Source: a bacterium
GTDB taxonomy: Bacteria; Ratteibacteria; UBA8468; B48-G9; DSTR01
DNA length: 64,000 nucleotides
Reading direction: 5' to 3'
Assembly (NCBI GenBank): GCA_029551285.1
Contig: JAKPFT010000018.1
Location: 1-64,000 of the forward strand
Within the stretch, counting starts at the first letter, position 1. Each line of letters opens with the position of its first letter. Of this stretch, positions 1 to 64,000 are shown in pieces. Below the pieces are notes generated by a model. That model saw nothing but the letters and a program-made list of their open reading frames with translations, made no database searches and was not told the origin of the DNA. A program made the translations under genes and the position numbers.

Positions 1-111
1 CGTCCCGGATGGAATTGCCCGGTCCGCTTACCGAACGCATCCGCTTTTCGTCTTGTCTTGTATCTGTGCCTTCGCAAATCGTTCGCCAGTTATTCCCTTC
101 CTTTTTTGACA
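1..111 (+). repeat. Repeat family copy A (5'-truncated by window edge)
   Basis: Matches the 3' part of copies B-F (cgtcccggatggaattgcccggtccgcttaccgaacgcatccgcttttcgtcttgtcttgta...ccttccttttttgaca). Confidence 0.9.
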
Positions 112-150
112 CAGTGGGGGGTAATGGCGGAGAGATAAGGAAGGCAGAAC

Positions 151-410
151 CAAAAAAGGAATAAAAGAGGAATGAAAAGGAAGGGAACAAACTGGCTCAC
201 TCAAGCTGCTTCGGCACAGACAAGGACTACGCCGAAATCGGTTGCTCGTCGAACTCATTCGCCAGGTGGCGAATTCAGACACCGCCGAGTAAGGTATTGC
301 GTCCCGGATGGAATTGCCCGGTCCGCTTACCGAGCGCTGCCGCTTTTCGTCTTGTCTTGTACCTGTGCCTTCGCAATTCGTTCGCCAGTTATTCCCTTCC
401 TTTTTTGACA
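151..410 (+). repeat. Repeat family copy B (structured intergenic repeat)
   Basis: caaaaaaggaataaaag...ccttccttttttgaca, near-identical to copies C-F; hairpin ATTCGCC-aggt-GGCGAAT at 257-274. Confidence 0.92.
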
Positions 411-519
411 GTGTAGGAGGAAAGGAGATAAGGAATTGCAAAACCATTGACAGAATTAGAAAAGACCAGGAAAACACTCTTGGTTTTTGACATAACCGTC
501 GATACTGAAAGGGGAAAAG

Positions 520-1392
520 ATGAAAATTCTGCTGGATACAGATATCGGCTCGGACATTGATGACGCTATTTGTTTAGCCTACCTTCTTGCCCACCCGGAA
601 AGTGAGCTTTTAGGAATTACCACGGTGACTGGCCAGGCGGAAAAAAGAGCCGCGTTGGCCAGTGTGCTCTGCCAGGCAGCCGGAAAGGAGATTCCCATTT
701 TCCCAGGTTGTGAGAAACCAATCCTTGTGCCTCAGAAACAACCCCAGGCTCCTCAAGCCGAAGTCCTCAAGAACTGGCCTCATCAGGAAAGGTTTCCTTG
801 TGGCCAGGCGGCGGAGTTTCTCCGGCAGACCATCCGGAACCATCCTGGAGAAATTACCCTGCTGACCATCGGGCCACTTACCAATATTGGTTTGCTTTTC
901 TCTGTTGACCGGGAGATACCCCTTCTGCTGAAGAAACTGGTGATGATGTGCGGAGTTTTCACCAGCAGGCTGGCTGGTGTGGGACCAGGGGAGTGGAATG
1001 CTATGGGGGACCCGCACGCCACGGCTATCGTCTACCAGTCTCCGGTGAAGGAGCATTATTCGGTAGGTCTGGATGTTACCTGTCAGGTGAGGCTGGACGC
1101 CAAGGAGGTCCGGAAAAAATTTCAGAAACCCCTGTTAAGGGTAGTGCTGGATATGGCCGAGATATGGTTCCGCCAGCGGCCAGTAATCACCTTTCACGAC
1201 CCTCTGGCCGCGGTAGCCCTTTTTGAGCCGGAGGTATGCAGTTTTCAAAGAGGCCTGGTGGAAGTAGAACTTGCCAGCCAGCGGCTGGCCGGCGTGACCT
1301 ACTGGAAGCCGGACGAGGGCGGTCCACATCATGTGGCGCTGAAGGTTAAGGCGGAAAAATTCTTTGAGCACTTCTTCAGCCTCTGCGGATAA
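520..1392 (+). CDS. Inosine/uridine-preferring nucleoside hydrolase family protein
   Basis: N-terminal [16 protein letters not shown] Ca-binding DxDxxxDD motif; SD-like ggggaaaag upstream. Confidence 0.9.
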
Positions 1393-1408
1393 GGGCCGGG
1401 CGAGACGG

Positions 1409-2671
1409 CTAACGATAGAGTAAATACTTTTCCCGTTTTTTCCGGAATTCTTCAAGTTCTGTCTGGTAGGACTGGATGATTTTTTCTGCCGGTTCGCCAG
1501 AAACCAGTTTTTTCCGGATCAGGTCGGTTCCGTTAGCGTTGTCAAATCTTCTGATATGGTCGGCGTCCAGCCGCGCCAGATTAAACTTTTCCGGATAGAG
1601 AGAAAAAAGCGTGGCCATAATGTGGTAACTGGTGGCTACCGGCCGGAAACTGCTTCTCTTGGTGATAATGAGGCGACATCCCTGACAGAAACTGTCCCGG
1701 AAAAGGAAAGCGAAAGGAGAAAAAAAGAAGGGCTGAAACCACACGCCAGGCAATTGTTTCCGGTTAAGGGCTTCGGCTACCTTTTCCGCATCCATCCAGG
1801 GCGCGCCGAAAATCTTGAAGGGTAAGGTGTAACCTATGCCCACACTTACCAGACCAAGTTCTCCGATGAGACCCGTCACCGGGTAAAACCAGGGTGAATC
1901 TGGTTCCGGGATGTTGGGTGATGTTGGTACCCAGATTAAACCGGTGTTTTCCCAGTCCATATTCCGGCGCCAGCCTTCCATTGTTACCACCTCCAGGTCG
2001 CAGCCGATCTTCATCTCTTCGTTGAAAAAGCGGGCCAGTTCGCCGATGGTCATGCCGTGAACATAGGGTATGGGTCCAGCGCCGATAAAAGATTCAAAGC
2101 CGGGTTTTAACACCGGGCCATCCATTAGAAAGCCGCCCAGCGGGTTTGGTCTATCGGTAATGAGCATTTTTATCTGCCGTTTAGCCGCTTCCTCCATGCA
2201 CAGTTTCATCGTGGAGATGTAGGTGTAGGACCGGCAACCAATGTCCTGGATATCAAAGATCAGAACCTGAACATCCTTCAGCATTTCCGCAGTCGGCCGC
2301 CGGGTGGCTCCGTAAAGACTGTAGACGGGAACATTCGTCCTGCTATCCCGGGAGTGGGAAACTTCCCCCTGAATACCCCCGCGCACACCGTGTTCCGGAC
2401 CATAAAGGGCTACCAGCTGCGTCCCGGGAAGGTCAGCCACCAGGTCCACGCAAGACCGTAACCGGCTATCCACGCCAGTGACATTTGTAGCCAGACCGAC
2501 CCTTTTTCCGGCAAGGAGATGACTCTTTTTTTCCACCAGGACTTCAATCCCGGGTTTGACCACATTTTTCATGGCACTTTCCTCATGGCTGCTGGTTTTG
2601 CCTGACCTTAAAAGAAAAAGGCTGAGAGTAAAAAGAAGGACTGTTGTTCCCACCCAGAATGTTTTTTTCAT
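1409..2671 (-). CDS. DUF1343 / NamZ-like exo-beta-N-acetylmuramidase family protein
   Basis: GIEVLVEK...GLATNVTGVD...LYGPEHGVRG...DIQDIGCRSYTYISTM typical of DUF1343; N-terminal signal/TM segment. Confidence 0.85.
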   Translation of the reverse strand: MKKTFWVGTTVLLFTLSLFLLRSGKTSSHEESAMKNVVKPGIEVLVEKKSHLLAGKRVGLATNVTGVDSRLRSCVDLVADLPGTQLVALYGPEHGVRGGIQGEVSHSRDSRTNVPVYSLYGATRRPTAEMLKDVQVLIFDIQDIGCRSYTYISTMKLCMEEAAKRQIKMLITDRPNPLGGFLMDGPVLKPGFESFIGAGPIPYVHGMTIGELARFFNEEMKIGCDLEVVTMEGWRRNMDWENTGLIWVPTSPNIPEPDSPWFYPVTGLIGELGLVSVGIGYTLPFKIFGAPWMDAEKVAEALNRKQLPGVWFQPFFFSPFAFLFRDSFCQGCRLIITKRSSFRPVATSYHIMATLFSLYPEKFNLARLDADHIRRFDNANGTDLIRKKLVSGEPAEKIIQSYQTELEEFRKKREKYLLYR

Positions 2672-3405
2672 CGGTTGGCTGGCTCCTTATCCTTCGGTTT
2701 CGGTCTTTCTCTCATGAAGGCCTGGATTTCCCTGTTTTTCAGGGGCCGGTACTGGCCTGGCTTGAGAGAACCAAGAGAAACACGACCAATCCGCACCCTT
2801 TTCAGGGTTAAAACATGATACCGCTGAGAAGCGAACATCCGGCGAATCTCACGCTTTTTACCTTCAGTCAGCACCAGTTTCAGAACAGTTTTTCCCGGCA
2901 ACTGTTTCAGAACTTCTATGTGCCGGGCCACCAGCTTTTCTCCATTGTCTTCAATTCCCTCTAAGAAAACTCTGGCATCCTGAGACCGGAAAGGAGGAAC
3001 TACAGTTACCTGGTATTCCTTTTCCACCTGATACCGCGGGTGGCTCACCTTTTCAGCGAAATAGCCGTCGTTGGTTAGAAGCACCAGGCCGCACGAGTCC
3101 CGGTCCAGCCGGCCAACCGGGAAGAGACGGCCCAGGCTGGCCGGTAGCAACTGGGTGACTTTCTTCCTGGCAAAGGGGTCTTTAAGAGTGCAGGTGTAGC
3201 CTGAAGGTTTATTCAACGCCAGATAAACCAGTTGCTGGCGAAGCACCGCTTTTCCACCAACCCTGACCGCTGCGTTTTCCGGCACATCAAAATAGGGCTG
3301 GGTAATTTTTTCTCCGGCGACTTCTACCAGGCCAGACCGAATTAACTCTTCAGCCTTTCTTCGGGAGCAAAGACCAGCGGCTGCCAGAAACCGGTTCAGT
3401 CTCAT
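2668..3405 (-). CDS. RsuA/RluB-family pseudouridine synthase
   Basis: S4-type N-terminus MRLNRFLAAAGLCSRRKAEELI and catalytic GRLDRDSCGLVLLTNDG. Confidence 0.92.
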   Translation of the reverse strand: MRLNRFLAAAGLCSRRKAEELIRSGLVEVAGEKITQPYFDVPENAAVRVGGKAVLRQQLVYLALNKPSGYTCTLKDPFARKKVTQLLPASLGRLFPVGRLDRDSCGLVLLTNDGYFAEKVSHPRYQVEKEYQVTVVPPFRSQDARVFLEGIEDNGEKLVARHIEVLKQLPGKTVLKLVLTEGKKREIRRMFASQRYHVLTLKRVRIGRVSLGSLKPGQYRPLKNREIQAFMRERPKPKDKEPANR

Positions 3406-3508
3406 ATTAATAAGTTTAGCATGCCGGAACCTGTTGCTGAAGGCTTCCTCTTTTTTCCCGGTCGTTATAAAATAGCACGCCTATGCCGGGAAGCCATAAG
3501 GAGGCAGA

Positions 3509-4060
3509 GTGAGAAAGAAAGACAGGGAAAAATTTTCACCGGTCAGGGTCAGACTAAAGACGGGGCAACCATGCAAAATCAGGTTTCTTCAACCTTCAGA
3601 TGGGACAAAACTGGCAGAGTTTTACCAGAGTGTCCCGGAGGAAGACCTTCGTTTTTACCACCCTTATCCTCTCACTAGAGACCAGGCTTTTCAGAATGCC
3701 AGGGAAGCCTTAAGTCCTGATAGGGTGGTACTGGTTCTGGAAACTGACTGCGGCCAGCTGGCTGGTTATGCCTGGTACCGCTGGCGGAAGTGGGCGAAGA
3801 AAAGCACCTTCGGGATGTGTATCCGGCGTGAGTTTCAGGGAAAAGGAGCCGGGAAAACGCTGATGAGTAGATTGCTGGAAGTTGCCAGGAAGGTTGGACC
3901 CCGGGTTATGTCACTTACGGTGCAGGTGGCTAACCACCCGGCCGTCAACCTTTACCGGCAGATGGGTTTTGTTATTCTCCGGCAACAAAGGCAGGAACAC
4001 CGGGGATATCCGCATTTTGCCCCGGAACCTGAATATTATATGGAAAAACGGGTCCGGTAG
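3509..4060 (+). CDS. GNAT family N-acetyltransferase
   Basis: GMCIRREFQGKGAGKTLMSRLLEVA acetyl-CoA binding signature. Confidence 0.85.
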   Translation: MRKKDREKFSPVRVRLKTGQPCKIRFLQPSDGTKLAEFYQSVPEEDLRFYHPYPLTRDQAFQNAREALSPDRVVLVLETDCGQLAGYAWYRWRKWAKKSTFGMCIRREFQGKGAGKTLMSRLLEVARKVGPRVMSLTVQVANHPAVNLYRQMGFVILRQQRQEHRGYPHFAPEPEYYMEKRVR

Positions 4061-4069
4061 GCGAAAAGA

Positions 4070-5446
4070 TTATCCACCGGTAAAGCGTTCTTCGTCCCCG
4101 AAAAACCTGCGGTAGAGTCCCACCGGAAACATGAGCATACGCATGGGCCATTGTCCCATCAGGTAGTTAATGACGGTGGAGGGAGAAGCGCTACTGGGCT
4201 CATGAATCGCTGCTGCCAGGGGAATGCAGAGAAGCCGGCAGACAAAACTGATGAAGAAAAGCAACTGGTAGTTGTTCCAGGTCCTGCCCAGCAAAAATAG
4301 TTGAAAATTGCTGGTGTGTCTGAGGAGAAAACCGCCGGCCATGGCGCCGATACCCCCGAAGATACCGGTGAGGGCAGTCACAGCCGCAACAAAAGTGGAG
4401 CGATTCTTCCGGGGAGACATCTTCAGCATGTAACCATTGTTGGCAATGGCATTTCCTGAGTTCAGCATGTTGTCAAAGAAGAAAACGATGGGCAAAACCA
4501 GGGCTACCCATCTTCTGGAAACAAGCATAAAAGTTAAGGTCACTCCTGGTTTCAATGAGGTGCAAAAAGTGAGCACTGGCCTGTGGCCATGACGGTCGGT
4601 CATCCAGCCCCAGGCCCTGGCTACCAGAGCGCCACCCAGACCGGTGGTGGACCAGATTAAAGTTGTCTTCCAGAGCGGAACTTTCATCACCTTCAGGACG
4701 TAAAGTTGCATGAAAGAAGCCCCCAGCATCACCGAAAAATTGAAACAGCAGATGTAAGCCAGAAAAGAACGATACTGGTGATGACGGAAGGGTTCCAGAA
4801 CCTCCCGGAAAATGTTAGCCTGAGGAAAGCGGATGTTCTCCGTTTCCGGGACCAGTTTGAAAAGAAGAATGTCGGTCACGCCTGCCAGGACGCCCACGGA
4901 ACAGGCCAGCGCGTAAAGACTGACCGGAGAAAGTTTCTGGCAGGAGTAAGCCAGCCAGCCGGCTGTCAGGTAGGAAACTGTCCAGATTAAGGTCATCCAC
5001 CTTTGCCGGCCACCCCAGTACCGGTTGAGAATGCGCTGGGGAATCAGGTCCGCCATCCAGGAAAACCAGACCGGAACGATGAGGTTGCCCAGGGCGCTGC
5101 TCACAACCAGCAGTCCGATAAGGATTCTGAGTTTTAACTCCTGGTTCATCGCGGGAAACAAAAGGGGTAGAAAAGCCACCGGAAGGTAAAGCATCCGCGC
5201 GGCAATCGCCAGGGTCATAAAGTAGGGTTTTCTCCTGGCAATCCGGTTGGTGAGCAAAGCTCCAGCAAACTGCATTACCAGCATCAGCATTGGCAAACCG
5301 CTCAGTAAACCGAAGTGCACTTCTGAGGCGCCCAGAGCCCGGAAAAATTCTGTCGCCAGAGGCGAGGTGGTGAAGGTGGTGTAAACCATCGCCAGGCAGC
5401 CAGCGACGGTTACTACCGTGAGCGATTCAAGTTTCCCCTGGAGCAT
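4070..5446 (-). CDS. Major facilitator superfamily transporter
   Basis: Multiple hydrophobic segments; MFS-like N-terminus (TTFTTSPLATEFFRALGASEVHFGLLSGLPMLM). Confidence 0.8.
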   Translation of the reverse strand: MLQGKLESLTVVTVAGCLAMVYTTFTTSPLATEFFRALGASEVHFGLLSGLPMLMLVMQFAGALLTNRIARRKPYFMTLAIAARMLYLPVAFLPLLFPAMNQELKLRILIGLLVVSSALGNLIVPVWFSWMADLIPQRILNRYWGGRQRWMTLIWTVSYLTAGWLAYSCQKLSPVSLYALACSVGVLAGVTDILLFKLVPETENIRFPQANIFREVLEPFRHHQYRSFLAYICCFNFSVMLGASFMQLYVLKVMKVPLWKTTLIWSTTGLGGALVARAWGWMTDRHGHRPVLTFCTSLKPGVTLTFMLVSRRWVALVLPIVFFFDNMLNSGNAIANNGYMLKMSPRKNRSTFVAAVTALTGIFGGIGAMAGGFLLRHTSNFQLFLLGRTWNNYQLLFFISFVCRLLCIPLAAAIHEPSSASPSTVINYLMGQWPMRMLMFPVGLYRRFFGDEERFTGG

Positions 5447-5469
5447 GGGCTGACCTTTCTCTCAGATGG

Positions 5470-6462
5470 TTATTCTTCTTCCACCATCCGGTCGTAAAAT
5501 TCCACGATGTTTTTATAGTCTTTCCCTTCCATAAAGCGCATAGCTTCCCGGGGATGCTGGTTCAGTTGACCGGAAATCATATAAGGAATGTCGTAGCCCC
5601 AGCGTAAAGTTTCTCTCATCGGTTCAATGTATTCCTGGATGCACTTGAGCAGGGGTCTGATTTTAAACTTGGGGTTGTGCAGAAAACCAAGCAGGAGTTC
5701 CATCTGGCAGTTGCCGGCACCCCGGCCCAGCCCGGAAAGACTGGCATCCAGTCGGTTGGCTCCCAGGATTAAGGCTTCAATAGTGTTGGCGTAAGCCAGT
5801 TGTTGATTATTGTGGGCGTGAATACCCACTTCTTTTCCGGCCGGCCTGGCAAAACGCAGGTACTTAATTGTGAGGTCCCGAATCTGCTCGCTGTAGAGAG
5901 CGCCGAAACTATCAACCAGGTAAATCGTGCCTACAGGTGTGTTCACCAGCACTTCCAGGGCATCATCCAGTTCGTGTTCCTTTACCGTGGAAATGGCCAT
6001 CAAATTGACCGTGGTTTCGTAACCTTTTTCGTGGGCGTCCTTAATCATTTCCACGGCAGTGGGAATCTGGTGGATGTAGGTGGCGACCCGGACAACATCC
6101 AGAACACTTTTTTCTTTAGGCAGAATGTCCTGGTGGTAGTCTGTTCTCTCCGCATCAGCCATGACCGCCAGTTTCAGCCCGGTGGAATTATCTCCGACAA
6201 TCCGGCGCAGGTCATCTTCGTCGCAGTATTTCCAGGTGCCGAACTGGTCCGGAGTGAAAATTCTTTTGGAGGCTTTATACCCTAATTCCATGTAATCAAT
6301 ACCGGCTTCCACGCAGGCCTGGTAAACGGCCCTGACAACCTTGTCGTCAAACCTGTGGTTGTTCATCAGGCCGCCGTCTCTGATGGTACAATCAAGAACC
6401 TTAATCTCTTCCCGAAAAGTAACCCATTTACCCTGAGGTTTACCCAGTTCGTCCAGTGTCAT
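5470..6462 (-). CDS. HMGL-like (pyruvate carboxyltransferase-type) aldolase
   Basis: VLDCTIRDGGLMNNHRF, HAHNN and GLGRGAGN motifs of the HMGL-like/DRE-TIM family. Confidence 0.88.
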   Translation of the reverse strand: MTLDELGKPQGKWVTFREEIKVLDCTIRDGGLMNNHRFDDKVVRAVYQACVEAGIDYMELGYKASKRIFTPDQFGTWKYCDEDDLRRIVGDNSTGLKLAVMADAERTDYHQDILPKEKSVLDVVRVATYIHQIPTAVEMIKDAHEKGYETTVNLMAISTVKEHELDDALEVLVNTPVGTIYLVDSFGALYSEQIRDLTIKYLRFARPAGKEVGIHAHNNQQLAYANTIEALILGANRLDASLSGLGRGAGNCQMELLLGFLHNPKFKIRPLLKCIQEYIEPMRETLRWGYDIPYMISGQLNQHPREAMRFMEGKDYKNIVEFYDRMVEEE

Positions 6463-6582
6463 AACCGCCTCCTTGAAGACTGCCGTTCCTTTAGCGCTGT
6501 TAAGGTGTTTAAGGTAAAGTTTAGCACAGAGAGAGCGTCTCTGGTATTTGCGGCTGCTGCGGTATCCTTTACAATAAAGAAG

Positions 6583-8364
6583 ATGGCGAAAACAGATTTT
6601 CTGCCAGTTTCTCGGGAGGAGATGCTATCCCTGGGCTGGCGGGGGATAGACATTCTTCTGGTCTCCGGCGATGCTTATGTGGACCATCCCTCTTTTGGGG
6701 TGGCGGTGATTGCCCGGGTGCTGGAGGCAGCAGGGTATCGGGTAGCCATCCTGCCGCAGCCAGACTGGCGTTCCCGGGAAGAATTTCTTCAGTTTGGCAG
6801 GCCGAGGCTTTTTGTCGGTATTACCGCGGGCAACCTTGATTCTATGCTGGCTCACTACACCGCCGCTCGTGTTCCCAGAAAGGTGGATGAGTATTCCCCT
6901 GGTGGGCTACCTAAAAAAAGGCCTGACCGGGCCTGTCTCGTCTATGCTAACCGCATCCGGGAATGTTTCCCTGGCATCCCCATTGTGTTGGGCGGGATTG
7001 AAGCCTCATTAAGGCGGCTGGCTCACTACGATTACTGGTCAGATTCGGTGCGGCGCTCCATTCTTGTGGACAGCCGGGCAAACTGGATTGCCTACGGCAT
7101 GGCAGAAAAGGCAGTCCTTGAAATTGCCCGGCGGCTGGCTGAAGGTGAATCTCCGGAGAGTATCAGGGAAGTACCGGGAACGGTCTGGGTTAGCCCGACA
7201 GCGTCTGGCCTGCCGGCAGAAAGTGTTTTCCTTCCTTCTGAAGAGGAGGTAAGGGAAAATAAGAACTCTTTTGCAGAAGCCTTTCGTCTATGGTACCAGC
7301 AGTTAGACCCCCGCCGGGCAAAGCCGGTGGTTCAGGGTTCAGCCAATCGCTACCTGGTTCAGATGCCTCCTCCTATGCCCTTGAGTCCGGAAGAATTAGA
7401 CAGGATTTACAGCCTGCCTTTCACCAGGAAGGCCCATCCCGTTTACCAGAGACAGGGTGGTGTGCCGGCGCTGACCACAGTAGCCACTTCAATTACCGCC
7501 CATCGGGGTTGCCCTGGTGGTTGCGCCTTCTGTTCTCTGGCGCTCCACCAGGGAAGATTGGTTCAGAGCCGGTCAGCCGAATCGCTGTGTGCCGAAGCAG
7601 ACTATCTCAGCCGGCAGAAAGATTTTCGCGGGACCATCAGTGATGTTGGCGGTCCCACGGCCAATGTCTACGGTGCCAGGTGTCTCCTGAAAGAAGGAGT
7701 TTGTTTCCGGGAAAGCTGTCTTTATCCGACCAGGTGCCGGTATCTTTTTCTGGATGGTGGCCGGCATCTCTCTGTCCTCAAGCAGGTGGCCTGCCGGCCA
7801 GGGGTCAAACACGTTTTTGTGGGTACCGGAATTCGGCATGACCTTGTTCTGATAGACAGGTGCCAGGATTATCTTATGGAACTCTGTCGTTACCATGTGA
7901 GCGGGCATCTCAAGGTGGCTCCAGAGCACATTGCCCGGCCGGTCCTGTCCTGCATGCGGAAAAGTTATCCCGAAACCTTTGAAGAGTTTCGGGAAAAATT
8001 TAAGAGAGCCGCGGCTACAGTTAACCGAGAACTCTATCTCACACCCTACTTCATGTCCGGCCATCCAGCCTGCCGGCTGGAGCACATGCTGGAACTGGCG
8101 GAATATCTCCACCGGCTGGGATTTTTTGTGGAGCAGGTGCAGGACTTTATTCCTCTGCCGATGACCCTTTCGGCCTGTATTTTCTGGACAGGTTTTGACC
8201 CGCTCACCGGAGAGCCTGTCTATTGCTGCCGCGGCCAGGAAAAAAACCTTCAACGGGCATTGTTGCAGCCGGCTGACCCTAAGAACAGGAAAAAACTTGA
8301 GCCGCTGCTTCAGAAAACAGGAAAAATGTATCTTTTGAAACGGAAGGCCCGCCGTGTTTCCTGA
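6583..8364 (+). CDS. YgiQ-family (UPF0313) radical SAM protein
   Basis: TSITAHRGCPGGCAFCSLALHQGR 4Fe-4S/SAM motif; family-like N-terminus MAKTDFLPVSREEM. Start set at 6583 instead of the longer ORF start at 6355. Confidence 0.9.
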   Translation: MAKTDFLPVSREEMLSLGWRGIDILLVSGDAYVDHPSFGVAVIARVLEAAGYRVAILPQPDWRSREEFLQFGRPRLFVGITAGNLDSMLAHYTAARVPRKVDEYSPGGLPKKRPDRACLVYANRIRECFPGIPIVLGGIEASLRRLAHYDYWSDSVRRSILVDSRANWIAYGMAEKAVLEIARRLAEGESPESIREVPGTVWVSPTASGLPAESVFLPSEEEVRENKNSFAEAFRLWYQQLDPRRAKPVVQGSANRYLVQMPPPMPLSPEELDRIYSLPFTRKAHPVYQRQGGVPALTTVATSITAHRGCPGGCAFCSLALHQGRLVQSRSAESLCAEADYLSRQKDFRGTISDVGGPTANVYGARCLLKEGVCFRESCLYPTRCRYLFLDGGRHLSVLKQVACRPGVKHVFVGTGIRHDLVLIDRCQDYLMELCRYHVSGHLKVAPEHIARPVLSCMRKSYPETFEEFREKFKRAAATVNRELYLTPYFMSGHPACRLEHMLELAEYLHRLGFFVEQVQDFIPLPMTLSACIFWTGFDPLTGEPVYCCRGQEKNLQRALLQPADPKNRKKLEPLLQKTGKMYLLKRKARRVS

Positions 8365-8468
8365 GAAAATTACATCAGGTGACTTTTCGGTCCAGCACTG
8401 GCAGCCCGGGAAAATAGTTGACGGTGAAAGTCCTGCCGTGCTAAAATATTCAGCAAAAAGGGGGGGAT

Positions 8469-9254
8469 ATGCAGAGAAAGGGTTTTATCAGGTCTGCTTC
8501 TGGAAGGTCTGGCTTTACCCTGATTGAGCTTCTGGTAGTCGTGGCGATTATTGCGATTTTAGCGGCCATGCTTTTACCGGCTTTAAGTCTGGCCAGAGAG
8601 AAAGCCAGGATGTCTCTCTGCATGAGTAACCTGAGGCAGCTGGGGCTTGCCTTTGCCATGTACTGGCAGGATTATGACGATAATTTCCCCTGGGTATGGC
8701 ATCCGGAGAATTACAACAACGGCCCCTTCTGGTTCGGGGCCATCGCGGTTTATACCGGAGTGGTGAAACAGCCGGTGACCAGTTCCAGCTGGGTTCCTCC
8801 TTACAGCAGTCCTTTTTACTGCCCGACTTTTCTGCCGCTGGTGAAAAAGTATTATCCCGGGACAGGGTATGCTCCCAATGGCAATGCCCGCTGGTTCATT
8901 GGTTACGGGATTTCCGTTTATGACAGGGGTGCCGGCGGTCACCCAGGAATCAGGCCACCCTGGAAATTGTCAAAGGTGACCAAGCCTTCGGAAACGATGT
9001 TATTGACAGAGGTGGCCGGCAGTAGCATCAGCGTCGTCTGCTGCGGGTATAACGATGCCAGAAATTTCCGAAGACACGGCCGCAACGCCACCTTGAGCAA
9101 TGTCTATTACGGCGGACCAGGTTTACAGTTAGGTTGCAACATCTTATTTGTAGATGGCACGGTGCGCTACTTTCCGGACGGAGACAGCCTGTGGAACCAG
9201 TGGCGGTACGGACCCAATACCAAGTATCCTTTCACCTTAGGTTATTACCGGTAG
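8469..9254 (+). CDS. Prepilin-type N-terminal methylation domain protein (H-X9-DG-like)
   Basis: [34 protein letters not shown]-terminal [13 protein letters not shown]. Confidence 0.9.
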
Positions 9255-9257
9255 TGG

Positions 9258-10016
9258 ATGAAAAAGTTCCTTCTCCACGGCGGATTGTGTGTGATCTTGC
9301 TGGTGCTGGCTGGTTGTGACTGGAGTGACCAACAGGCTGACCGGAAAGCTGAAAAAAGTGATATTGAACTGACGGCAGAGTATCTGGCAGATAAGTGGAC
9401 GGTGGCGTACCTTCACCTTTATTGCGATTTGCCAGATTTTTATTTTGTGCCGCTGGAGGAAATGACTGAATTTGATTCCAGAATAGTAAGAATCTGGGAC
9501 AAAGGAGACCTTACCCGGGGTCGGTGTGAAAAGGAACTGAGAAGAAAACTGTCTGATAGAAAACTTGCTGAATACTGGCACGGTCCGTACATGGTCTGTC
9601 CCATTCCCGGAAGAACTTGCTGGATTGGCCGACACCCGGTCAAAGATGCCACCAGGGATATCTGGGGAAGAAGATACCGGATGTTCTATTACACTTTTCA
9701 GGATGTGTCCCGGCCGACGGAAACGGAAAAAAGGTTAATACCTTCCGGGGAAAAAGGCGTGATGATTCTGCTTTCCGGTGGTCCTGACGGCCGTCTGCAG
9801 TCCTGCGCCAGTGACAAAAGCGACCGAAAAAGCATGCTCACGACAGCCCCGGAAGTGGAGAGAGCCAACCACACCCATTTCCGGAATTTTGAACCGTTTC
9901 ATCCCGGGATTGAAGAACCTGACCCTTTTGCCGTGCTGTCAGAAGGAAAACTGAAGGAGATGAAGGATAAAGCGCTGAAAGACTACCAGGATTTTCTCAG
10001 GAAGGAGGGACGATGA
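9258..10016 (+). CDS. Hypothetical lipoprotein
   Basis: Signal peptide with lipobox LVLAGC; starts 4 nt after the prepilin-like gene and overlaps the next start. Confidence 0.65.
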   Translation: MKKFLLHGGLCVILLVLAGCDWSDQQADRKAEKSDIELTAEYLADKWTVAYLHLYCDLPDFYFVPLEEMTEFDSRIVRIWDKGDLTRGRCEKELRRKLSDRKLAEYWHGPYMVCPIPGRTCWIGRHPVKDATRDIWGRRYRMFYYTFQDVSRPTETEKRLIPSGEKGVMILLSGGPDGRLQSCASDKSDRKSMLTTAPEVERANHTHFRNFEPFHPGIEEPDPFAVLSEGKLKEMKDKALKDYQDFLRKEGR

Positions 10017-12466
10017 AACTTGAGATAGCCTTAGCCGTGGTTTTGCTGAGTTGCTGGCTAACCCAGGCGCAGGTGGTGCTGGTGAAGGATGGCCAGCCGA
10101 AAAGTGCTATTGTTATTGCCACCAGGGCGAAGAAGGCGGCTTCCCTGGCGGCCCGGGAGCTGCAGTACCATCTCAAACTTATTACTGGAGCAGAGGTGCC
10201 CATTGTCCGGGAAGGCGAAAAGGTGGTCGGAGTAAAAATTCTGGTGGGGGAAAGTGACGAGACAGAAAAACTAAAATTAGGGCAAGGGCTGAAAGGGCAG
10301 GAATATCTGATTAAGTTTCTCCCCGGCACAATTGTTCTTTTAGGGAAAGACCAGGACGATTACGGAGAAGTAAACTACGGCCAGGACAATCCTTCAGCGT
10401 GGAAAACCTGGCCTGGCTTGTTCCAGCCGCAGGGCACTTTATACGCTGTTTACGACTTTCTGGAAAGATGTTGCGGGGTGAGATGGTTTAACCCCACCGA
10501 CACCGGCACTTTTTATCCAGAAAGGAAAACCCTGACAGTGAAGGCTACTGACCTGAAAAGAGAACCCTTCTTCCTTTACCGGGAAATTTATCCGGGTATG
10601 GCTGTGCTGGACAGATATGACTGGAGCGTTTCCGGTCTCTGGAAGGGAAATTTCAATCCGGCTGACCCGGATTATCAGGAATGGGAAAAAACTGCCTATC
10701 AGTCACTCCAGGAAAAGTTTACCAGGCCCAATGAATATGTAGAAGCCCGGAGGGGCCGAATCAAACTTTTCCTTCACCGGATGAGACTGGGCGGAGAAAA
10801 AAGGGTAGCCAACCATTCCCTCTACCACTACTACAAAGAGTATCCGCCAGAAAAGTATCCGGAAATCTGGGCCAAGGGTTATGAAGGTGTCCCGACCCAG
10901 CTTTGCTACACCAGTGAAAAACTGATTGAACTGGTCAGTAAAGAGGCGGAAGAATATTTCAAACTGCCTGAAGAACAGAGAAGATGGGGACCCAATGTTT
11001 TCGCGGTGGAACCGATGGACAACCGGGCCTTCTGCCGCTGTGAAAAATGTCAGGAACTGATTAAGAGAGGCAAGGTTTACGGTCACTATTCTTCCGGGGA
11101 GCACAGTGAATACCATTTTTATTTCGTCAATGAAATTGCCAGGAGGTTGCGGAAAACCAATCCTGACAAGATGGTTATTACCCTGGCTTACGCTTCCCAC
11201 GCCAAGTATCCGGAGACGATAAAACTGGAACCGAACATTGAAGTGATGTTCTGTTTTGCCGCGAATAGAAGTCCCTTTTCCGATGGTTACCAGCACGAAC
11301 TGAACCTGCTGAAGGAATGGGCAGAAAAATCCAGACAGGAGAAGAGACCACTATCCCTCTGGCTTTATTACACCTTTCCCAAAGAATCAGCCGATAACGG
11401 CAACTACTACTGCTTCCCCGGGTTTTTTGCCCACGCCATTGACAGCCAGTTCAAACTCTTCCACCAGTACGGTATCCGAGGCGTTTTTCACTGCGGCTAT
11501 GGTCAGGAGGTGGAGGCTTATGTCACCTACCGGTTGATGCTTGACCCGCAGGAAAAACTGGAGAAAATCCTGGATGATTACTTCTCCAGTCTTTACGGCC
11601 AGGCCGCCGGAGAAATGAAAGGTATCTATCAGTTGATTGAGCAGACATACACCGACCGGAAAAACCATCCGGAAGGAGTTTCCAATGCTGAGGCTGCGTA
11701 CAGATACATGGGAACGAAAGAGAGGATGGAGAAAATTAGAGAGTTGATGGAGAAGGCTAAAAGCAAAGCCCGGACGGAGCGGGAGAAGAAAAACATCAAA
11801 CTGTTTGACTGCGCCATCTTCAGATACATGGAAAAAGGCTATCAGGTTTACCAGTTAGCCTCTTCCCTGCCCATGCTGGAGATAGGCGTTCCCGGAGTAG
11901 AAAAAGTCACGGATATAAAAACCATTGACTGGAGCAAAGGGAAGAAGATTGGACCATGGTATGAGCGGGGAACCAATACCGCCACAGAACGGAAACTGGA
12001 AGGATTTGTTTTGCACGACGGTGAAAATCTCTACTTTAAACTGGTAGATTACTGTGAGGGAGAAAATCTGGTGTCTTCTTCCATTATTTTCCCGGCTGAT
12101 GACTGGGAGATTTTCCTGGCCAGGCAACGCGGTCTGCCTTACCGGCAGATTGCTTTCAGTCCCGCAGGCTTGATTGTGGTGCTCTCCAACGGTGAGATTA
12201 ACTTCCGGCGCAATGTCACCATTGAGGAGCACGGAGTGAAGGTCTGGCCACAGGTGGAAAAAAATTGCTGGACCAGCGTGGTGAAGATACCGCTGAAGGA
12301 TGTCTCCCTGGAAGGTTACAAGCCAGGAGAAAAACTTTATTTGAACATCGTCAGGGTTTCCTCAGGCAAGGTCAACAGGAAAAATACCCTGGGGATAGAA
12401 ACCCTGGTGCCTTTTTCCAGTGTGCACCAGCTGGAAAGGCTGGCAGAAGTGAGACTGGAAAATTGA
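10013..12466 (+). CDS. DUF4838-like secreted protein (alpha-glucuronidase-like N-terminus, C-terminal carbohydrate-binding-like region)
   Basis: VIATRAKKAASLAARELQYHLKLITGAEVPIV; FAVEPMDNRAFCRCEKCQ; ATGA overlap with the previous gene. Confidence 0.78.
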   Translation: MKLEIALAVVLLSCWLTQAQVVLVKDGQPKSAIVIATRAKKAASLAARELQYHLKLITGAEVPIVREGEKVVGVKILVGESDETEKLKLGQGLKGQEYLIKFLPGTIVLLGKDQDDYGEVNYGQDNPSAWKTWPGLFQPQGTLYAVYDFLERCCGVRWFNPTDTGTFYPERKTLTVKATDLKREPFFLYREIYPGMAVLDRYDWSVSGLWKGNFNPADPDYQEWEKTAYQSLQEKFTRPNEYVEARRGRIKLFLHRMRLGGEKRVANHSLYHYYKEYPPEKYPEIWAKGYEGVPTQLCYTSEKLIELVSKEAEEYFKLPEEQRRWGPNVFAVEPMDNRAFCRCEKCQELIKRGKVYGHYSSGEHSEYHFYFVNEIARRLRKTNPDKMVITLAYASHAKYPETIKLEPNIEVMFCFAANRSPFSDGYQHELNLLKEWAEKSRQEKRPLSLWLYYTFPKESADNGNYYCFPGFFAHAIDSQFKLFHQYGIRGVFHCGYGQEVEAYVTYRLMLDPQEKLEKILDDYFSSLYGQAAGEMKGIYQLIEQTYTDRKNHPEGVSNAEAAYRYMGTKERMEKIRELMEKAKSKARTEREKKNIKLFDCAIFRYMEKGYQVYQLASSLPMLEIGVPGVEKVTDIKTIDWSKGKKIGPWYERGTNTATERKLEGFVLHDGENLYFKLVDYCEGENLVSSSIIFPADDWEIFLARQRGLPYRQIAFSPAGLIVVLSNGEINFRRNVTIEEHGVKVWPQVEKNCWTSVVKIPLKDVSLEGYKPGEKLYLNIVRVSSGKVNRKNTLGIETLVPFSSVHQLERLAEVRLEN

Positions 12467-12468
12467 AC

Positions 12469-15400
12469 GTGAGGAAAAGAGCAGTTCTTGGCTTTCTGTT
12501 TTCCCTGGCCGGCCTGGCTGTTTCCGGCGGCTACCAGTCAGACCTTGTCTTCTGGAAACCGCTTCAGGCTTCTCCAGGGACCCTGGCGCTGCTGCACTTT
12601 GACTCAAAAAACGACGACCAGGCAGATTTCTTCCAGGATGCCTCAACTGACCAGGTGAAACTGGAAGTAGCCGGAAAGGCAAAGCAAGTCCCGGGTAAAT
12701 TCGGTTCGGCTTTATCCCTCAGCGAAGGTTCCGTGAAAGTCTTTCTGGCCAGGCCCCTGGCATATGAGTTTTCCTGGATGAGTTCAGCGCCGCAGTTTTC
12801 CGGCGAGGCCTGGGTTTACCTGGAAAGATACCCGGAAAAAGAAGGCGTCATTTTCCAGCAGCCATTCCAGGCCAATCAGCGCAATGGATGGTGTCTGAAG
12901 GTGACCCGGGACGGGGCAGTGGTGATGACCTGGAAGCGTCACGGGGGTCTTCAGAAGGAGATGCAGGTAACCACTCCGGCCGGCACGGTTAAACTGAAAA
13001 CCTGGGTTCATCTGGCCGGCCTTTTCCGACACGGTCAGCATGCGGCCATCTATGTGAATGGCGAAGAGAAGGGCACGACCCTTTTTCTCAGCAAGTGGGG
13101 CCAGAATGAAGCCCCGGCTGTGGAAAAGCATCCTGGTTTTCTCTACCTGGGAAACAGTGAGCCGGGTGACAGTCTTTTCCCCGGCTACCTGGATGAGGTC
13201 AGGTTCTCCACAGACATAGTCTATCTTTTTCCCAGGCCAGCAAATTCCTGGTGCGACCCGGAAAAAGCCAGACCTCTGATTCTGGGTAAACCGTATACGC
13301 CGGACCGGGAAGAGATTACTCTTTATGTTGATGCGGAAACGCCGGAACTTATCTCCTTCTCCAGGAAAGAAGGACTGAAAGCCGTTTTCAATAAGAATCT
13401 CCCGGTGAGCCTTGGAAAGGGCGTCAGAGGCAACGGTTTTACCGGAGCGGTGGCGTTTCCCCAGGAAGGTATCCTGAACCGGAAGCAAGGAGCCTTAGAG
13501 TTCTGGTTTGCGCCGGTTAACTGGTCTAACGGTCAGTCCTTTCATCTGGGTATTTTTGGGGGACCTTTTAGCGTTTATGTTTTCAATACCGGCGTTGTCC
13601 ACGCTCCCTGGGTGCCAGTTGTGGCCTATTTCAGGGACACCAGTCATTTTCCCTTTCACGGACTTTTTTCTCCGGAAAAGTGGGAACACCTGATAGTTTG
13701 CTGGCAGGACGACGAAGTGACCACCTATGTCAATGGTAAACTTTCAGCCAGCGGACAACTGACCGGTGGAACTTTTGAGCAAGTGGCTGGTCCCTGGCCC
13801 CTGAATTTCAACCAGTACGCCGCTTCCAACTGGTTTGACGAGATTTTTGTTTACAACCGGCCACTTTCTCCTGAGGAAGTGAGCAACTGCTACTGGCGCT
13901 ACCGGGACCCTTCTCGCCTGAAACCGCTTCTTCCGGTGGAGGCAGACGTCAGTTACCTTCAGGGGGCAAAGATGCTTCTTTTCCGCGTGCTGCGGGGAAA
14001 GGAATCAGCCGACCACTACGCCGTGGAAGTAAGGAGGAAAACCGGTCAGGCAGTCTATTCGGGAAGGGTCAGGAACTTTTCCGGGGATGCCTGGGAGACA
14101 GAAGTTTTGCCTGAACTGACTGACGGAGACTATACCGCGACCATCAAGTTTTTCTCCGGAGAAAAAAAGGTTCTGGCCAGCCAGACAAAGGACTTCTTGG
14201 TGAAACATTTTCCCTGGGAAGGAAACAGTATCGGTAAGGAACCGATTATCATTCCTCCCTATCAGCCGCTGGTCATTCAGGGCCATAAGGTCAGCCCCTG
14301 GGGAAGAACCATTACCTTCAACAACAACGGTCTTCCGGAAAGCATCATCTCCCAGAATCAGGAAATCCTGGCCCGTCCGATTAACCTGGTGGCTTACACA
14401 GGAGACAGGGAAATCTTCCTTCAGGGAGAAAATCTCAGGTTGAAGGACACACCGGGATTGCGGGTAACCAATATGCCGGAATACCTGAAGCCGCCTCTGA
14501 CCGGTGCAGTGCCCCCTCTGCAGCTGGCGAAAAGTTCCGGGTATCAGGCCGAAGTCTCTGCTCAGGGCAGACTGGGTGACCTTAAGGTAGAAGTTAGCGG
14601 CAGAGTGGATTATGACGGGTGGTACCAGTTTAAGGTGAAACTCCAGCCGGGGAAAGAACCGGTGGCCGTCAGGGCGCTGGAACTGGTCATCCCTTTAGTT
14701 CCAGAGGCCGATACTCTTTACGCCCAGGTCCTTGACCGCTCCCTTGACCCCAGCGGATATGTTAATTCTTCAGGCGAGTTCGGCGGCATTCCCCGGAAAG
14801 AAGGCTGGAGCTGGAACAGCCTGATTTTGAAAAGGAAGCACCGGTGGAAAAGTTTTGTCCCGCAGGTTTTTGTGGGGACAGGCGAGTACGGTCTCTGGTG
14901 GCTGGCGGAAAGTGCGGACGGCTGGGTTTTGGCCGATGATGAGCCCTGCGTTACAGTCAAAAGGTATCCGGCAGAAGTAAGGCTGACGCTGAAGATTATC
15001 GCCGCACCCACCCTGATTTCCGGGGAACGGGTTTTTGAGGCGGCACTTTTGCCGGTTCCAGTGAAACCCATGGTGGCCAGGTGGCGAGAGATTGGCTGGA
15101 TGCAGGGGAAAGCGAGCAAGAACTACTACAGCCACGACACCTGTGGCTACCGGTACTGGGGTGACAGTGTAGACTCTTTCGCCCTGCCTTCAGAGCAGGA
15201 TTATCAAAAACTGGCATCTTTCCTGTGGGACCCCGTGAAGGTAAATCCTTATTACTCCTGGTATCCTAACCAGGGCATTAGGGATGGTGTGCCTCATGTT
15301 CTTTACGGCAGTACCTGGATGACCGGGCTGGGCATGGAAGAATTCAAGTACTATGGCCGGGAATGGTTGGGAAAGGAAAACTGGAAGCCGGTGCCGGACC

Positions 15401-16338
15401 TGACCTTTGAGGGGGTACCAAATTATGGTAACAGTTGTCGCTGGACCACGCCGGAGCAATTGACAGCCTCCGGGGTAAACTTCAATTCTTCCTTTGGGGA
15501 CTGCTTCATCTGGTACCACCAGCGTCTTCTGAAAAACTGTCCGGTAAATGGTACCTGGTGGGATAACTCTTCCATCGGCCTGATTACCGAATATGTGCCG
15601 GGCCGGGGACAGGTGGAACTCTGGAATACCTTCCGTCGTCGGGAACTTACCCGGAGGCTGGCGGTTATGTCTTACTTAGCCGGCCGGCGGCCCTGGTGGT
15701 TGCAGAACATGCATGTGGATTTTTCCTGGTGCCAGGTGGGCTGGCATATTGAAAATGACTTCTACATCCAGGGAAAGTCAAAGGACCTGATTGACCAGTT
15801 AGGTATTGATAAGTTTCGCGCATTAACCCGGACCAAAGGCGGCCTTCTACCCCAGTTACATTCCAACATGCCGGAGCAGTTCACTCCGGAAGAGAAAATC
15901 CAAGCAGCCAGGACAATTATCGGTCTGGCTCTTCTCCACGACATTGGCCAGCGAGGTTTGCCTGATTACAAGCCAGTATTCAAAGAACTTCTGGAAAAAA
16001 CTGTGGGCCAGATGGAAAAGGAAATCGGGTTTTTCTCCGAGGAGGTCACTTTTGTTCCTTACTGGAGACAGAAGGTGGTATCCCTTCCGGAAAATGTTTA
16101 CGCCTCTTTCTTTATCAACCGGGGAAAGGCGGTGGCTGTACTGGTCAACGCCGGAGACGGTGAAGTCTCTTTCTCCTCACTACACTTCAATCCGCAACCA
16201 CTGGGACTAAACAGCGCTGGCCGGGTCAGCCACCTGGAGAGCGGCCATCCGTTAACTACCAGTCAGACTTCATCCGGTTTTTCTCTTCCTGACTTAAAGT
16301 TGCAGCGCCACCAGGTGCTGCTTCTTCTCCTTCAGTAG
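12469..16338 (+). CDS. Large secreted LamG/concanavalin-like protein with glycoside-hydrolase-like (possibly GH123/DUF6067-type) region
   Basis: GTG start at 12469 gives signal-like MRKRAVLGFLFSLAGLAVSGG; LamG-like AWVYLERYPEK...YLDEVRFSTD; region PPYQPLVIQGHKVSPWGRTITFNNNGLPESI shared with the 16343-20413 protein. Confidence 0.72.
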   Translation: MRKRAVLGFLFSLAGLAVSGGYQSDLVFWKPLQASPGTLALLHFDSKNDDQADFFQDASTDQVKLEVAGKAKQVPGKFGSALSLSEGSVKVFLARPLAYEFSWMSSAPQFSGEAWVYLERYPEKEGVIFQQPFQANQRNGWCLKVTRDGAVVMTWKRHGGLQKEMQVTTPAGTVKLKTWVHLAGLFRHGQHAAIYVNGEEKGTTLFLSKWGQNEAPAVEKHPGFLYLGNSEPGDSLFPGYLDEVRFSTDIVYLFPRPANSWCDPEKARPLILGKPYTPDREEITLYVDAETPELISFSRKEGLKAVFNKNLPVSLGKGVRGNGFTGAVAFPQEGILNRKQGALEFWFAPVNWSNGQSFHLGIFGGPFSVYVFNTGVVHAPWVPVVAYFRDTSHFPFHGLFSPEKWEHLIVCWQDDEVTTYVNGKLSASGQLTGGTFEQVAGPWPLNFNQYAASNWFDEIFVYNRPLSPEEVSNCYWRYRDPSRLKPLLPVEADVSYLQGAKMLLFRVLRGKESADHYAVEVRRKTGQAVYSGRVRNFSGDAWETEVLPELTDGDYTATIKFFSGEKKVLASQTKDFLVKHFPWEGNSIGKEPIIIPPYQPLVIQGHKVSPWGRTITFNNNGLPESIISQNQEILARPINLVAYTGDREIFLQGENLRLKDTPGLRVTNMPEYLKPPLTGAVPPLQLAKSSGYQAEVSAQGRLGDLKVEVSGRVDYDGWYQFKVKLQPGKEPVAVRALELVIPLVPEADTLYAQVLDRSLDPSGYVNSSGEFGGIPRKEGWSWNSLILKRKHRWKSFVPQVFVGTGEYGLWWLAESADGWVLADDEPCVTVKRYPAEVRLTLKIIAAPTLISGERVFEAALLPVPVKPMVARWREIGWMQGKASKNYYSHDTCGYRYWGDSVDSFALPSEQDYQKLASFLWDPVKVNPYYSWYPNQGIRDGVPHVLYGSTWMTGLGMEEFKYYGREWLGKENWKPVPDLTFEGVPNYGNSCRWTTPEQLTASGVNFNSSFGDCFIWYHQRLLKNCPVNGTWWDNSSIGLITEYVPGRGQVELWNTFRRRELTRRLAVMSYLAGRRPWWLQNMHVDFSWCQVGWHIENDFYIQGKSKDLIDQLGIDKFRALTRTKGGLLPQLHSNMPEQFTPEEKIQAARTIIGLALLHDIGQRGLPDYKPVFKELLEKTVGQMEKEIGFFSEEVTFVPYWRQKVVSLPENVYASFFINRGKAVAVLVNAGDGEVSFSSLHFNPQPLGLNSAGRVSHLESGHPLTTSQTSSGFSLPDLKLQRHQVLLLLLQ

Positions 16339-16342
16339 CTGG

Positions 16343-19300
16343 TTACTCTTTCCCCACAAAGAAATCAGAAAAGAAGGTTACCGGACTGCTACCCGTGGGA
16401 CGGAAGTGGGCTGAGACGACATTATCCAGATGCGGTTTCTCTCCCTTATGGCCATTGCCTAAAAGAACGAACTGAGGGGCCCCAGCGTATCTGGCTCCTC
16501 TTTTGACTTCAGCGTCTAACTTCCACTCTTTTCCGTCAGAGGAACTGTAGAACCTGATGTTCTCTGGTGTCAGACCAATCTTGACCCAGTTAGCCGTAAA
16601 AGGATACCAGCCAAAAACCGGCTCCGTGCTGATAGGTGAGCCATAACGAATACCCGTACTGGAGCCTGAATAGATAAACTTCCTGGCGTTAACACCAGGG
16701 GTTGCCTGGACATATTCGCCGTTGGGCCAGACCAGGAAAAGGCTACCGCCAGAAGTGTCCATACCACCGCTGGGAGACCGCAGAATCAAGCACTGGACCG
16801 AGATGTTGTCCTGGCTGAGTGGCCGCCGGATATGGCTGTAGCCGTAATGGGCTCCCTGGATGCAGAGCCGGCCGTCAATGAAAGAAACACTGGCATGGCC
16901 TTCGTGCAGGTCCTTCTCCCAGACTGGAGAAAGTTCTGGACCGGTAAAGGGCTCAGAAAATTCAGACAAAGGCTCCCTGGGTCTGAGAGCCGGAGCTGAC
17001 AGGTCTGCCTTTCTGGGAAGATATGCCCCAGTTTTACCCGCCAGCACCAGACAGAGATTTCGCGGCGGCACCGTGACGGTAAAACCTGTTTTAGTCGCGC
17101 CGGCCTTTAACGGTAATATCTCGGCTGTTTCCGGATTGAAACAGGTGAGTGTGGCGGGATTAAGTCCCATGGCCTTCCAGTCAGGTTCAAGGGTAACCGT
17201 CCGGGCGTTATGCTCAGTATTTCCTAAAACAAACAGAACGCCGTCCGGTTTCCGATAGTAACTGACCAGGACTTCCGGCGGGTTTCCCTTCAGGGTCTTA
17301 CCTGACTCCCAGTAGCCGGTAAAGGTAGTCTCTTTTTCCCACGGCCGGAAAATGTTTCTGGCGCCGCGTAACCGGCAGACAATCCGGCTATCACGGTGGC
17401 CGAACGAGCCTACATCCTGGTCGTTCAGGAAGACTAACATCATCATGTTTCTGGTATCTCTGGCGAATAATTCTGCTTCCCACTGGGGAGAAGACATGCC
17501 AATCATGCCCGGCTGGCCGAACTGCCGGCCGGGGTTGTACGCCACGAAGCGGTCCACTGACCCGTAAAAACCAAGGTTATCCCTGTCTTTGAAAGGATTG
17601 TAATAACCGTGTTCGCAGGGTGCCCACAATCCGATAAAGTTGTAGGCCACCATGTAATGGGCATGAGCATGCTGGCTGTCCCGGAGGAAGTTGGGTCGGT
17701 TGTGGAGAAAGTTAACATAGGCAGCCCTTTTCCACCTTTCCCGGTAAACCCACAGTCCAGAAGAGAAAACCTTGCGACCATCTTCCCGGATGAAGCCTAA
17801 GTCTAACTCCTCGTCGAAAACCGGCTTGGGATAACCGGTATCGTCGTAAAATCCGGACAGGGGTGTGTATTTAAGCATTTCGTCGTAGGCGTAGGTGATA
17901 AAGTCTACATAACTGGGCACACACTTCACATAAGAGATAATGTAGAGGTCCTTGTTGTCCCCGTAAAACTTGTTCTGCCATTCCCATTCCCTGACCGCCT
18001 TGTTAGCATCCCAGGTGTAGCGGTCAATCCCCCATTCTCCGCGGAAAACCCGCGCCTCCGGTCTCCCTTTAGGTACGGTGCCCCAGTAATGATAACCAAC
18101 GACGGCCTTATTGCCGTCAGCGATAACTTTTTCCAGTCTTTCCCGAGACTGCTTTCTTAACTCCGGGGTATCTCCAGGATGGATGATGTGGGTTCCGCCA
18201 CCGCCGCTGTTGCCGCTGCCGCCAACCTGGATGATGGTCAACGGTGCATCCTGGGGGTTTCCGCCGTCCTGAATACCGCGGTAGCCTTCAATCATGGGTT
18301 TGGTCGGACCTGCCTGAAAGGCAAATTCCAGTTCTCTGCTCTGTTTCAGGGTGTACTCTTTGTCCACCAGATTGAGATAGAGCACTACCTGCTCACCTTC
18401 CCGGTAGGCTTCCACGGCCGGCGCCTCGTCGCGGATAAGCCAGCCCTTGTCACAGTCAGCCGCATAACAGAAAGAGGTATCATAGTCAGCGACCCAGAAA
18501 AGAGTGGCAAAGGTTGGCGAACAGCACACGGCCCTGGTATCCCTAAAACTATCGTAGACTATGCCCTGTTTCTCCGGCAAAAGTGCGCCCTGAATGCAGA
18601 CACCCTGGGTATCGCCGGCCGCAGAATAAAATTTGGTGTAGCGGCTATCCAGCGGAATTCTAACTCTCATTCTTTTCAGAGTGACCTGGTCTTTTTCCGG
18701 ACCGTATTTCACCCGGAAAAGGACAAAGCCGTCATATTCTGTAGTACTTTCAACCTCCACCTTCAGGTTGCCGCCGCTAACAGCCGCATAACCGGTCACC
18801 GCTGCCTCGCTGGTGCGGGTGAAGGAAAATGGGCTCGCTATCTTCCAGTTTATTTCCCCATCTGAAGTTTCTCCCTGAAGACTTACCGGCGCTTTCAGGT
18901 AATTCTTCCCCTGGGTGACGAAACTTTCTGGAAGACCGTTGGGCTGGAAGGTATAACGGCGTCCCCAGGGTTGAACACTGCGGTCGGTTATCTTCAGCGG
19001 AGTGTAAGGGGCAGGAACTTTCTCCCCGACACCTCTGGGATTGACCATCCAGTCAAAGATTCTCTTTTCAAACCAGTCCTCGTGTCGGGCAATCACCTGA
19101 CCGCTTCTGCTGGCTACCGTAACCAGCACGGAATACTCTCCTTCCGGTAAGTTTTTGGTGCTCTGGCGCCAGACACCGTGGCAGTCGCTAAACTCTGTTA
19201 ATTTGCCCTGGAGTACTGGTGTTTCCTTTTCTTTGCCTCTGGGCCAGACCTTGATTTCAGCGGAAATGCCGTCGCCCAAAAAGCCGGTTTTCTTTGCCCA

Positions 19301-20413
19301 GGCAGTATAGTCAACAATCACCGCCAGCCTTTCCCGGGAAGGCAGAAATCTGGGAAAAACATAAACCAGGGGTACTTCCCGGGCCGGCACAGGGATGAAA
19401 CGGTCTACCGGGAAGTTTACCCGGCGTTCCATGGAAAAGAGTGGCTTTTGCTGATAGTCAGCTTCCAGCGTGACCAGGTTGAACGGCAAAAGACGCTGGT
19501 TCTTACCCAGAAGAACTTCAACTACTTCCCCTGGTTTAACGGAAACTGACTGCGTCTGAGTTCCAACCACGACCGGATCAGCTCCTTTTGTTGCCTGTCC
19601 TTTAGCCGACAGAGAAAGAGAAACTTCCTGGGTTTTCTCCGTGGGGTTAGCCAGTTCCAGTTTCAGGTTTAACTGGGCATCAATCAGATTTTGAGGGTTA
19701 ACAATCCGGAAGGCTGGCGCCTGGCTGTCAAAAACGATGTCGCAGCCGACCCGGGCATCGTTAAGGCCACCGGAACCATTGAGAGCCGCCCAGTAATAGC
19801 CGGAGTAGGTTCTGTCTAAATTCATCCGCCACTTAGTGCCGTCGGCTGGAGGTACCGGTACCATGGAAGCAAAAGGAATTCTTACCTCGCAGACCCAGCG
19901 GGTGCCGTCAACGCTGTTGGCAATTTCCGCGCCGCTTTCCCAGGAGTTATGATCCTCTGCGGAATTAGGGATGAACTTACAATCCCACACGGTGCCGAGA
20001 GCGTTGATGGCAAAGTAGTACACCGGAAAGTCAAATCTTTCAATGTCCTTGCCGGAACCCGGGGCCAGCATGATTTCTACACAGTCATCGCCGATAATAG
20101 AAAGGTGGTCATGCATCACACAGGAAGCGACAATCGTATTGGTATTGGAGGCGATGGAGTCCATCGCCAGGTAAAGGTTTTCCTTATCCCGACAGACATA
20201 GAAAACAGGTTGTTCCATCCGCAGATTTCTGCTGCCAACCGTCTCCAGCAGGGTAAGAGCCGCCGCAAAATTCCACTCCCCTTCGCTTAGTTTGCCGTCA
20301 ATCACCGGTGGTTTCTTACATGACGGAATGACGAAGAAGGGGTCGCTGGCTGAGAAAGCCACAGTCCCGCTAAGCATCAACCACATTGCTGCAAGCAGCC
20401 ATTGTCTCTTCAT
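16343..20413 (-). CDS. Large secreted protein: CBM9-like N-terminus, glycoside-hydrolase-like core, C-terminal jelly-roll-like domain
   Basis: Signal peptide; KKPPVIDGKLSEGEWNFAA; APYTPLKITDRSVQPWGRRYTFQPNGLPESFVT homologous to the 12469-16338 protein. Confidence 0.72.
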   Translation of the reverse strand: MKRQWLLAAMWLMLSGTVAFSASDPFFVIPSCKKPPVIDGKLSEGEWNFAAALTLLETVGSRNLRMEQPVFYVCRDKENLYLAMDSIASNTNTIVASCVMHDHLSIIGDDCVEIMLAPGSGKDIERFDFPVYYFAINALGTVWDCKFIPNSAEDHNSWESGAEIANSVDGTRWVCEVRIPFASMVPVPPADGTKWRMNLDRTYSGYYWAALNGSGGLNDARVGCDIVFDSQAPAFRIVNPQNLIDAQLNLKLELANPTEKTQEVSLSLSAKGQATKGADPVVVGTQTQSVSVKPGEVVEVLLGKNQRLLPFNLVTLEADYQQKPLFSMERRVNFPVDRFIPVPAREVPLVYVFPRFLPSRERLAVIVDYTAWAKKTGFLGDGISAEIKVWPRGKEKETPVLQGKLTEFSDCHGVWRQSTKNLPEGEYSVLVTVASRSGQVIARHEDWFEKRIFDWMVNPRGVGEKVPAPYTPLKITDRSVQPWGRRYTFQPNGLPESFVTQGKNYLKAPVSLQGETSDGEINWKIASPFSFTRTSEAAVTGYAAVSGGNLKVEVESTTEYDGFVLFRVKYGPEKDQVTLKRMRVRIPLDSRYTKFYSAAGDTQGVCIQGALLPEKQGIVYDSFRDTRAVCCSPTFATLFWVADYDTSFCYAADCDKGWLIRDEAPAVEAYREGEQVVLYLNLVDKEYTLKQSRELEFAFQAGPTKPMIEGYRGIQDGGNPQDAPLTIIQVGGSGNSGGGGTHIIHPGDTPELRKQSRERLEKVIADGNKAVVGYHYWGTVPKGRPEARVFRGEWGIDRYTWDANKAVREWEWQNKFYGDNKDLYIISYVKCVPSYVDFITYAYDEMLKYTPLSGFYDDTGYPKPVFDEELDLGFIREDGRKVFSSGLWVYRERWKRAAYVNFLHNRPNFLRDSQHAHAHYMVAYNFIGLWAPCEHGYYNPFKDRDNLGFYGSVDRFVAYNPGRQFGQPGMIGMSSPQWEAELFARDTRNMMMLVFLNDQDVGSFGHRDSRIVCRLRGARNIFRPWEKETTFTGYWESGKTLKGNPPEVLVSYYRKPDGVLFVLGNTEHNARTVTLEPDWKAMGLNPATLTCFNPETAEILPLKAGATKTGFTVTVPPRNLCLVLAGKTGAYLPRKADLSAPALRPREPLSEFSEPFTGPELSPVWEKDLHEGHASVSFIDGRLCIQGAHYGYSHIRRPLSQDNISVQCLILRSPSGGMDTSGGSLFLVWPNGEYVQATPGVNARKFIYSGSSTGIRYGSPISTEPVFGWYPFTANWVKIGLTPENIRFYSSSDGKEWKLDAEVKRGARYAGAPQFVLLGNGHKGEKPHLDNVVSAHFRPTGSSPVTFFSDFFVGKE

Positions 20414-20428
20414 TTTTTTCTCCAGTTT

Positions 20429-23400
20429 TTAGTTTTCCCGGTAGACAAAAAATTCACTGACCAAAGCAGGATTAGCCGTTGAGTCCCAGCGCTCGTCGTT
20501 CTGGAAGACCTCACCGCTTCCCTCCATCCCCCGACCAATTACCAGCAAGGCCGGAGCCTTCTGGAAGGCTTCCGGTCGGTTCCCTTCCGCCTGCAGGTTC
20601 CAGGTGCGGCCGTCCAGTGAGGAGTAGTAACTAACCCTGTCCTGTTTCAGGGAAATTTTCAACCAGAAATCGTAAAGGTTGCTGTCGGTGACGGCCATGC
20701 TCCCCGGTCTTAGTTTTATTGTTTTCCGACCAAGGCCGCTAATTACCAGCTGGTCATTACCCCCGCTGAAACTGCAGTAGTTTCCCTTAGACCAGTAAAG
20801 TTTCAGACCAGGCTGCCAGGTAACATCGGCGCCGGTTGCTGGCACCTGAAACCGGGCCTGGACAGAAATATTTCTGTATTCTTCTCCCAGGGGTCTGGCC
20901 AGGTACTGGTACTTATAGTGTTTGCCTTCAAAAATCAGTTTGCCTTTTTCGGCTTTAAGTCCACCGGTTACCTGGGCCGGGGAACAGAAAATCTGCCATC
21001 CGTTCTTGACCGGGTCAGTCTGGAAGTTATCGCTGAAAAGAACATCTCCAGCCGGGGCCAGTTGGCTGGTAAGTTCCTGGAGAGAACCAGGATTGTGGTC
21101 TACCCGCACCCGGCCAAAGTAGACCGGCACAGAATTGGGTCCCGGAGAAACATTCCGACCCTCTTCGGGCCAGGCCGATAGTGTTACCAGAACGATCTGG
21201 CCGGCCCAGGGTTGTAGGGAAACTTCCACAGGCTTCCACTCTTTAGTTCGGCTGAGCTTTTCCTGCCAGAGGAGCCGGCCGTTTACCTGCACCCCTACCC
21301 GAAGGTCAGGCAGATAGTCCGAACGTGACCTGTCAGCAGGTTCGTAAGCCAGGTCAAACTTCAACACCGGCTTTCCCTGGTTGTCCAGGGAGAGCCACTG
21401 CTCCGTATAACCCCGAAAACGGCCGGTACCGAGCGCCACGCAGGGATATTCTTTGTTACCGAGCTGGTAGTTCTTTCTTAAGACAGTCCGGTTGTAGCAC
21501 CAGTCGCGGTCAGGAATTCCGTTAGCGAGGGTTTGACCGGCCGCGGCAATAAAATCGCTGCGGATGCGGCCATCCTTCGGCTGAGGTTCTTTCCAGACCA
21601 GCACCAGCCCGCCAGGGACAGTGGTCTTTATCGTAACTTCCTGATTGGCTTCAGCGGCTTTGTGGATTTCTCCGGTACTGTCCATAATTCTCAGGCATCC
21701 GTTGGGAAAAAGGAAGGTTAAGTTCGCCTGCTTTTCCCTGCCGTCGACTGTGCCCAGAGAAAGCACGCTCCAGCCAGGACTGTGGTGAAACTCAGTCAGC
21801 AGTACACCTTCGCTCAGGTTGGTGATTGTAAACGGTCCAGCCTGTTCCGTCTTTCCCGGGACTAAGTAGTAGGTTGATGCCGGATTAAGGCCGATGGGCC
21901 GGCCGTTCCTTGAGGCAGGCCAGTCCTGAACATAGCCAGGCTCAGTCATCGGGCTGGCCGTTACGCCGGAAAGTCTTACCAGTCTTGGTCTAAAGGTTTT
22001 GCCGGTCACTTCCACATATCCATCACCATAAGGCAGTTTCCGGTACTGAAACCAGCGGCTGTTCTTACCCCGGTAATAGGCCAGAACATCTTTCTCCCAT
22101 CGCTCCGGCAGGTCAGGAAAGAGTTCTTCTTCAGTAAACAACCGTGCTCTGGCCAGGGACCAATCATCCTTCAGGTTAACCTCCGGCAGAGCGCCCACCA
22201 GAGCGGCCTCGTCCGGTTCTATCCCTGCTTCTCTTGTCCAGGTATAACTGCCCCAGCAAGCAGTTCGAAGGGGATGGTTTAGTTTGCTCTTGATGGAAGG
22301 ATAAGCCCGGGGTAGGGTAAAATGGCTGGCGCCTTCCCAGGTGTAAAAGGTGTAGGGCACTGTCCACTGGCTCTGACACTCACTCATGATGGCCAGCTGC
22401 GGATGAGCCTGTCTCAACTCTTTCAACGCCGCAGCCTCACCATCGCGATAGAGAAAGCCATCCATAACCTTTTTCTCTTCAGGAAACATGTAGCCATGGT
22501 CAGCGCCAAGGATATCAAAGTAACAGCCGTCAGCCTTGTGGAAAGCGCAGTAATGGCCAAAGTTTCGCACCAGATAGTTTCGGACGAGTTGACTGCCTGG
22601 ATGGAGCACCCATAAACCTTCCATTTCGTCCATGGTTTTGTCTTTAGGCTGATAATATCCGGTGGCGACTGGCCGGAAATGGTCATAGAATTTTTCTGGA
22701 GGTCCGTCATAATCCGGGGTAAAAACGAAGCCTTCCGGTAGCCCCCAGTTTTTGTCCTTGATTTCCTGGTAGCGCCTGGCCAATCCGGCTGGTGCATTAA
22801 CTAATACCCACGGGTAATAGGCCATCCAGCGAAACCCGTATTTCTTGATGGCCGCGACCACCGGTCCTTTGGGCCAGCCTAATCTGGTCATGTAGCGGTG
22901 GTCGCCAAAAGCCACAATGCCGTTGCCGTTCCAGTAGAAAAGCAAAAGTTTTTCCGGGTTAATTTTTTCGGCCAACTGCTGATAGTAACGGTCGGCTTCC
23001 TCAGCCGGGGGTGAACCGTGAGCTCCGCCAGGTGCCCCCGTATGAACAGCGTGAATCTTTCTTACCCAGGGACAGTCGTTTTCCCAGAGGGGTTTAGCGC
23101 CGGTGGCTTTCTCAAAAGCCTTCCGGTAGTTTCGCACGGCTTCCAGCCAGGTGGGGTAAAGACCTATCCGCCAGACCACCGATGATGTCTCCAGGTTATT
23201 CTTTTCTCTATAGTCTCTTTCCGTGGTCAAAAATAGCCCGTTCCTGTCCGGCTCATGACAGAGCGTCACATTGTTTCCGGCAAAAAACTCCTTTGACCAG
23301 AAGAAGAGACAACTTTTTTCACCTTCCACCACAGCCACCGGCGGCGCGTAAAGATTATTCGCCCAGCGCACGCTGGAATTGACCACAGAGGGGTCCTCTT

Positions 23401-23911
23401 TGCTATACCTGGCGCCAGAGCCCAGAATGACCGAAACCGTTTTCAGGTTGGTGACCGGCAACCAGGCAGTGGCGGGCCGGGAGGCTATCTGCGTAACTCT
23501 GGTGACGGTTTTCACTAAAACTTCATCGCTGGCCGGGTCAACAGCCAAATGGTATTCTACCAGGTCCTCAGACTGGCCGTTAACCAGCTGCTGGTAAGTC
23601 AAAATTCCCTGGTCTGGCCCGGTCTGCCGGAAAAGACAGCTGGACTCTGGCCCGGGTCTGAGCACCTTTTTTTTGCCTTCCATCTTTTCCAGATGCTCCC
23701 AGGGATTTCCTTCAGAAAAGACCTCACCGGTAGTTCTATCCTTAAGGGAGACAATCACGCCCCCTTCAATTACCATCTCTAACTTCTTAGTGGTCACTGT
23801 CAGCCGGGATCCTTCTCTACGAAAGGCAGGCTGAGAAAAGAGGCTTGCCGGAAGGAACGAGAGAAGAAAAAGGCTGCATTTTCCATAAAGCAGAAGATAG
23901 CGGGAACTCAA
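20429..23911 (-). CDS. Large secreted glycoside-hydrolase-like protein (DUF6259-like) with C-terminal concanavalin-like domain
   Basis: Signal peptide; RLTVTTKKLEMVIEGGVIVSLKDRTTGE; C-terminal LFSDNFQTDPVKNGWQ...VSEFFVYREN resembles the C-terminus of the 16343-20413 protein. Confidence 0.65.
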   Translation of the reverse strand: MSSRYLLLYGKCSLFLLSFLPASLFSQPAFRREGSRLTVTTKKLEMVIEGGVIVSLKDRTTGEVFSEGNPWEHLEKMEGKKKVLRPGPESSCLFRQTGPDQGILTYQQLVNGQSEDLVEYHLAVDPASDEVLVKTVTRVTQIASRPATAWLPVTNLKTVSVILGSGARYSKEDPSVVNSSVRWANNLYAPPVAVVEGEKSCLFFWSKEFFAGNNVTLCHEPDRNGLFLTTERDYREKNNLETSSVVWRIGLYPTWLEAVRNYRKAFEKATGAKPLWENDCPWVRKIHAVHTGAPGGAHGSPPAEEADRYYQQLAEKINPEKLLLFYWNGNGIVAFGDHRYMTRLGWPKGPVVAAIKKYGFRWMAYYPWVLVNAPAGLARRYQEIKDKNWGLPEGFVFTPDYDGPPEKFYDHFRPVATGYYQPKDKTMDEMEGLWVLHPGSQLVRNYLVRNFGHYCAFHKADGCYFDILGADHGYMFPEEKKVMDGFLYRDGEAAALKELRQAHPQLAIMSECQSQWTVPYTFYTWEGASHFTLPRAYPSIKSKLNHPLRTACWGSYTWTREAGIEPDEAALVGALPEVNLKDDWSLARARLFTEEELFPDLPERWEKDVLAYYRGKNSRWFQYRKLPYGDGYVEVTGKTFRPRLVRLSGVTASPMTEPGYVQDWPASRNGRPIGLNPASTYYLVPGKTEQAGPFTITNLSEGVLLTEFHHSPGWSVLSLGTVDGREKQANLTFLFPNGCLRIMDSTGEIHKAAEANQEVTIKTTVPGGLVLVWKEPQPKDGRIRSDFIAAAGQTLANGIPDRDWCYNRTVLRKNYQLGNKEYPCVALGTGRFRGYTEQWLSLDNQGKPVLKFDLAYEPADRSRSDYLPDLRVGVQVNGRLLWQEKLSRTKEWKPVEVSLQPWAGQIVLVTLSAWPEEGRNVSPGPNSVPVYFGRVRVDHNPGSLQELTSQLAPAGDVLFSDNFQTDPVKNGWQIFCSPAQVTGGLKAEKGKLIFEGKHYKYQYLARPLGEEYRNISVQARFQVPATGADVTWQPGLKLYWSKGNYCSFSGGNDQLVISGLGRKTIKLRPGSMAVTDSNLYDFWLKISLKQDRVSYYSSLDGRTWNLQAEGNRPEAFQKAPALLVIGRGMEGSGEVFQNDERWDSTANPALVSEFFVYREN

Positions 23912-23999
23912 GGGCCTCCTCTTTTGACTAAGATTTCAACATAAGACCCTTGGTGTGAACAAGGGACGATTGAAACAAGCAGAAAATCCTAAAACTTAA

Positions 24000-24704
24000 T
24001 CACTCGTAATACCAGGGATACTTACCGGAAACCGGCGCCGGCACATTCTCCTTTCTTACCCACTGGCAGTGACCGTCCAGAAAAAGGAAATTTACACCGT
24101 TGGAATGGCGGAACGACGGTCCGCCCATGTTGCCGCTGACCTCGTAGTTATAATAAATCCAGGGAGAAGACCAGTCATTAACCCCGGGAGTGTAATATTT
24201 GTCCATAATCAGATAAAGCGCATCCGGCTTTTTCACCCTGGCCATCTTCAGCCCCTGGTAGGTCCGGCCGGAAGATGGATAGTAGCCAACCTCAGTAGGG
24301 ATTCTCATGTTGTAACCGTAGTGGCCATAGCAGCGGTCACTGCCGGTAGGTGGTCTGAGTTCACTGGGGCAGACAAAAATGTTATGCTTCTTCAGTCCCC
24401 AGGAGAGTTGCCATGGCTTCGTCTTGATATATCCGCCCTCAACCAGGATGTCTGTCCAGTTGCGCATATTGCCTGGCCCGTAGTAGTAGCCGCGCGGCAA
24501 AACCAAATCATCCCAGTCGATGGCATACATCTGCACGATAGTGGCAAACTGTTTAAGATTGTTAAGACAGGAAGTCTGCCTGGCTTTTTCCCTGGCTTTG
24601 GAGAGAGCCGGAAGGAGCATCGCAGCCAGAATCGCAATAATCGCCACTACTACCAGAAGCTCAATCAGGGTAAAACCGGAAGAACCACGAGAGACCTTTC
24701 TCAT
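24000..24704 (-). CDS. Prepilin-type N-terminal methylation domain protein
   Basis: [43 protein letters not shown]-terminal [11 protein letters not shown]. Start revised to 24704, preceded by ctggaggtggaag. Confidence 0.88.
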
Positions 24705-24759
24705 CTTCCACCTCCAGTGTGACCTCTGTAAATCACGATAAAACCACCCTGACTTCCTC

Positions 24760-25464
24760 CTACTTCCAGTAAATTCCCCAGGGCAAGAGAGTTCTCCAGA
24801 TACCCTCCACATAGTCATTCTTCCGCGGCGGCACCTGGCTGCGGGTCCAGTATTCACAATGGCCGTCAGCAAACATGATGTTGAGACCTTCACTGTGGCG
24901 ATACCCTGGTCCGCCGTTAGGGTCGTTTTCATCATTGTTGTACACCTTGTAAGGGGCGTTAATGCGGGTCAGGGAAACATCCATAATCAGAAAAGTTCTA
25001 TCTGGCTTCTTAATCCTGCTGGTTTTCAGTCCGCTGTAGGTTGCACCGGTGTCTTCGCGCCAGCCGATAGCCGAACCAAGATTGTCATTGTATCCGTAAT
25101 GTCCGAAGTACGCTGTAGAACCGGTTGGCTTTTTTCTTTCAGAGGGGCACCAGAATACTTTTTCACCCTGGTAAGGTTCCTTTTTTACAAAACCGGCATC
25201 CTTAAGCAGCCTGACCCATGGCCGATGGTTGCCTGGTCCATAGACACGGTAGGCTGGTAGCAAATAGTCATCGTAATCCTGGGAATACATTACCGCGTAG
25301 AGCCCCAGTTGTTTCAGATTCCCCAGACAGACTGCCTGCCTGGCTTTTTCCCTGGCTTTGGAGAGAGCCGGAAGAAGCATCGCAGCCAGAATCGCAATAA
25401 TCGCCACTACTACCAGAAGCTCAATCAGGGTAAAACCGGAAGAACCACGAGAGACCTTTCTCAT
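24760..25464 (-). CDS. Prepilin-type N-terminal methylation domain protein (paralog of 24000-24704)
   Basis: Same N-terminus [18 protein letters not shown]-terminal [11 protein letters not shown]. Start revised to 25464. Confidence 0.88.
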
Positions 25465-25649
25465 CTTCCACCTCCAGCATGTAATTTTCCATTTTCTACC
25501 AGCAATTGTAACATACCTGAAAAATTTGTCAAATGAACGCCGGGGCTGTCTGAAATAATCTAAAGGCTGAGAGATTAGGAGAAAAGCAGAAATTCTGGAA
25601 GGGATGCCAGCTTCTGGAAAACAGCCCGAGGATAGTGGAAAAAGCAAAA

Positions 25650-27158
25650 CTACTTCTCAGGGATTTCTTCAGTCAGTTCTATGTCCAGGTAGCCGTGGCT
25701 GCTCGTGGTATTGACCAGTTTGACGGCCAGGGTATTTTCTCCGGGGTTCAGCAAAGAAACTGGCACTACCACGTAACGGTTCCAGTAATCCGCCCAGTGG
25801 AAAAGTCTTTCTTCATCCACTAACTGGCCATTAAGGTAAATTACAGCACACTTATCACTGGCTACTCTGAGCATCAAACGCTGGCCACTGGGTATGGCCT
25901 CAACATTGAAGGTCTTTCTCCAGTAGGAGGAGCCGGAAGTTTCCAGTTTTGTTCCGATAACTTCCCTGGCCGCCTTGTTTCTCCGGTAACCAAAAACAGC
26001 TGGCAGACTTCCCTGACGCCACTGTTTTGCCTGGTAGTTTGGCTCGTACCAGTTTTTGCCTGAGGCATCCGGTAGCGGGTCAGCCGCCTGCTCTATAAAG
26101 AACCAGTCCTGGCTGCCCTTTGGCAGAAGAAGCCTTTCTTTTTTCCAGATGATGGGTGTCCCCCCGGGATATTCTGACCATTCCGGACCAAACCACTTAG
26201 TCAGAAGTTCTTTTGACTCCGGCCAGTTTTTGGTTTCGGGTTTTTCCGTCGGTGCTTTTACCGACTTGCGCAGCCTTTCCGGAATTTTAACCAAAATTTT
26301 TTGACTGTGAGGTACCGGTTCAAAACTAACCCCGGAAAGCGCCACAGCTTCTAACCGGTCAGGATAGACTGACCACAGGAGGAAAGAAAAGTCAGGTGTC
26401 TCTACCAGGCCTGGCGCTGTCACATAACTGATACCTTTCTCCTCGCCAGAGGTTAAAACGTGGATATGGCCGGAAAGCGCGAGAAAAACGTTGCCACACC
26501 GTTGCATCACCTGCCGGATTTGGGCCGCATTGGCCGGTGGCGCCCAAGTGGGAATGACCGGGCCGGAGTAAAGCGGCGCATGGGTGAGGACGATCACCGG
26601 CTGCTCCGGGTAGTCAGAAGCAACACTGGCCAGCCCTTCCAGACTCTTTCTGTCAGCCAGTTCCACCATGCCGCTGAAACGGCTGGTGTAGGTCTGGAAA
26701 CCGGCAAAGATGAAACCGGCATAAGAGAACCAGAAGTCCGGGCCGCCATAACTGAAGGGCATCACCTGCTCCAGACCGAAGTCGTGGTTGCCCGGCACAT
26801 TAAAAAACGGCGTTTTCATCTTTCCCAGGAGAGAAACTAACTCAGGCCAGGCTTCTCGGGCATGGCCGGGGTTTTCCAGGGCGTCTCCAGTAATCACCAC
26901 CAGGTCTATCTGGTTTTTGTTGACCCAGTCTGCCAGGCGAAGAAGCACCTCTGGCATTCGGTCAAACTTTCTGGTGCTCCTGGTAGCCATCTCTTTCCAG
27001 GGAGTCTGCTGGAGATGGCCAGAATCTACAAAGTGGATGTCAGAAAGATGGACGAAGCGAAAAAGAGGTTTTTCTGCCGGAAGAACTTTCCCCGTGAGAA
27101 AAAAAAGAAACACCAGGGAAAAAATGAAAGCCAGGTTTGTTTTCCCTCTCACTGCCAA
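25650..27158 (-). CDS. Calcineurin-like metallophosphoesterase with C-terminal beta-sandwich-like domain
   Basis: [51 protein letters not shown] motifs; C-terminal YWRKTFNV...[11 protein letters not shown] galactose-binding-like. Confidence 0.87.
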
Positions 27159-27325
27159 ATTCTTTCGTCCTTAGTTGTAGTTCAATTAAAAAAAGCCGGT
27201 CCGAACCAATATGTCCTTTCTATTTTTTTGTAATTCGTATACCACTTTTCCCTACCGTATGTCAATTTGACAGTTTTTCGCTGGCGCGTTAGCAGCAGGT
27301 CATCCTCTGGTGCGGAAAGGAGAAA

Positions 27326-28505
27326 ATGGCTGAGGAAACCCAACATTCTTTTGGTTATCTCTGACCAGCATAACCGGCACATTCCTGGCTGCTACCGGAA
27401 CAATGTGGCGGCCACGCCCAACCTTGATGCCCTTGCGGAGAAAAGGGGTAGTCTTTGACAATGCCTGTTGCAGCTACCCGTTATGTGTCCCTTCCCGAAT
27501 GAGTTTCATGACCGGGAGATTGCCCCACCGTCTTTCTATCTGGGATAATTACGGTTTGCTCCCCTCAGCCATTCCTATCTTTGCTCATGCGCTGGAACAC
27601 GGAGGATACGAAGCGGTGCTGTGCGGACGGATGCACTTTCTCGGCTATGACCAGCGCCACGGTTTCAAAAGCAGGATTTTTCCCGAGGTTTCTAACTATG
27701 CCGCCGGCTTGCTTTACGACACAGACGGTTGGCAACCTTCCGCGATTGAAAAAAGCGGGCCCGGCCGCAACCATTACCTCTTATACGACCGCCTCTGTGT
27801 GCAGGCTGCGGAGAACTGGCTGAGAAAAAGGGTTGCCAGAAAAGAAGATAAGCCGTTCTGCCTGGTCGTAGGACTGACCGGGCCGCACTGTCCGTTTGTA
27901 TGTCCGGAGAAACTTTTCTGGAAGTATTTCCGGCAGGTGGATGTCCCGGTGTATTCTGCGGATTATTTTCACAGGACCCATCCCTTTCTTCGCCGCTACC
28001 GCAAAATCTGTGGTATTGAGGATTTAAGCGAGGCGGAAATCAGACGGGCCCGGGCAGCCTACTACGGCATGGTGGAGTACGATGACCGGCTGATTGGCCA
28101 TCTCGTAGACAGAACCAGTTTTCTGAATCTACTCCTGGGGGAAAGAGACAAAAGAGAGGTTCGGGCTGAGCTTTGCGACCGGCAGTTAAGAGTTGGTCCA
28201 GCCATGATGCTCCGGGAAGGGGCTAAAAGTGCGTTTATTATCACGGCGAACAGCCTGAACTTTTCAATCTGAGAAAAGACCCTCACGAGGAACATAATCT
28301 GGCCGGCGAAGCGGCCTTTCAGAAGAGACTGTAAAGAATGCACCGGGCTATTCTGAAGGACTGGCATCCAGAAGAAGTCATCGTCAAAGAACGAGAGGCC
28401 AGTCGGCTTTACCGGTATGTCCTTTCACTTCCCGGCGATGTTAAATTGCTCCAGCGAGAATACTGGCGGAGACCGAAAAACTACGGGTGGGTAAAGAAGG
28501 TGTAA
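27326..28505 (+). pseudogene. Degraded sulfatase (frameshifts, in-frame stop, internal deletion)
   Basis: Pieces in different frames: KPNILLVISDQHNRH / VVFDNACCSYPLCVPSRMSFMTGRLPHR...MVEYDDRLIGHLVD / YYHGEQPELFNLRKDPHEEHNLAGEAAFQKRL* then RMHRAILKDWHPEEV. Confidence 0.85.
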
Positions 28506-28522
28506 GAATATCTCAGGTTTTG

Positions 28523-28555
28523 CGAAAAAACCCAGGGGGGACTATATCCCTGACT
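28523..28555 (-). terminator. Putative Rho-independent terminator after the 28559-29086 gene
   Basis: Minus strand reads CAGGGATATAGTCCCCCCTGGGTTTTTT: stem CAGGG/CCCTG followed by a T-run. Confidence 0.5.
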
Positions 28556-28558
28556 GGT

Positions 28559-29086
28559 TTATTTTCCGTCCTTTTCCGACCAGGCGCTGAAATCAGCCAC
28601 TGTTTTTTTCACCAGTTCCCCGCTTTCCAGGTCCAGAATGAATTCTAAGGCTGTATCGTCGGTTATCCAGACACGGCCGAAGAACCATTTCTCGTTTAAC
28701 CAGAGGAAAAACGGCTCACACCTGCCGTGGTCTTTCAGGTGAAGTTTTATCGCTTTTGTGCCAGCCGGGCCAACCAGGAAAAGACTGGAATAGTAAGGCG
28801 GTTCCTTCTCCCGGTTGTCCGGGAAATAAACATAGTAGGCCGTCTTCTTCTCCGAATACTTCTTCTCTTTTTCCACCGCGTAGATGGCCACCTGACCAGT
28901 AAGAATCTGGACCTGAAGGTGTCTGGAGAAAATTTCTGCATCTTCCCGGTAGCGCACCAGAGATTTTGCTGGCGGACCGGCTGCGGCTGGGAGACAGCCT
29001 GTCAGGAAAAGAGCCAGAAACAGTTTCTTCGTTGTCAGTTTAGCCCCCTTTTGAAAAACGATACCTGGGCGGACATCTTCTGTCAA
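28559..29086 (-). CDS. Hypothetical protein, probable lipoprotein
   Basis: KKLFLALFLTGCLPAAAG lipobox-like; true start may be an internal TTG just before TTKKLFL. Confidence 0.55.
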   Translation of the reverse strand: MTEDVRPGIVFQKGAKLTTKKLFLALFLTGCLPAAAGPPAKSLVRYREDAEIFSRHLQVQILTGQVAIYAVEKEKKYSEKKTAYYVYFPDNREKEPPYYSSLFLVGPAGTKAIKLHLKDHGRCEPFFLWLNEKWFFGRVWITDDTALEFILDLESGELVKKTVADFSAWSEKDGK

Positions 29087-29156
29087 GGCCTGTCCTTGCA
29101 GATAAGACGGGGAAGGACTATACTTTTGACGGTCTATCCTTTGTCTGGAGCCAGAT

Positions 29157-31013
29157 ATGCCACCACCGATGGGTATGGGCGGCCACCTTTTCCGGGGATT
29201 GGGTGGACCGCATGAGGAACAATCAGGCGGAAGGTTGCACTGGAAGCGGCTGCTCGGTTACCTTGCCCCGCGCTGGCCGCTGGTGGTGGTAGCATTGTTT
29301 CTTTCTCTGAGTATTACCGGATTAAGCCTGGTCCCTCCCCGGTTGATCGGTCTGGTCATTGACAGGGCTATTGTCAGCAAGAACCTTCAGAGCCTGATGT
29401 GGCTGACTTTCCTGCTGTTTTTAGCCTATGGGCTGGAACACGGCCTTACCGGAGTGAAAGGCTGGCTTTTAGGCAAGTTGGGACAAACTGTTATCTTTGA
29501 ACTGTGGCAGGATGTCTACCACAATCTGCTGCGGCTTTCCTTTGATTTCTACGACGCCAATCAGACCGGAAACATTATGTCCCGGGTCACCACTGATGTT
29601 GGAGCGGTGGAACGGGTGATTGTGGAAGGGGTGGACATGCTGGTGGTAGCTTCTCTGACGCTGTTAGGCGTCACCGGAATCCTCTTTTTCATAAACTGGA
29701 AACTGGCGCTGATTACTTTAATACCAATACCTCTTCTTCTTTTTGTAGCCTGGCTGGCGACAGAGCGCATGCATCGGGTCTACCGGGACGTACGCCGGAA
29801 AATGGGCGAAGTCAGCGCCCTGCTGCAGGATAGCCTCTCCGGTATCAGAGAGATAAAAAGCTTTGCCCGGGAAGATTATGAACTGGAACGCCTCTGTGTC
29901 AGAAGTATGGATTACCTTTCCAGTAACCTGGAAGCCATCAAACTCTGGTCTTTTTTTTCGCCGACCATCATGAGCCTTACTTCCCTGGGCAGTTTTTTGG
30001 TGCTGCTTTTCGGCGGCCGTATCGCCATCCTTAGCGGCACATTAACCCCCGGCCAGATTGTTTCCTTTCTTTTTTATGTAGGCCCGTTCTACCAGCCGAT
30101 TCAGAGACTGAACTGGTTCAACCATATGCTCCAGCATGCCCGGGCTTCCAGTGAACGCATCTTTGAACTGATTGACGCTGTTCCCAGAGTTAAAGAAAGG
30201 GAAAAACCGGTCGTTCTGCCGCACCCTATCCGGGGAGAAGTGGTCTACCGCGAAGTTCACTTCTCCTACGAGAATGGCCGGGAGGTTCTCCACGGCATCT
30301 CACTGGAGGCCAGGCCTGGTGAAATTGTCGCTTTGGTGGGTCCCACAGGTGCCGGCAAAACTACCATCGTGAGACTCCTGCCTCGCTTTTACGACGTTGA
30401 CTCCGGAAACATTCTCGTTGATGGGGTGGACATCAGAGAACTTTCCCTGAAACAGTTGCGCCAGAGCATCGGGATTGTGATGCAGGAACCTTTCCTTTTC
30501 AACGGAACGGTGCTGGAAAACATTGCTTACGGAAAACCTGGCGCAACCATGGAAGAAATTGTTGAAGCCGCGCGCCTGGCCAACGCCCATCAGTTTATCA
30601 GTGCTTTTCCTGAGGGTTATGACCAGCAGATTGGAGAAAGAGGTATCAGGCTTTCTGTCGGGGAAAAACAGCGGATTGCCATTGCCCGGGCTTTGCTGAA
30701 AAACCCGCCAATTTTAATTTTAGATGAGGCTACTTCTTCGGTGGACAACCAGACGGAGAAACTTATCCAGGAAGCCATTGAGCACCTTCTCCAGAGCCGC
30801 ACCTCTTTTGTCATTGCCCACCGGCTTTCCACAGTACGGCATGCCCACAAGATTCTGGTGGTGGAACATGGCCAGATTGTGGAATCAGGGAGACACGAAG
30901 AGCTGGTAGCTGCTGGCGGATTGTATGCCAGACTGTATCACAGTCAGTGGCGTCTGACCGAGAAAATCACCAAAGTAGCCCCAACGGGATTCGAACCCGT
31001 GTCTGATGGCTGA
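29157..31013 (+). CDS. ABC transporter, fused permease/ATP-binding (MsbA-like)
   Basis: Walker A GPTGAGKT, signature LSVGEKQR, Walker B ILILDEATSSVD; six TM-like segments. The ORF ends inside an antisense tRNA. Confidence 0.9.
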   Translation: MPPPMGMGGHLFRGLGGPHEEQSGGRLHWKRLLGYLAPRWPLVVVALFLSLSITGLSLVPPRLIGLVIDRAIVSKNLQSLMWLTFLLFLAYGLEHGLTGVKGWLLGKLGQTVIFELWQDVYHNLLRLSFDFYDANQTGNIMSRVTTDVGAVERVIVEGVDMLVVASLTLLGVTGILFFINWKLALITLIPIPLLLFVAWLATERMHRVYRDVRRKMGEVSALLQDSLSGIREIKSFAREDYELERLCVRSMDYLSSNLEAIKLWSFFSPTIMSLTSLGSFLVLLFGGRIAILSGTLTPGQIVSFLFYVGPFYQPIQRLNWFNHMLQHARASSERIFELIDAVPRVKEREKPVVLPHPIRGEVVYREVHFSYENGREVLHGISLEARPGEIVALVGPTGAGKTTIVRLLPRFYDVDSGNILVDGVDIRELSLKQLRQSIGIVMQEPFLFNGTVLENIAYGKPGATMEEIVEAARLANAHQFISAFPEGYDQQIGERGIRLSVGEKQRIAIARALLKNPPILILDEATSSVDNQTEKLIQEAIEHLLQSRTSFVIAHRLSTVRHAHKILVVEHGQIVESGRHEELVAAGGLYARLYHSQWRLTEKITKVAPTGFEPVSDG

Positions 31014-31048
31014 GAACCACCTGTCCTGGGCCTCTAGACGATGGGGCC
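30976..31048 (-). tRNA. tRNA-Glu (anticodon CTC)
   Basis: Minus strand GGCCCCATCGTCTAGAGGCCCAGGACAGGTGGTTCTCAGCCATCAGACACGGGTTCGAATCCCGTTGGGGCTA; acceptor, D, anticodon (TTCTCAG) and T arms fold; no encoded CCA. Confidence 0.93.
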
Positions 31049-31226
31049 ACTGATTTGTTTCGCCTGTTTTCACACAAAAAGCCGTGTTCAGCCTGAATTA
31101 TGTTACTGTTTCCTGCCTTTACGGTCAAGAAGTCTGCTGCAAAAGGTGCTGACAGCGGGTCTTTCTGGCCGGAGGAAAAGCCAGTCTACTCGGTTGAATG
31201 GTACAATTAGAGAAACGAGGCCAACA

Positions 31227-32282
31227 ATGTCCAGATATTACGAAACAATCGGCTGCCTTCACATCCACTTTCCTCTCTCCCGGGGCCGGCAGGCTTTAAG
31301 ATACCTGGGCGAGGAAGCCAGGCAGGCCGGGGTTGATTTCCTTGTGACCAACAGCCACACACCCAGAAACAGCCACCGGAAGGCGAAGACAGAGTACCTC
31401 TTTCGCGAAACCGGTTATCGTGCCGGCACACTGGTTATTGTCGGAGAAGAACTGGACGACAACTTTCGCCACGATAGCCACTGCCTGGTGATTGGAGCCA
31501 GGGGCTGGGTAGGCCGGCAGTTACCTTTCCAGAAGACGCTGCAGAAGGTTAAGTCTGATGGCGGGTTGATTTTCATTGCCCATCCTGACGGCCAGCACCG
31601 TCTTTTCTTGCGGCGGATTGACCACCGCTGGAAACGGACAGAAATAAGTGAATACCACGGGCTGGAGATCTGGTCGCTTCTTTTTGACTGGGCTGGCGCT
31701 ACCTCTCTCTGGAATTTGCCCTTTCGGTACTTTCACTTTCCGAACAGGCTATCGGGTCCCTCTTCTGCCACGCTGAGGTTCTGGGAAGAAAAAGCCAGGG
31801 AAAGGCCTCTGGTGGGAGTAGCCGGACTGGATATCCATCCGTTGCTTTTTCCCGGCCTGGACCTGTGCCGGAAATTTCGTTACCGGACAGTGTTCCGAAT
31901 CCTCAGAAATCATCTTCTTCTGCGCCATCCCCTTTCCGGAGACGCAGAAAACGACCGAAAACTTATTCAGGAAACATTAGCCGCTGGCCGGCTTTTTGTG
32001 GCCAGGGATGGCCTGAAAGACAGCCGTGGATTTTTCTTTGGTTCTGAAGAGGGAAAAATAGTGATGGGCGAAAGAGCCTGTCCCGGCGTCAAAGTGGAGG
32101 TGGCTGTTCCTTTTTCCGGGTGGTTGCGGCTGTACCATCGGGGAAAACTCTTCATGGAAAAAGAGGGTAGTTGGCTGCGGACTTCGCTGGAGGAACCAGG
32201 TGTTTACCGGGTGGAGGTTTTTTACCAGGGCCAGCCCTGGATTTTTTCCAATCCCCTTTATGTTACCGGGGAGAAATGGTAG
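31227..32282 (+). CDS. PHP-domain metal-dependent phosphoesterase-like protein
   Basis: GCLHIHFPLSRG...GVDFLVTNSHTP...HDSHCLVIG; GVAGLDIH. Start revised to 31227. Confidence 0.72.
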   Translation: MSRYYETIGCLHIHFPLSRGRQALRYLGEEARQAGVDFLVTNSHTPRNSHRKAKTEYLFRETGYRAGTLVIVGEELDDNFRHDSHCLVIGARGWVGRQLPFQKTLQKVKSDGGLIFIAHPDGQHRLFLRRIDHRWKRTEISEYHGLEIWSLLFDWAGATSLWNLPFRYFHFPNRLSGPSSATLRFWEEKARERPLVGVAGLDIHPLLFPGLDLCRKFRYRTVFRILRNHLLLRHPLSGDAENDRKLIQETLAAGRLFVARDGLKDSRGFFFGSEEGKIVMGERACPGVKVEVAVPFSGWLRLYHRGKLFMEKEGSWLRTSLEEPGVYRVEVFYQGQPWIFSNPLYVTGEKW

Positions 32283-32323
32283 AATAAACAAGAGAGAAAC
32301 CATGATTTGACGGAGGGAAACCT

Positions 32324-32485
32324 ATGCCGGTGAAAAAGTTTAAAGATGTGGTGTGCAGAAAATGGCTTCAGAGAGAGACGAAAAATGTGGTGGAAAAAGA
32401 GGGCCGCAAGTTTTTCTTCTGCAGCCCTGCCTGCAAGGAAAAGTTTGAAAAAGATAGTGAAAAATACCTGAAACTGGTCGGCTGA
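32324..32485 (+). CDS. Small YHS-domain-like protein (53 aa)
   Basis: Translated by hand: MPVKKFKDVVCRKWLQRETKNVVEKEGRKFFFCSPACKEKFEKDSEKYLKLVG*; absent from the ORF track because of its size; SD-like ggagg upstream; stop overlaps the next ATG. Confidence 0.8.
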   Translation: MPVKKFKDVVCRKWLQRETKNVVEKEGRKFFFCSPACKEKFEKDSEKYLKLVG

Positions 32486-33300
32486 TGGTTCAGGAAGCTA
32501 TCCCTGAGGTGGTCGCGCTGGATGTGGAAACCACCGGACTATATCCCCACCAGGGTGATCGCATCTGCGAGATAGCGCTCCTGAGGATTAAAAGCGGCCA
32601 GGTTGTGGAAAAATTTGTTACCCTGGTCAATCCGGAAAGAGAACTCTCTTTTGGGGCTTACCTGATTAACCATATCAGTCCGGAGATGCTGGCCAGCAGC
32701 CCGAAATTCCGTGAGATTGCGCCGCTGGTGCGCAACTTCCTTCAGAAGAGAACCCTGCTGATGCACAACGCGGCTTTTGACTTGTCATTCTTGAAAACCC
32801 AGATGAATAATTGCGGTCTGGTCTTTCCGGAAACTGAACTGGTGGATACCCTGGAGCTGGCCAGGCGCTTTTTTAATCATTCCAGCAACGCGCTCTACTC
32901 TCTGGCGGAAGAACTGAAAATCAACTTTGACCGAACCGCCAGACATCGGGCAGAACCTGATGCCTGGATGGCTTATCTCATCCTGAAACACTTCCTGAAG
33001 GATTTGAAACGGAGCGGTATTGGCTGGCCCGATATTGTCTCCAGCACTGCCAGGATTGACATTACTCTGAAAGTCCTGGAAATACTTCCGGGTAGACTGG
33101 CCGGGGCTCTGGGAAAGAGGAAAAGAGTGCCGATTCGCTATGTGGAAAAGGATGACCGGGTAGTAAACCGGGAGATTGAACCCGTTGAAGTTTTGAGTGA
33201 GCACGGTGTTCTCTACCTGCTGGCCTACTGCGTAGCCAGCCGCGAGGAAAGGAAGTTCCGTCTTGACCGGATTGTGGAGGTTATGGAAAATATAGAATGA
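32485..33300 (+). CDS. DEDDh exonuclease (DnaQ-like) fused to C-terminal WYL domain
   Basis: VVALDVETTGLYPHQGDRICEIALLRI, LLMHNAAFDLSFL, HRAEPDAW; C-terminal RVPIRYVEKDDRVVNREIEPVEVLSEHGVLYLLAYCVASREERKFRLDRI is WYL-like. Confidence 0.87.
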   Translation: MVQEAIPEVVALDVETTGLYPHQGDRICEIALLRIKSGQVVEKFVTLVNPERELSFGAYLINHISPEMLASSPKFREIAPLVRNFLQKRTLLMHNAAFDLSFLKTQMNNCGLVFPETELVDTLELARRFFNHSSNALYSLAEELKINFDRTARHRAEPDAWMAYLILKHFLKDLKRSGIGWPDIVSSTARIDITLKVLEILPGRLAGALGKRKRVPIRYVEKDDRVVNREIEPVEVLSEHGVLYLLAYCVASREERKFRLDRIVEVMENIE

Positions 33301-33387
33301 AGTGTTAGAGAAATCGGTTTCTTGCGGTATCCTTTCCTCACGACGGCAAGCCGATAACTTTAAACATTCATTCGGGGAGGACAAAAG

Positions 33388-33690
33388 GTGAATGACAATC
33401 ATTCCGGGGAGAAGTCGCCCAGCCTTATTAAGAGAATCTGGTTCTCTCTGCTGGCGCGATTCCGGACCGCTCCGGGAAAGGAAGTTGCCCGCGACCGGGG
33501 CAAGGTGAAGTGGTTTAACAGAAGCAAGGGATACGGCTTTATCGCCCGCCAGAACGGTCCCGATGTCTTTGTCCATTTTTCCGCGGTGGATGGAGATGGG
33601 GAGCGCAGCCTGCAGGAGGGACAACTGGTAGAATTTGAAGTGGTGAAGAGTGAGAAAGGCTTACAGGCAAGACGGGTAAGAAAAATTTAG
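33388..33690 (+). CDS. Cold-shock domain protein with basic N-terminal extension
   Basis: [30 protein letters not shown]. Confidence 0.92.
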
Positions 33691-33740
33691 CCAGAAGGAT
33701 TAGCGGCTTCCAGTGGTTAAGGATAGGTTTCGGATGGAAG

Positions 33741-35399
33741 ATGGATATCCCAAAAGTGCGGTTTCTGCTCGCAATTTTCTTATTGTCGGTTACGCTGGTG
33801 CCAGCCGCCGAGACAGACTGGTTGAAACTGGCTGTCAAAGCCCACCAGGAGGCACTCTACAGTCTTTCCAACAGGCAGATTGAAAACTTTCTAAGGACCC
33901 ATAACCAGGACCCCCGGCGTGATTTTGCCTATCTTCTTCGGGCCGTGAATTACCTCCAGCTGAAGAACTTCCCGGAGGCGGAAAGTTCTTTGTTGAAACT
34001 TCTGTCTGACTTTCCCCAATCGGTTTATGGCCGGGAGGCTTACCGCTATCTGATATTAGTTCGTCTGCAGCAGGGCAAAGTGGAACTGGCTTTTTCTGAT
34101 TACACCACATTCGGGGAAAAATATGGCCAGGATGACAACCTCTCAGCCCAGGTGGGTCTGGCTTTGTTTTCGCGGGGCGTGGTGCTTTTCAATCAGGGGG
34201 AGAGAAAGGGCAGCCGGGAAATTTTTCAGAAATTTTTGAATGCCTTTCCCGGTCAGGAACAGGTCGCTTCAGCCTTTTATTATCTGGGGTTGATGGAGTA
34301 TCAGGAAAACCGCTTCCGGGAGGCCATCAACTATCTGCAGAAAGCCAGAACTGGAAAAATGAGTCAGACGGTGCTGGCAGACATCTATCTGAAACTGGGC
34401 GACTGCTATCTCAACAGCCAGCAACCGGAGGAAGCGGCGCCATATTACCAGAAGGTACTGTCTGATTTTCCCGGTTTTCCCCAGCGTTCAGCAGTCTACT
34501 ATAATCTGGCAGTGATTGCCCGCCGAAAAACTGACTATGACCAGGCGCGTTCCCTCTTACAGCAACTTCTAACCGAAAAGACCACTCCGAAAATGGCAGC
34601 GATGGCTCTTCTGGAATTGGGCCGGCTGAGTCTGCTGGAGGAAAACTGGTCCCGGGCCCAGGGTTACTTTCAGGAAGTTATCGGGAAGTACCCGGAATCG
34701 GAATTTCTGCCTGAAGCTCTGCTGCAACTGGGTTTAATCAATTTCAATCAGAACAATCTGCAGGTCGCTGCTGATTACTTTCAGAAATGCCTGGAGCAGG
34801 CCCGGGAAGAGCCGATGAGAATTCAGGCCTTTTTTGGTCTGGGGTACACCTTTTACAAGTCTGACCGGTTAGCGGAAGCCAGACAGCAGTGGAACCAGGT
34901 TCTGGAAAGAGCGCCTGGCAGCACTTTTGCTTCGGAAGCACTTTTTCTCCTCGGCAGGAAAGAATTTGATGCCGGAGATTATCTTTCCGCTTCCCGGGAT
35001 TTCCAGACTCTACTTTCCCGATTTCCCGAAAGCAACCTGTCCCGGCTGGCGCTGCCGTTGCTAATAGAAAGCCTCGTCCAGCAGAAAAAACTGGACCAGG
35101 CCAGTGAACTGTGTCTGAAATATCTGCCAGCGGCGAAGGGCGATGACCTCAAAGTTCTTTTCGGAAAAGTCCTTTACCTCAACAAAAACTGGGAAAGGGC
35201 CCGCCAGGTTCTTTCGGGAGTGAGTAAGGCGCAGCCTCTGTTAAAAGCAGAAGCGCTTTTTTATCTGGGACAGGTGGAACTGGCTCTGGGACGAAAGGCT
35301 GAAGCCGAACAGCATTTTCTGGAGGTTATTACCTACTACCCCGATATTGGACAGTGGAGCCGCCTGGCCAGGCAGGCGCTCGGCCAGAAAACAGAATGA
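33741..35399 (+). CDS. TPR-repeat secreted/periplasmic protein
   Basis: Repeated TPR-like motifs (AFYYLGLMEYQENRFREAINYLQKA; LGDCYLNSQQPEEAAPYYQKVLSDFP); signal peptide. Confidence 0.85.
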   Translation: MDIPKVRFLLAIFLLSVTLVPAAETDWLKLAVKAHQEALYSLSNRQIENFLRTHNQDPRRDFAYLLRAVNYLQLKNFPEAESSLLKLLSDFPQSVYGREAYRYLILVRLQQGKVELAFSDYTTFGEKYGQDDNLSAQVGLALFSRGVVLFNQGERKGSREIFQKFLNAFPGQEQVASAFYYLGLMEYQENRFREAINYLQKARTGKMSQTVLADIYLKLGDCYLNSQQPEEAAPYYQKVLSDFPGFPQRSAVYYNLAVIARRKTDYDQARSLLQQLLTEKTTPKMAAMALLELGRLSLLEENWSRAQGYFQEVIGKYPESEFLPEALLQLGLINFNQNNLQVAADYFQKCLEQAREEPMRIQAFFGLGYTFYKSDRLAEARQQWNQVLERAPGSTFASEALFLLGRKEFDAGDYLSASRDFQTLLSRFPESNLSRLALPLLIESLVQQKKLDQASELCLKYLPAAKGDDLKVLFGKVLYLNKNWERARQVLSGVSKAQPLLKAEALFYLGQVELALGRKAEAEQHFLEVITYYPDIGQWSRLARQALGQKTE

Positions 35400-36901
35400 A
35401 AACGGCGCGAAATGGATGGTGGCTGATTTCAGCCGGCTGGATTCTGTTGACCGGTCCTTTTCTTGGCAGTGAAAACATTCAGTTACCGGAAGAGTACATT
35501 TACGGTCAGGACCTTTCCGTCTGGAAAAGTGAGATTATGTTTTTGCCCGCGCCAGAGGTGAAGATTGATTTTCCGCCCCTTCCCCTGCCGGAATGGTCAA
35601 CGGAGGTCCCCCCTGTTCAGGAAGCCACCGCTCCAGAAACTGCCGCCAGCATAGCCAGGCCGTTAGAAACTTTCCCGGTGGAACCGGAGAGGGAACGGTG
35701 GGTCAGAGTTACCGCGGGCCAAAACCAGACCCTGGGTTTGCTCTGGGTGCACCAGGATAAGACGAGCAGTTTTTCCTGGAGCCTTTCCGGAGGCGTGGAA
35801 AACAGCGCTGGCTGGCGAGCCCATCAGAACAAGAATATCTCCAATCTTTCCTGTCGTCTGGAGCCACTCAGCCGTTATGGTCCCTTTTTTCAGGTGGAGA
35901 CACTCATCGGTCGCCAGCAGTTGCCTGGCCCTCTCTGGGCGCCGCTGACCGAAATTAGAAACACCTTCGGGTTCTCTGGCTGGTACCAGCAGCAACTGGA
36001 AGACCATCCTTTTTTGCTAAGCGCTCGGGAGCGTTACTACCAGATGGATGAACTCCAGGCTAATTATCTGAAATTAGCGGGAAAACTTACCCGACAGTCC
36101 TGGCAGTGGTCCAGTGAAGTGGAATGGCAGGAGATAAAAAAGGCCGGCAGCCAGACTGGTTTGCTGACAGAACTGGCGCTGGAGAAAGAAGCCTTCAGCC
36201 TGGGTCTGGGGCTTAAGGGAATCCAGGGGACCGGCCTGAGATTACTTCCCCGGGCCGAAGTTCATCTGAACAGGAACCTGAAATTTTCCCTCACCAGTTA
36301 TTACCAGATAGCCGATTTCTGGGGTGAGGCTGGAAAAAGCGACTACCTGGAAATAAAGCCGGAAAGGCTAAAACCTCAGGAGGGTTACCGGCTGGCCGCA
36401 GGCTATCTCTCAAGCAACTCCTGCGGGTGGTTCTCCTTTGACGCTGGGTATACCTGGTGGAACCATTTCTATACCTGGTCTGACCAGGACGGAAATTTTC
36501 TTTACGAACCGGCTCTGATCAGGCATCTTTGGGCCACGGATTTGAATTTGAGGGCAGGTTTTAAGCTAACCCGGGATGCCGGCTTTTTCTTCCGGGCGAA
36601 GCAACTCTTCTTTGACAGGAAAATACAGTACTGGCCCGGGACAGAAATCGCCACCGGCCTGACCTGGGAACGTCTTCCTTTCAGCGGAAATCTGGGGATG
36701 ATCTATTGTGGCCGGCGCCGGTTTCCGGGACAGACTCTTGGCGGATATACCAGTTGTTATGTTGATTTTTCCTGGCGCTTCAAACCCGGGGTGCTCTTCG
36801 GGATAAGCGTGGAAAATCTCACCGGGGTTTGCTACCAGGAAGTGCCCGGTTATCCTGGCCGGGGCCGCTACTTCTCCAGCAGAATTCAGGTAAATTTTTA
36901 G
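35396..36901 (+). CDS. Putative outer-membrane beta-barrel protein
   Basis: Signal peptide; alternating aromatic/polar strands with C-terminal ...FSSRIQVNF; ATGA overlap with the TPR gene. Confidence 0.6.
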   Translation: MKTARNGWWLISAGWILLTGPFLGSENIQLPEEYIYGQDLSVWKSEIMFLPAPEVKIDFPPLPLPEWSTEVPPVQEATAPETAASIARPLETFPVEPERERWVRVTAGQNQTLGLLWVHQDKTSSFSWSLSGGVENSAGWRAHQNKNISNLSCRLEPLSRYGPFFQVETLIGRQQLPGPLWAPLTEIRNTFGFSGWYQQQLEDHPFLLSARERYYQMDELQANYLKLAGKLTRQSWQWSSEVEWQEIKKAGSQTGLLTELALEKEAFSLGLGLKGIQGTGLRLLPRAEVHLNRNLKFSLTSYYQIADFWGEAGKSDYLEIKPERLKPQEGYRLAAGYLSSNSCGWFSFDAGYTWWNHFYTWSDQDGNFLYEPALIRHLWATDLNLRAGFKLTRDAGFFFRAKQLFFDRKIQYWPGTEIATGLTWERLPFSGNLGMIYCGRRRFPGQTLGGYTSCYVDFSWRFKPGVLFGISVENLTGVCYQEVPGYPGRGRYFSSRIQVNF

Positions 36902-36917
36902 GGAGGAAAAAAGGCGG

Positions 36918-37191
36918 TGTCAAAAAAGGAATAAAAGAGGAATGAAAAGAAAGGGAACGAACTGGCTCACTGGAGAGTGCTTCGGCACCGACAAGGACTA
37001 CGCCGAAATCGGTTGCTCGGCGAACTCGCTCGCACGGTGGCGAGCTCAAACACCGCCGAGTAAGGTATTGCGTCCCGGATGGAATTGCCCGGTCCGCTTA
37101 CCGAACGGTGCCGCTTTTCGTCTTGTCTTGTAACTGTGCCTTCGCCATTCGTTCGCCAGTTATTCCCTTCCTTTTTTGACACAGTCGGGGG
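36918..37191 (+). repeat. Repeat family copy C (intact 12-bp terminal inverted repeats)
   Basis: Begins TGTCAAAAAAGG and ends CCTTTTTTGACA; starts 16 nt after the upstream stop codon. Confidence 0.93.
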
Positions 37192-37221
37192 CAATGGCGG
37201 AGAGACAAGGACAGGCAGAAC

Positions 37222-37481
37222 CAAAGAAGGAATAAAAGAGGAATGAAAAGGAAGGGAACAAACTGGCTCACTCAGAGTGCTTCGGCACAGACAAGGACTA
37301 CGCCGAAATCGGTTGCTCGGCGAACTCGCTCGCCCGGAGGCGAGCTCAGACACCGCCGAGTAAGGTATTGCGTCCCGGATGGAATTGCCCGGTCCGCTTA
37401 CCGAACGCATCCGCTTTTCGTCTTGTCTTGTATCTGTGCCTTCGCAATTGGTTCGCCAGCTGTCCCCTTCCTTTTCTGACA
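37222..37481 (+). repeat. Repeat family copy D
   Basis: Same unit; UUCG hairpin 37277-37288, hairpin GCTCGCC-cgga-GGCGAGC 37328-37345. Confidence 0.93.
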
Positions 37482-37516
37482 CAGTGGGGGGAAGGAGAGA
37501 TAAAGAATTGCAGAAC

Positions 37517-37775
37517 CAAAAAAGGAACAAAAGAGGAATGAAAAGAAAGGGAACAAACTGGCTCACTCAAGGTGCTGCGGCACAGACAAGGACTATGCCG
37601 AAATCGGTTGCTCGGCGAACTCGCTCGCCCGGGGGCAAGCTCATACACCGCCGAGTAAGGTATTGCGTCCCGGATGGACTTCTCCGGTCCGCTTACCGAA
37701 CGCATCCGCTTTTCGTCTTGTCTTGTAACTGTGCCTTCGCCATTCGTTCGCCAGGTGTCCCTTCCTTTTTTGACA
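37517..37775 (+). repeat. Repeat family copy E
   Basis: Same unit; UGCG loop in place of UUCG; CCGG helix kept with altered loop. Confidence 0.93.
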
Positions 37776-37881
37776 CAGTGGGGGAAGGGGATAAGGAGTT
37801 GAAAAACCATTGACGGAAACAAGAAAAGAGAAAAAAACAACTTGATGTCTTTGACTGTTCCCGGTACTAAAAGGGAGGAAG

Positions 37882-38424
37882 ATGGAACGAGAAAAAGCCT
37901 TAATTCTGCTTCAGGAAAAGTTACCGAATAAGAACCTTTTCAAGCACTCGCTGGCGGTAGAAGTCTGTTTGAAAGCCCTGGCCAGCCGTCTTGGTCAGGA
38001 CAGCCAGACCTGGGCTCTGGCCGGGCTGCTTCACGACATAGATTACGAAATAACTAAAGAGCAGCCAGGCCGGCATGGCCTTTTAGCCGGGGAGATTTTG
38101 CAGGGGCAGGTCCCGGAGGAAGTTATCCAGGCCATTGCCGCGCATGCTGGCCATAAAGAAAAAAGGACCCTTCTTGAAGAAGCCATCTGCGCGGTTGACC
38201 CTTTAACCGGGTTGATTGTCGCCTGTGCGCTCATCCGGCCAGAGAAGAAACTCAGTGTCATTGACACCGCTTTTGTGCTTAACCGTTTTGGTGAGAAAAG
38301 ATTTGCCGCTGGCGCTGACCGGGAAGCGATTAAGGGTTGTGAAAAATTGGGCCTGTCTCTGGAGAGTTTTATTACCCTGTGCCTGGAGGCAATGAAGAAG
38401 ATTGCACCGCAGTTAGGTCTGTAA
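37882..38424 (+). CDS. HD-domain (HDIG-type) phosphohydrolase
   Basis: KHSLAVEVCLKALA...WALAGLLHDIDYEITKEQPGRHGLLAG...IAAHAGH. Confidence 0.88.
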   Translation: MEREKALILLQEKLPNKNLFKHSLAVEVCLKALASRLGQDSQTWALAGLLHDIDYEITKEQPGRHGLLAGEILQGQVPEEVIQAIAAHAGHKEKRTLLEEAICAVDPLTGLIVACALIRPEKKLSVIDTAFVLNRFGEKRFAAGADREAIKGCEKLGLSLESFITLCLEAMKKIAPQLGL

Positions 38425-38427
38425 AAT

Positions 38428-39213
38428 TCAGAGACCGACCAGGGAAAGATTGTGCTGCTGGCAGAAGTCCACCACGCCAGTTTCGTTAATCAGGATGGTC
38501 CGGCCAGCCTCCACGGCTAAAACCCGGCCGCCAGAGGCAGCCATTATTTCTACAGTTTTAGGACCAATCGCGGGCAGGTCAAACCGGACATCTTTTTGCG
38601 CTCCGGCCATCTTGACCACGACAAAATCCTGGCAGAACTGGCCGCTTCTTTTCAGCATTTCGTCAGTGCCTTCCAGCCCCTCAATAGCCAGCACCGTCTG
38701 GTTTTTGACGGTTAAGGACTGACCGATGTTGAAACAAGCCAGCGCGGCCAGCACTTTTTTTCCGAAGCCAATGTCCGCCCATTCCTCCTCGGTTGGCTTC
38801 CGCTGAGTCAGGACACCGCTGGCCACAAGGTTATCCCGAAAAATTTCTATCACCGGCATAATCTTAACCCCTTCTTTTTCCAGCCAGTGGCTGATACCTT
38901 TCAACAACGTCTCATTCTGCCAGTTGGAGAAGTGCTGAAGGAAGGTTCCACCGGAAGAATCCTGCTTCAGACTGAAAACTGTCCTGTGAGGAAACCGGCC
39001 CACCAGGCCGATCTGGCCGACCTTTTCTTTCTTAATAATCTCTTTTAGCCGGTCAAGTCTGGCTAAATCAATCTGATAATGGCTGCTGGCCGGAAAGGGA
39101 ACCGGTGACAGGGAAAGGAGAACAACTGGCGCCTGCTGGCTAAGCTTGGCCACAGCTTCCTGAGACATCTCATCATCCGAGACAAAAAGCGCAATCTTCT
39201 TTTTTTCCGTCAT
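38428..39213 (-). CDS. lpxI: LpxI family UDP-2,3-diacylglucosamine pyrophosphatase
   Basis: QIGLVGRFPHR, GTDEMLKRSG, KMAGAQKDVRFDLPAIGPKTVE. Confidence 0.85.
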   Translation of the reverse strand: MTEKKKIALFVSDDEMSQEAVAKLSQQAPVVLLSLSPVPFPASSHYQIDLARLDRLKEIIKKEKVGQIGLVGRFPHRTVFSLKQDSSGGTFLQHFSNWQNETLLKGISHWLEKEGVKIMPVIEIFRDNLVASGVLTQRKPTEEEWADIGFGKKVLAALACFNIGQSLTVKNQTVLAIEGLEGTDEMLKRSGQFCQDFVVVKMAGAQKDVRFDLPAIGPKTVEIMAASGGRVLAVEAGRTILINETGVVDFCQQHNLSLVGL

Positions 39214-39308
39214 GGCTTCTATTGCCCGGTCAGGGTCACGTTCAAAACCGGTGCCTTCTCTTTGTCCGACTCCTTGATTCCGGTAAAGACTGAGAAGCTC
39301 ATCTGGTG

Positions 39309-40727
39309 TCAGTCTGGATACAACCGCCCCCGAGTTCCATCCAGGTTTTTCTGTATTGTTTTTCTTTCCGCTTCCAGTTCTTCAAACCATTGGTCTGTCT
39401 CCCGGTCCATCCGTTCCACGATATCAGGATATTTTAAGGCCAGGTCATTTTCCTCCAGAGGGTCATCCTTCAGGTGGAAAAGCTGGGGCTGGTTTTCTTC
39501 CAGTTTGAATTCCGGAAAGGATTCCTGAAAGATATGGGTAAACTTTTCCGGATGATAAGTATATTCCCGGTCAATCTGACCCAGAGAAGGAGGAAACTCC
39601 ATAGTTTCCGGAAGAGGGCCTCGTACCAGCTTCCAGTCTCCGTCTCTCATGGCGATATTGGAACTGCGCACCGGATAAAGCCGGTTCCATTGCCAGAAAT
39701 ATTTCCTTCTTTCGGCTTTGTTTCCCTGCAGCACTGGCCAGACGCTCTGACCATCAAGCTTCTTCAGTCCTGAGGGTATCTTTACCCCGACCATTTCTAA
39801 GATTGTCGGCAGCCAGTCCACGAAGTGAACCATTTCGCTAATCAGACGACCTTCCGGTAAATAGCCTGGCCAGCGGATGACCATTGGCACCCGGATACCG
39901 CCTTCGTAGACATTTCCCTTGCAGCCGCGAAACTGGTGGTTGTAGCGCGTGGTGGACATCTCACCGGAGCCGCCAAACTGGGGGCCATTGTCACTGGTGA
40001 AGAAAACCGCGGTTTTGTTTTCCAGGCCCAGTTGCCGCAGGTGTTCTAAGATTTGACCGACACCCTTGTCCAGGCGGCGCAGCATAGCGTAAATGGTCGC
40101 CACGCCCTTATTCAGCCCGGGTTTGCCCAGAAAGACCTTCATCTCTTCCTCCGGCGCCTGAAGCGGAAAATGAGGAGCGTTGTAACATAGATGAAGGAAG
40201 AAGGGTTCCTTCTGGTGGCGGTGGATAAACTCAAGCGCTTCCTCAGTGAAGACATCGGTGAGGTAACGGCCGTCGCTGGCAACCAGTTTTTCGTTGTAGA
40301 AAAGACGCCACTGGTAATAATCCTGCCAGCCACCGCGAAAGCCGACGAATTCGTCAAAGCCGCGGCTGGCCGGATGGTACTTTTTCTCAATTGCGCCCAG
40401 GTGCCACTTGCCCACCAGTCCGGTGGCGTAACCGGCCCTTTTCAGCAGGTCAGCTATGGTGACCTCATCAGGAGCCAGAGTGTCCAGACCGTGCATCGGA
40501 AAGGTGTCAATACAGCCGGTGCGGTGGGGATAGCGGCCGGTGAGGAGGCCGGCTCTGGCCGGGCTGCAGACCGGTGAGGCGGAGTAGTGCTGGGTGAGAC
40601 ACACGCCCTGCCGGTATAAGGTCTCCAGGGCCGGCGTCTGGGAAAGCCCCTGGTTGAAAAAACTGAAATCACCATAGCCCATGTCGTCGGCCAGAATGAA
40701 AAGGATGTTTGGTTTTTCTTTCATCAC
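39309..40727 (-). CDS. Sulfatase (Cys-type)
   Basis: NILFILADDMGYGD and CSPARAGLLTGRYPHRTG (C-x-P-x-R). Confidence 0.92.
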   Translation of the reverse strand: MMKEKPNILFILADDMGYGDFSFFNQGLSQTPALETLYRQGVCLTQHYSASPVCSPARAGLLTGRYPHRTGCIDTFPMHGLDTLAPDEVTIADLLKRAGYATGLVGKWHLGAIEKKYHPASRGFDEFVGFRGGWQDYYQWRLFYNEKLVASDGRYLTDVFTEEALEFIHRHQKEPFFLHLCYNAPHFPLQAPEEEMKVFLGKPGLNKGVATIYAMLRRLDKGVGQILEHLRQLGLENKTAVFFTSDNGPQFGGSGEMSTTRYNHQFRGCKGNVYEGGIRVPMVIRWPGYLPEGRLISEMVHFVDWLPTILEMVGVKIPSGLKKLDGQSVWPVLQGNKAERRKYFWQWNRLYPVRSSNIAMRDGDWKLVRGPLPETMEFPPSLGQIDREYTYHPEKFTHIFQESFPEFKLEENQPQLFHLKDDPLEENDLALKYPDIVERMDRETDQWFEELEAERKTIQKNLDGTRGRLYPD

Positions 40728-42124
40728 CGGTCGGCCACAGGCAGTTTCGCGGCGGTAGCCCTTTTCATCTCGGTCAGCATTGCTTTCAACTGTTTTAATC
40801 TGGTCGGTTCTTTTTCCACAAGGTTATTCTTCTCGCCGATGTCTTCCTGAAGGTGGAAAAGTTTTAGGCGGTTGTCTTCGTAATACTCAATCAGTTTGTA
40901 CCCGTCAGCGATAAGCGAAGAGGTGGGTTGGCCTCCCTGGTTGCCGTAATGAGGAAAATGGAAGAAGATATTTTCCCGGTCAATCTTTTCTTTACCCTGA
41001 AGCAGCGGGGCCAGACTGACACCATCCATGTGCTGTTGCGGCAGCAAGGGCAGACCGGCCATCTCTAAAATGGTGGGATAAAAATCAGTGGAAACAACAG
41101 GCACCGAGCAGACTTGCCTGCCTTTCCTGTCGGTGACACCGGGCCAGCGAATAATCAGGTTCACCCGAATGCCACCCTCATCCATCCAACCCTTGCCCTC
41201 ACTTAATGGCAGATTGCAGGTGTGGGAACCCTCGGCGGTGGAAAGTCCCCCGTTGTCTGAGGTAAAGATGATGATGGTATGGTTAAGTTTTCCAGTTTCT
41301 TTCAAAGTCTGGAGCAACCGACCAATGTTTTCGTCCAGGTTTTCAATCATCCCGGCATAAACCGGATCAGACTGCACCAGGCGTCTCACCACGCGCAGGT
41401 GCTTCTTGTGGTCGCACGGGAAGTACTCACCTTCCTCAAAGGTTTTCACCCGGTCCAGCCCCAGCCGTTTCACTTTGTCCTGATATTTGCGAACATACCT
41501 TTCCGGGGCCGCCGCTTGAGCGTGGACCGCGTAGTGGGACAGATACATGAAGAACGGTTCAGGTGATTCTTTAATTAGTTTAATGGCTTCATCGGTCAGT
41601 CTATCGGTGAGGAATTCTCCTTCTGGACCATCCTCAAAACCGGGGATGCGATAGGGACTGAAATAACCATGTCTGGGAGCGCCCCATTCGCAGCCAGCCA
41701 GATTTCTGTTAAAACCCTGATACTGCGGCAGGTAGGGTCCGCCTCCCAGATGCCACTTGCCGACGTGGTAGGTCTTATAGCCAGCCTCCTGAAGCGCCCG
41801 GGGCAATGTTTTTTCCGTCAGGGGCAGATACTCTAAGTTGGCTGGAGGAAGAAGTTTGCCTCTTTCCCGGCCGCCGATGTAATTGGTAATCCCTAACCGG
41901 GCGGGATATTTACCGGTCATGATACTGGCTCGGGTAGGGGAGCAGACCGGGCTGGCCGCATAGGCGCTGGTAAAGGTTACCCCTCCTTCCTGCAGACTAT
42001 CAATAAAAGGGGTTTCGTAGAACTCACTACCGTAGCAGGCCAGGTCTCTCCAGCCTAAATCGTCTATCAGGAGGAACAGGATGTTCGGTCTTTTCTGCAT
42101 AATGCTGTGATTATATGTTAGCAT
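40724..42124 (-). CDS. Sulfatase (Cys-type)
   Basis: NILFLLIDDLGWRDLACYG and CSPTRASIMTGKYPARLG; overlaps the next sulfatase by 4 nt. Confidence 0.92.
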   Translation of the reverse strand: MLTYNHSIMQKRPNILFLLIDDLGWRDLACYGSEFYETPFIDSLQEGGVTFTSAYAASPVCSPTRASIMTGKYPARLGITNYIGGRERGKLLPPANLEYLPLTEKTLPRALQEAGYKTYHVGKWHLGGGPYLPQYQGFNRNLAGCEWGAPRHGYFSPYRIPGFEDGPEGEFLTDRLTDEAIKLIKESPEPFFMYLSHYAVHAQAAAPERYVRKYQDKVKRLGLDRVKTFEEGEYFPCDHKKHLRVVRRLVQSDPVYAGMIENLDENIGRLLQTLKETGKLNHTIIIFTSDNGGLSTAEGSHTCNLPLSEGKGWMDEGGIRVNLIIRWPGVTDRKGRQVCSVPVVSTDFYPTILEMAGLPLLPQQHMDGVSLAPLLQGKEKIDRENIFFHFPHYGNQGGQPTSSLIADGYKLIEYYEDNRLKLFHLQEDIGEKNNLVEKEPTRLKQLKAMLTEMKRATAAKLPVADR

Positions 42125-42268
42125 GCCAGCACCGTCAATCCCGGAAGAGAAAAAGTGGTCATGCTTTTCCGGTTTTTCTCCTGGTAGTAGAAGTTAAAAA
42201 ATAGACGGTGTCAGGCGAGGTGGACTGGTAGAAAACTTTGGCTGGCAGATACCTGTCAGGACCCCGGG

Positions 42269-43063
42269 TCAGAGATCAATTTCTCTGGCGCCTTCCCGGG
42301 CGATACCGCGCTGAGAGTTCCGGATAAAACGAAGCAGGTGGCTGATTTCCTCGCTGGGGAGAAGTTTTTCCAGTTCCCTGACGGCCTGAGAGACATTCAG
42401 GTTTGCCCGGAAGAGGATGCGGTAAGCCTGTTCTAAAAGGTCAATCTTTTCCTGGGGAAAGCTGCGCCGCTTCAAGCCAATTTTGTTGAGACCGCAGGGT
42501 ACCGCCGGATGGCCGTCAGCCATGATGAAGGGAAGAATATCTTTGGTAATCTTGGAGCAGCCGCCGGTTATAGAGTGGGCGCCGATGTGGCAGAACTGAT
42601 GGACGCCGGTGATTCCGCCAATAATGGCATAGTCTTCCACCACGACATGACCGGCCAGAGAGCCCAGGTTAGCGATGATGACGTGGTTGCCGATGGTACA
42701 GTTATGGGCAATGTGAACATTGGCCATAAAAAGATTGTTGTCGCCAACTGTGGTGCTTTCTCCTCTGGCTGTGCCTGGATTCATGGTCACGAATTCCCGG
42801 ATGGTGTTATTGTCGCCAATCTTCAGGTATGTTTCTTCCCCGCGGTACTTCAGGTCCTGGGGGATACTGCCGATGACCGCGCCGGTGAAGATGCGACAAT
42901 TCTGACCGATGGTGGTATAGCCCATGATGTGCACGTGGGCCCCGACAGTGGTGCCCCGACCGATCTTCACCGGACCTTCAATGATGGAAAAAGGTCCCAC
43001 GGTAACATCATCTTCTAACTCAACCTCAGGGGAGACAAGAGCGGTAGGGTGTATGTGTCTCAT
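42269..43063 (-). CDS. lpxA: Acyl-ACP--UDP-N-acetylglucosamine O-acyltransferase
   Basis: Left-handed beta-helix hexapeptides; IHPTALVSPEVELEDDVTVGPFSII; GLNKIGLKRR. Confidence 0.93.
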   Translation of the reverse strand: MRHIHPTALVSPEVELEDDVTVGPFSIIEGPVKIGRGTTVGAHVHIMGYTTIGQNCRIFTGAVIGSIPQDLKYRGEETYLKIGDNNTIREFVTMNPGTARGESTTVGDNNLFMANVHIAHNCTIGNHVIIANLGSLAGHVVVEDYAIIGGITGVHQFCHIGAHSITGGCSKITKDILPFIMADGHPAVPCGLNKIGLKRRSFPQEKIDLLEQAYRILFRANLNVSQAVRELEKLLPSEEISHLLRFIRNSQRGIAREGAREIDL

Positions 43064-43097
43064 GATAGCAGAAATTCTTGAAGCGGTCCCTAAATCT

Positions 43098-44417
43098 TCA
43101 GGGTTCCATCAGGGTGAACATCAACAGGGCTTCCGCTGCCAGTCGGTCCTGGACATAGGCTCTGCCCTGGACCTGACCGGTCTTACTTCTCATCTTCAAA
43201 ACCTGCACTTCCAGCCGCAGCTGGTCGCCCGGGGTCACGGCCCGGCGAAACTTCACCCGGTCAATACTCAGGAAGTAAGCCAGTTTCCCGCGGTTTTCCG
43301 TCTTGCTCAACATTAAAACCCCGCCTACCTGGGCCATGGCTTCCACAATCAACACACCGGGCATCACCGGTCGGCCTGGAAAATGCCCCTGGAAGAACCA
43401 TTCATTTATGCTGACATTCTTTATACCGACGGCCTTATCCGGCTGAAGTTCAACAATCCGGTCCACCAGAAGAAAGGGATAACGGTGCGGAATGATACCG
43501 GTAATCTCATCAACATTCAAAGAATGCGCGTTGAGAGAAATCAGGGAAGAGGCTCCGATACCCACCGCCCGTTCGCGTTTCTGCAGTTCCCGCAGTTTGC
43601 GAATAAGCCGGGTATTTAAGGCGTGGCCGCTGCGAATGCCGATAATATGGGCGGCCAGTGGTGCCCCCAGAAGTGCCAGGTCGCCAACCAGGTCGGAGAT
43701 CTTGTGCCTGACCGGTTCGTCTTCAAAACGGAAGGTGTTATTGATTACCCCCTGCCGTCCGATGACCAGGGTGTTGTTATAATCAGAACCCTTGCCCAGG
43801 CCTAACGCCCTTAACTTTTCCACCTCCTCTTCCAGACAGAAGGTTCTGGCCGGAGCCAGCTCCCGGGTGTAAATCTCAGGGGCTACAGTAAAAGAAGCGT
43901 ACTGGGAACGGAGGAAGGGATGATTGTAGTCCAGGGTATAAGAAACTTTAAGAGACTCAGCCGGTAAGGCGACGACATGAGAACCGTTTTCCGAGATATA
44001 GATAGGTTCCTTCACCTTCAGAATCTCTCTCGTCTCCGGTAGTTCCTTTACTCCTGATTGCTGGATAATTTCCACGAAGGGAAGGGAACTGCCATCCATA
44101 CCGGGACACTCTTCCCCTTCCACCTCCACCAGGACATTGTCGATTTCCAGAGCGTATAACGCTGAAAGAAGGTGTTCCACCGTATGGATGGGATAATCGC
44201 CACTGCTGAGCGAAGTTCGTCGGGGATACTTCTCAATGTCCAGTTGCTGTTCTACCTCGGCCCGCACCGGTGTGGCTTCCGGTGCATCCTTCCGCAGGAA
44301 AAGAATGCCGGTACCGGCGCAGGCTGGCTTGATGGTTACCCTGGTTCTCTGTCCGGTGTGCAGACCGATACCTTCCAGCGTGGAGGGCTTTTCAATCGTT
44401 TTTTGTCTTCGGTTCAT
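43098..44417 (-). CDS. lpxC-fabZ: Bifunctional LpxC deacetylase / FabZ dehydratase fusion
   Basis: Lpx[31 protein letters not shown]; Fab[36 protein letters not shown]. Start revised to 44417. Confidence 0.93.
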
Positions 44418-45450
44418 TCTTCCTGGCCAGTTGTTCTTCCAGCTCAGCCACACGCTGTTCCAGTTTTTTGAGTCGTTCTAAAATGGCTGGTTGCTTGCGG
44501 AGATAAGCCTGAAAACGCATATCCTCCCACTTCTCTCTGGCGGGAAAACCGGTTACGTGAGTGTCCGGAGGAATATCCTTGGTCACCCCGGCTTTACCGC
44601 CGATGATGACATTGTCGCCAATTGTCAGGTGGCCGATAATGCCGACCTGGCCGGCAATGATGACATTACGGCCGATGGTGGTACTTCCTGAGATACCCAC
44701 CTGGGCGACTACAATGGTGTTTTCTCCGATGGTGACGTTATGGGCTATCTGGACCAGATTATCAATTTTTACGCCCCGGCCAATAAGGGTCTTGTCAAAT
44801 CTGGCCCGGTCAATGGTTACATTGGAACCAATCTCTACATCATCACCGATTTCCACCGTGCCAATCTGGGGAATCTTATGGTGGACTCCTCTGACGGTGG
44901 CGTAGCCAAAACCATCATCTCCGATGACGGTCCCAGAATGGACAATGACCCGATGGCCGACCTTGATTCTCTCTCTCATCACCACCTGAGGGTAGATAAT
45001 GCAATCATTTCCCAGTTCTGTATAGTGGCCGATGTAAACACCGGCGCCGATGACACAGCGGTCACCGATCACCGCGTAGTCCTCAATCACCGCATAGGGT
45101 TGAATGGAAACATCCTTGCCCAGGCGAACGTGGGGCGCGATGATTGCGGTGGGATGAATTCCTGGCTGGAAGGTTATCGGTTCCGGCCCGACAAAACTGA
45201 CAATCTGGGCGAAGGCCAGAGAAGGGTTTTCCACCTGGATGAGGGTGGCCGGAACAGAATTGCAGATATCCGGAGAAACAATTACGGCCGAGGCTTTGGT
45301 ACTCTGTAACAGAGACAGATACTTCCGGTTGGCAATAAAGGTCAAGTCTCCTTCTCGGGCTTCCTTGATCCCGGAAATTCCTTTGATTTCCAGGGTCTCG
45401 TTTCCGATCACCTTCCCGTTAACAATCTTAGCAATTTCCGCGACAGTCAT
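44392..45450 (-). CDS. lpxD: UDP-3-O-acylglucosamine N-acyltransferase
   Basis: [57 protein letters not shown]. Confidence 0.93.
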
Positions 45451-45465
45451 GGTCAGTTCCCATCC

Positions 45466-45975
45466 TCATTTATTCAAAACTTTCAGAATCTCTTCACTTA
45501 AATCAGCGCCCTCTGGTCCGTAAACTACCACCCGGGCATCCAGGATTAAAGTGTAACCGTGTTTTTTGCCGTATTCCCGGGTCGCTTTGATGATTTCGTC
45601 CAGACACTCTTTTTCCAGTTCCTCCCGGCGCTGGTCCAACTTCTGGTTAACTTCTTTCCAGCGGCCGGAGAAATCCTGGAGCATGTCGCGGAGACGTTCT
45701 TCCCTTTTCTGCTTTTCTTCGGCTTTTAAAATGTCCTTCTTCTTATCAAAATCCTCCTGCTCTTTTTTAATCTCATCCTGGAGTTTGTTAATCTCCTTCT
45801 GCTGCGCTTCCACTTCCTGCTTAAACTTCTTTTCGTTTTCCTTAGCGCGATTGTATCCCTGGAATATTTTTTGCAGGTCCACATAGCCGGTCTTGGTCTC
45901 AGCCTGACTGAAGCCGACCCAGAGCCCCAGACACAAAGTTGCCACCACTCCCATCATCCATCTGTTTCCCCTCAT
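45466..45975 (-). CDS. OmpH/Skp family periplasmic chaperone
   Basis: GYVDLQKIFQGYNRAKENEKKFKQEVEAQQKEINKLQ; C-terminal RVVVYGPEGADLSEEILKVLN. Confidence 0.9.
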   Translation of the reverse strand: MRGNRWMMGVVATLCLGLWVGFSQAETKTGYVDLQKIFQGYNRAKENEKKFKQEVEAQQKEINKLQDEIKKEQEDFDKKKDILKAEEKQKREERLRDMLQDFSGRWKEVNQKLDQRREELEKECLDEIIKATREYGKKHGYTLILDARVVVYGPEGADLSEEILKVLNK

Positions 45976-46011
45976 TCTTTTCCTCCTTGCGGCTCCGCGC
46001 CGGCTGGTGTC

Positions 46012-48264
46012 TCAAAAGCCAAAAGTCATTCCGATGTGGAGTCGGCCCCGGTCCTCTCCTGGTTTGCGGTCCAGGGCGACGCCATAATCCAGTTGAATGG
46101 GTGTGCGGAAAAGGGGAATCACTACCCGTAGGCCAACTCCGGCTCCTTTCCGCAGGTCTCCAAAGGCCACCGCCTTTTCCCAGACGTTGCCAACATCAAA
46201 GAAAGCCACCCCTTTGAGTATTTCCTGGTAGATAGGATATAACACCTCCAGGGTTTGCGCAAACAGGCTCTTTCCTCCCAGAGGGTCACCCGTGGTAGGG
46301 TCATGCGGGCCAAGCGACCTTTCTTTATAGCCGCGAACAGTGCCAATCCCTCCGCCAAAAAAGCGTTCAAAAATAGGGATGTCGGCAGTATCGCCCATCT
46401 CCCTGATGGTGCCAAGGTATGTCTTGCTGTGAAATATGACTTTCTTAAAAGGCAACGGGTAATAGAAGTGTTCTTCCAGAGTCAATTTCCAGAAATTGAG
46501 GTCTCCCTGAAAAGGGCCGCCAGCGTATTCCGCGGTCGTCGTTGAAGAAAAACCTTTTGTCGGGAAAAGTTTGCTGTCAAGACGGAAGTATTCCAGAGAA
46601 GTGGTTAAACTATTTTTCTGATATTTTCCGGCCTGGTCAACAATGGAGGGAATGAGAATGTCGGAAAGGTTTACGCGCTCTGACTTAATGATGAAACCAA
46701 GCGAAAAATTCTCCCAGCGCCGGCCCAATCTCAGGTCGCCACCCAGCCTTTTTTCATCATATTCGTCCCAGTCTCTGGTCCAGCGATACAAATCTGTGCC
46801 CACCCACACCGGCCGGTCACGAAAGTAGGGCTCGGTAAAACTCAGGTAAAAACCCTGGTTGGTTTCTCCTAACTGAACCCAGAGTTTTAAATCCTGGCCG
46901 CCGCCGGTAAACCTTGGGAAGTTGGTAAGGTCAAAGTTGGTCTGTTCCAGACTGACAAAACCGGTGAGTTTATCCACGCTGCTGAACCCACCGCCGAACA
47001 GCAGCATCCCTGTTTTTTCTTTTTCCTTGACCTCCACCACCAGATTGGCCTGGTCAGCACTGACGGTGAACTCCGGGAAAAGTTTGATATCCTCAAAGTA
47101 ATTCAGGTCCCGCAGGCGGCCGAAGGTTTTCTCCACCTGTCGGCCAGAGAACAGGTCTCCGGGGGCTAAGGTGACTTCGCGGCGAATCACTTTGTCTTTG
47201 GTGCGGACATTGCCCCGGATAACGACCTCGTCCACGGTATAGGTATTGCCTGGTTCCACCTGGTAGGTAAGGTTAATCCTGTTGGCTTCGCTAGCCGGTT
47301 CGGGAAGCGCCTGCAGCCTGGCGCGGATATAGCCGCGGTCAGAGTAAAATTTCTGGAGTCTGTTCACATTTTCCTGGGCCTTGTTTTCGTCAAAGACCTC
47401 GCCTTCTTTCGCCAGCACCAGCAACGAACGAAGTTCCGTTTCCGGAACGAGCAAATCTCCGGAAAACTTGATTGTCCCCAGATAGTATTGCTGTCCCTCT
47501 TCAATCCTGATGCGCAGAAGGAGTTTTTTTCTGCCCACCGGTTCCTGAGTGCCGCTCACTTTCGCCTCAAGGTAACCCTGGCTTTTGTAAAAACGTTCAA
47601 TGGCGGAAAGGTCCGGCTCAAAAAGTTCTTCCTTGTAACGGCCCATTGAAAAAGGCAGCCGCCGGGCCTTCAACTTCATCAGTTTACGCAAGCGGGAAGC
47701 AGGAAAAGAGCGGTTGCCTTCAAAGACTACCGCCGTGATATTTCTTCTGTGTCCTTCGTCAATTTCCACAAAAACATCTATGCCGTCCTCCCGGGGTTCA
47801 ATCCGGTGGCTAACTTCAGTGAGAAGGAGCCCTTTTTCCTGATAAAGTTTCCTCACTTCTTCCAGTCCAGCGAGAAGTTTGGTTTCATCCCAGAGAGTTC
47901 CCTTTTCCACCCCTAATTTTTTTCTGAGTGTGGAAGTCTTAACCGCGCGGTTGCCGGTGATGTAAATCTCTTTGATGATGGGATTTTCCTTCACCTGGAA
48001 AACGACGTCCACACCGTCAGCCACTGGCTGAACATGGTAGGCTACCTCGGCAAAGTAGCCTGTTTCTGTTAAACGTTTGACGTCCTCCCGGAGGATTTCC
48101 TCGCTGTAGTCAGCACCGCTGCGGCTCTTGATGAGCAGCAGCAGTTTCTCTGTGCTGATGAAGTTATTTCCCTGAAAGGTAACGTTTTTGACCCTGACAG
48201 GCTCGGCCGAGACCAGCGCCAGATTAAGAAGGAGTACAGGTAGCAGACTCAGGATTTTCTTCAC
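46012..48264 (-). CDS. bamA: BamA outer-membrane assembly protein
   Basis: POTRA repeats; FFGGGIGTVRGYKERSLGP; C-terminal ...GRLHIGMTFGF. Confidence 0.92.
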   Translation of the reverse strand: MKKILSLLPVLLLNLALVSAEPVRVKNVTFQGNNFISTEKLLLLIKSRSGADYSEEILREDVKRLTETGYFAEVAYHVQPVADGVDVVFQVKENPIIKEIYITGNRAVKTSTLRKKLGVEKGTLWDETKLLAGLEEVRKLYQEKGLLLTEVSHRIEPREDGIDVFVEIDEGHRRNITAVVFEGNRSFPASRLRKLMKLKARRLPFSMGRYKEELFEPDLSAIERFYKSQGYLEAKVSGTQEPVGRKKLLLRIRIEEGQQYYLGTIKFSGDLLVPETELRSLLVLAKEGEVFDENKAQENVNRLQKFYSDRGYIRARLQALPEPASEANRINLTYQVEPGNTYTVDEVVIRGNVRTKDKVIRREVTLAPGDLFSGRQVEKTFGRLRDLNYFEDIKLFPEFTVSADQANLVVEVKEKEKTGMLLFGGGFSSVDKLTGFVSLEQTNFDLTNFPRFTGGGQDLKLWVQLGETNQGFYLSFTEPYFRDRPVWVGTDLYRWTRDWDEYDEKRLGGDLRLGRRWENFSLGFIIKSERVNLSDILIPSIVDQAGKYQKNSLTTSLEYFRLDSKLFPTKGFSSTTTAEYAGGPFQGDLNFWKLTLEEHFYYPLPFKKVIFHSKTYLGTIREMGDTADIPIFERFFGGGIGTVRGYKERSLGPHDPTTGDPLGGKSLFAQTLEVLYPIYQEILKGVAFFDVGNVWEKAVAFGDLRKGAGVGLRVVIPLFRTPIQLDYGVALDRKPGEDRGRLHIGMTFGF

Positions 48265-50707
48265 GCGTTTCCCCTTTTACCGCCGGGTGGAAAATCAGTC
48301 GGTCTCCTTTACACTCCACTTCAATAATGTCTCCCTCCTGGAAGCGTTCCCCCAGAATTTCCTCGGAGAGCGGATCTTCCAGGTACCGGGCGATGGTTCG
48401 TCTCAACGGTCTGGCGCCAAACTGAGGATTGGTGCCATTTTTCATCAGGAAAATTTTGGCTTCATCGCTGACCCTCAGAGATATCTTCTGCTCCTGGAGA
48501 CGTTCCGCCACCTTGCCGATTTCCAGGTCAACGATGGCCAGCAGGTCTTTTTCTGTCAGGGGATGGAAGACAATAATCTCATCCAGACGGTTGATAAACT
48601 CCGGTCGGAAGGTGCGCCGCACTTCCTCTATGATGTGTTGTTTCATCGTCTCATAGGAAGCCTCAGCCTCGGCGGACCGGAAACCGATGGTGGCCTGGTT
48701 CCGGAAAACCTGGGTGCCGATATTGGAGGTCATAATGAGCAGGGCATTCTGAAAGCTGACGCTGCGACCGAAACTATCGGTGAGACGGCCTTCTTCCAGG
48801 ACCTGAAGCAGCAGGTTAAAGACCTCCGGATGAGCTTTTTCAATCTCGTCCAGAAGAACCACGCAGTAAGGTCGGCGTCTTACCCTTTCGGTAAGCTGTC
48901 CCCCTTCTTCATAGCCGACATAGCCGGGTGGCGCGCCAATCAACCGGCTCACCGCAAACTTCTCCATATATTCTGACATATCTATCTGGATTAAAGCCTG
49001 TTCCTCGCCAAAAAGGAATTCCGCCAGCGCTCTGGCCAGCAAAGTTTTGCCCACGCCGGTCGGTCCCAGGAAAAGGAAACTGCCAATCGGCCTTTTCCGG
49101 TCTTTCAACCCGGCCCGGGACCGTCTGATGGCACGGCTGACCGCCGAGATGGCCTGTTTCTGTCCGATGACGACTTCACCGATGGCTTCCTCCATCTTCA
49201 GCAGTTTCTCCTTTTCCTCCTTGCATAACTGAGCTACGGGTATGCCGGTCCACTGGGAAACCACCTGGGCGATATCAGCCGGGGTGATCACTTTCTGCTC
49301 TTCCGGAATAAGTTTTTCCCAGTTGGCCCGCAGATAATCCAGACGATTCTTTGTTTCCCGTTCCACATCCCTGAGTGCGGCTGCCTTTTCAAAATCCTGC
49401 CGGTTAATGGCCTCATCCTTCTTCCGGGTAATCTCTTCCACTTCTTTTTCCAGATTCTTTATCTCCTGAGGCGGCTGGCTCAGTTTGAGCCGGCGCTGGC
49501 TGGCGGCTTCGTCAATTAAATCAATGGCCTTGTCCGGAAGATGCCGACCGGAAATATAACGGTCACTCAGGGAAGCCGCTGCCTGCAGCGCTTCATCGGT
49601 AATCTTCAGGCGGTGATGCGTTTCATACTTTTCTCTCAATCCATTGAGGATGGCCACGGTTTCTTCCACCGAGGGCGGATTGACCATCACCGGCTGGAAA
49701 CGTCTTTCTAAGGCCCCGTCTTTTTCAATGTACTTGCGGTACTCATCCAGAGTCGTGGCGCCAATACACTGTATTTCCCCCCGGGAGAGGGCTGGTTTGA
49801 GAATATTGGAGGCATCAATCGCCCCTTCGGCTCCACCGGCACCCACCAGGGTGTGGAGTTCATCAATAAAGATAATTACGTTAGCCGAGGACTTTATTTC
49901 GTCCAGGACCGCTTTCACCCGTTGTTCAAACTCCCCGCGATATTTGGTGCCGGCCACCAGAGACGCCAGGTCAAGCATAATAATTCTTTTATTTCTCAAA
50001 AGTTCCGGAGCCTGGCCGGAAGCAATACTCTGGGCAAATCCTTCCACAATGGCGGTCTTGCCCACACCGGCCTCTCCCAGAAGTACCGGATTGTTTTTCT
50101 TCCGGCGACAGAGTATCTGGGTGACCCGTTCAATCTCCCGGTGCCGGCCGATAACCGGGTCCAGTTTGTTCTCACGGGCTAATCTGGTCAGGTCCCGACC
50201 GAAGGTGTCCAGGGCTGGAGTTCTGGTTCTGGTCTTTGACTGCCGGGAAACGGTGCTGGTTTCATCAGCCACCTCAAAAAGGAGCGCCTCCAGACTCTGT
50301 CTGACTTTTTGAAGAGTAATGCCCTGCCGGGCCAGGATTCTGGCTGCCAGCCCTTCTTCCTGAGCGATGAGGCCCAGCAGCAGATGCTCTGTCCCGACAT
50401 AGTTGTGGCCAAGAAACTGGGCTTCTCTGACAGCCAGTTCCAGCACCTTTTTGGTTTCAGTGCTGAGAGGAATTTCTCCAATCATCATCAGCGGAATACC
50501 GACCCGCATGGACTTTTCAATCTCCAGGCGCAGACTTTCCGGGTCAATTCCCAGATGCTTCAGGATGGCCATGCCCATACCCTCGCCTTCATCAATCAAA
50601 CCCAGCAGCAGATGTTCTGTTTCAATCTTATTGTTGCCGGCTTTAATGGCTTCCTTCCTGGCCAGGTCAAGAACAGTTTTCACCCGTTTGGTAAATCGTT
50701 CAAACAT
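48224..50707 (-). CDS. clpC: ClpC-type AAA+ ATPase
   Basis: N-domain MFERFTKRVKTVLDLARKEA...EHLLLGL; Walker A GEAGVGKT and GPTGVGKT; UVR-like motif. Confidence 0.94.
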   Translation of the reverse strand: MFERFTKRVKTVLDLARKEAIKAGNNKIETEHLLLGLIDEGEGMGMAILKHLGIDPESLRLEIEKSMRVGIPLMMIGEIPLSTETKKVLELAVREAQFLGHNYVGTEHLLLGLIAQEEGLAARILARQGITLQKVRQSLEALLFEVADETSTVSRQSKTRTRTPALDTFGRDLTRLARENKLDPVIGRHREIERVTQILCRRKKNNPVLLGEAGVGKTAIVEGFAQSIASGQAPELLRNKRIIMLDLASLVAGTKYRGEFEQRVKAVLDEIKSSANVIIFIDELHTLVGAGGAEGAIDASNILKPALSRGEIQCIGATTLDEYRKYIEKDGALERRFQPVMVNPPSVEETVAILNGLREKYETHHRLKITDEALQAAASLSDRYISGRHLPDKAIDLIDEAASQRRLKLSQPPQEIKNLEKEVEEITRKKDEAINRQDFEKAAALRDVERETKNRLDYLRANWEKLIPEEQKVITPADIAQVVSQWTGIPVAQLCKEEKEKLLKMEEAIGEVVIGQKQAISAVSRAIRRSRAGLKDRKRPIGSFLFLGPTGVGKTLLARALAEFLFGEEQALIQIDMSEYMEKFAVSRLIGAPPGYVGYEEGGQLTERVRRRPYCVVLLDEIEKAHPEVFNLLLQVLEEGRLTDSFGRSVSFQNALLIMTSNIGTQVFRNQATIGFRSAEAEASYETMKQHIIEEVRRTFRPEFINRLDEIIVFHPLTEKDLLAIVDLEIGKVAERLQEQKISLRVSDEAKIFLMKNGTNPQFGARPLRRTIARYLEDPLSEEILGERFQEGDIIEVECKGDRLIFHPAVKGETREENPESATCTPS

Positions 50708-51758
50708 AAATTTCTCTCAACTCCTTCTGGAGTAATTTGGCCCTGAGTCGGTCCCGTTGAGCCGGGGAAAGACGGCTCCCGTATTCCTGCTGCAGGTGGC
50801 CCGGGAGAATTTTTCTGATAATCTGGCCAAAACGCTTACCGTTTAAACCAATCATTTTCCACTCGGCGCCCAGTACCAGCCAGGAAAGAAAAGACAGTGC
50901 CGTTTCCGTGGAAAGTTGTCCCGCCACCTTGAACTTCTCCACCGTCTCCCTCAAACGCTTTCTCCACCGGTAACTCTCAGCCATCTCCTGCCGTATTTTT
51001 CTTTCCTCTTCCACCACTAATTTTACCACAATTTCCATCTGATGAATAACTTCGGCTTCTGTTTTCCCTAAATTCTCCCCTGAGGACACCTGAAAAAAAT
51101 GGCCGGCCGGTGGAGTGCCCTCACCGTACCAGCCGCGGATGACAATGCCGATATCCTTCAGCGCTGAAAAGAGAAGGTGATGTTTCCTGGTGAGGACCAG
51201 TCCAGGCAGATGAATCAACACCGATGCCCGGAAGCCACTACCCAGGTTGCTCGGACAGGCGGTGAGGTAACCAAGAACCGGGTGGAAGGCAATCTTCAGA
51301 TGCTGGTCCAGCAGGTTATCCAGCCGGTCAATTTTCTTCCATAACGACTTGAGGGAAAGGCCCGGAGAAAAACCCTGGAGCCGAATGTGGTCTTCCTCAT
51401 TGACCATCATGGAAATACGTAAATCTGGAAAGACAACCACGGCCCGGGGATAGTTTTCCTGGGCAAACTCCAGACTGATCAGGTGTTGTTCCACCAGAAC
51501 TGCCCGGTCAATCTCGGAAAGGCCTTCTATCTCCAGTATGATGAATTCGTCCTGGCTGTTTTCGGTAAGAACCCGGGCTACCTGGTGGAGCAATTTCCAG
51601 GACTCTTCGGCCGTGGCCTGGTGAGGGAAAGGCAAACCCTGGAAGTTACGAGCCAGTCGAAGACGGGAACCAATAATAATGGAATGGCTGATTCTGTCAA
51701 AAAGCCAGTCCGTAACAGGTGTCAACTTTTCCCAGGGTACGGTGTCCAGTACTTGCAT
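50700..51758 (-). CDS. mcsB: McsB-type protein arginine kinase
   Basis: SRLRLARNFQGLPFP, LTACPSNLGSGFRASVLIHLPGL phosphagen kinase motifs. Confidence 0.93.
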   Translation of the reverse strand: MQVLDTVPWEKLTPVTDWLFDRISHSIIIGSRLRLARNFQGLPFPHQATAEESWKLLHQVARVLTENSQDEFIILEIEGLSEIDRAVLVEQHLISLEFAQENYPRAVVVFPDLRISMMVNEEDHIRLQGFSPGLSLKSLWKKIDRLDNLLDQHLKIAFHPVLGYLTACPSNLGSGFRASVLIHLPGLVLTRKHHLLFSALKDIGIVIRGWYGEGTPPAGHFFQVSSGENLGKTEAEVIHQMEIVVKLVVEEERKIRQEMAESYRWRKRLRETVEKFKVAGQLSTETALSFLSWLVLGAEWKMIGLNGKRFGQIIRKILPGHLQQEYGSRLSPAQRDRLRAKLLQKELREIYV

Positions 51759-51797
51759 GGTTGTTAACAGATAGCCCCGGTAACACAGGCTCTTTTC

Positions 51798-52244
51798 TTA
51801 GGACGTTTTCCGAAGGGGAAAGGTTGCTTTAGCACTTTCGTCCAGCAACTTTTTTAACCTGGCCAGTCTTCTTCTATCTGCTGGAGAAAGACTGACCCGG
51901 GGCAGATTGTTTTCCATCTTTTTCTTAAGAGTTTCCGGAATCTTGCCCCGGTGTTGCCACCAGAACTGGCCCCGCGCTTTTTCCTGAGAGAGAAAAGGTG
52001 AAAAGTGCTGATAGCAGTCCGGGCAACCAAGGAAGCGATACCGCCGGATGTCCTGCCAGCGATATCCGCAGGCCGGACATACCCGGCCAGTTCGTTTCCG
52101 TTCCTTCCTGACCGGTGTCCGTGTTTCCTCCAGCGAAACCGCCGCGATACAGACCTCCGGGGCGGCCGGGTTTTTTTCCGTCAGGGTCACCACCAGTTTT
52201 GTCCAGCCTCCGGCAAGAAAAAAATCTGTCTTACTCGGTTTCAT
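51798..52244 (-). CDS. McsA-like zinc-finger adaptor (divergent)
   Basis: CPACGYRWQDIRRYRFLGCPDCYQHFSPFL...HRGKIP between ilvE and mcsB. Confidence 0.8.
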   Translation of the reverse strand: MKPSKTDFFLAGGWTKLVVTLTEKNPAAPEVCIAAVSLEETRTPVRKERKRTGRVCPACGYRWQDIRRYRFLGCPDCYQHFSPFLSQEKARGQFWWQHRGKIPETLKKKMENNLPRVSLSPADRRRLARLKKLLDESAKATFPLRKTS

Positions 52245-53115
52245 ACACAGGAATACCTTCCCTTATCGCTTTTTCCTTGAAGGCCTGTCTGATTCTTCCC
52301 GTGGTCGGCCCGGGCCGGCCGGTGCCGATAGGACGGCCGTCCAGGGATGTTGCCGGGATAATCTCCGCCGCAGTTCCTGTAAGAAAGCATTCGTCGGCCA
52401 CATAGATGTCGTGTCGGGTAAGGTTTTGTTCCCTGACTTCCAGTCCGAGACTCCGGCCCAGTTCCATTACTACCTTGCGGGTGACCCCGGCCAGCACGCC
52501 GGCGTGCACAGGAGGCGTGGCCAGGACCTGGCCGTGGACCACGAAGATATTCTCCCCGGTGCACTCGCTCACATATCCGGCATGATTGAGGATTAAACCT
52601 TCGTCGGCGCCGGCGTGATTGGCCTCTATCTTGGCCAGGATGTTATTAAGATAATTCAAAGACTTGATGGCCGGGTTGACCGATTCGTGAAGGTTGCGTC
52701 TGGTCGCCACCGTCACTACTTTCAATCCTTTTTCGTAGTAACTTTCCGGATAAAGTTGAATTTTGCTGGCAATAATGAAGATGGTTGGCCGGGGACATTT
52801 TCTCGGGTCCAGGCCTAAATCGCCCACCCCCCGGGTGACCACAATCCGAATATAACTGTCTTTCAACTTGTTGGCTTTCACCGTTTCCATGACTGCCTGC
52901 CGCAGGGCCTGCCTGCTCAGCGGCACTTCCAGCATAATCCCGTGAGCCGACCAGTACAGCCGCTGCAGGTGTTCTTCCAGACAGAAAATACGGCCCTGGT
53001 AACTGCGCAACCCTTCAAAGACACCATCTCCGTACAGAAGGCCATGGTCAAAAACAGATATTTTAGCCTGTTCTTCTGGCACCAGTTTTCCGTTCAGATA
53101 GATCAGCAAACCCAT
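52231..53115 (-). CDS. ilvE: Branched-chain amino acid aminotransferase (class IV PLP)
   Basis: LLYGDGVFEGLRSYQGRIFCLEEHLQRL; IKSLNYLNNILAKIEA; GYVSECTGENIFVV. Confidence 0.92.
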   Translation of the reverse strand: MGLLIYLNGKLVPEEQAKISVFDHGLLYGDGVFEGLRSYQGRIFCLEEHLQRLYWSAHGIMLEVPLSRQALRQAVMETVKANKLKDSYIRIVVTRGVGDLGLDPRKCPRPTIFIIASKIQLYPESYYEKGLKVVTVATRRNLHESVNPAIKSLNYLNNILAKIEANHAGADEGLILNHAGYVSECTGENIFVVHGQVLATPPVHAGVLAGVTRKVVMELGRSLGLEVREQNLTRHDIYVADECFLTGTAAEIIPATSLDGRPIGTGRPGPTTGRIRQAFKEKAIREGIPVYETE

Positions 53116-53221
53116 TCTCTCCTCCTGTGCCCTGCCCGGGTCCTGTGACAGACTTTAATTTTTCAGTTTTTTCTTGTTTCTGTCAATGGTTTTGCAACTG
53201 CTTCTTTCCCTACCCTTCCCC

Positions 53222-53489
53222 TGTCTAAAAAAGGAAGGGGACAGCTGGCGAACGAATTGCGAAGGCACAGATACAAGACAAGATGAAAAGCGGCAGCGTT
53301 CGGTAAGCGGACCGGAGAAGTTTATCCGGGACGCAATACCTTACTCGGCGGTGTCTCCAGCTCGCCACCTGGCGAGCGAGTTCGCCGAGCAACCGATTTC
53401 GGCGTAGTCCTTGTCTGTGCCGGAGCACTTTGAGTGAGCCAGTTCGTTCCCTTTCTTTTCATTCCTTAATTTCTTTTCTTTTTTTGACA
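53222..53489 (-). repeat. Repeat family copy F (minus strand, single copy)
   Basis: Reverse complement matches copies C-E; UCCG loop; TIRs TGTCtAAAAAAGG / TTTTTTGACA. Confidence 0.92.
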
Positions 53490-53499
53490 CTACCCCTGC

Positions 53500-54189
53500 C
53501 TACGTGATTTTTGTTTTTTCGGTGCGTTCAATCCGGCCATCTTTTAAGTATACGACCTTCGTGGCTATCTGTAAAAAGATTTCGTTGTGGGTGGCGATGA
53601 CAAAAGTGGCTGTCTGCTGCTGGTTCAACCGGCCGATGAGGTCAAGCAGAGATGCTGCCGCCTGCCGGTCAATGGAGCCGGTGGGTTCGTCGGCGAAGAC
53701 AACCTGGGGCTGGCAGATTAAACTCCGGCAGATGGCCACCCTTTGCATTTCTCCTCCGGAAAGCTGGGCCGGGTAAGCATTTTTCTTCCCCAGCAGGTCA
53801 AACCTGGCCAGAAGTTCCTCGGCCTGCCGGCGATAGCCGTTGAGCCCGCTGGCCTGCCTTTCTTTAATCCATAATGGCAGGAAGACATTTTCCCGGACCG
53901 TCAACTCCGGCAGGAGATGAAAAAACTGGAAGACAAAGCCAAAGTTCCGGTTGCGCAGACGAGCCGCCTCCGGGTCAGGCAGATGGGTAATTTCCTGGCC
54001 GTTAAGGAAGACCCGACCAGAACTCGGCCGGTCTAAAATGGCCAGGAGATTTAAAAGGGTGGTTTTCCCTGACCCGGATGGACCCAGCACCACCACGATG
54101 TCACCCTGCTGGATCTCCACGGTAACATCAGAAAGCGCAGTCACCGCTCCGTACTTTTTGGTTAAGCCTTCGCCTCTTAACAGAGCCAT
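53500..54189 (-). CDS. LolD-like ABC transporter ATP-binding protein
   Basis: Walker A GPSGSGKT; LSGGEMQRVAICRSL; paired with a LolC/E-like permease. Confidence 0.88.
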   Translation of the reverse strand: MALLRGEGLTKKYGAVTALSDVTVEIQQGDIVVVLGPSGSGKTTLLNLLAILDRPSSGRVFLNGQEITHLPDPEAARLRNRNFGFVFQFFHLLPELTVRENVFLPLWIKERQASGLNGYRRQAEELLARFDLLGKKNAYPAQLSGGEMQRVAICRSLICQPQVVFADEPTGSIDRQAAASLLDLIGRLNQQQTATFVIATHNEIFLQIATKVVYLKDGRIERTEKTKIT

Positions 54190-54199
54190 TTTTCTTCAC

Positions 54200-55384
54200 T
54201 CACTCATACTTCAACGCTTCCACGGGGTTGAGTCTGGCAGCCCGACGGGCCGGGTAAAAACTGGCCAGGCTAACAATAACCAGAACCGCCAGTGAAATAA
54301 AACCCACATCTTTCCATGCAATCTCAATGGGCAGCCGGGAAAGGTTGTAGACAAATTCAGGCAGCCGGATGAACTGGTAGCGGCGCAGCAGGTAACTGAG
54401 CAGTCCTCCCAGAAGCAAACCAGCAAGCAATCCTTCCACTCCCAGAAGTAATCCCTGGCAGAAGAAAATTTTTCCGATATCCCCGGCGGAAAGGCCAACC
54501 GCCCGCAGAATTCCGATTTCCCTGGTTTTGCGAAAGACCGTAATCATCAGGGTGGAAACGATGTTGAAGGAAGCCACCAGAATAATAAGCACCAAAATTA
54601 TCGCCATCGCCTTTTTTTCCAGGGCCAGGGCCGCGAAAAGGATTTTGTTTTTCTGAATCCAGGTGGTTACCGGATAACGGTCTTTCAGAAGCCGGCTGAT
54701 TTTCTCAGCCAGTGCCTCTGAGGCGTAGATATTATCGCTGCGTATTCCCAGGCCGTGAACCACATCGCCCAGACCGAAAAGTTGTTGAACATTGGTCAGG
54801 GCTGTCAGACCCACGGAAACATCGTAACTGTAAACTCCGCATTCAATGATGCCGGTAACCTTAAAGGTTTGCTGCCTGGCCAGCAGACCGCCGATGACCG
54901 TGACCTGGTCTCCGACATCCACTTCCAGTTCCCGGGCCAGTTCGCTTCCTAAGACCAGACCCTGATGGAGACAGTCCAGCCCGCCTTTCCTGAAAAATTC
55001 AGCCAGATTGGTCACCTTCGGTTCAGCCAGCGGATCCACCCCCTTCAGAATACCACCAAGCAGATAGTGGGAGGAACGATAAATCACCTGGGAAGAAAGG
55101 AAAGGGGCTATTCCCTGAACGCCGGCCAGCGGGGAAACCTGCTTCATCATCTGGCGGTAATCGTGAAGAAGGGGTCTTCCTTCAATGTAGATGGTGGGAT
55201 TGGCCCCGACAATTTTTTTCTTCAGTTCGTTGGAAAAGCCATTCATAACCCCCAGAACTAACATCAGGGTGGTCACTCCCAGGGCAATGCCCGCCACGGA
55301 GAAAAGGCTGAGGAACCAGAGAAAATTTTCCTTAGCCCCCCGGCCAGCAAATTTCTGCGAGAGGAAGAAGATCAGGGAGAACAT
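54200..55384 (-). CDS. LolC/LolE-like ABC transporter permease
   Basis: FSVAGIALGVTTLMLVLGVMNGFSNELKKKIVGANPTIYI; C-terminal FYPARRAARLNPVEALKYE. Confidence 0.9.
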   Translation of the reverse strand: MFSLIFFLSQKFAGRGAKENFLWFLSLFSVAGIALGVTTLMLVLGVMNGFSNELKKKIVGANPTIYIEGRPLLHDYRQMMKQVSPLAGVQGIAPFLSSQVIYRSSHYLLGGILKGVDPLAEPKVTNLAEFFRKGGLDCLHQGLVLGSELARELEVDVGDQVTVIGGLLARQQTFKVTGIIECGVYSYDVSVGLTALTNVQQLFGLGDVVHGLGIRSDNIYASEALAEKISRLLKDRYPVTTWIQKNKILFAALALEKKAMAIILVLIILVASFNIVSTLMITVFRKTREIGILRAVGLSAGDIGKIFFCQGLLLGVEGLLAGLLLGGLLSYLLRRYQFIRLPEFVYNLSRLPIEIAWKDVGFISLAVLVIVSLASFYPARRAARLNPVEALKYE

Positions 55385-55526
55385 GATTAATAAGAAGTGG
55401 TGCCATGTTACTCTGTCGCAGAATGATACTGCGGTGACCGATGGCTGTCAAATGGAAGTCCCGGGTTAAACTTGTTGGGAAGTTTAACCCTGGCCAGGAG
55501 AATGCTGGTATACTATAATCCACCAG

Positions 55527-57656
55527 ATGCAGGAAAAGGAAATGATTGCCGGGAAAGAAGCAGTCAGTAATGTGTCCCTGCCCTTCCAGCCTGAGTGGAT
55601 CTGGACAGAAGCCGGTGGCCGGAGAAACCAGTATGTGGCTTTCCGTCTGGTGGTTGAAGGGCTGTCGGGAGAAAAATTTTTAGAATCGGTGCCGGTCTGG
55701 GTCAGCGCTGGCAATCTTTATCGGCTTTATCTCAACGGCCATTACCTCGGTCGGGGACCGGTCCGGGAATGGTCCGGCTGTGCCGGCCTGGACCGTTATG
55801 AACTTGCGCCCTGGCTCCAGCCCGGTCGCAATGTCCTCAGCGCTCTGGTCCACTACTTCGGGGAAAATGTGGGTGGCTGGCCGCTATCACCGCCGGGTTT
55901 CCTTCTTGCAGGCTCCCTCGGAAAAAAGCCGCTTTCCACCGGGGTGGCTGCCTGGGAAGCTGTTCAAATAACAGCCTGGAACTCAGCCTCGCCCCGGGTA
56001 AATCTTTACAATGGTTTCACAGAAGAAGTAAATCTCAGACGCTGGGACAGGGCCATCTGGGAGACAGGCAGTGACAGGGCTGGATGGCAAAAGGCTGTGG
56101 TCGTTGCCACGGCCAGGGGAGAAAGGCGTTTTCTCCAGCCAAGACAGATTCCGCCTCTGAAAGAAATATTGTTGTCGCCCCTGACGCTTGTTAAGGCTGG
56201 CAAAAACTTCAGTCTTTACGCTGCTCCGCGCTTGGTCTCCGGCAGTCTGGAAATGGAACTAATGGCGGAGAAACCGGTAAAGTTAAAAGTGTGGTATAGC
56301 GACCGACTTTCCAGGGGGAAAATTGAACCCGGAGTTGAGCCAGAAAATTCCAATACTTCCTGTGACCGCTTAAAAGTCCCGGTCGGCCGGCACCGCTGGT
56401 ACGGCGCTTTCCTCCTGCGGGGATTTCGTTATGTCCAGATTAACGGGAAAGACCTTCAGTCCCTGAAAATGGAGTTGCAGCCCCGGGAAATCCTCTATCC
56501 CTGTGTGAACCGGGCTGTTTTTGAGACAAGCGACGGCTGGCTGAACCGCTGCTGGGAAATGGCCCGGCTAACGTTGCGTCTGTGCCTGGCGGACACCTAC
56601 CTGGATAATCCTTCCCGGGAAAGACAGCAGTACGGCGGAGATGGCTATCTTCAGTCACTTTACGCCTTTGACCTCTTCGGGGACCTGGCGCTGTGGCGGC
56701 AGTTTCTCCGCCACTTTGCCCGGGGGCAGGGAAGTGACGGTAGCCATCAGTCAGGCGGTCCGTGGTGCTGGAACCAGATTATTCCAGCCTGGACGCTTCT
56801 CTGGATTGAATCGGTGGGTGAATACTGCCGGCATACCCGTGATTTCTCGGTGGCCAGCCAGTACCTCAGCGTGATAGAGAAAGCCCTGAAATGGTTTTCC
56901 GCTCTGGAAGAGGCCGATGGTTTATTGAGGGTGAAAGAACAGTTTGACTGGAAAGGCGGCAAGGTCGTCTGGAACTTCATAGACTGGCAGAAGGAAAAAG
57001 GTCAGTTGACCGGAGAAGAGGCCCGATTGGCGCTGAACGGTTTCTACGCGATGGCTTTAGGTACCGCGGCCTGGCTTTTTCTGCTGACGGGAAAACACAG
57101 CCTTGCCTCAGCCTTAAAGCGGAAAAGAGCAGCGCTGATAAAGCGGCTAGGAAGTATTGAGAGGTTGCCGGAGCACGCGCTGGTGACAGCCACCCTGGCT
57201 GGTGCTGTCTCCGGGAAGATGGACCAACTGGCCAGGAAGATTTTCCAGCACCGCTCCAGAACCGATGTCATGTTTCTGTTTTTTACTCTGAAAAGTCTTC
57301 TTCAGGAAGACCAGGTGGAAGCGGCGCTGGTCCTGTTGCAGGACATTTTCTCTCCGATGATGAAAGAAGGACCCGGCACCTTCTGGGAGACCAGGCAGGT
57401 GTCAAAAGGTTCCACCCGGGCCCTCTGCCAGGCGATTGGCGCGGCTCCGGCTTACTGGTTGCCCAGACTGGTGACCGGCTTGAGGGAAGTGGATGCTGAC
57501 CAGAGGCAATTGAGGTTTGGCCGGCCTTTGCCAGGCGTTGAGGAAGGCTACGTAGTTCTTCCCTGTGTTGATGGTGAGATTGAGCTGCGAAGCAGGAGAG
57601 GGAAGCTGGTCTTTTCCCGCTGTCCGTCCGGCTGGAAAACTGTTGTTTCCGCTTAA
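55527..57656 (+). CDS. Alpha-L-rhamnosidase-like (GH78-type) glycoside hydrolase
   Basis: RLYLNGHYLGRGPVREWSGCAGLDRYELAPWLQPGRNVLSALVHY; DNPSRERQQYGGDGYLQSLYAF. Confidence 0.75.
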   Translation: MQEKEMIAGKEAVSNVSLPFQPEWIWTEAGGRRNQYVAFRLVVEGLSGEKFLESVPVWVSAGNLYRLYLNGHYLGRGPVREWSGCAGLDRYELAPWLQPGRNVLSALVHYFGENVGGWPLSPPGFLLAGSLGKKPLSTGVAAWEAVQITAWNSASPRVNLYNGFTEEVNLRRWDRAIWETGSDRAGWQKAVVVATARGERRFLQPRQIPPLKEILLSPLTLVKAGKNFSLYAAPRLVSGSLEMELMAEKPVKLKVWYSDRLSRGKIEPGVEPENSNTSCDRLKVPVGRHRWYGAFLLRGFRYVQINGKDLQSLKMELQPREILYPCVNRAVFETSDGWLNRCWEMARLTLRLCLADTYLDNPSRERQQYGGDGYLQSLYAFDLFGDLALWRQFLRHFARGQGSDGSHQSGGPWCWNQIIPAWTLLWIESVGEYCRHTRDFSVASQYLSVIEKALKWFSALEEADGLLRVKEQFDWKGGKVVWNFIDWQKEKGQLTGEEARLALNGFYAMALGTAAWLFLLTGKHSLASALKRKRAALIKRLGSIERLPEHALVTATLAGAVSGKMDQLARKIFQHRSRTDVMFLFFTLKSLLQEDQVEAALVLLQDIFSPMMKEGPGTFWETRQVSKGSTRALCQAIGAAPAYWLPRLVTGLREVDADQRQLRFGRPLPGVEEGYVVLPCVDGEIELRSRRGKLVFSRCPSGWKTVVSA

Positions 57657-57664
57657 ACAGGGTC

Positions 57665-58669
57665 GTGAAAATGAAAAAAGAAAAAGGGTTAGATGGCAAA
57701 GGACAACCATTTTCCTTCGGCTTTTGCGATAGCCTTCTGGCTGAAGTGGCTGGCGTCGGCCTGGACCGGCTGCACCGGGATTTAGCCGCAATTCTCAAAG
57801 CCCACGAGGCAATCAAACCGGTGGCAGAACGGTTGGGAGTGGAAGCCCCGCGGCTTCACCTGCCTGGTTTCGCTTACTGTCATCTGGCGGCCCTTGGTGC
57901 GGAGATTGTCTTCCCGGAAAATTCTGAACCGAAGCCGCTGCCTCTTTTGAAGACGCCGGAGGAGATAGACCACCTGAAGGAACCCCGTAACTACCTGGCT
58001 GCGCCGTTAATCCGGGAAAGACTGGACCTGGTTGCCCGGTTAAAGGAAAAAGACCCTCAGGCTTCTTCTTCCATCGGTCACCTTTTTGAAGGACCGCTGA
58101 CTACGGCCATGCTCCTCCTGGGCGAGAAATTTCTTTACCTTTGCTATGATGACCCGGCCCGAGCTCATAAGTTACTGGACTTCTGTGTCAGCAGTGCCCT
58201 GAATTACACCAGGGCAATTGTTCAGACCCAGGGCGAGAAACTGGAGCCTGGTCCCAGAGGGATACCTGATGATTTTGCCGGTCTTCTTCCGCCGGCTCTT
58301 TTTCAGGAGTTTGTCCTTCCTTACTGGGAAAAGTTATACCGGGGACTGCAGGCGACCCAGCGCCACCTTCACAGCGAACTTCTTCGGGCAGAACACCTGG
58401 GTTATCTGAAGGAAGTTAACATTGGTTGTTTTGACCCCAGCGCTGACCAGTATCTGACTCCGGAGATTCTTAAAGAATACTGCCCCTGCCCTTTCACTTT
58501 AGGGATTCTTTCCTGGCATCTGCGGGACATGAGCGCGGACAAGTTAGAAGAGTTTTACCTGAAACTGGCCGGTTTTCAACCAGCGATGATTTCCTTTTAT
58601 ATGAGCCGGCTGCAGGAGGAAGAAAAAATCCGCCGTCTTTTGAAGGTAGCCCGGGAGTGGCAAGAGTAA
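57665..58669 (+). CDS. Uroporphyrinogen decarboxylase-like (UroD/MtaA superfamily) protein
   Basis: IGHLFEGPLTTAMLLLGEKFLYLCYDDPARAHKLLDFCV; FQEFVLPYWEKLYRGL; HSELLRAEHLGYLKEVNIGCFDPS. Confidence 0.72.
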   Translation: MKMKKEKGLDGKGQPFSFGFCDSLLAEVAGVGLDRLHRDLAAILKAHEAIKPVAERLGVEAPRLHLPGFAYCHLAALGAEIVFPENSEPKPLPLLKTPEEIDHLKEPRNYLAAPLIRERLDLVARLKEKDPQASSSIGHLFEGPLTTAMLLLGEKFLYLCYDDPARAHKLLDFCVSSALNYTRAIVQTQGEKLEPGPRGIPDDFAGLLPPALFQEFVLPYWEKLYRGLQATQRHLHSELLRAEHLGYLKEVNIGCFDPSADQYLTPEILKEYCPCPFTLGILSWHLRDMSADKLEEFYLKLAGFQPAMISFYMSRLQEEEKIRRLLKVAREWQE

Positions 58670-58697
58670 GAAAAATACAGAACCCAGGAGGGAACAG

Positions 58698-61499
58698 ATG
58701 GAGAAGACTCTTCGGCTGATAGTAGTTTTCTACCTGGTGGTGGCCTGCCCGTCTTTTTCTCAACCGGTGAGAAATATTCTCTGGGATGGCGGCCTGGAAA
58801 CCGGTTATGGAAATGGCTACTGGGGCACAATCAGGGGCAACTACGGGCCCAATCGGCGGTCAGCCTGGTCCAATGGTCTGGTCAGACTCAAGCAGACGGT
58901 GGCCAGCCGTTGCTACTGGCTGCAGGAAGGAACCTACAGTCTCTGTGTCTGGGTGAAACGCGCCCCTGGTTTTGAAAAGGAACCTCTGGAGATAGGTCTT
59001 CTTCTGACAAACCTGAACTATTACGGCGACAAAGAAAAAAATGAGTACCGGAAAAAATTTTCTGTGCCTGAGGGAGAAGGACTTCACCGGCTGGGATGGA
59101 GTTTCACCATCAAGGCGCCAGTGCGGCCGGTCTTCCATGTGGAGATTGCCCCCCTCACCGGGAAAGAAGGCGAAGGCCTGTTTCTTGATGCGGTGAGTCT
59201 TACGCCGGGAGATAAACTCCCGGAGAAGATGGTCCCGGCCGCTGATATAGAAGCAGGCTTTTTTGTTCCTGAAGAGACCGGTATTTATAATGACGGAGAG
59301 GAAAGGGTTGTAGAGTTGCTCATTGCTAACCACGGTCCGGAGCGGAAAGCCAGGGTTCGCTGGGAAATTTATAATTACCTTGAGGAACCGGTCAGGTCAG
59401 GCGTGGTGGAGGAAGTTTTCCCCGCAGGGAAAACGGTCCGCCGGCGTCTGCCGGTACATGACCTGCCCTGGAACGGGTACCGTTTCGCCTGTGAAGTGGA
59501 AGGTCAGCCGGTGTTGGGTGATGGCCTGGCCGCTTTCTTGCCCGAAATCTCTCAGGATGCCTTTCCCCTCTATGGCGGGGATGCGGCCATCAATTCTGTT
59601 TCCTCTGACTTCACCGGCCGTTTCCTGCGCAAGTTAGGGATGAAGAACGGTACCACCCTTTCCTGCGGTGGTCAGATTGGCCGCTGGCTGCTGGTCAATC
59701 CGGAAGAAGGTAAATACATCTGGCACGATGAAGAGGTGGACACGGTGCGAAGGCAGGGCGTGGAAGTGATTGGTTTTCTCGGGCTAAAATACCCGCCGGC
59801 CTGGGTGCGACAGAAATACATGAAGGGCAACACCATCGTTGACGAAGCCGGTTTTACCAGTGCTTTCTGTACCTATGTGGAAGCCTTTGTCCGGCACTAC
59901 CGGGAAAGGATTCCAGTGGTTCATTTTGAAGATGAAATCCATGGCGCCTATCCCATAGAGCAGGTTGCCCGGATTTACCGGGCCGCCATGGAGACGGTGA
60001 GAAAAGTGGCCCGGGAATGCGGAATCAGGGTTACTTCGGGAATCAATGCCACCAAACCTGAGTGGTGGGCAAAATTCATTGACCTGGTTGGTCCGTCCTG
60101 CATTGATTTTGTCAGCCAGAATACCAATCTGCGGCCATCCTGGACCCTTCAGACCTTGACCATTATGCGGGAGAAGAACTGCTTTCCTGAATATTTTTAC
60201 ACCATCGGGGTAGGACAGAAAAGCGTTCTCAGGAAGACCTCCTTGATTCTGGACCGGGCCGCCAGCGGCACGCCGCCGGGTCTTTTTGCCTGGCAGTTGA
60301 TGATGACGGCCTGGTTGAGCCGTCCCTACGGAACAGAGGAATTCAGGCACGGACCGCTGCTGCGTTTCGGTTACTATGACCTGCGGACCCTGGGCCAGGC
60401 CGTTTACATTCCGCAGGCCGGCAAAACCGGTCTGGAGTATGACAACTCGCCCACCCTTGGCCTGCAGGCGCTGGCCATGCAGAAATACTGGCTTTCCGGG
60501 AAACGGCCGGTTAGAGACTTCCAGAGTCCACTCAGTCTGAAAGGCTATCCCACAGCCACAGAACCACTCTTTGCCTACCCCTTCCGGGACGAGAAGTCAG
60601 CGGTGATTGTTCTGACCACTGCCGAGGCCGTGGACCTCAACTCCAGGGACTTTGATTGTCAGTGGCGACTTTCCGGGATTGATTTCAGCCGCTACCGTGG
60701 AAAAGACATTTACGGACAACCGCTGGTGGTTGCACCTGACGGCTCACTTTCCGTCAAGCAGTTGCCGGTTATCTTCCCGGAGTGTCCGGCCGAGAAACTT
60801 TCTGAAACGTTGGCGGCTTTCCGTCAACTCAAGGGGGAAAGGGGCGTGGCCAGCCGGAGTCAGCAGCTTACTTATGGAAATTATCTTGTCCGGATAAACC
60901 CGGATGAGCCAGGTTACCTGTGGATAAGCCGCAAGGAGAAAGACCGGGAAGTTCCACTCCTGGACCGCCTCACCGGTTATCCTGCCTTACCGAAACCTGA
61001 AGTGGAAATCAGTGAAACCAGAACCGCCGGTTCGGTTCTTCTGAAATTTGGCCAGTTAATCCAGTTAGGAGTACGGGTCTCATCAGAGGGGGTGTCCCTT
61101 CAATGGAGCCACAGCAACAATCAAACCAGCCCGGTGCAGCAGTCAGTGCGTTTCCGGGTGACCTACGCTGGTGCCGGCCGGGAAATTGTTATTCAGGAGG
61201 GAGAAAGGATCATCGCCGGCAAACTGCGGGAAGACTACGGCGAACTGGTTCCCCTGCCAGCGCCGGCTCCGGCGGCTATTCCGGTTAACTCTTCCCGGGT
61301 CACGATAAAGGATTTTGCAACTTTTGACCTTTCCGGCGCTACCGGCCAGGGAATCTTCAGCCCGTCAACCGGCTTTCGCTGGAAGACCCAGGATGGTGAG
61401 GCTTTCCTGGAAGCCGTCTATACAATTAATCCTTATGCCGGCGGTGGTTCCAGAGGAGTGCAACGGATTCACCTGGAGATTAAAGTTGTTGCGCCGTAA
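58698..61499 (+). CDS. Large secreted glycoside-hydrolase-like protein
   Basis: Signal peptide; TIM-barrel-like stretch with VHFEDEIHGAYPIEQV and GTPPGLFAWQLMMTAWLSRPYG. Confidence 0.6.
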   Translation: MEKTLRLIVVFYLVVACPSFSQPVRNILWDGGLETGYGNGYWGTIRGNYGPNRRSAWSNGLVRLKQTVASRCYWLQEGTYSLCVWVKRAPGFEKEPLEIGLLLTNLNYYGDKEKNEYRKKFSVPEGEGLHRLGWSFTIKAPVRPVFHVEIAPLTGKEGEGLFLDAVSLTPGDKLPEKMVPAADIEAGFFVPEETGIYNDGEERVVELLIANHGPERKARVRWEIYNYLEEPVRSGVVEEVFPAGKTVRRRLPVHDLPWNGYRFACEVEGQPVLGDGLAAFLPEISQDAFPLYGGDAAINSVSSDFTGRFLRKLGMKNGTTLSCGGQIGRWLLVNPEEGKYIWHDEEVDTVRRQGVEVIGFLGLKYPPAWVRQKYMKGNTIVDEAGFTSAFCTYVEAFVRHYRERIPVVHFEDEIHGAYPIEQVARIYRAAMETVRKVARECGIRVTSGINATKPEWWAKFIDLVGPSCIDFVSQNTNLRPSWTLQTLTIMREKNCFPEYFYTIGVGQKSVLRKTSLILDRAASGTPPGLFAWQLMMTAWLSRPYGTEEFRHGPLLRFGYYDLRTLGQAVYIPQAGKTGLEYDNSPTLGLQALAMQKYWLSGKRPVRDFQSPLSLKGYPTATEPLFAYPFRDEKSAVIVLTTAEAVDLNSRDFDCQWRLSGIDFSRYRGKDIYGQPLVVAPDGSLSVKQLPVIFPECPAEKLSETLAAFRQLKGERGVASRSQQLTYGNYLVRINPDEPGYLWISRKEKDREVPLLDRLTGYPALPKPEVEISETRTAGSVLLKFGQLIQLGVRVSSEGVSLQWSHSNNQTSPVQQSVRFRVTYAGAGREIVIQEGERIIAGKLREDYGELVPLPAPAPAAIPVNSSRVTIKDFATFDLSGATGQGIFSPSTGFRWKTQDGEAFLEAVYTINPYAGGGSRGVQRIHLEIKVVAP

Positions 61500-61577
61500 T
61501 CCCGGGGAAAAGGGAAAAAGTGCGCTGGCGCCGGCGCTGCCTGGGCGGGAGCGACTTCTGACAGTAGTCCACGATTT

Positions 61578-63137
61578 TCAGGGAGAGACTTTTTCCACGG
61601 AAAGGCCGCGCCTTTCCAGGAGGGAACCTTCCAGCCGAAACAGGTCCACCAGTGAAGTAAGGTAGTTCACCACAGCCTCAATCTCCGCAATCTGGCTGGA
61701 GAGAAGGTCTCGCTGGGTCTGGGCAACCAGAAGGGGCGTGGAACGGCCCACACGAAACTTTTCTGTTTCGGCCCGCAGTTTCTCTTCCTGCAGCACTCTG
61801 GTGGCTGCCACCGCCGTAATCTGCTGATAGGTGCGATTCACTTCCAGGTAAGCGGAGCGGACATCCAGGATGACCAGCTGAGACAGGTTTTCCAGGGCTT
61901 CCTCAGCCTGCTGTCGGCTCAGCCTGGCGCGCTGGTACTGGGCCTTAGCCTGCCGGTTGCCCACCGGCCACTGAAAGGCCAGACCGGCCGCAACCTCATA
62001 ACCTTTTCCGGTAATGTCCTGAAGTGAGCCACCAAAAGAATTAGCATAGCCGGTTTTTCCCAGCGTCAGAAAAAAATCTAATTTAGGTAACAGACCATTT
62101 TTTGTTTTCACCAGTTCCACCTCGTTCCGCTGAAGGCTCAAACGCGCCTGCTGCAGTTCCGGACGAAGCCGCAGCGCCAGGGCACAGTGGTTTTCAATGG
62201 CATCAAGTTTCACCTGCGGGACAGCCGGCAGGTCCTTAAGGATAACTTCACTTTCCCAGGAGCCATCTGGCGGATTCAACAATCTTAACAGTTGTAACCG
62301 GATACTTTCCATTTTGCTGGTGGCGTTGATAAGCGCTTCCCGGCGCAGGGCCACTTCTGCCTGAGCCGCGGCCAGTTCAATCTCAGCCAGTTTGCCCACA
62401 CTGATTTTTTCCTCAGTCTCCTTCAGTTGCTGCTCGGCTAACTTCAGGGAGTCCTGGTAGATTTCTATCTCTCTTCTGGCTAAAGCATACTGCCAGTAAG
62501 TTTTTTCAATCTCAGCCACGATGTTTTCCGCCAGTGCCTGCAACTCGTATTCAGAAGCAAAACTGTCCAGTCTGGCCTGCCGCAGTCTGGCCAGATTGGC
62601 TTCTACGTCAGCACCCTGCAGCAACGCCTGGGTCACCGTCAGTCCCAGTCTGGTGGTGTGCAGGTTGCTGTAAAGGCTGGACCAGTCTTTTGCGGTGCTT
62701 AACTCAGTCACGAAACTGGTTCCGCCAGGCAGAAGACGGCTGAAACCACCACTTAAGTTAACCTGGCTGCTGGTGGTTCCGGTTAAGGCGCCAGTGGTCC
62801 GGGAGGGTGTTTGAGCGTGCTGCCGGGAAAGAGAAAGACCGGCTTCAAGGGTCGGGTCAAACCTTGCCTTTTCCTCTTCTTCGTATGTTTTGCGAACAGC
62901 TGGAGTAAGTTTCTCCACCCGCAGCGCCTGGTTGTTCTGAAGCCCCAGAAGCACGGCCTCCCGCAGGCCGAGAGTGAGCGTTTTCGCCGCCAGGGCAGTC
63001 TCTGACCTGGTGGCGGAACTTAAGGAGGGGGCCGCCTCAGTTCCGATAAGTTTTGTCAGAAACAGGATGCTGACCAGCAGGAGAATTTCCTTCCCTGATT
63101 TCTGAGAAACCCACCCGGATAGTTTTCTTTCAGGCAT
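61578..63137 (-). CDS. TolC family outer-membrane efflux protein
   Basis: LGLREAVLLGLQNNQALRVEKL; VSLRQARLSLQRNEVEL-type helical pairs. Start set to 63137 (8-nt overlap with the RND gene). Confidence 0.85.
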   Translation of the reverse strand: MPERKLSGWVSQKSGKEILLLVSILFLTKLIGTEAAPSLSSATRSETALAAKTLTLGLREAVLLGLQNNQALRVEKLTPAVRKTYEEEEKARFDPTLEAGLSLSRQHAQTPSRTTGALTGTTSSQVNLSGGFSRLLPGGTSFVTELSTAKDWSSLYSNLHTTRLGLTVTQALLQGADVEANLARLRQARLDSFASEYELQALAENIVAEIEKTYWQYALARREIEIYQDSLKLAEQQLKETEEKISVGKLAEIELAAAQAEVALRREALINATSKMESIRLQLLRLLNPPDGSWESEVILKDLPAVPQVKLDAIENHCALALRLRPELQQARLSLQRNEVELVKTKNGLLPKLDFFLTLGKTGYANSFGGSLQDITGKGYEVAAGLAFQWPVGNRQAKAQYQRARLSRQQAEEALENLSQLVILDVRSAYLEVNRTYQQITAVAATRVLQEEKLRAETEKFRVGRSTPLLVAQTQRDLLSSQIAEIEAVVNYLTSLVDLFRLEGSLLERRGLSVEKVSP

Positions 63138-64000
63138 GGTTTTCCTCCTTCCCCTGATTGAGACGACTTTCAAAGAAATGATAGACGACCGGTACGAAAA
63201 GCAGGGTAATCAGCGTGGAACTGAGTAATCCTCCGATGACCGCACGGGCTAAAGGCGCCTGGAACTCACCGCCCTCACCAAGACCCAGCGCCATAGGCAC
63301 AAGTGCCAGTATTGTCGTCAGGGCCGTCATCAGAATGGGCCGAAGCCGGCGCCGGCCAGCTTCTTCAATGGCTTCTTTAAGCTGGAAGCGGTCACGATGA
63401 CGCAGCAGGTTAATATGGTCCACCAGCACAATGGCGTTATTGACCACAATCCCGCCCAGCATGATACAGCCGATAATGGACTGCAGATTAAAGGTTGTCC
63501 CGCTCAGGAAAAGCAACCAGAGAACGCCGATGGCCGCTGGCGGGACAGAAAACATGACCACAAAAGGGTCCTGCAGGGACTCATACAGGGAGACCATAAC
63601 CATGTACACCAGTACCAGGGATAATACGAAAACCAGTACCAGTTCCTGAAATGCCTCCTGCTGCTGCTCATACTCGCCTCCAAAACCGATGGAGAAATCG
63701 GCCGGCAGGGTGAGCGAGGAGAGCCGCTCTTTAATATCCCTCAAAACGGAGCCGAGGTCGCGGTCACTGATATTGGCGGAAACCGTGACCAGCCGCTCCT
63801 GGTCCTTTCTCTGAATGCTGACAGGACCACGGTGCGCCTGAGTCTTCACCACATTTTTCAGAAGCACCGCTTCTCCCCGGGAGTTGGTCACGGTCAGATT
63901 CAGAATCTCGCTTAAAGCCATCCGGTCAGCATCCTTAAACTGGACAAGTATCCGGTATTCCTTGCCGCCCTCGCGGTAGTAACTGGCGATACTGCCTCCC
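63130..64000 (-). CDS. RND efflux pump inner-membrane subunit, C-terminal part (runs off window)
   Basis: SPPAAIGVLWLLF; IIGCIMLGGIVVNNAIVLVDHINLLR; RRLRPILMTALTTILALVPMALGLGEG; frame open to the window end. Confidence 0.92.
   Translation of the reverse strand, partial: GGSIASYYREGGKEYRILVQFKDADRMALSEILNLTVTNSRGEAVLLKNVVKTQAHRGPVSIQRKDQERLVTVSANISDRDLGSVLRDIKERLSSLTLPADFSIGFGGEYEQQQEAFQELVLVFVLSLVLVYMVMVSLYESLQDPFVVMFSVPPAAIGVLWLLFLSGTTFNLQSIIGCIMLGGIVVNNAIVLVDHINLLRHRDRFQLKEAIEEAGRRRLRPILMTALTTILALVPMALGLGEGGEFQAPLARAVIGGLLSSTLITLLFVPVVYHFFESRLNQGKEENHA

What the first reader, a model, noticed from the sequence alone, without database searches (positions are those of the whole stretch)
441..520. 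Conserved tail at fixed distance (71-73 nt) upstream of the next start codon at all three loci
Each array ends with gcaaaaccaTTGACRgaaacaagaaaa-like sequence. From the first T of TTGACR to the ATG is 73 nt at the nucleoside hydrolase (447 to 520), 72 nt at the HD gene (37810 to 37882) and 71 nt at ilvE (53186 to 53115), although later sequence diverges. The tail also resembles the 5' end of a unit (gcagaaccaaaaaaggaacaaaag), so it may be a truncated terminal unit or an ancestral leader. All arrays share the downstream gene's orientation, and where visible the upstream gene is co-directional, with its stop only 10-16 nt before the unit. This fits an intercistronic control element.
Basis: partly seen in the sequence, partly recalled or inferred. 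Interest (0 to 1): 0.6.

Follow-up and report, generated by a model that had tools for sequence, protein, structure and literature searches.

The report
Mobile repeats targeting gene start codons
The repeated "tail" is the end of a small mobile DNA element that has inserted about 100 times in this bacterium, almost always the same way round and about 22 letters before a gene's start codon; related jumping genes in distant bacteria land at the same spot, which suggests a transposon family that finds start codons and was apparently not recognised before.

Summary
The "tail" is the 3' end of a mobile element: ends GGTAGTGTCAAA…TTTGACAGAACC, one to four 300-nt hairpin units between them, about 143 unit matches at about 100 loci. 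The constant is not 71-73 nt from the inner TTGACR (SD 4.4 genome-wide) but 22 ± 1 nt from the element's terminal ACC to the ATG. Of 74 loci with a called downstream gene, 73 have it on the element's strand; upstream genes often end inside the element. Flanks carry 8-bp target duplications (two perfect; z = 5.5). Fifteen relatives have the ABC ATPase-ilvE junction without the element. Downstream genes share no function. The hairpin shows compensatory changes, but in a relative the same element faces genes with the opposite strand, arguing against a sense-strand control RNA. Related MITEs in two other families and full insertion sequences (IS6-like zinc-finger transposase) in Bacillota, Fusobacteriota and a class-level relative sit 20-27 and 23-25 nt from start codons, same end inward; distance to the ATG is tighter than to the Shine-Dalgarno site. 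Best reading: orphan MITE arrays of an insertion-sequence group that targets translation start sites. How the site is recognised is unknown.

The parts
1..497 (+). Element at the nucleoside hydrolase (its 5' part lies beyond the contig start): partial unit 1-141, unit 145-435, tail to the terminal TTTGACATAACC (486-497); 22 nt before ATG 520
36913..37861 (+). Element at the HD-domain gene: head GGCGGTGTC (36913), three units (36917-37193, 37216-37506, 37511-37799), tail to TTTGACTGTTCC (37850-37861); 20 nt before ATG 37882
53139..53494 (-). Element at ilvE: head GGTAGTGTC (53494), one unit (53208-53492), tail ending ...CACAGGACC (53139); 23 nt before ATG 53115
53495..53502 (-). Left copy of the putative 8-bp target duplication, TAGGCAGG; contains the stop codon of the upstream ABC ATPase
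   Evidence: sequence; register supported
53131..53138 (-). Right copy of the putative target duplication, CGGGCAGG (6 of 8 match)
   Evidence: sequence
53264..53422 (-). Hairpin core of the unit (modelled as R1); compensatory changes among copies and relatives
520..1392 (+).
37882..38424 (+).
52231..53115 (-). Downstream gene: branched-chain aminotransferase (ilvE)
   Evidence: Aminotran_4

Best explanation
Each array is a non-autonomous transposable element (a MITE) that carries amplified copies of an internal hairpin unit. SHOWN: terminal inverted repeats GGTAGTGTCAAA/GGTTCTGTCAAA; 8-bp target duplications; an element-free ilvE junction in relatives; insertion with the TTTGACAGAACC end 22 +/- 1 nt upstream of the next start codon, on the same strand, at about 100 unrelated genes. 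SHOWN in other bacteria: MITEs with the same ends, and complete insertion sequences with an IS6-like zinc-finger DDE transposase, sit 20-27 nt (insertion sequences 23-25) from start codons with the same end inward. INFERRED: an insertion-sequence group whose transposase picks sites by the translation start made these insertions; the window's genome received its MITEs from such a transposase, since lost or not assembled; arrays grew by unequal recombination of the internal unit. The distance tracks the start codon better than the Shine-Dalgarno sequence, so recognition may involve the translation start itself, but that step is unproven. For the host, insertion adds about 0.4-1.3 kb of hairpin-rich leader between co-transcribed genes and leaves the Shine-Dalgarno site and start codon intact.
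For: Genome-wide copies, orientation, spacing. Duplications: (8-bp register z = 5.5; L105 GCACTTTT and L063 AACCATGA perfect, three at 7 of 8; 0.08 and 0.19 expected). Element-free ilvE junction in 15 relatives. Upstream genes ending in element-encoded residues or stop codon at 19 loci (e.g. ...GSVKKGIKEE*). Other families: G021 MITEs (L238 has a perfect duplication TTTTCCGA), G008 MITEs. Complete IS: L303 (acpP, 24 nt); Geobacillus, Pediococcus, Levilactobacillus, Leuconostoc and Cetobacterium plasmids at 23-24 nt, with perfect 8-bp duplications in L313, L314, L318, L319 and L326; viral contigs at 24-25 nt. ATG is the tighter anchor: SD 1.0 vs 2.0 nt in the window's genome.
Against: No related transposase was found in the window's own genome (0 matches; 93% complete). 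The link between MITE and IS rests on end sequence, duplication length, position and orientation; the MITE hairpin model does not match the IS. Most duplications in the window's genome are eroded. G. kaustophilus (L319) lies 18 nt from its annotated TTG start, and one Lactobacillaceae insertion (L315, L320-L323) has no recognisable left end, so it could not be scored. The start-codon anchor comes from sets in which starts were partly picked by proximity, and noisy Shine-Dalgarno assignment also lowers the regression slope.
Confidence: 0.82

Rival explanations
1. A cis-acting regulatory RNA or regulon: the hairpin leader controls translation or processing of the downstream genes, and spacing and strand are kept by function.
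For: Compensatory changes in the hairpin (14 pairs changed on both sides; 0 of 500 shuffles reach this); strict strand and spacing.
Against: No shared function among about 70 downstream genes; absent at ilvE in 15 relatives; 8-bp duplications and terminal inverted repeats; opposite hairpin strand toward the gene in G021; insertion sequences without this hairpin hold the same distance. Pairing can also be kept at the DNA level or by mutation copying one arm of a palindrome into the other.
Confidence: 0.1
2. An ordinary MITE with random insertion; strand and distance result from selection against all other positions.
For: MITEs often survive mainly between genes; essential genes (gyrA, pgk, frr) would filter bad insertions.
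Against: A 1-nt spread is not expected from tolerance alone; distances also hold where the upstream gap is wide or divergent; IS copies with perfect, hence recent, duplications on plasmids show the same distance; no copy found inside genes or between convergent ends.
Confidence: 0.12
3. Targeting by DNA sequence: the transposase reads the Shine-Dalgarno motif rather than the start codon (a sub-variant of the best explanation, not exclusive with it).
For: The G-rich motif lies about 14 nt from the element end in most sites.
Against: Distance to the motif varies more than distance to the ATG (SD 2.0 vs 1.0 nt; in the plasmid and viral IS, 9-15 nt vs 23-24 nt). Motif assignment is noisy, so this is not excluded.
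Confidence: 0.3

Closest known systems
BOX elements of Streptococcus pneumoniae (PMC3049150)
   Same: Modular head, tandem middle modules and tail; terminal inverted repeats and target duplications; structured if transcribed; likely non-autonomous mobile element
   Different: Middle module is 300 nt here; BOX is not described as held at a fixed distance and strand before start codons (that paper discusses pneumococcal repeats as favouring regions downstream of genes)
BrickBuilt MITE of Porphyromonas gingivalis (PMC4596501)
   Same: MITE with an internal tandem array plus leader and tail carrying inverted ends
   Different: 23-nt repeats, 19 copies, 49-591 nt from the nearest genes, no fixed position
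IS6/IS26 family, long zinc-finger clades VII/VIII (= h/i) (PMC6807381, PMC7986276)
   Same: 8-bp duplications; GG-starting ends here; DDE transposase with N-terminal CxxC motifs; similar lengths (about 1.2-1.35 and 1.7-1.9 kb); MITEs known in the family
   Different: Transposases here score below NCBIfam's IS6 cut-off; neither review contains the term 'start codon', and one states that no experimental data were found for these long members
TAACTGA repeats of Beggiatoaceae (PMC4679880)
   Same: Intergenic repeats in forward orientation just before start codons of functionally unrelated genes
   Different: 7-nt repeats that overlap the ribosome-binding site; no terminal inverted repeats or target duplications described in the passages read
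Tn7 (own knowledge)
   Same: Insertion at a defined distance and in one orientation from a recognised feature
   Different: One site (glmS), 5-bp duplication, dedicated targeting protein

Membership tests
MITE | Terminal inverted repeats | tested here: met
   GGTAGTGTCAAA / GGTTCTGTCAAA in the window's genome; perfect in G021
MITE | Target-site duplication | tested here: met
   8 bp, z = 5.5, two perfect cases
MITE | No transposase gene inside; many copies | tested here: met
   About 143 unit matches, no coding gene called inside any array
MITE | Autonomous partner with the same ends in the same genome (usual, not required) | tested here: not met
   0 matches to the L303 transposase in own, no PF00872; PF12762 gives a decayed fragment without matching ends
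IS6/IS26 family (for the related IS) | 8-bp duplication and ends starting with GG | tested here: met
   L313, L314, L318, L319
IS6/IS26 family (for the related IS) | Transposase over the family's curated cut-off (NCBIfam 125 bits) | tested here: not met
   45.5 to 82.9 bits
IS6/IS26 family (for the related IS) | Groups with clades VII/VIII in a transposase tree | not tested
   No ISfinder sequences on hand; size and CxxC motifs fit
BOX element | boxA-boxB-boxC sequence identity | not tested
   No BOX sequence compared; only the architecture is alike
Known cis-regulatory RNA family | Match to an Rfam model at its gathering score | tested here: not met
   Only a tRNA in the window

The most novel reading that the evidence does not exclude
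A transposase group that locates translation start sites themselves, for example through the initiating ribosome on nascent mRNA or another start-codon-anchored signal, and inserts in one orientation just upstream of the ribosome-binding site, across several bacterial phyla.
Probability: 0.3. Interest if true: 0.95.

Novelty: new variant of a known kind. Interest (0 to 1): 0.8.

Why it matters
Few bacterial transposons have a sharply defined, orientation-specific target, and none known to me is anchored to start codons in general. This would be a way to insert beside almost any gene, essential ones included, without breaking it; it rewrites 5' leaders across a genome and can be tested with ordinary plasmid insertion sequences from food lactobacilli or Geobacillus. 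It also cautions against reading conserved spacing before an ATG as proof of regulation.

Tried and rejected
Rfam search: no known RNA. IS256 transposase in own genome: none. IS1595 transposases: present, but the ends differ where readable (L293 TATGGTTATTGAG, duplication TTCATTTA). Tail as a solo leader without units: excess hits were further full elements (L212-L215), the rest near the control level. Tail as a promoter: no convincing -10 at the right spacing; rejected from reading only. The single-sequence fold of a window unit was not significant (z = -0.27), unlike the relative (z = -3.64) and the consensus core (z = -2.39). Literature: no paper found for GGTTCTGTCAAA as an IS end or for start-codon targeting by an IS, within an open-access library only.

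Full report
CHECK. The three tails and distances are as stated. The window is contig C14 of a 2.7-Mb, 99-contig genome. Pattern scans give 71 forward and 72 reverse unit matches, none for the reversed control pattern. I fetched 92 stretches around the copies, mapped units with a profile and called genes with a hexamer model blind to the element: 99 arrays. Of 74 with a called downstream gene, 73 have it on the element's strand. The exception, L106, has a Shine-Dalgarno-like GGAGGAGG at the expected place but no ATG after it, perhaps a decayed gene. Upstream genes are mostly co-directional (56 of 66).

ANATOMY. The tail is conserved to its end...TTGCAAAACCATTGACAGAAACAAGAAAAGACTAAAAAACAACTTGAAGTCTTTGACAGAACC, followed by about 22 unique nt with the Shine-Dalgarno site, then ATG. 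The 5' boundary is nearly always GGTAGTGTCAAAAAAGG. The two ends are inverted repeats of each other. Between them lie one to four units in arrays seen whole (31 single, 13 multiple). Distance from the terminal ACC to the ATG is 22.3 +/- 1.0 nt (n = 62, starts taken within 17-29 nt); blind start calls fall at 20-25 nt in 49 of 65 (counted from the list).

INSERTION. Comparing the 8 nt outside each end gives identity above shuffled pairs at exactly the register set by the inverted repeats (z = 5.5; two perfect and three 7-of-8 duplications). At ilvE the duplication reads TAGGCAGG/CGGGCAGG. In 15 relatives, the nearest 79% identical in ilvE, the ABC ATPase runs into ilvE with only a short gap. 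At 19 loci the upstream gene reads into the element and uses its stop codon (e.g. ...GSVKKGIKEE*), as expected if the position is set by the downstream start and not by the upstream stop. Downstream genes include gyrA, pgk, frr, H+-pyrophosphatase and DAHP synthase, without a theme.

HAIRPIN. The unit core folds into a branched hairpin; 14 of 42 pairs show changes on both sides against 6.5 in shuffles (0 of 500 reach 14), and slid controls give at most 5. A covariance model finds relatives in six other genomes of the 35 held for the phylum. The ilvE relatives are named Candidatus Omnitrophota.

RELATIVES. In G021, another family, four near-identical elements carry perfect or near-perfect ends GGTTCTGTCAAA...TTTGACAGAACC; the three with a readable gene side lie 20-23 nt from an ATG, one with a perfect duplication (TTTTCCGA), but the hairpin strand toward the gene is reversed (distances read by eye from the printed sequence). 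In G008, MITEs with the same end lie 22-27 nt from start codons at eight loci; a ninth (L283) has no ATG nearby. L303 in G033 is a 1.9-kb insertion sequence, ends GGTACTGTCAAAAA and CGTATTGTCAAAAA, 487-aa DDE transposase, 24 nt before acpP (acpP named from reading its translation).

THE INSERTION SEQUENCES. The L303 transposase finds 34-38% identical full-length proteins on Geobacillus, Pediococcus, Levilactobacillus and Lactiplantibacillus plasmids. Their ends are GGTACTGTCAAA or GGTATTGTCAAA; distances to annotated start codons are 23 (L312), 23 (L314), 24 (L318), 23 (L324, degenerate end) and 24 nt (L326, Cetobacterium, a shorter and distant relative); L313 has an evident ATG at 23 nt. Perfect 8-bp duplications: L313, L314, L318, L319, L326. 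Viral contigs add sites at 24 (L317), 24 (L330) and 25 nt (L327) (read by eye from the printed sequence). In the scorable cases the end nearest the transposase's 5' side faces the gene. L319 (18 nt to an annotated TTG) departs, and the L315/L320-L323 insertion could not be scored. L317 shows two copies in tandem separated by the duplication ACTTTCAA, as if the same site was hit twice.

ANCHOR. In the window's genome the distance to the ATG varies less than to the Shine-Dalgarno centre (SD 1.0 vs 2.0 nt; slope 0.13); in the IS set the motif lies 9-15 nt and the ATG 23-24 nt from the end. This favours the start codon as reference point, with the caveats given above.

READING. I conclude that the arrays are MITEs of a start-codon-targeting, IS6-related group. 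Shown: mobility features, position, strand, cross-phylum recurrence. Inferred: the transposase that moved the window's copies, how arrays grew, and what is recognised. The closest described group is the long zinc-finger clades VII/VIII (h/i) of the IS6 family; in the two papers read neither mentions start codons, and one reports finding no experimental data on the long members. Membership in IS6 is not claimed because the curated cut-off is not met.

Noticed in passing
19 of the fetched array loci, e.g. L091, L101, L114, L122: Upstream proteins end in element-encoded residues (GSVKKGIKEE, VVSKKE): the element supplies new C-termini and stop codons.
   Followed up: partly
L317 (viral contig), 211-2063 and from 2072: Two copies of the IS in tandem with the 8-bp duplication between them, suggesting repeated use of one site and a possible route to arrays.
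   Followed up: no
L287 (G021:C1), about 2016-2027: A lone TTTGACAGAACC lies 23 nt before an ATG with no second end seen: chance, remnant or scar.
   Followed up: no
G000 contig ends, e.g. C14:1, C95:1, C96:1: Many assembly breaks fall inside these arrays, so unit and element counts are lower bounds.
   Followed up: partly
window 24550-24717 and 25310-25477, with 8508-8582 inverted: A second repeat, 94% identical copies 760 nt apart inside genes; looks like paralogous genes.
   Followed up: no
L303 1899-1963: A long GC-rich hairpin lies near the gene-facing end of the IS; hairpins near that end recur in the MITEs although sequences differ.
   Followed up: no
G015, G013, G017 loci L220, L221, L223, L227, L232, L237: Related hairpins with other ends (e.g. 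GGAAAGACA...TGTCTTTCC), also next to gene ends; L237 is 23 nt from an ATG by eye.
   Followed up: partly
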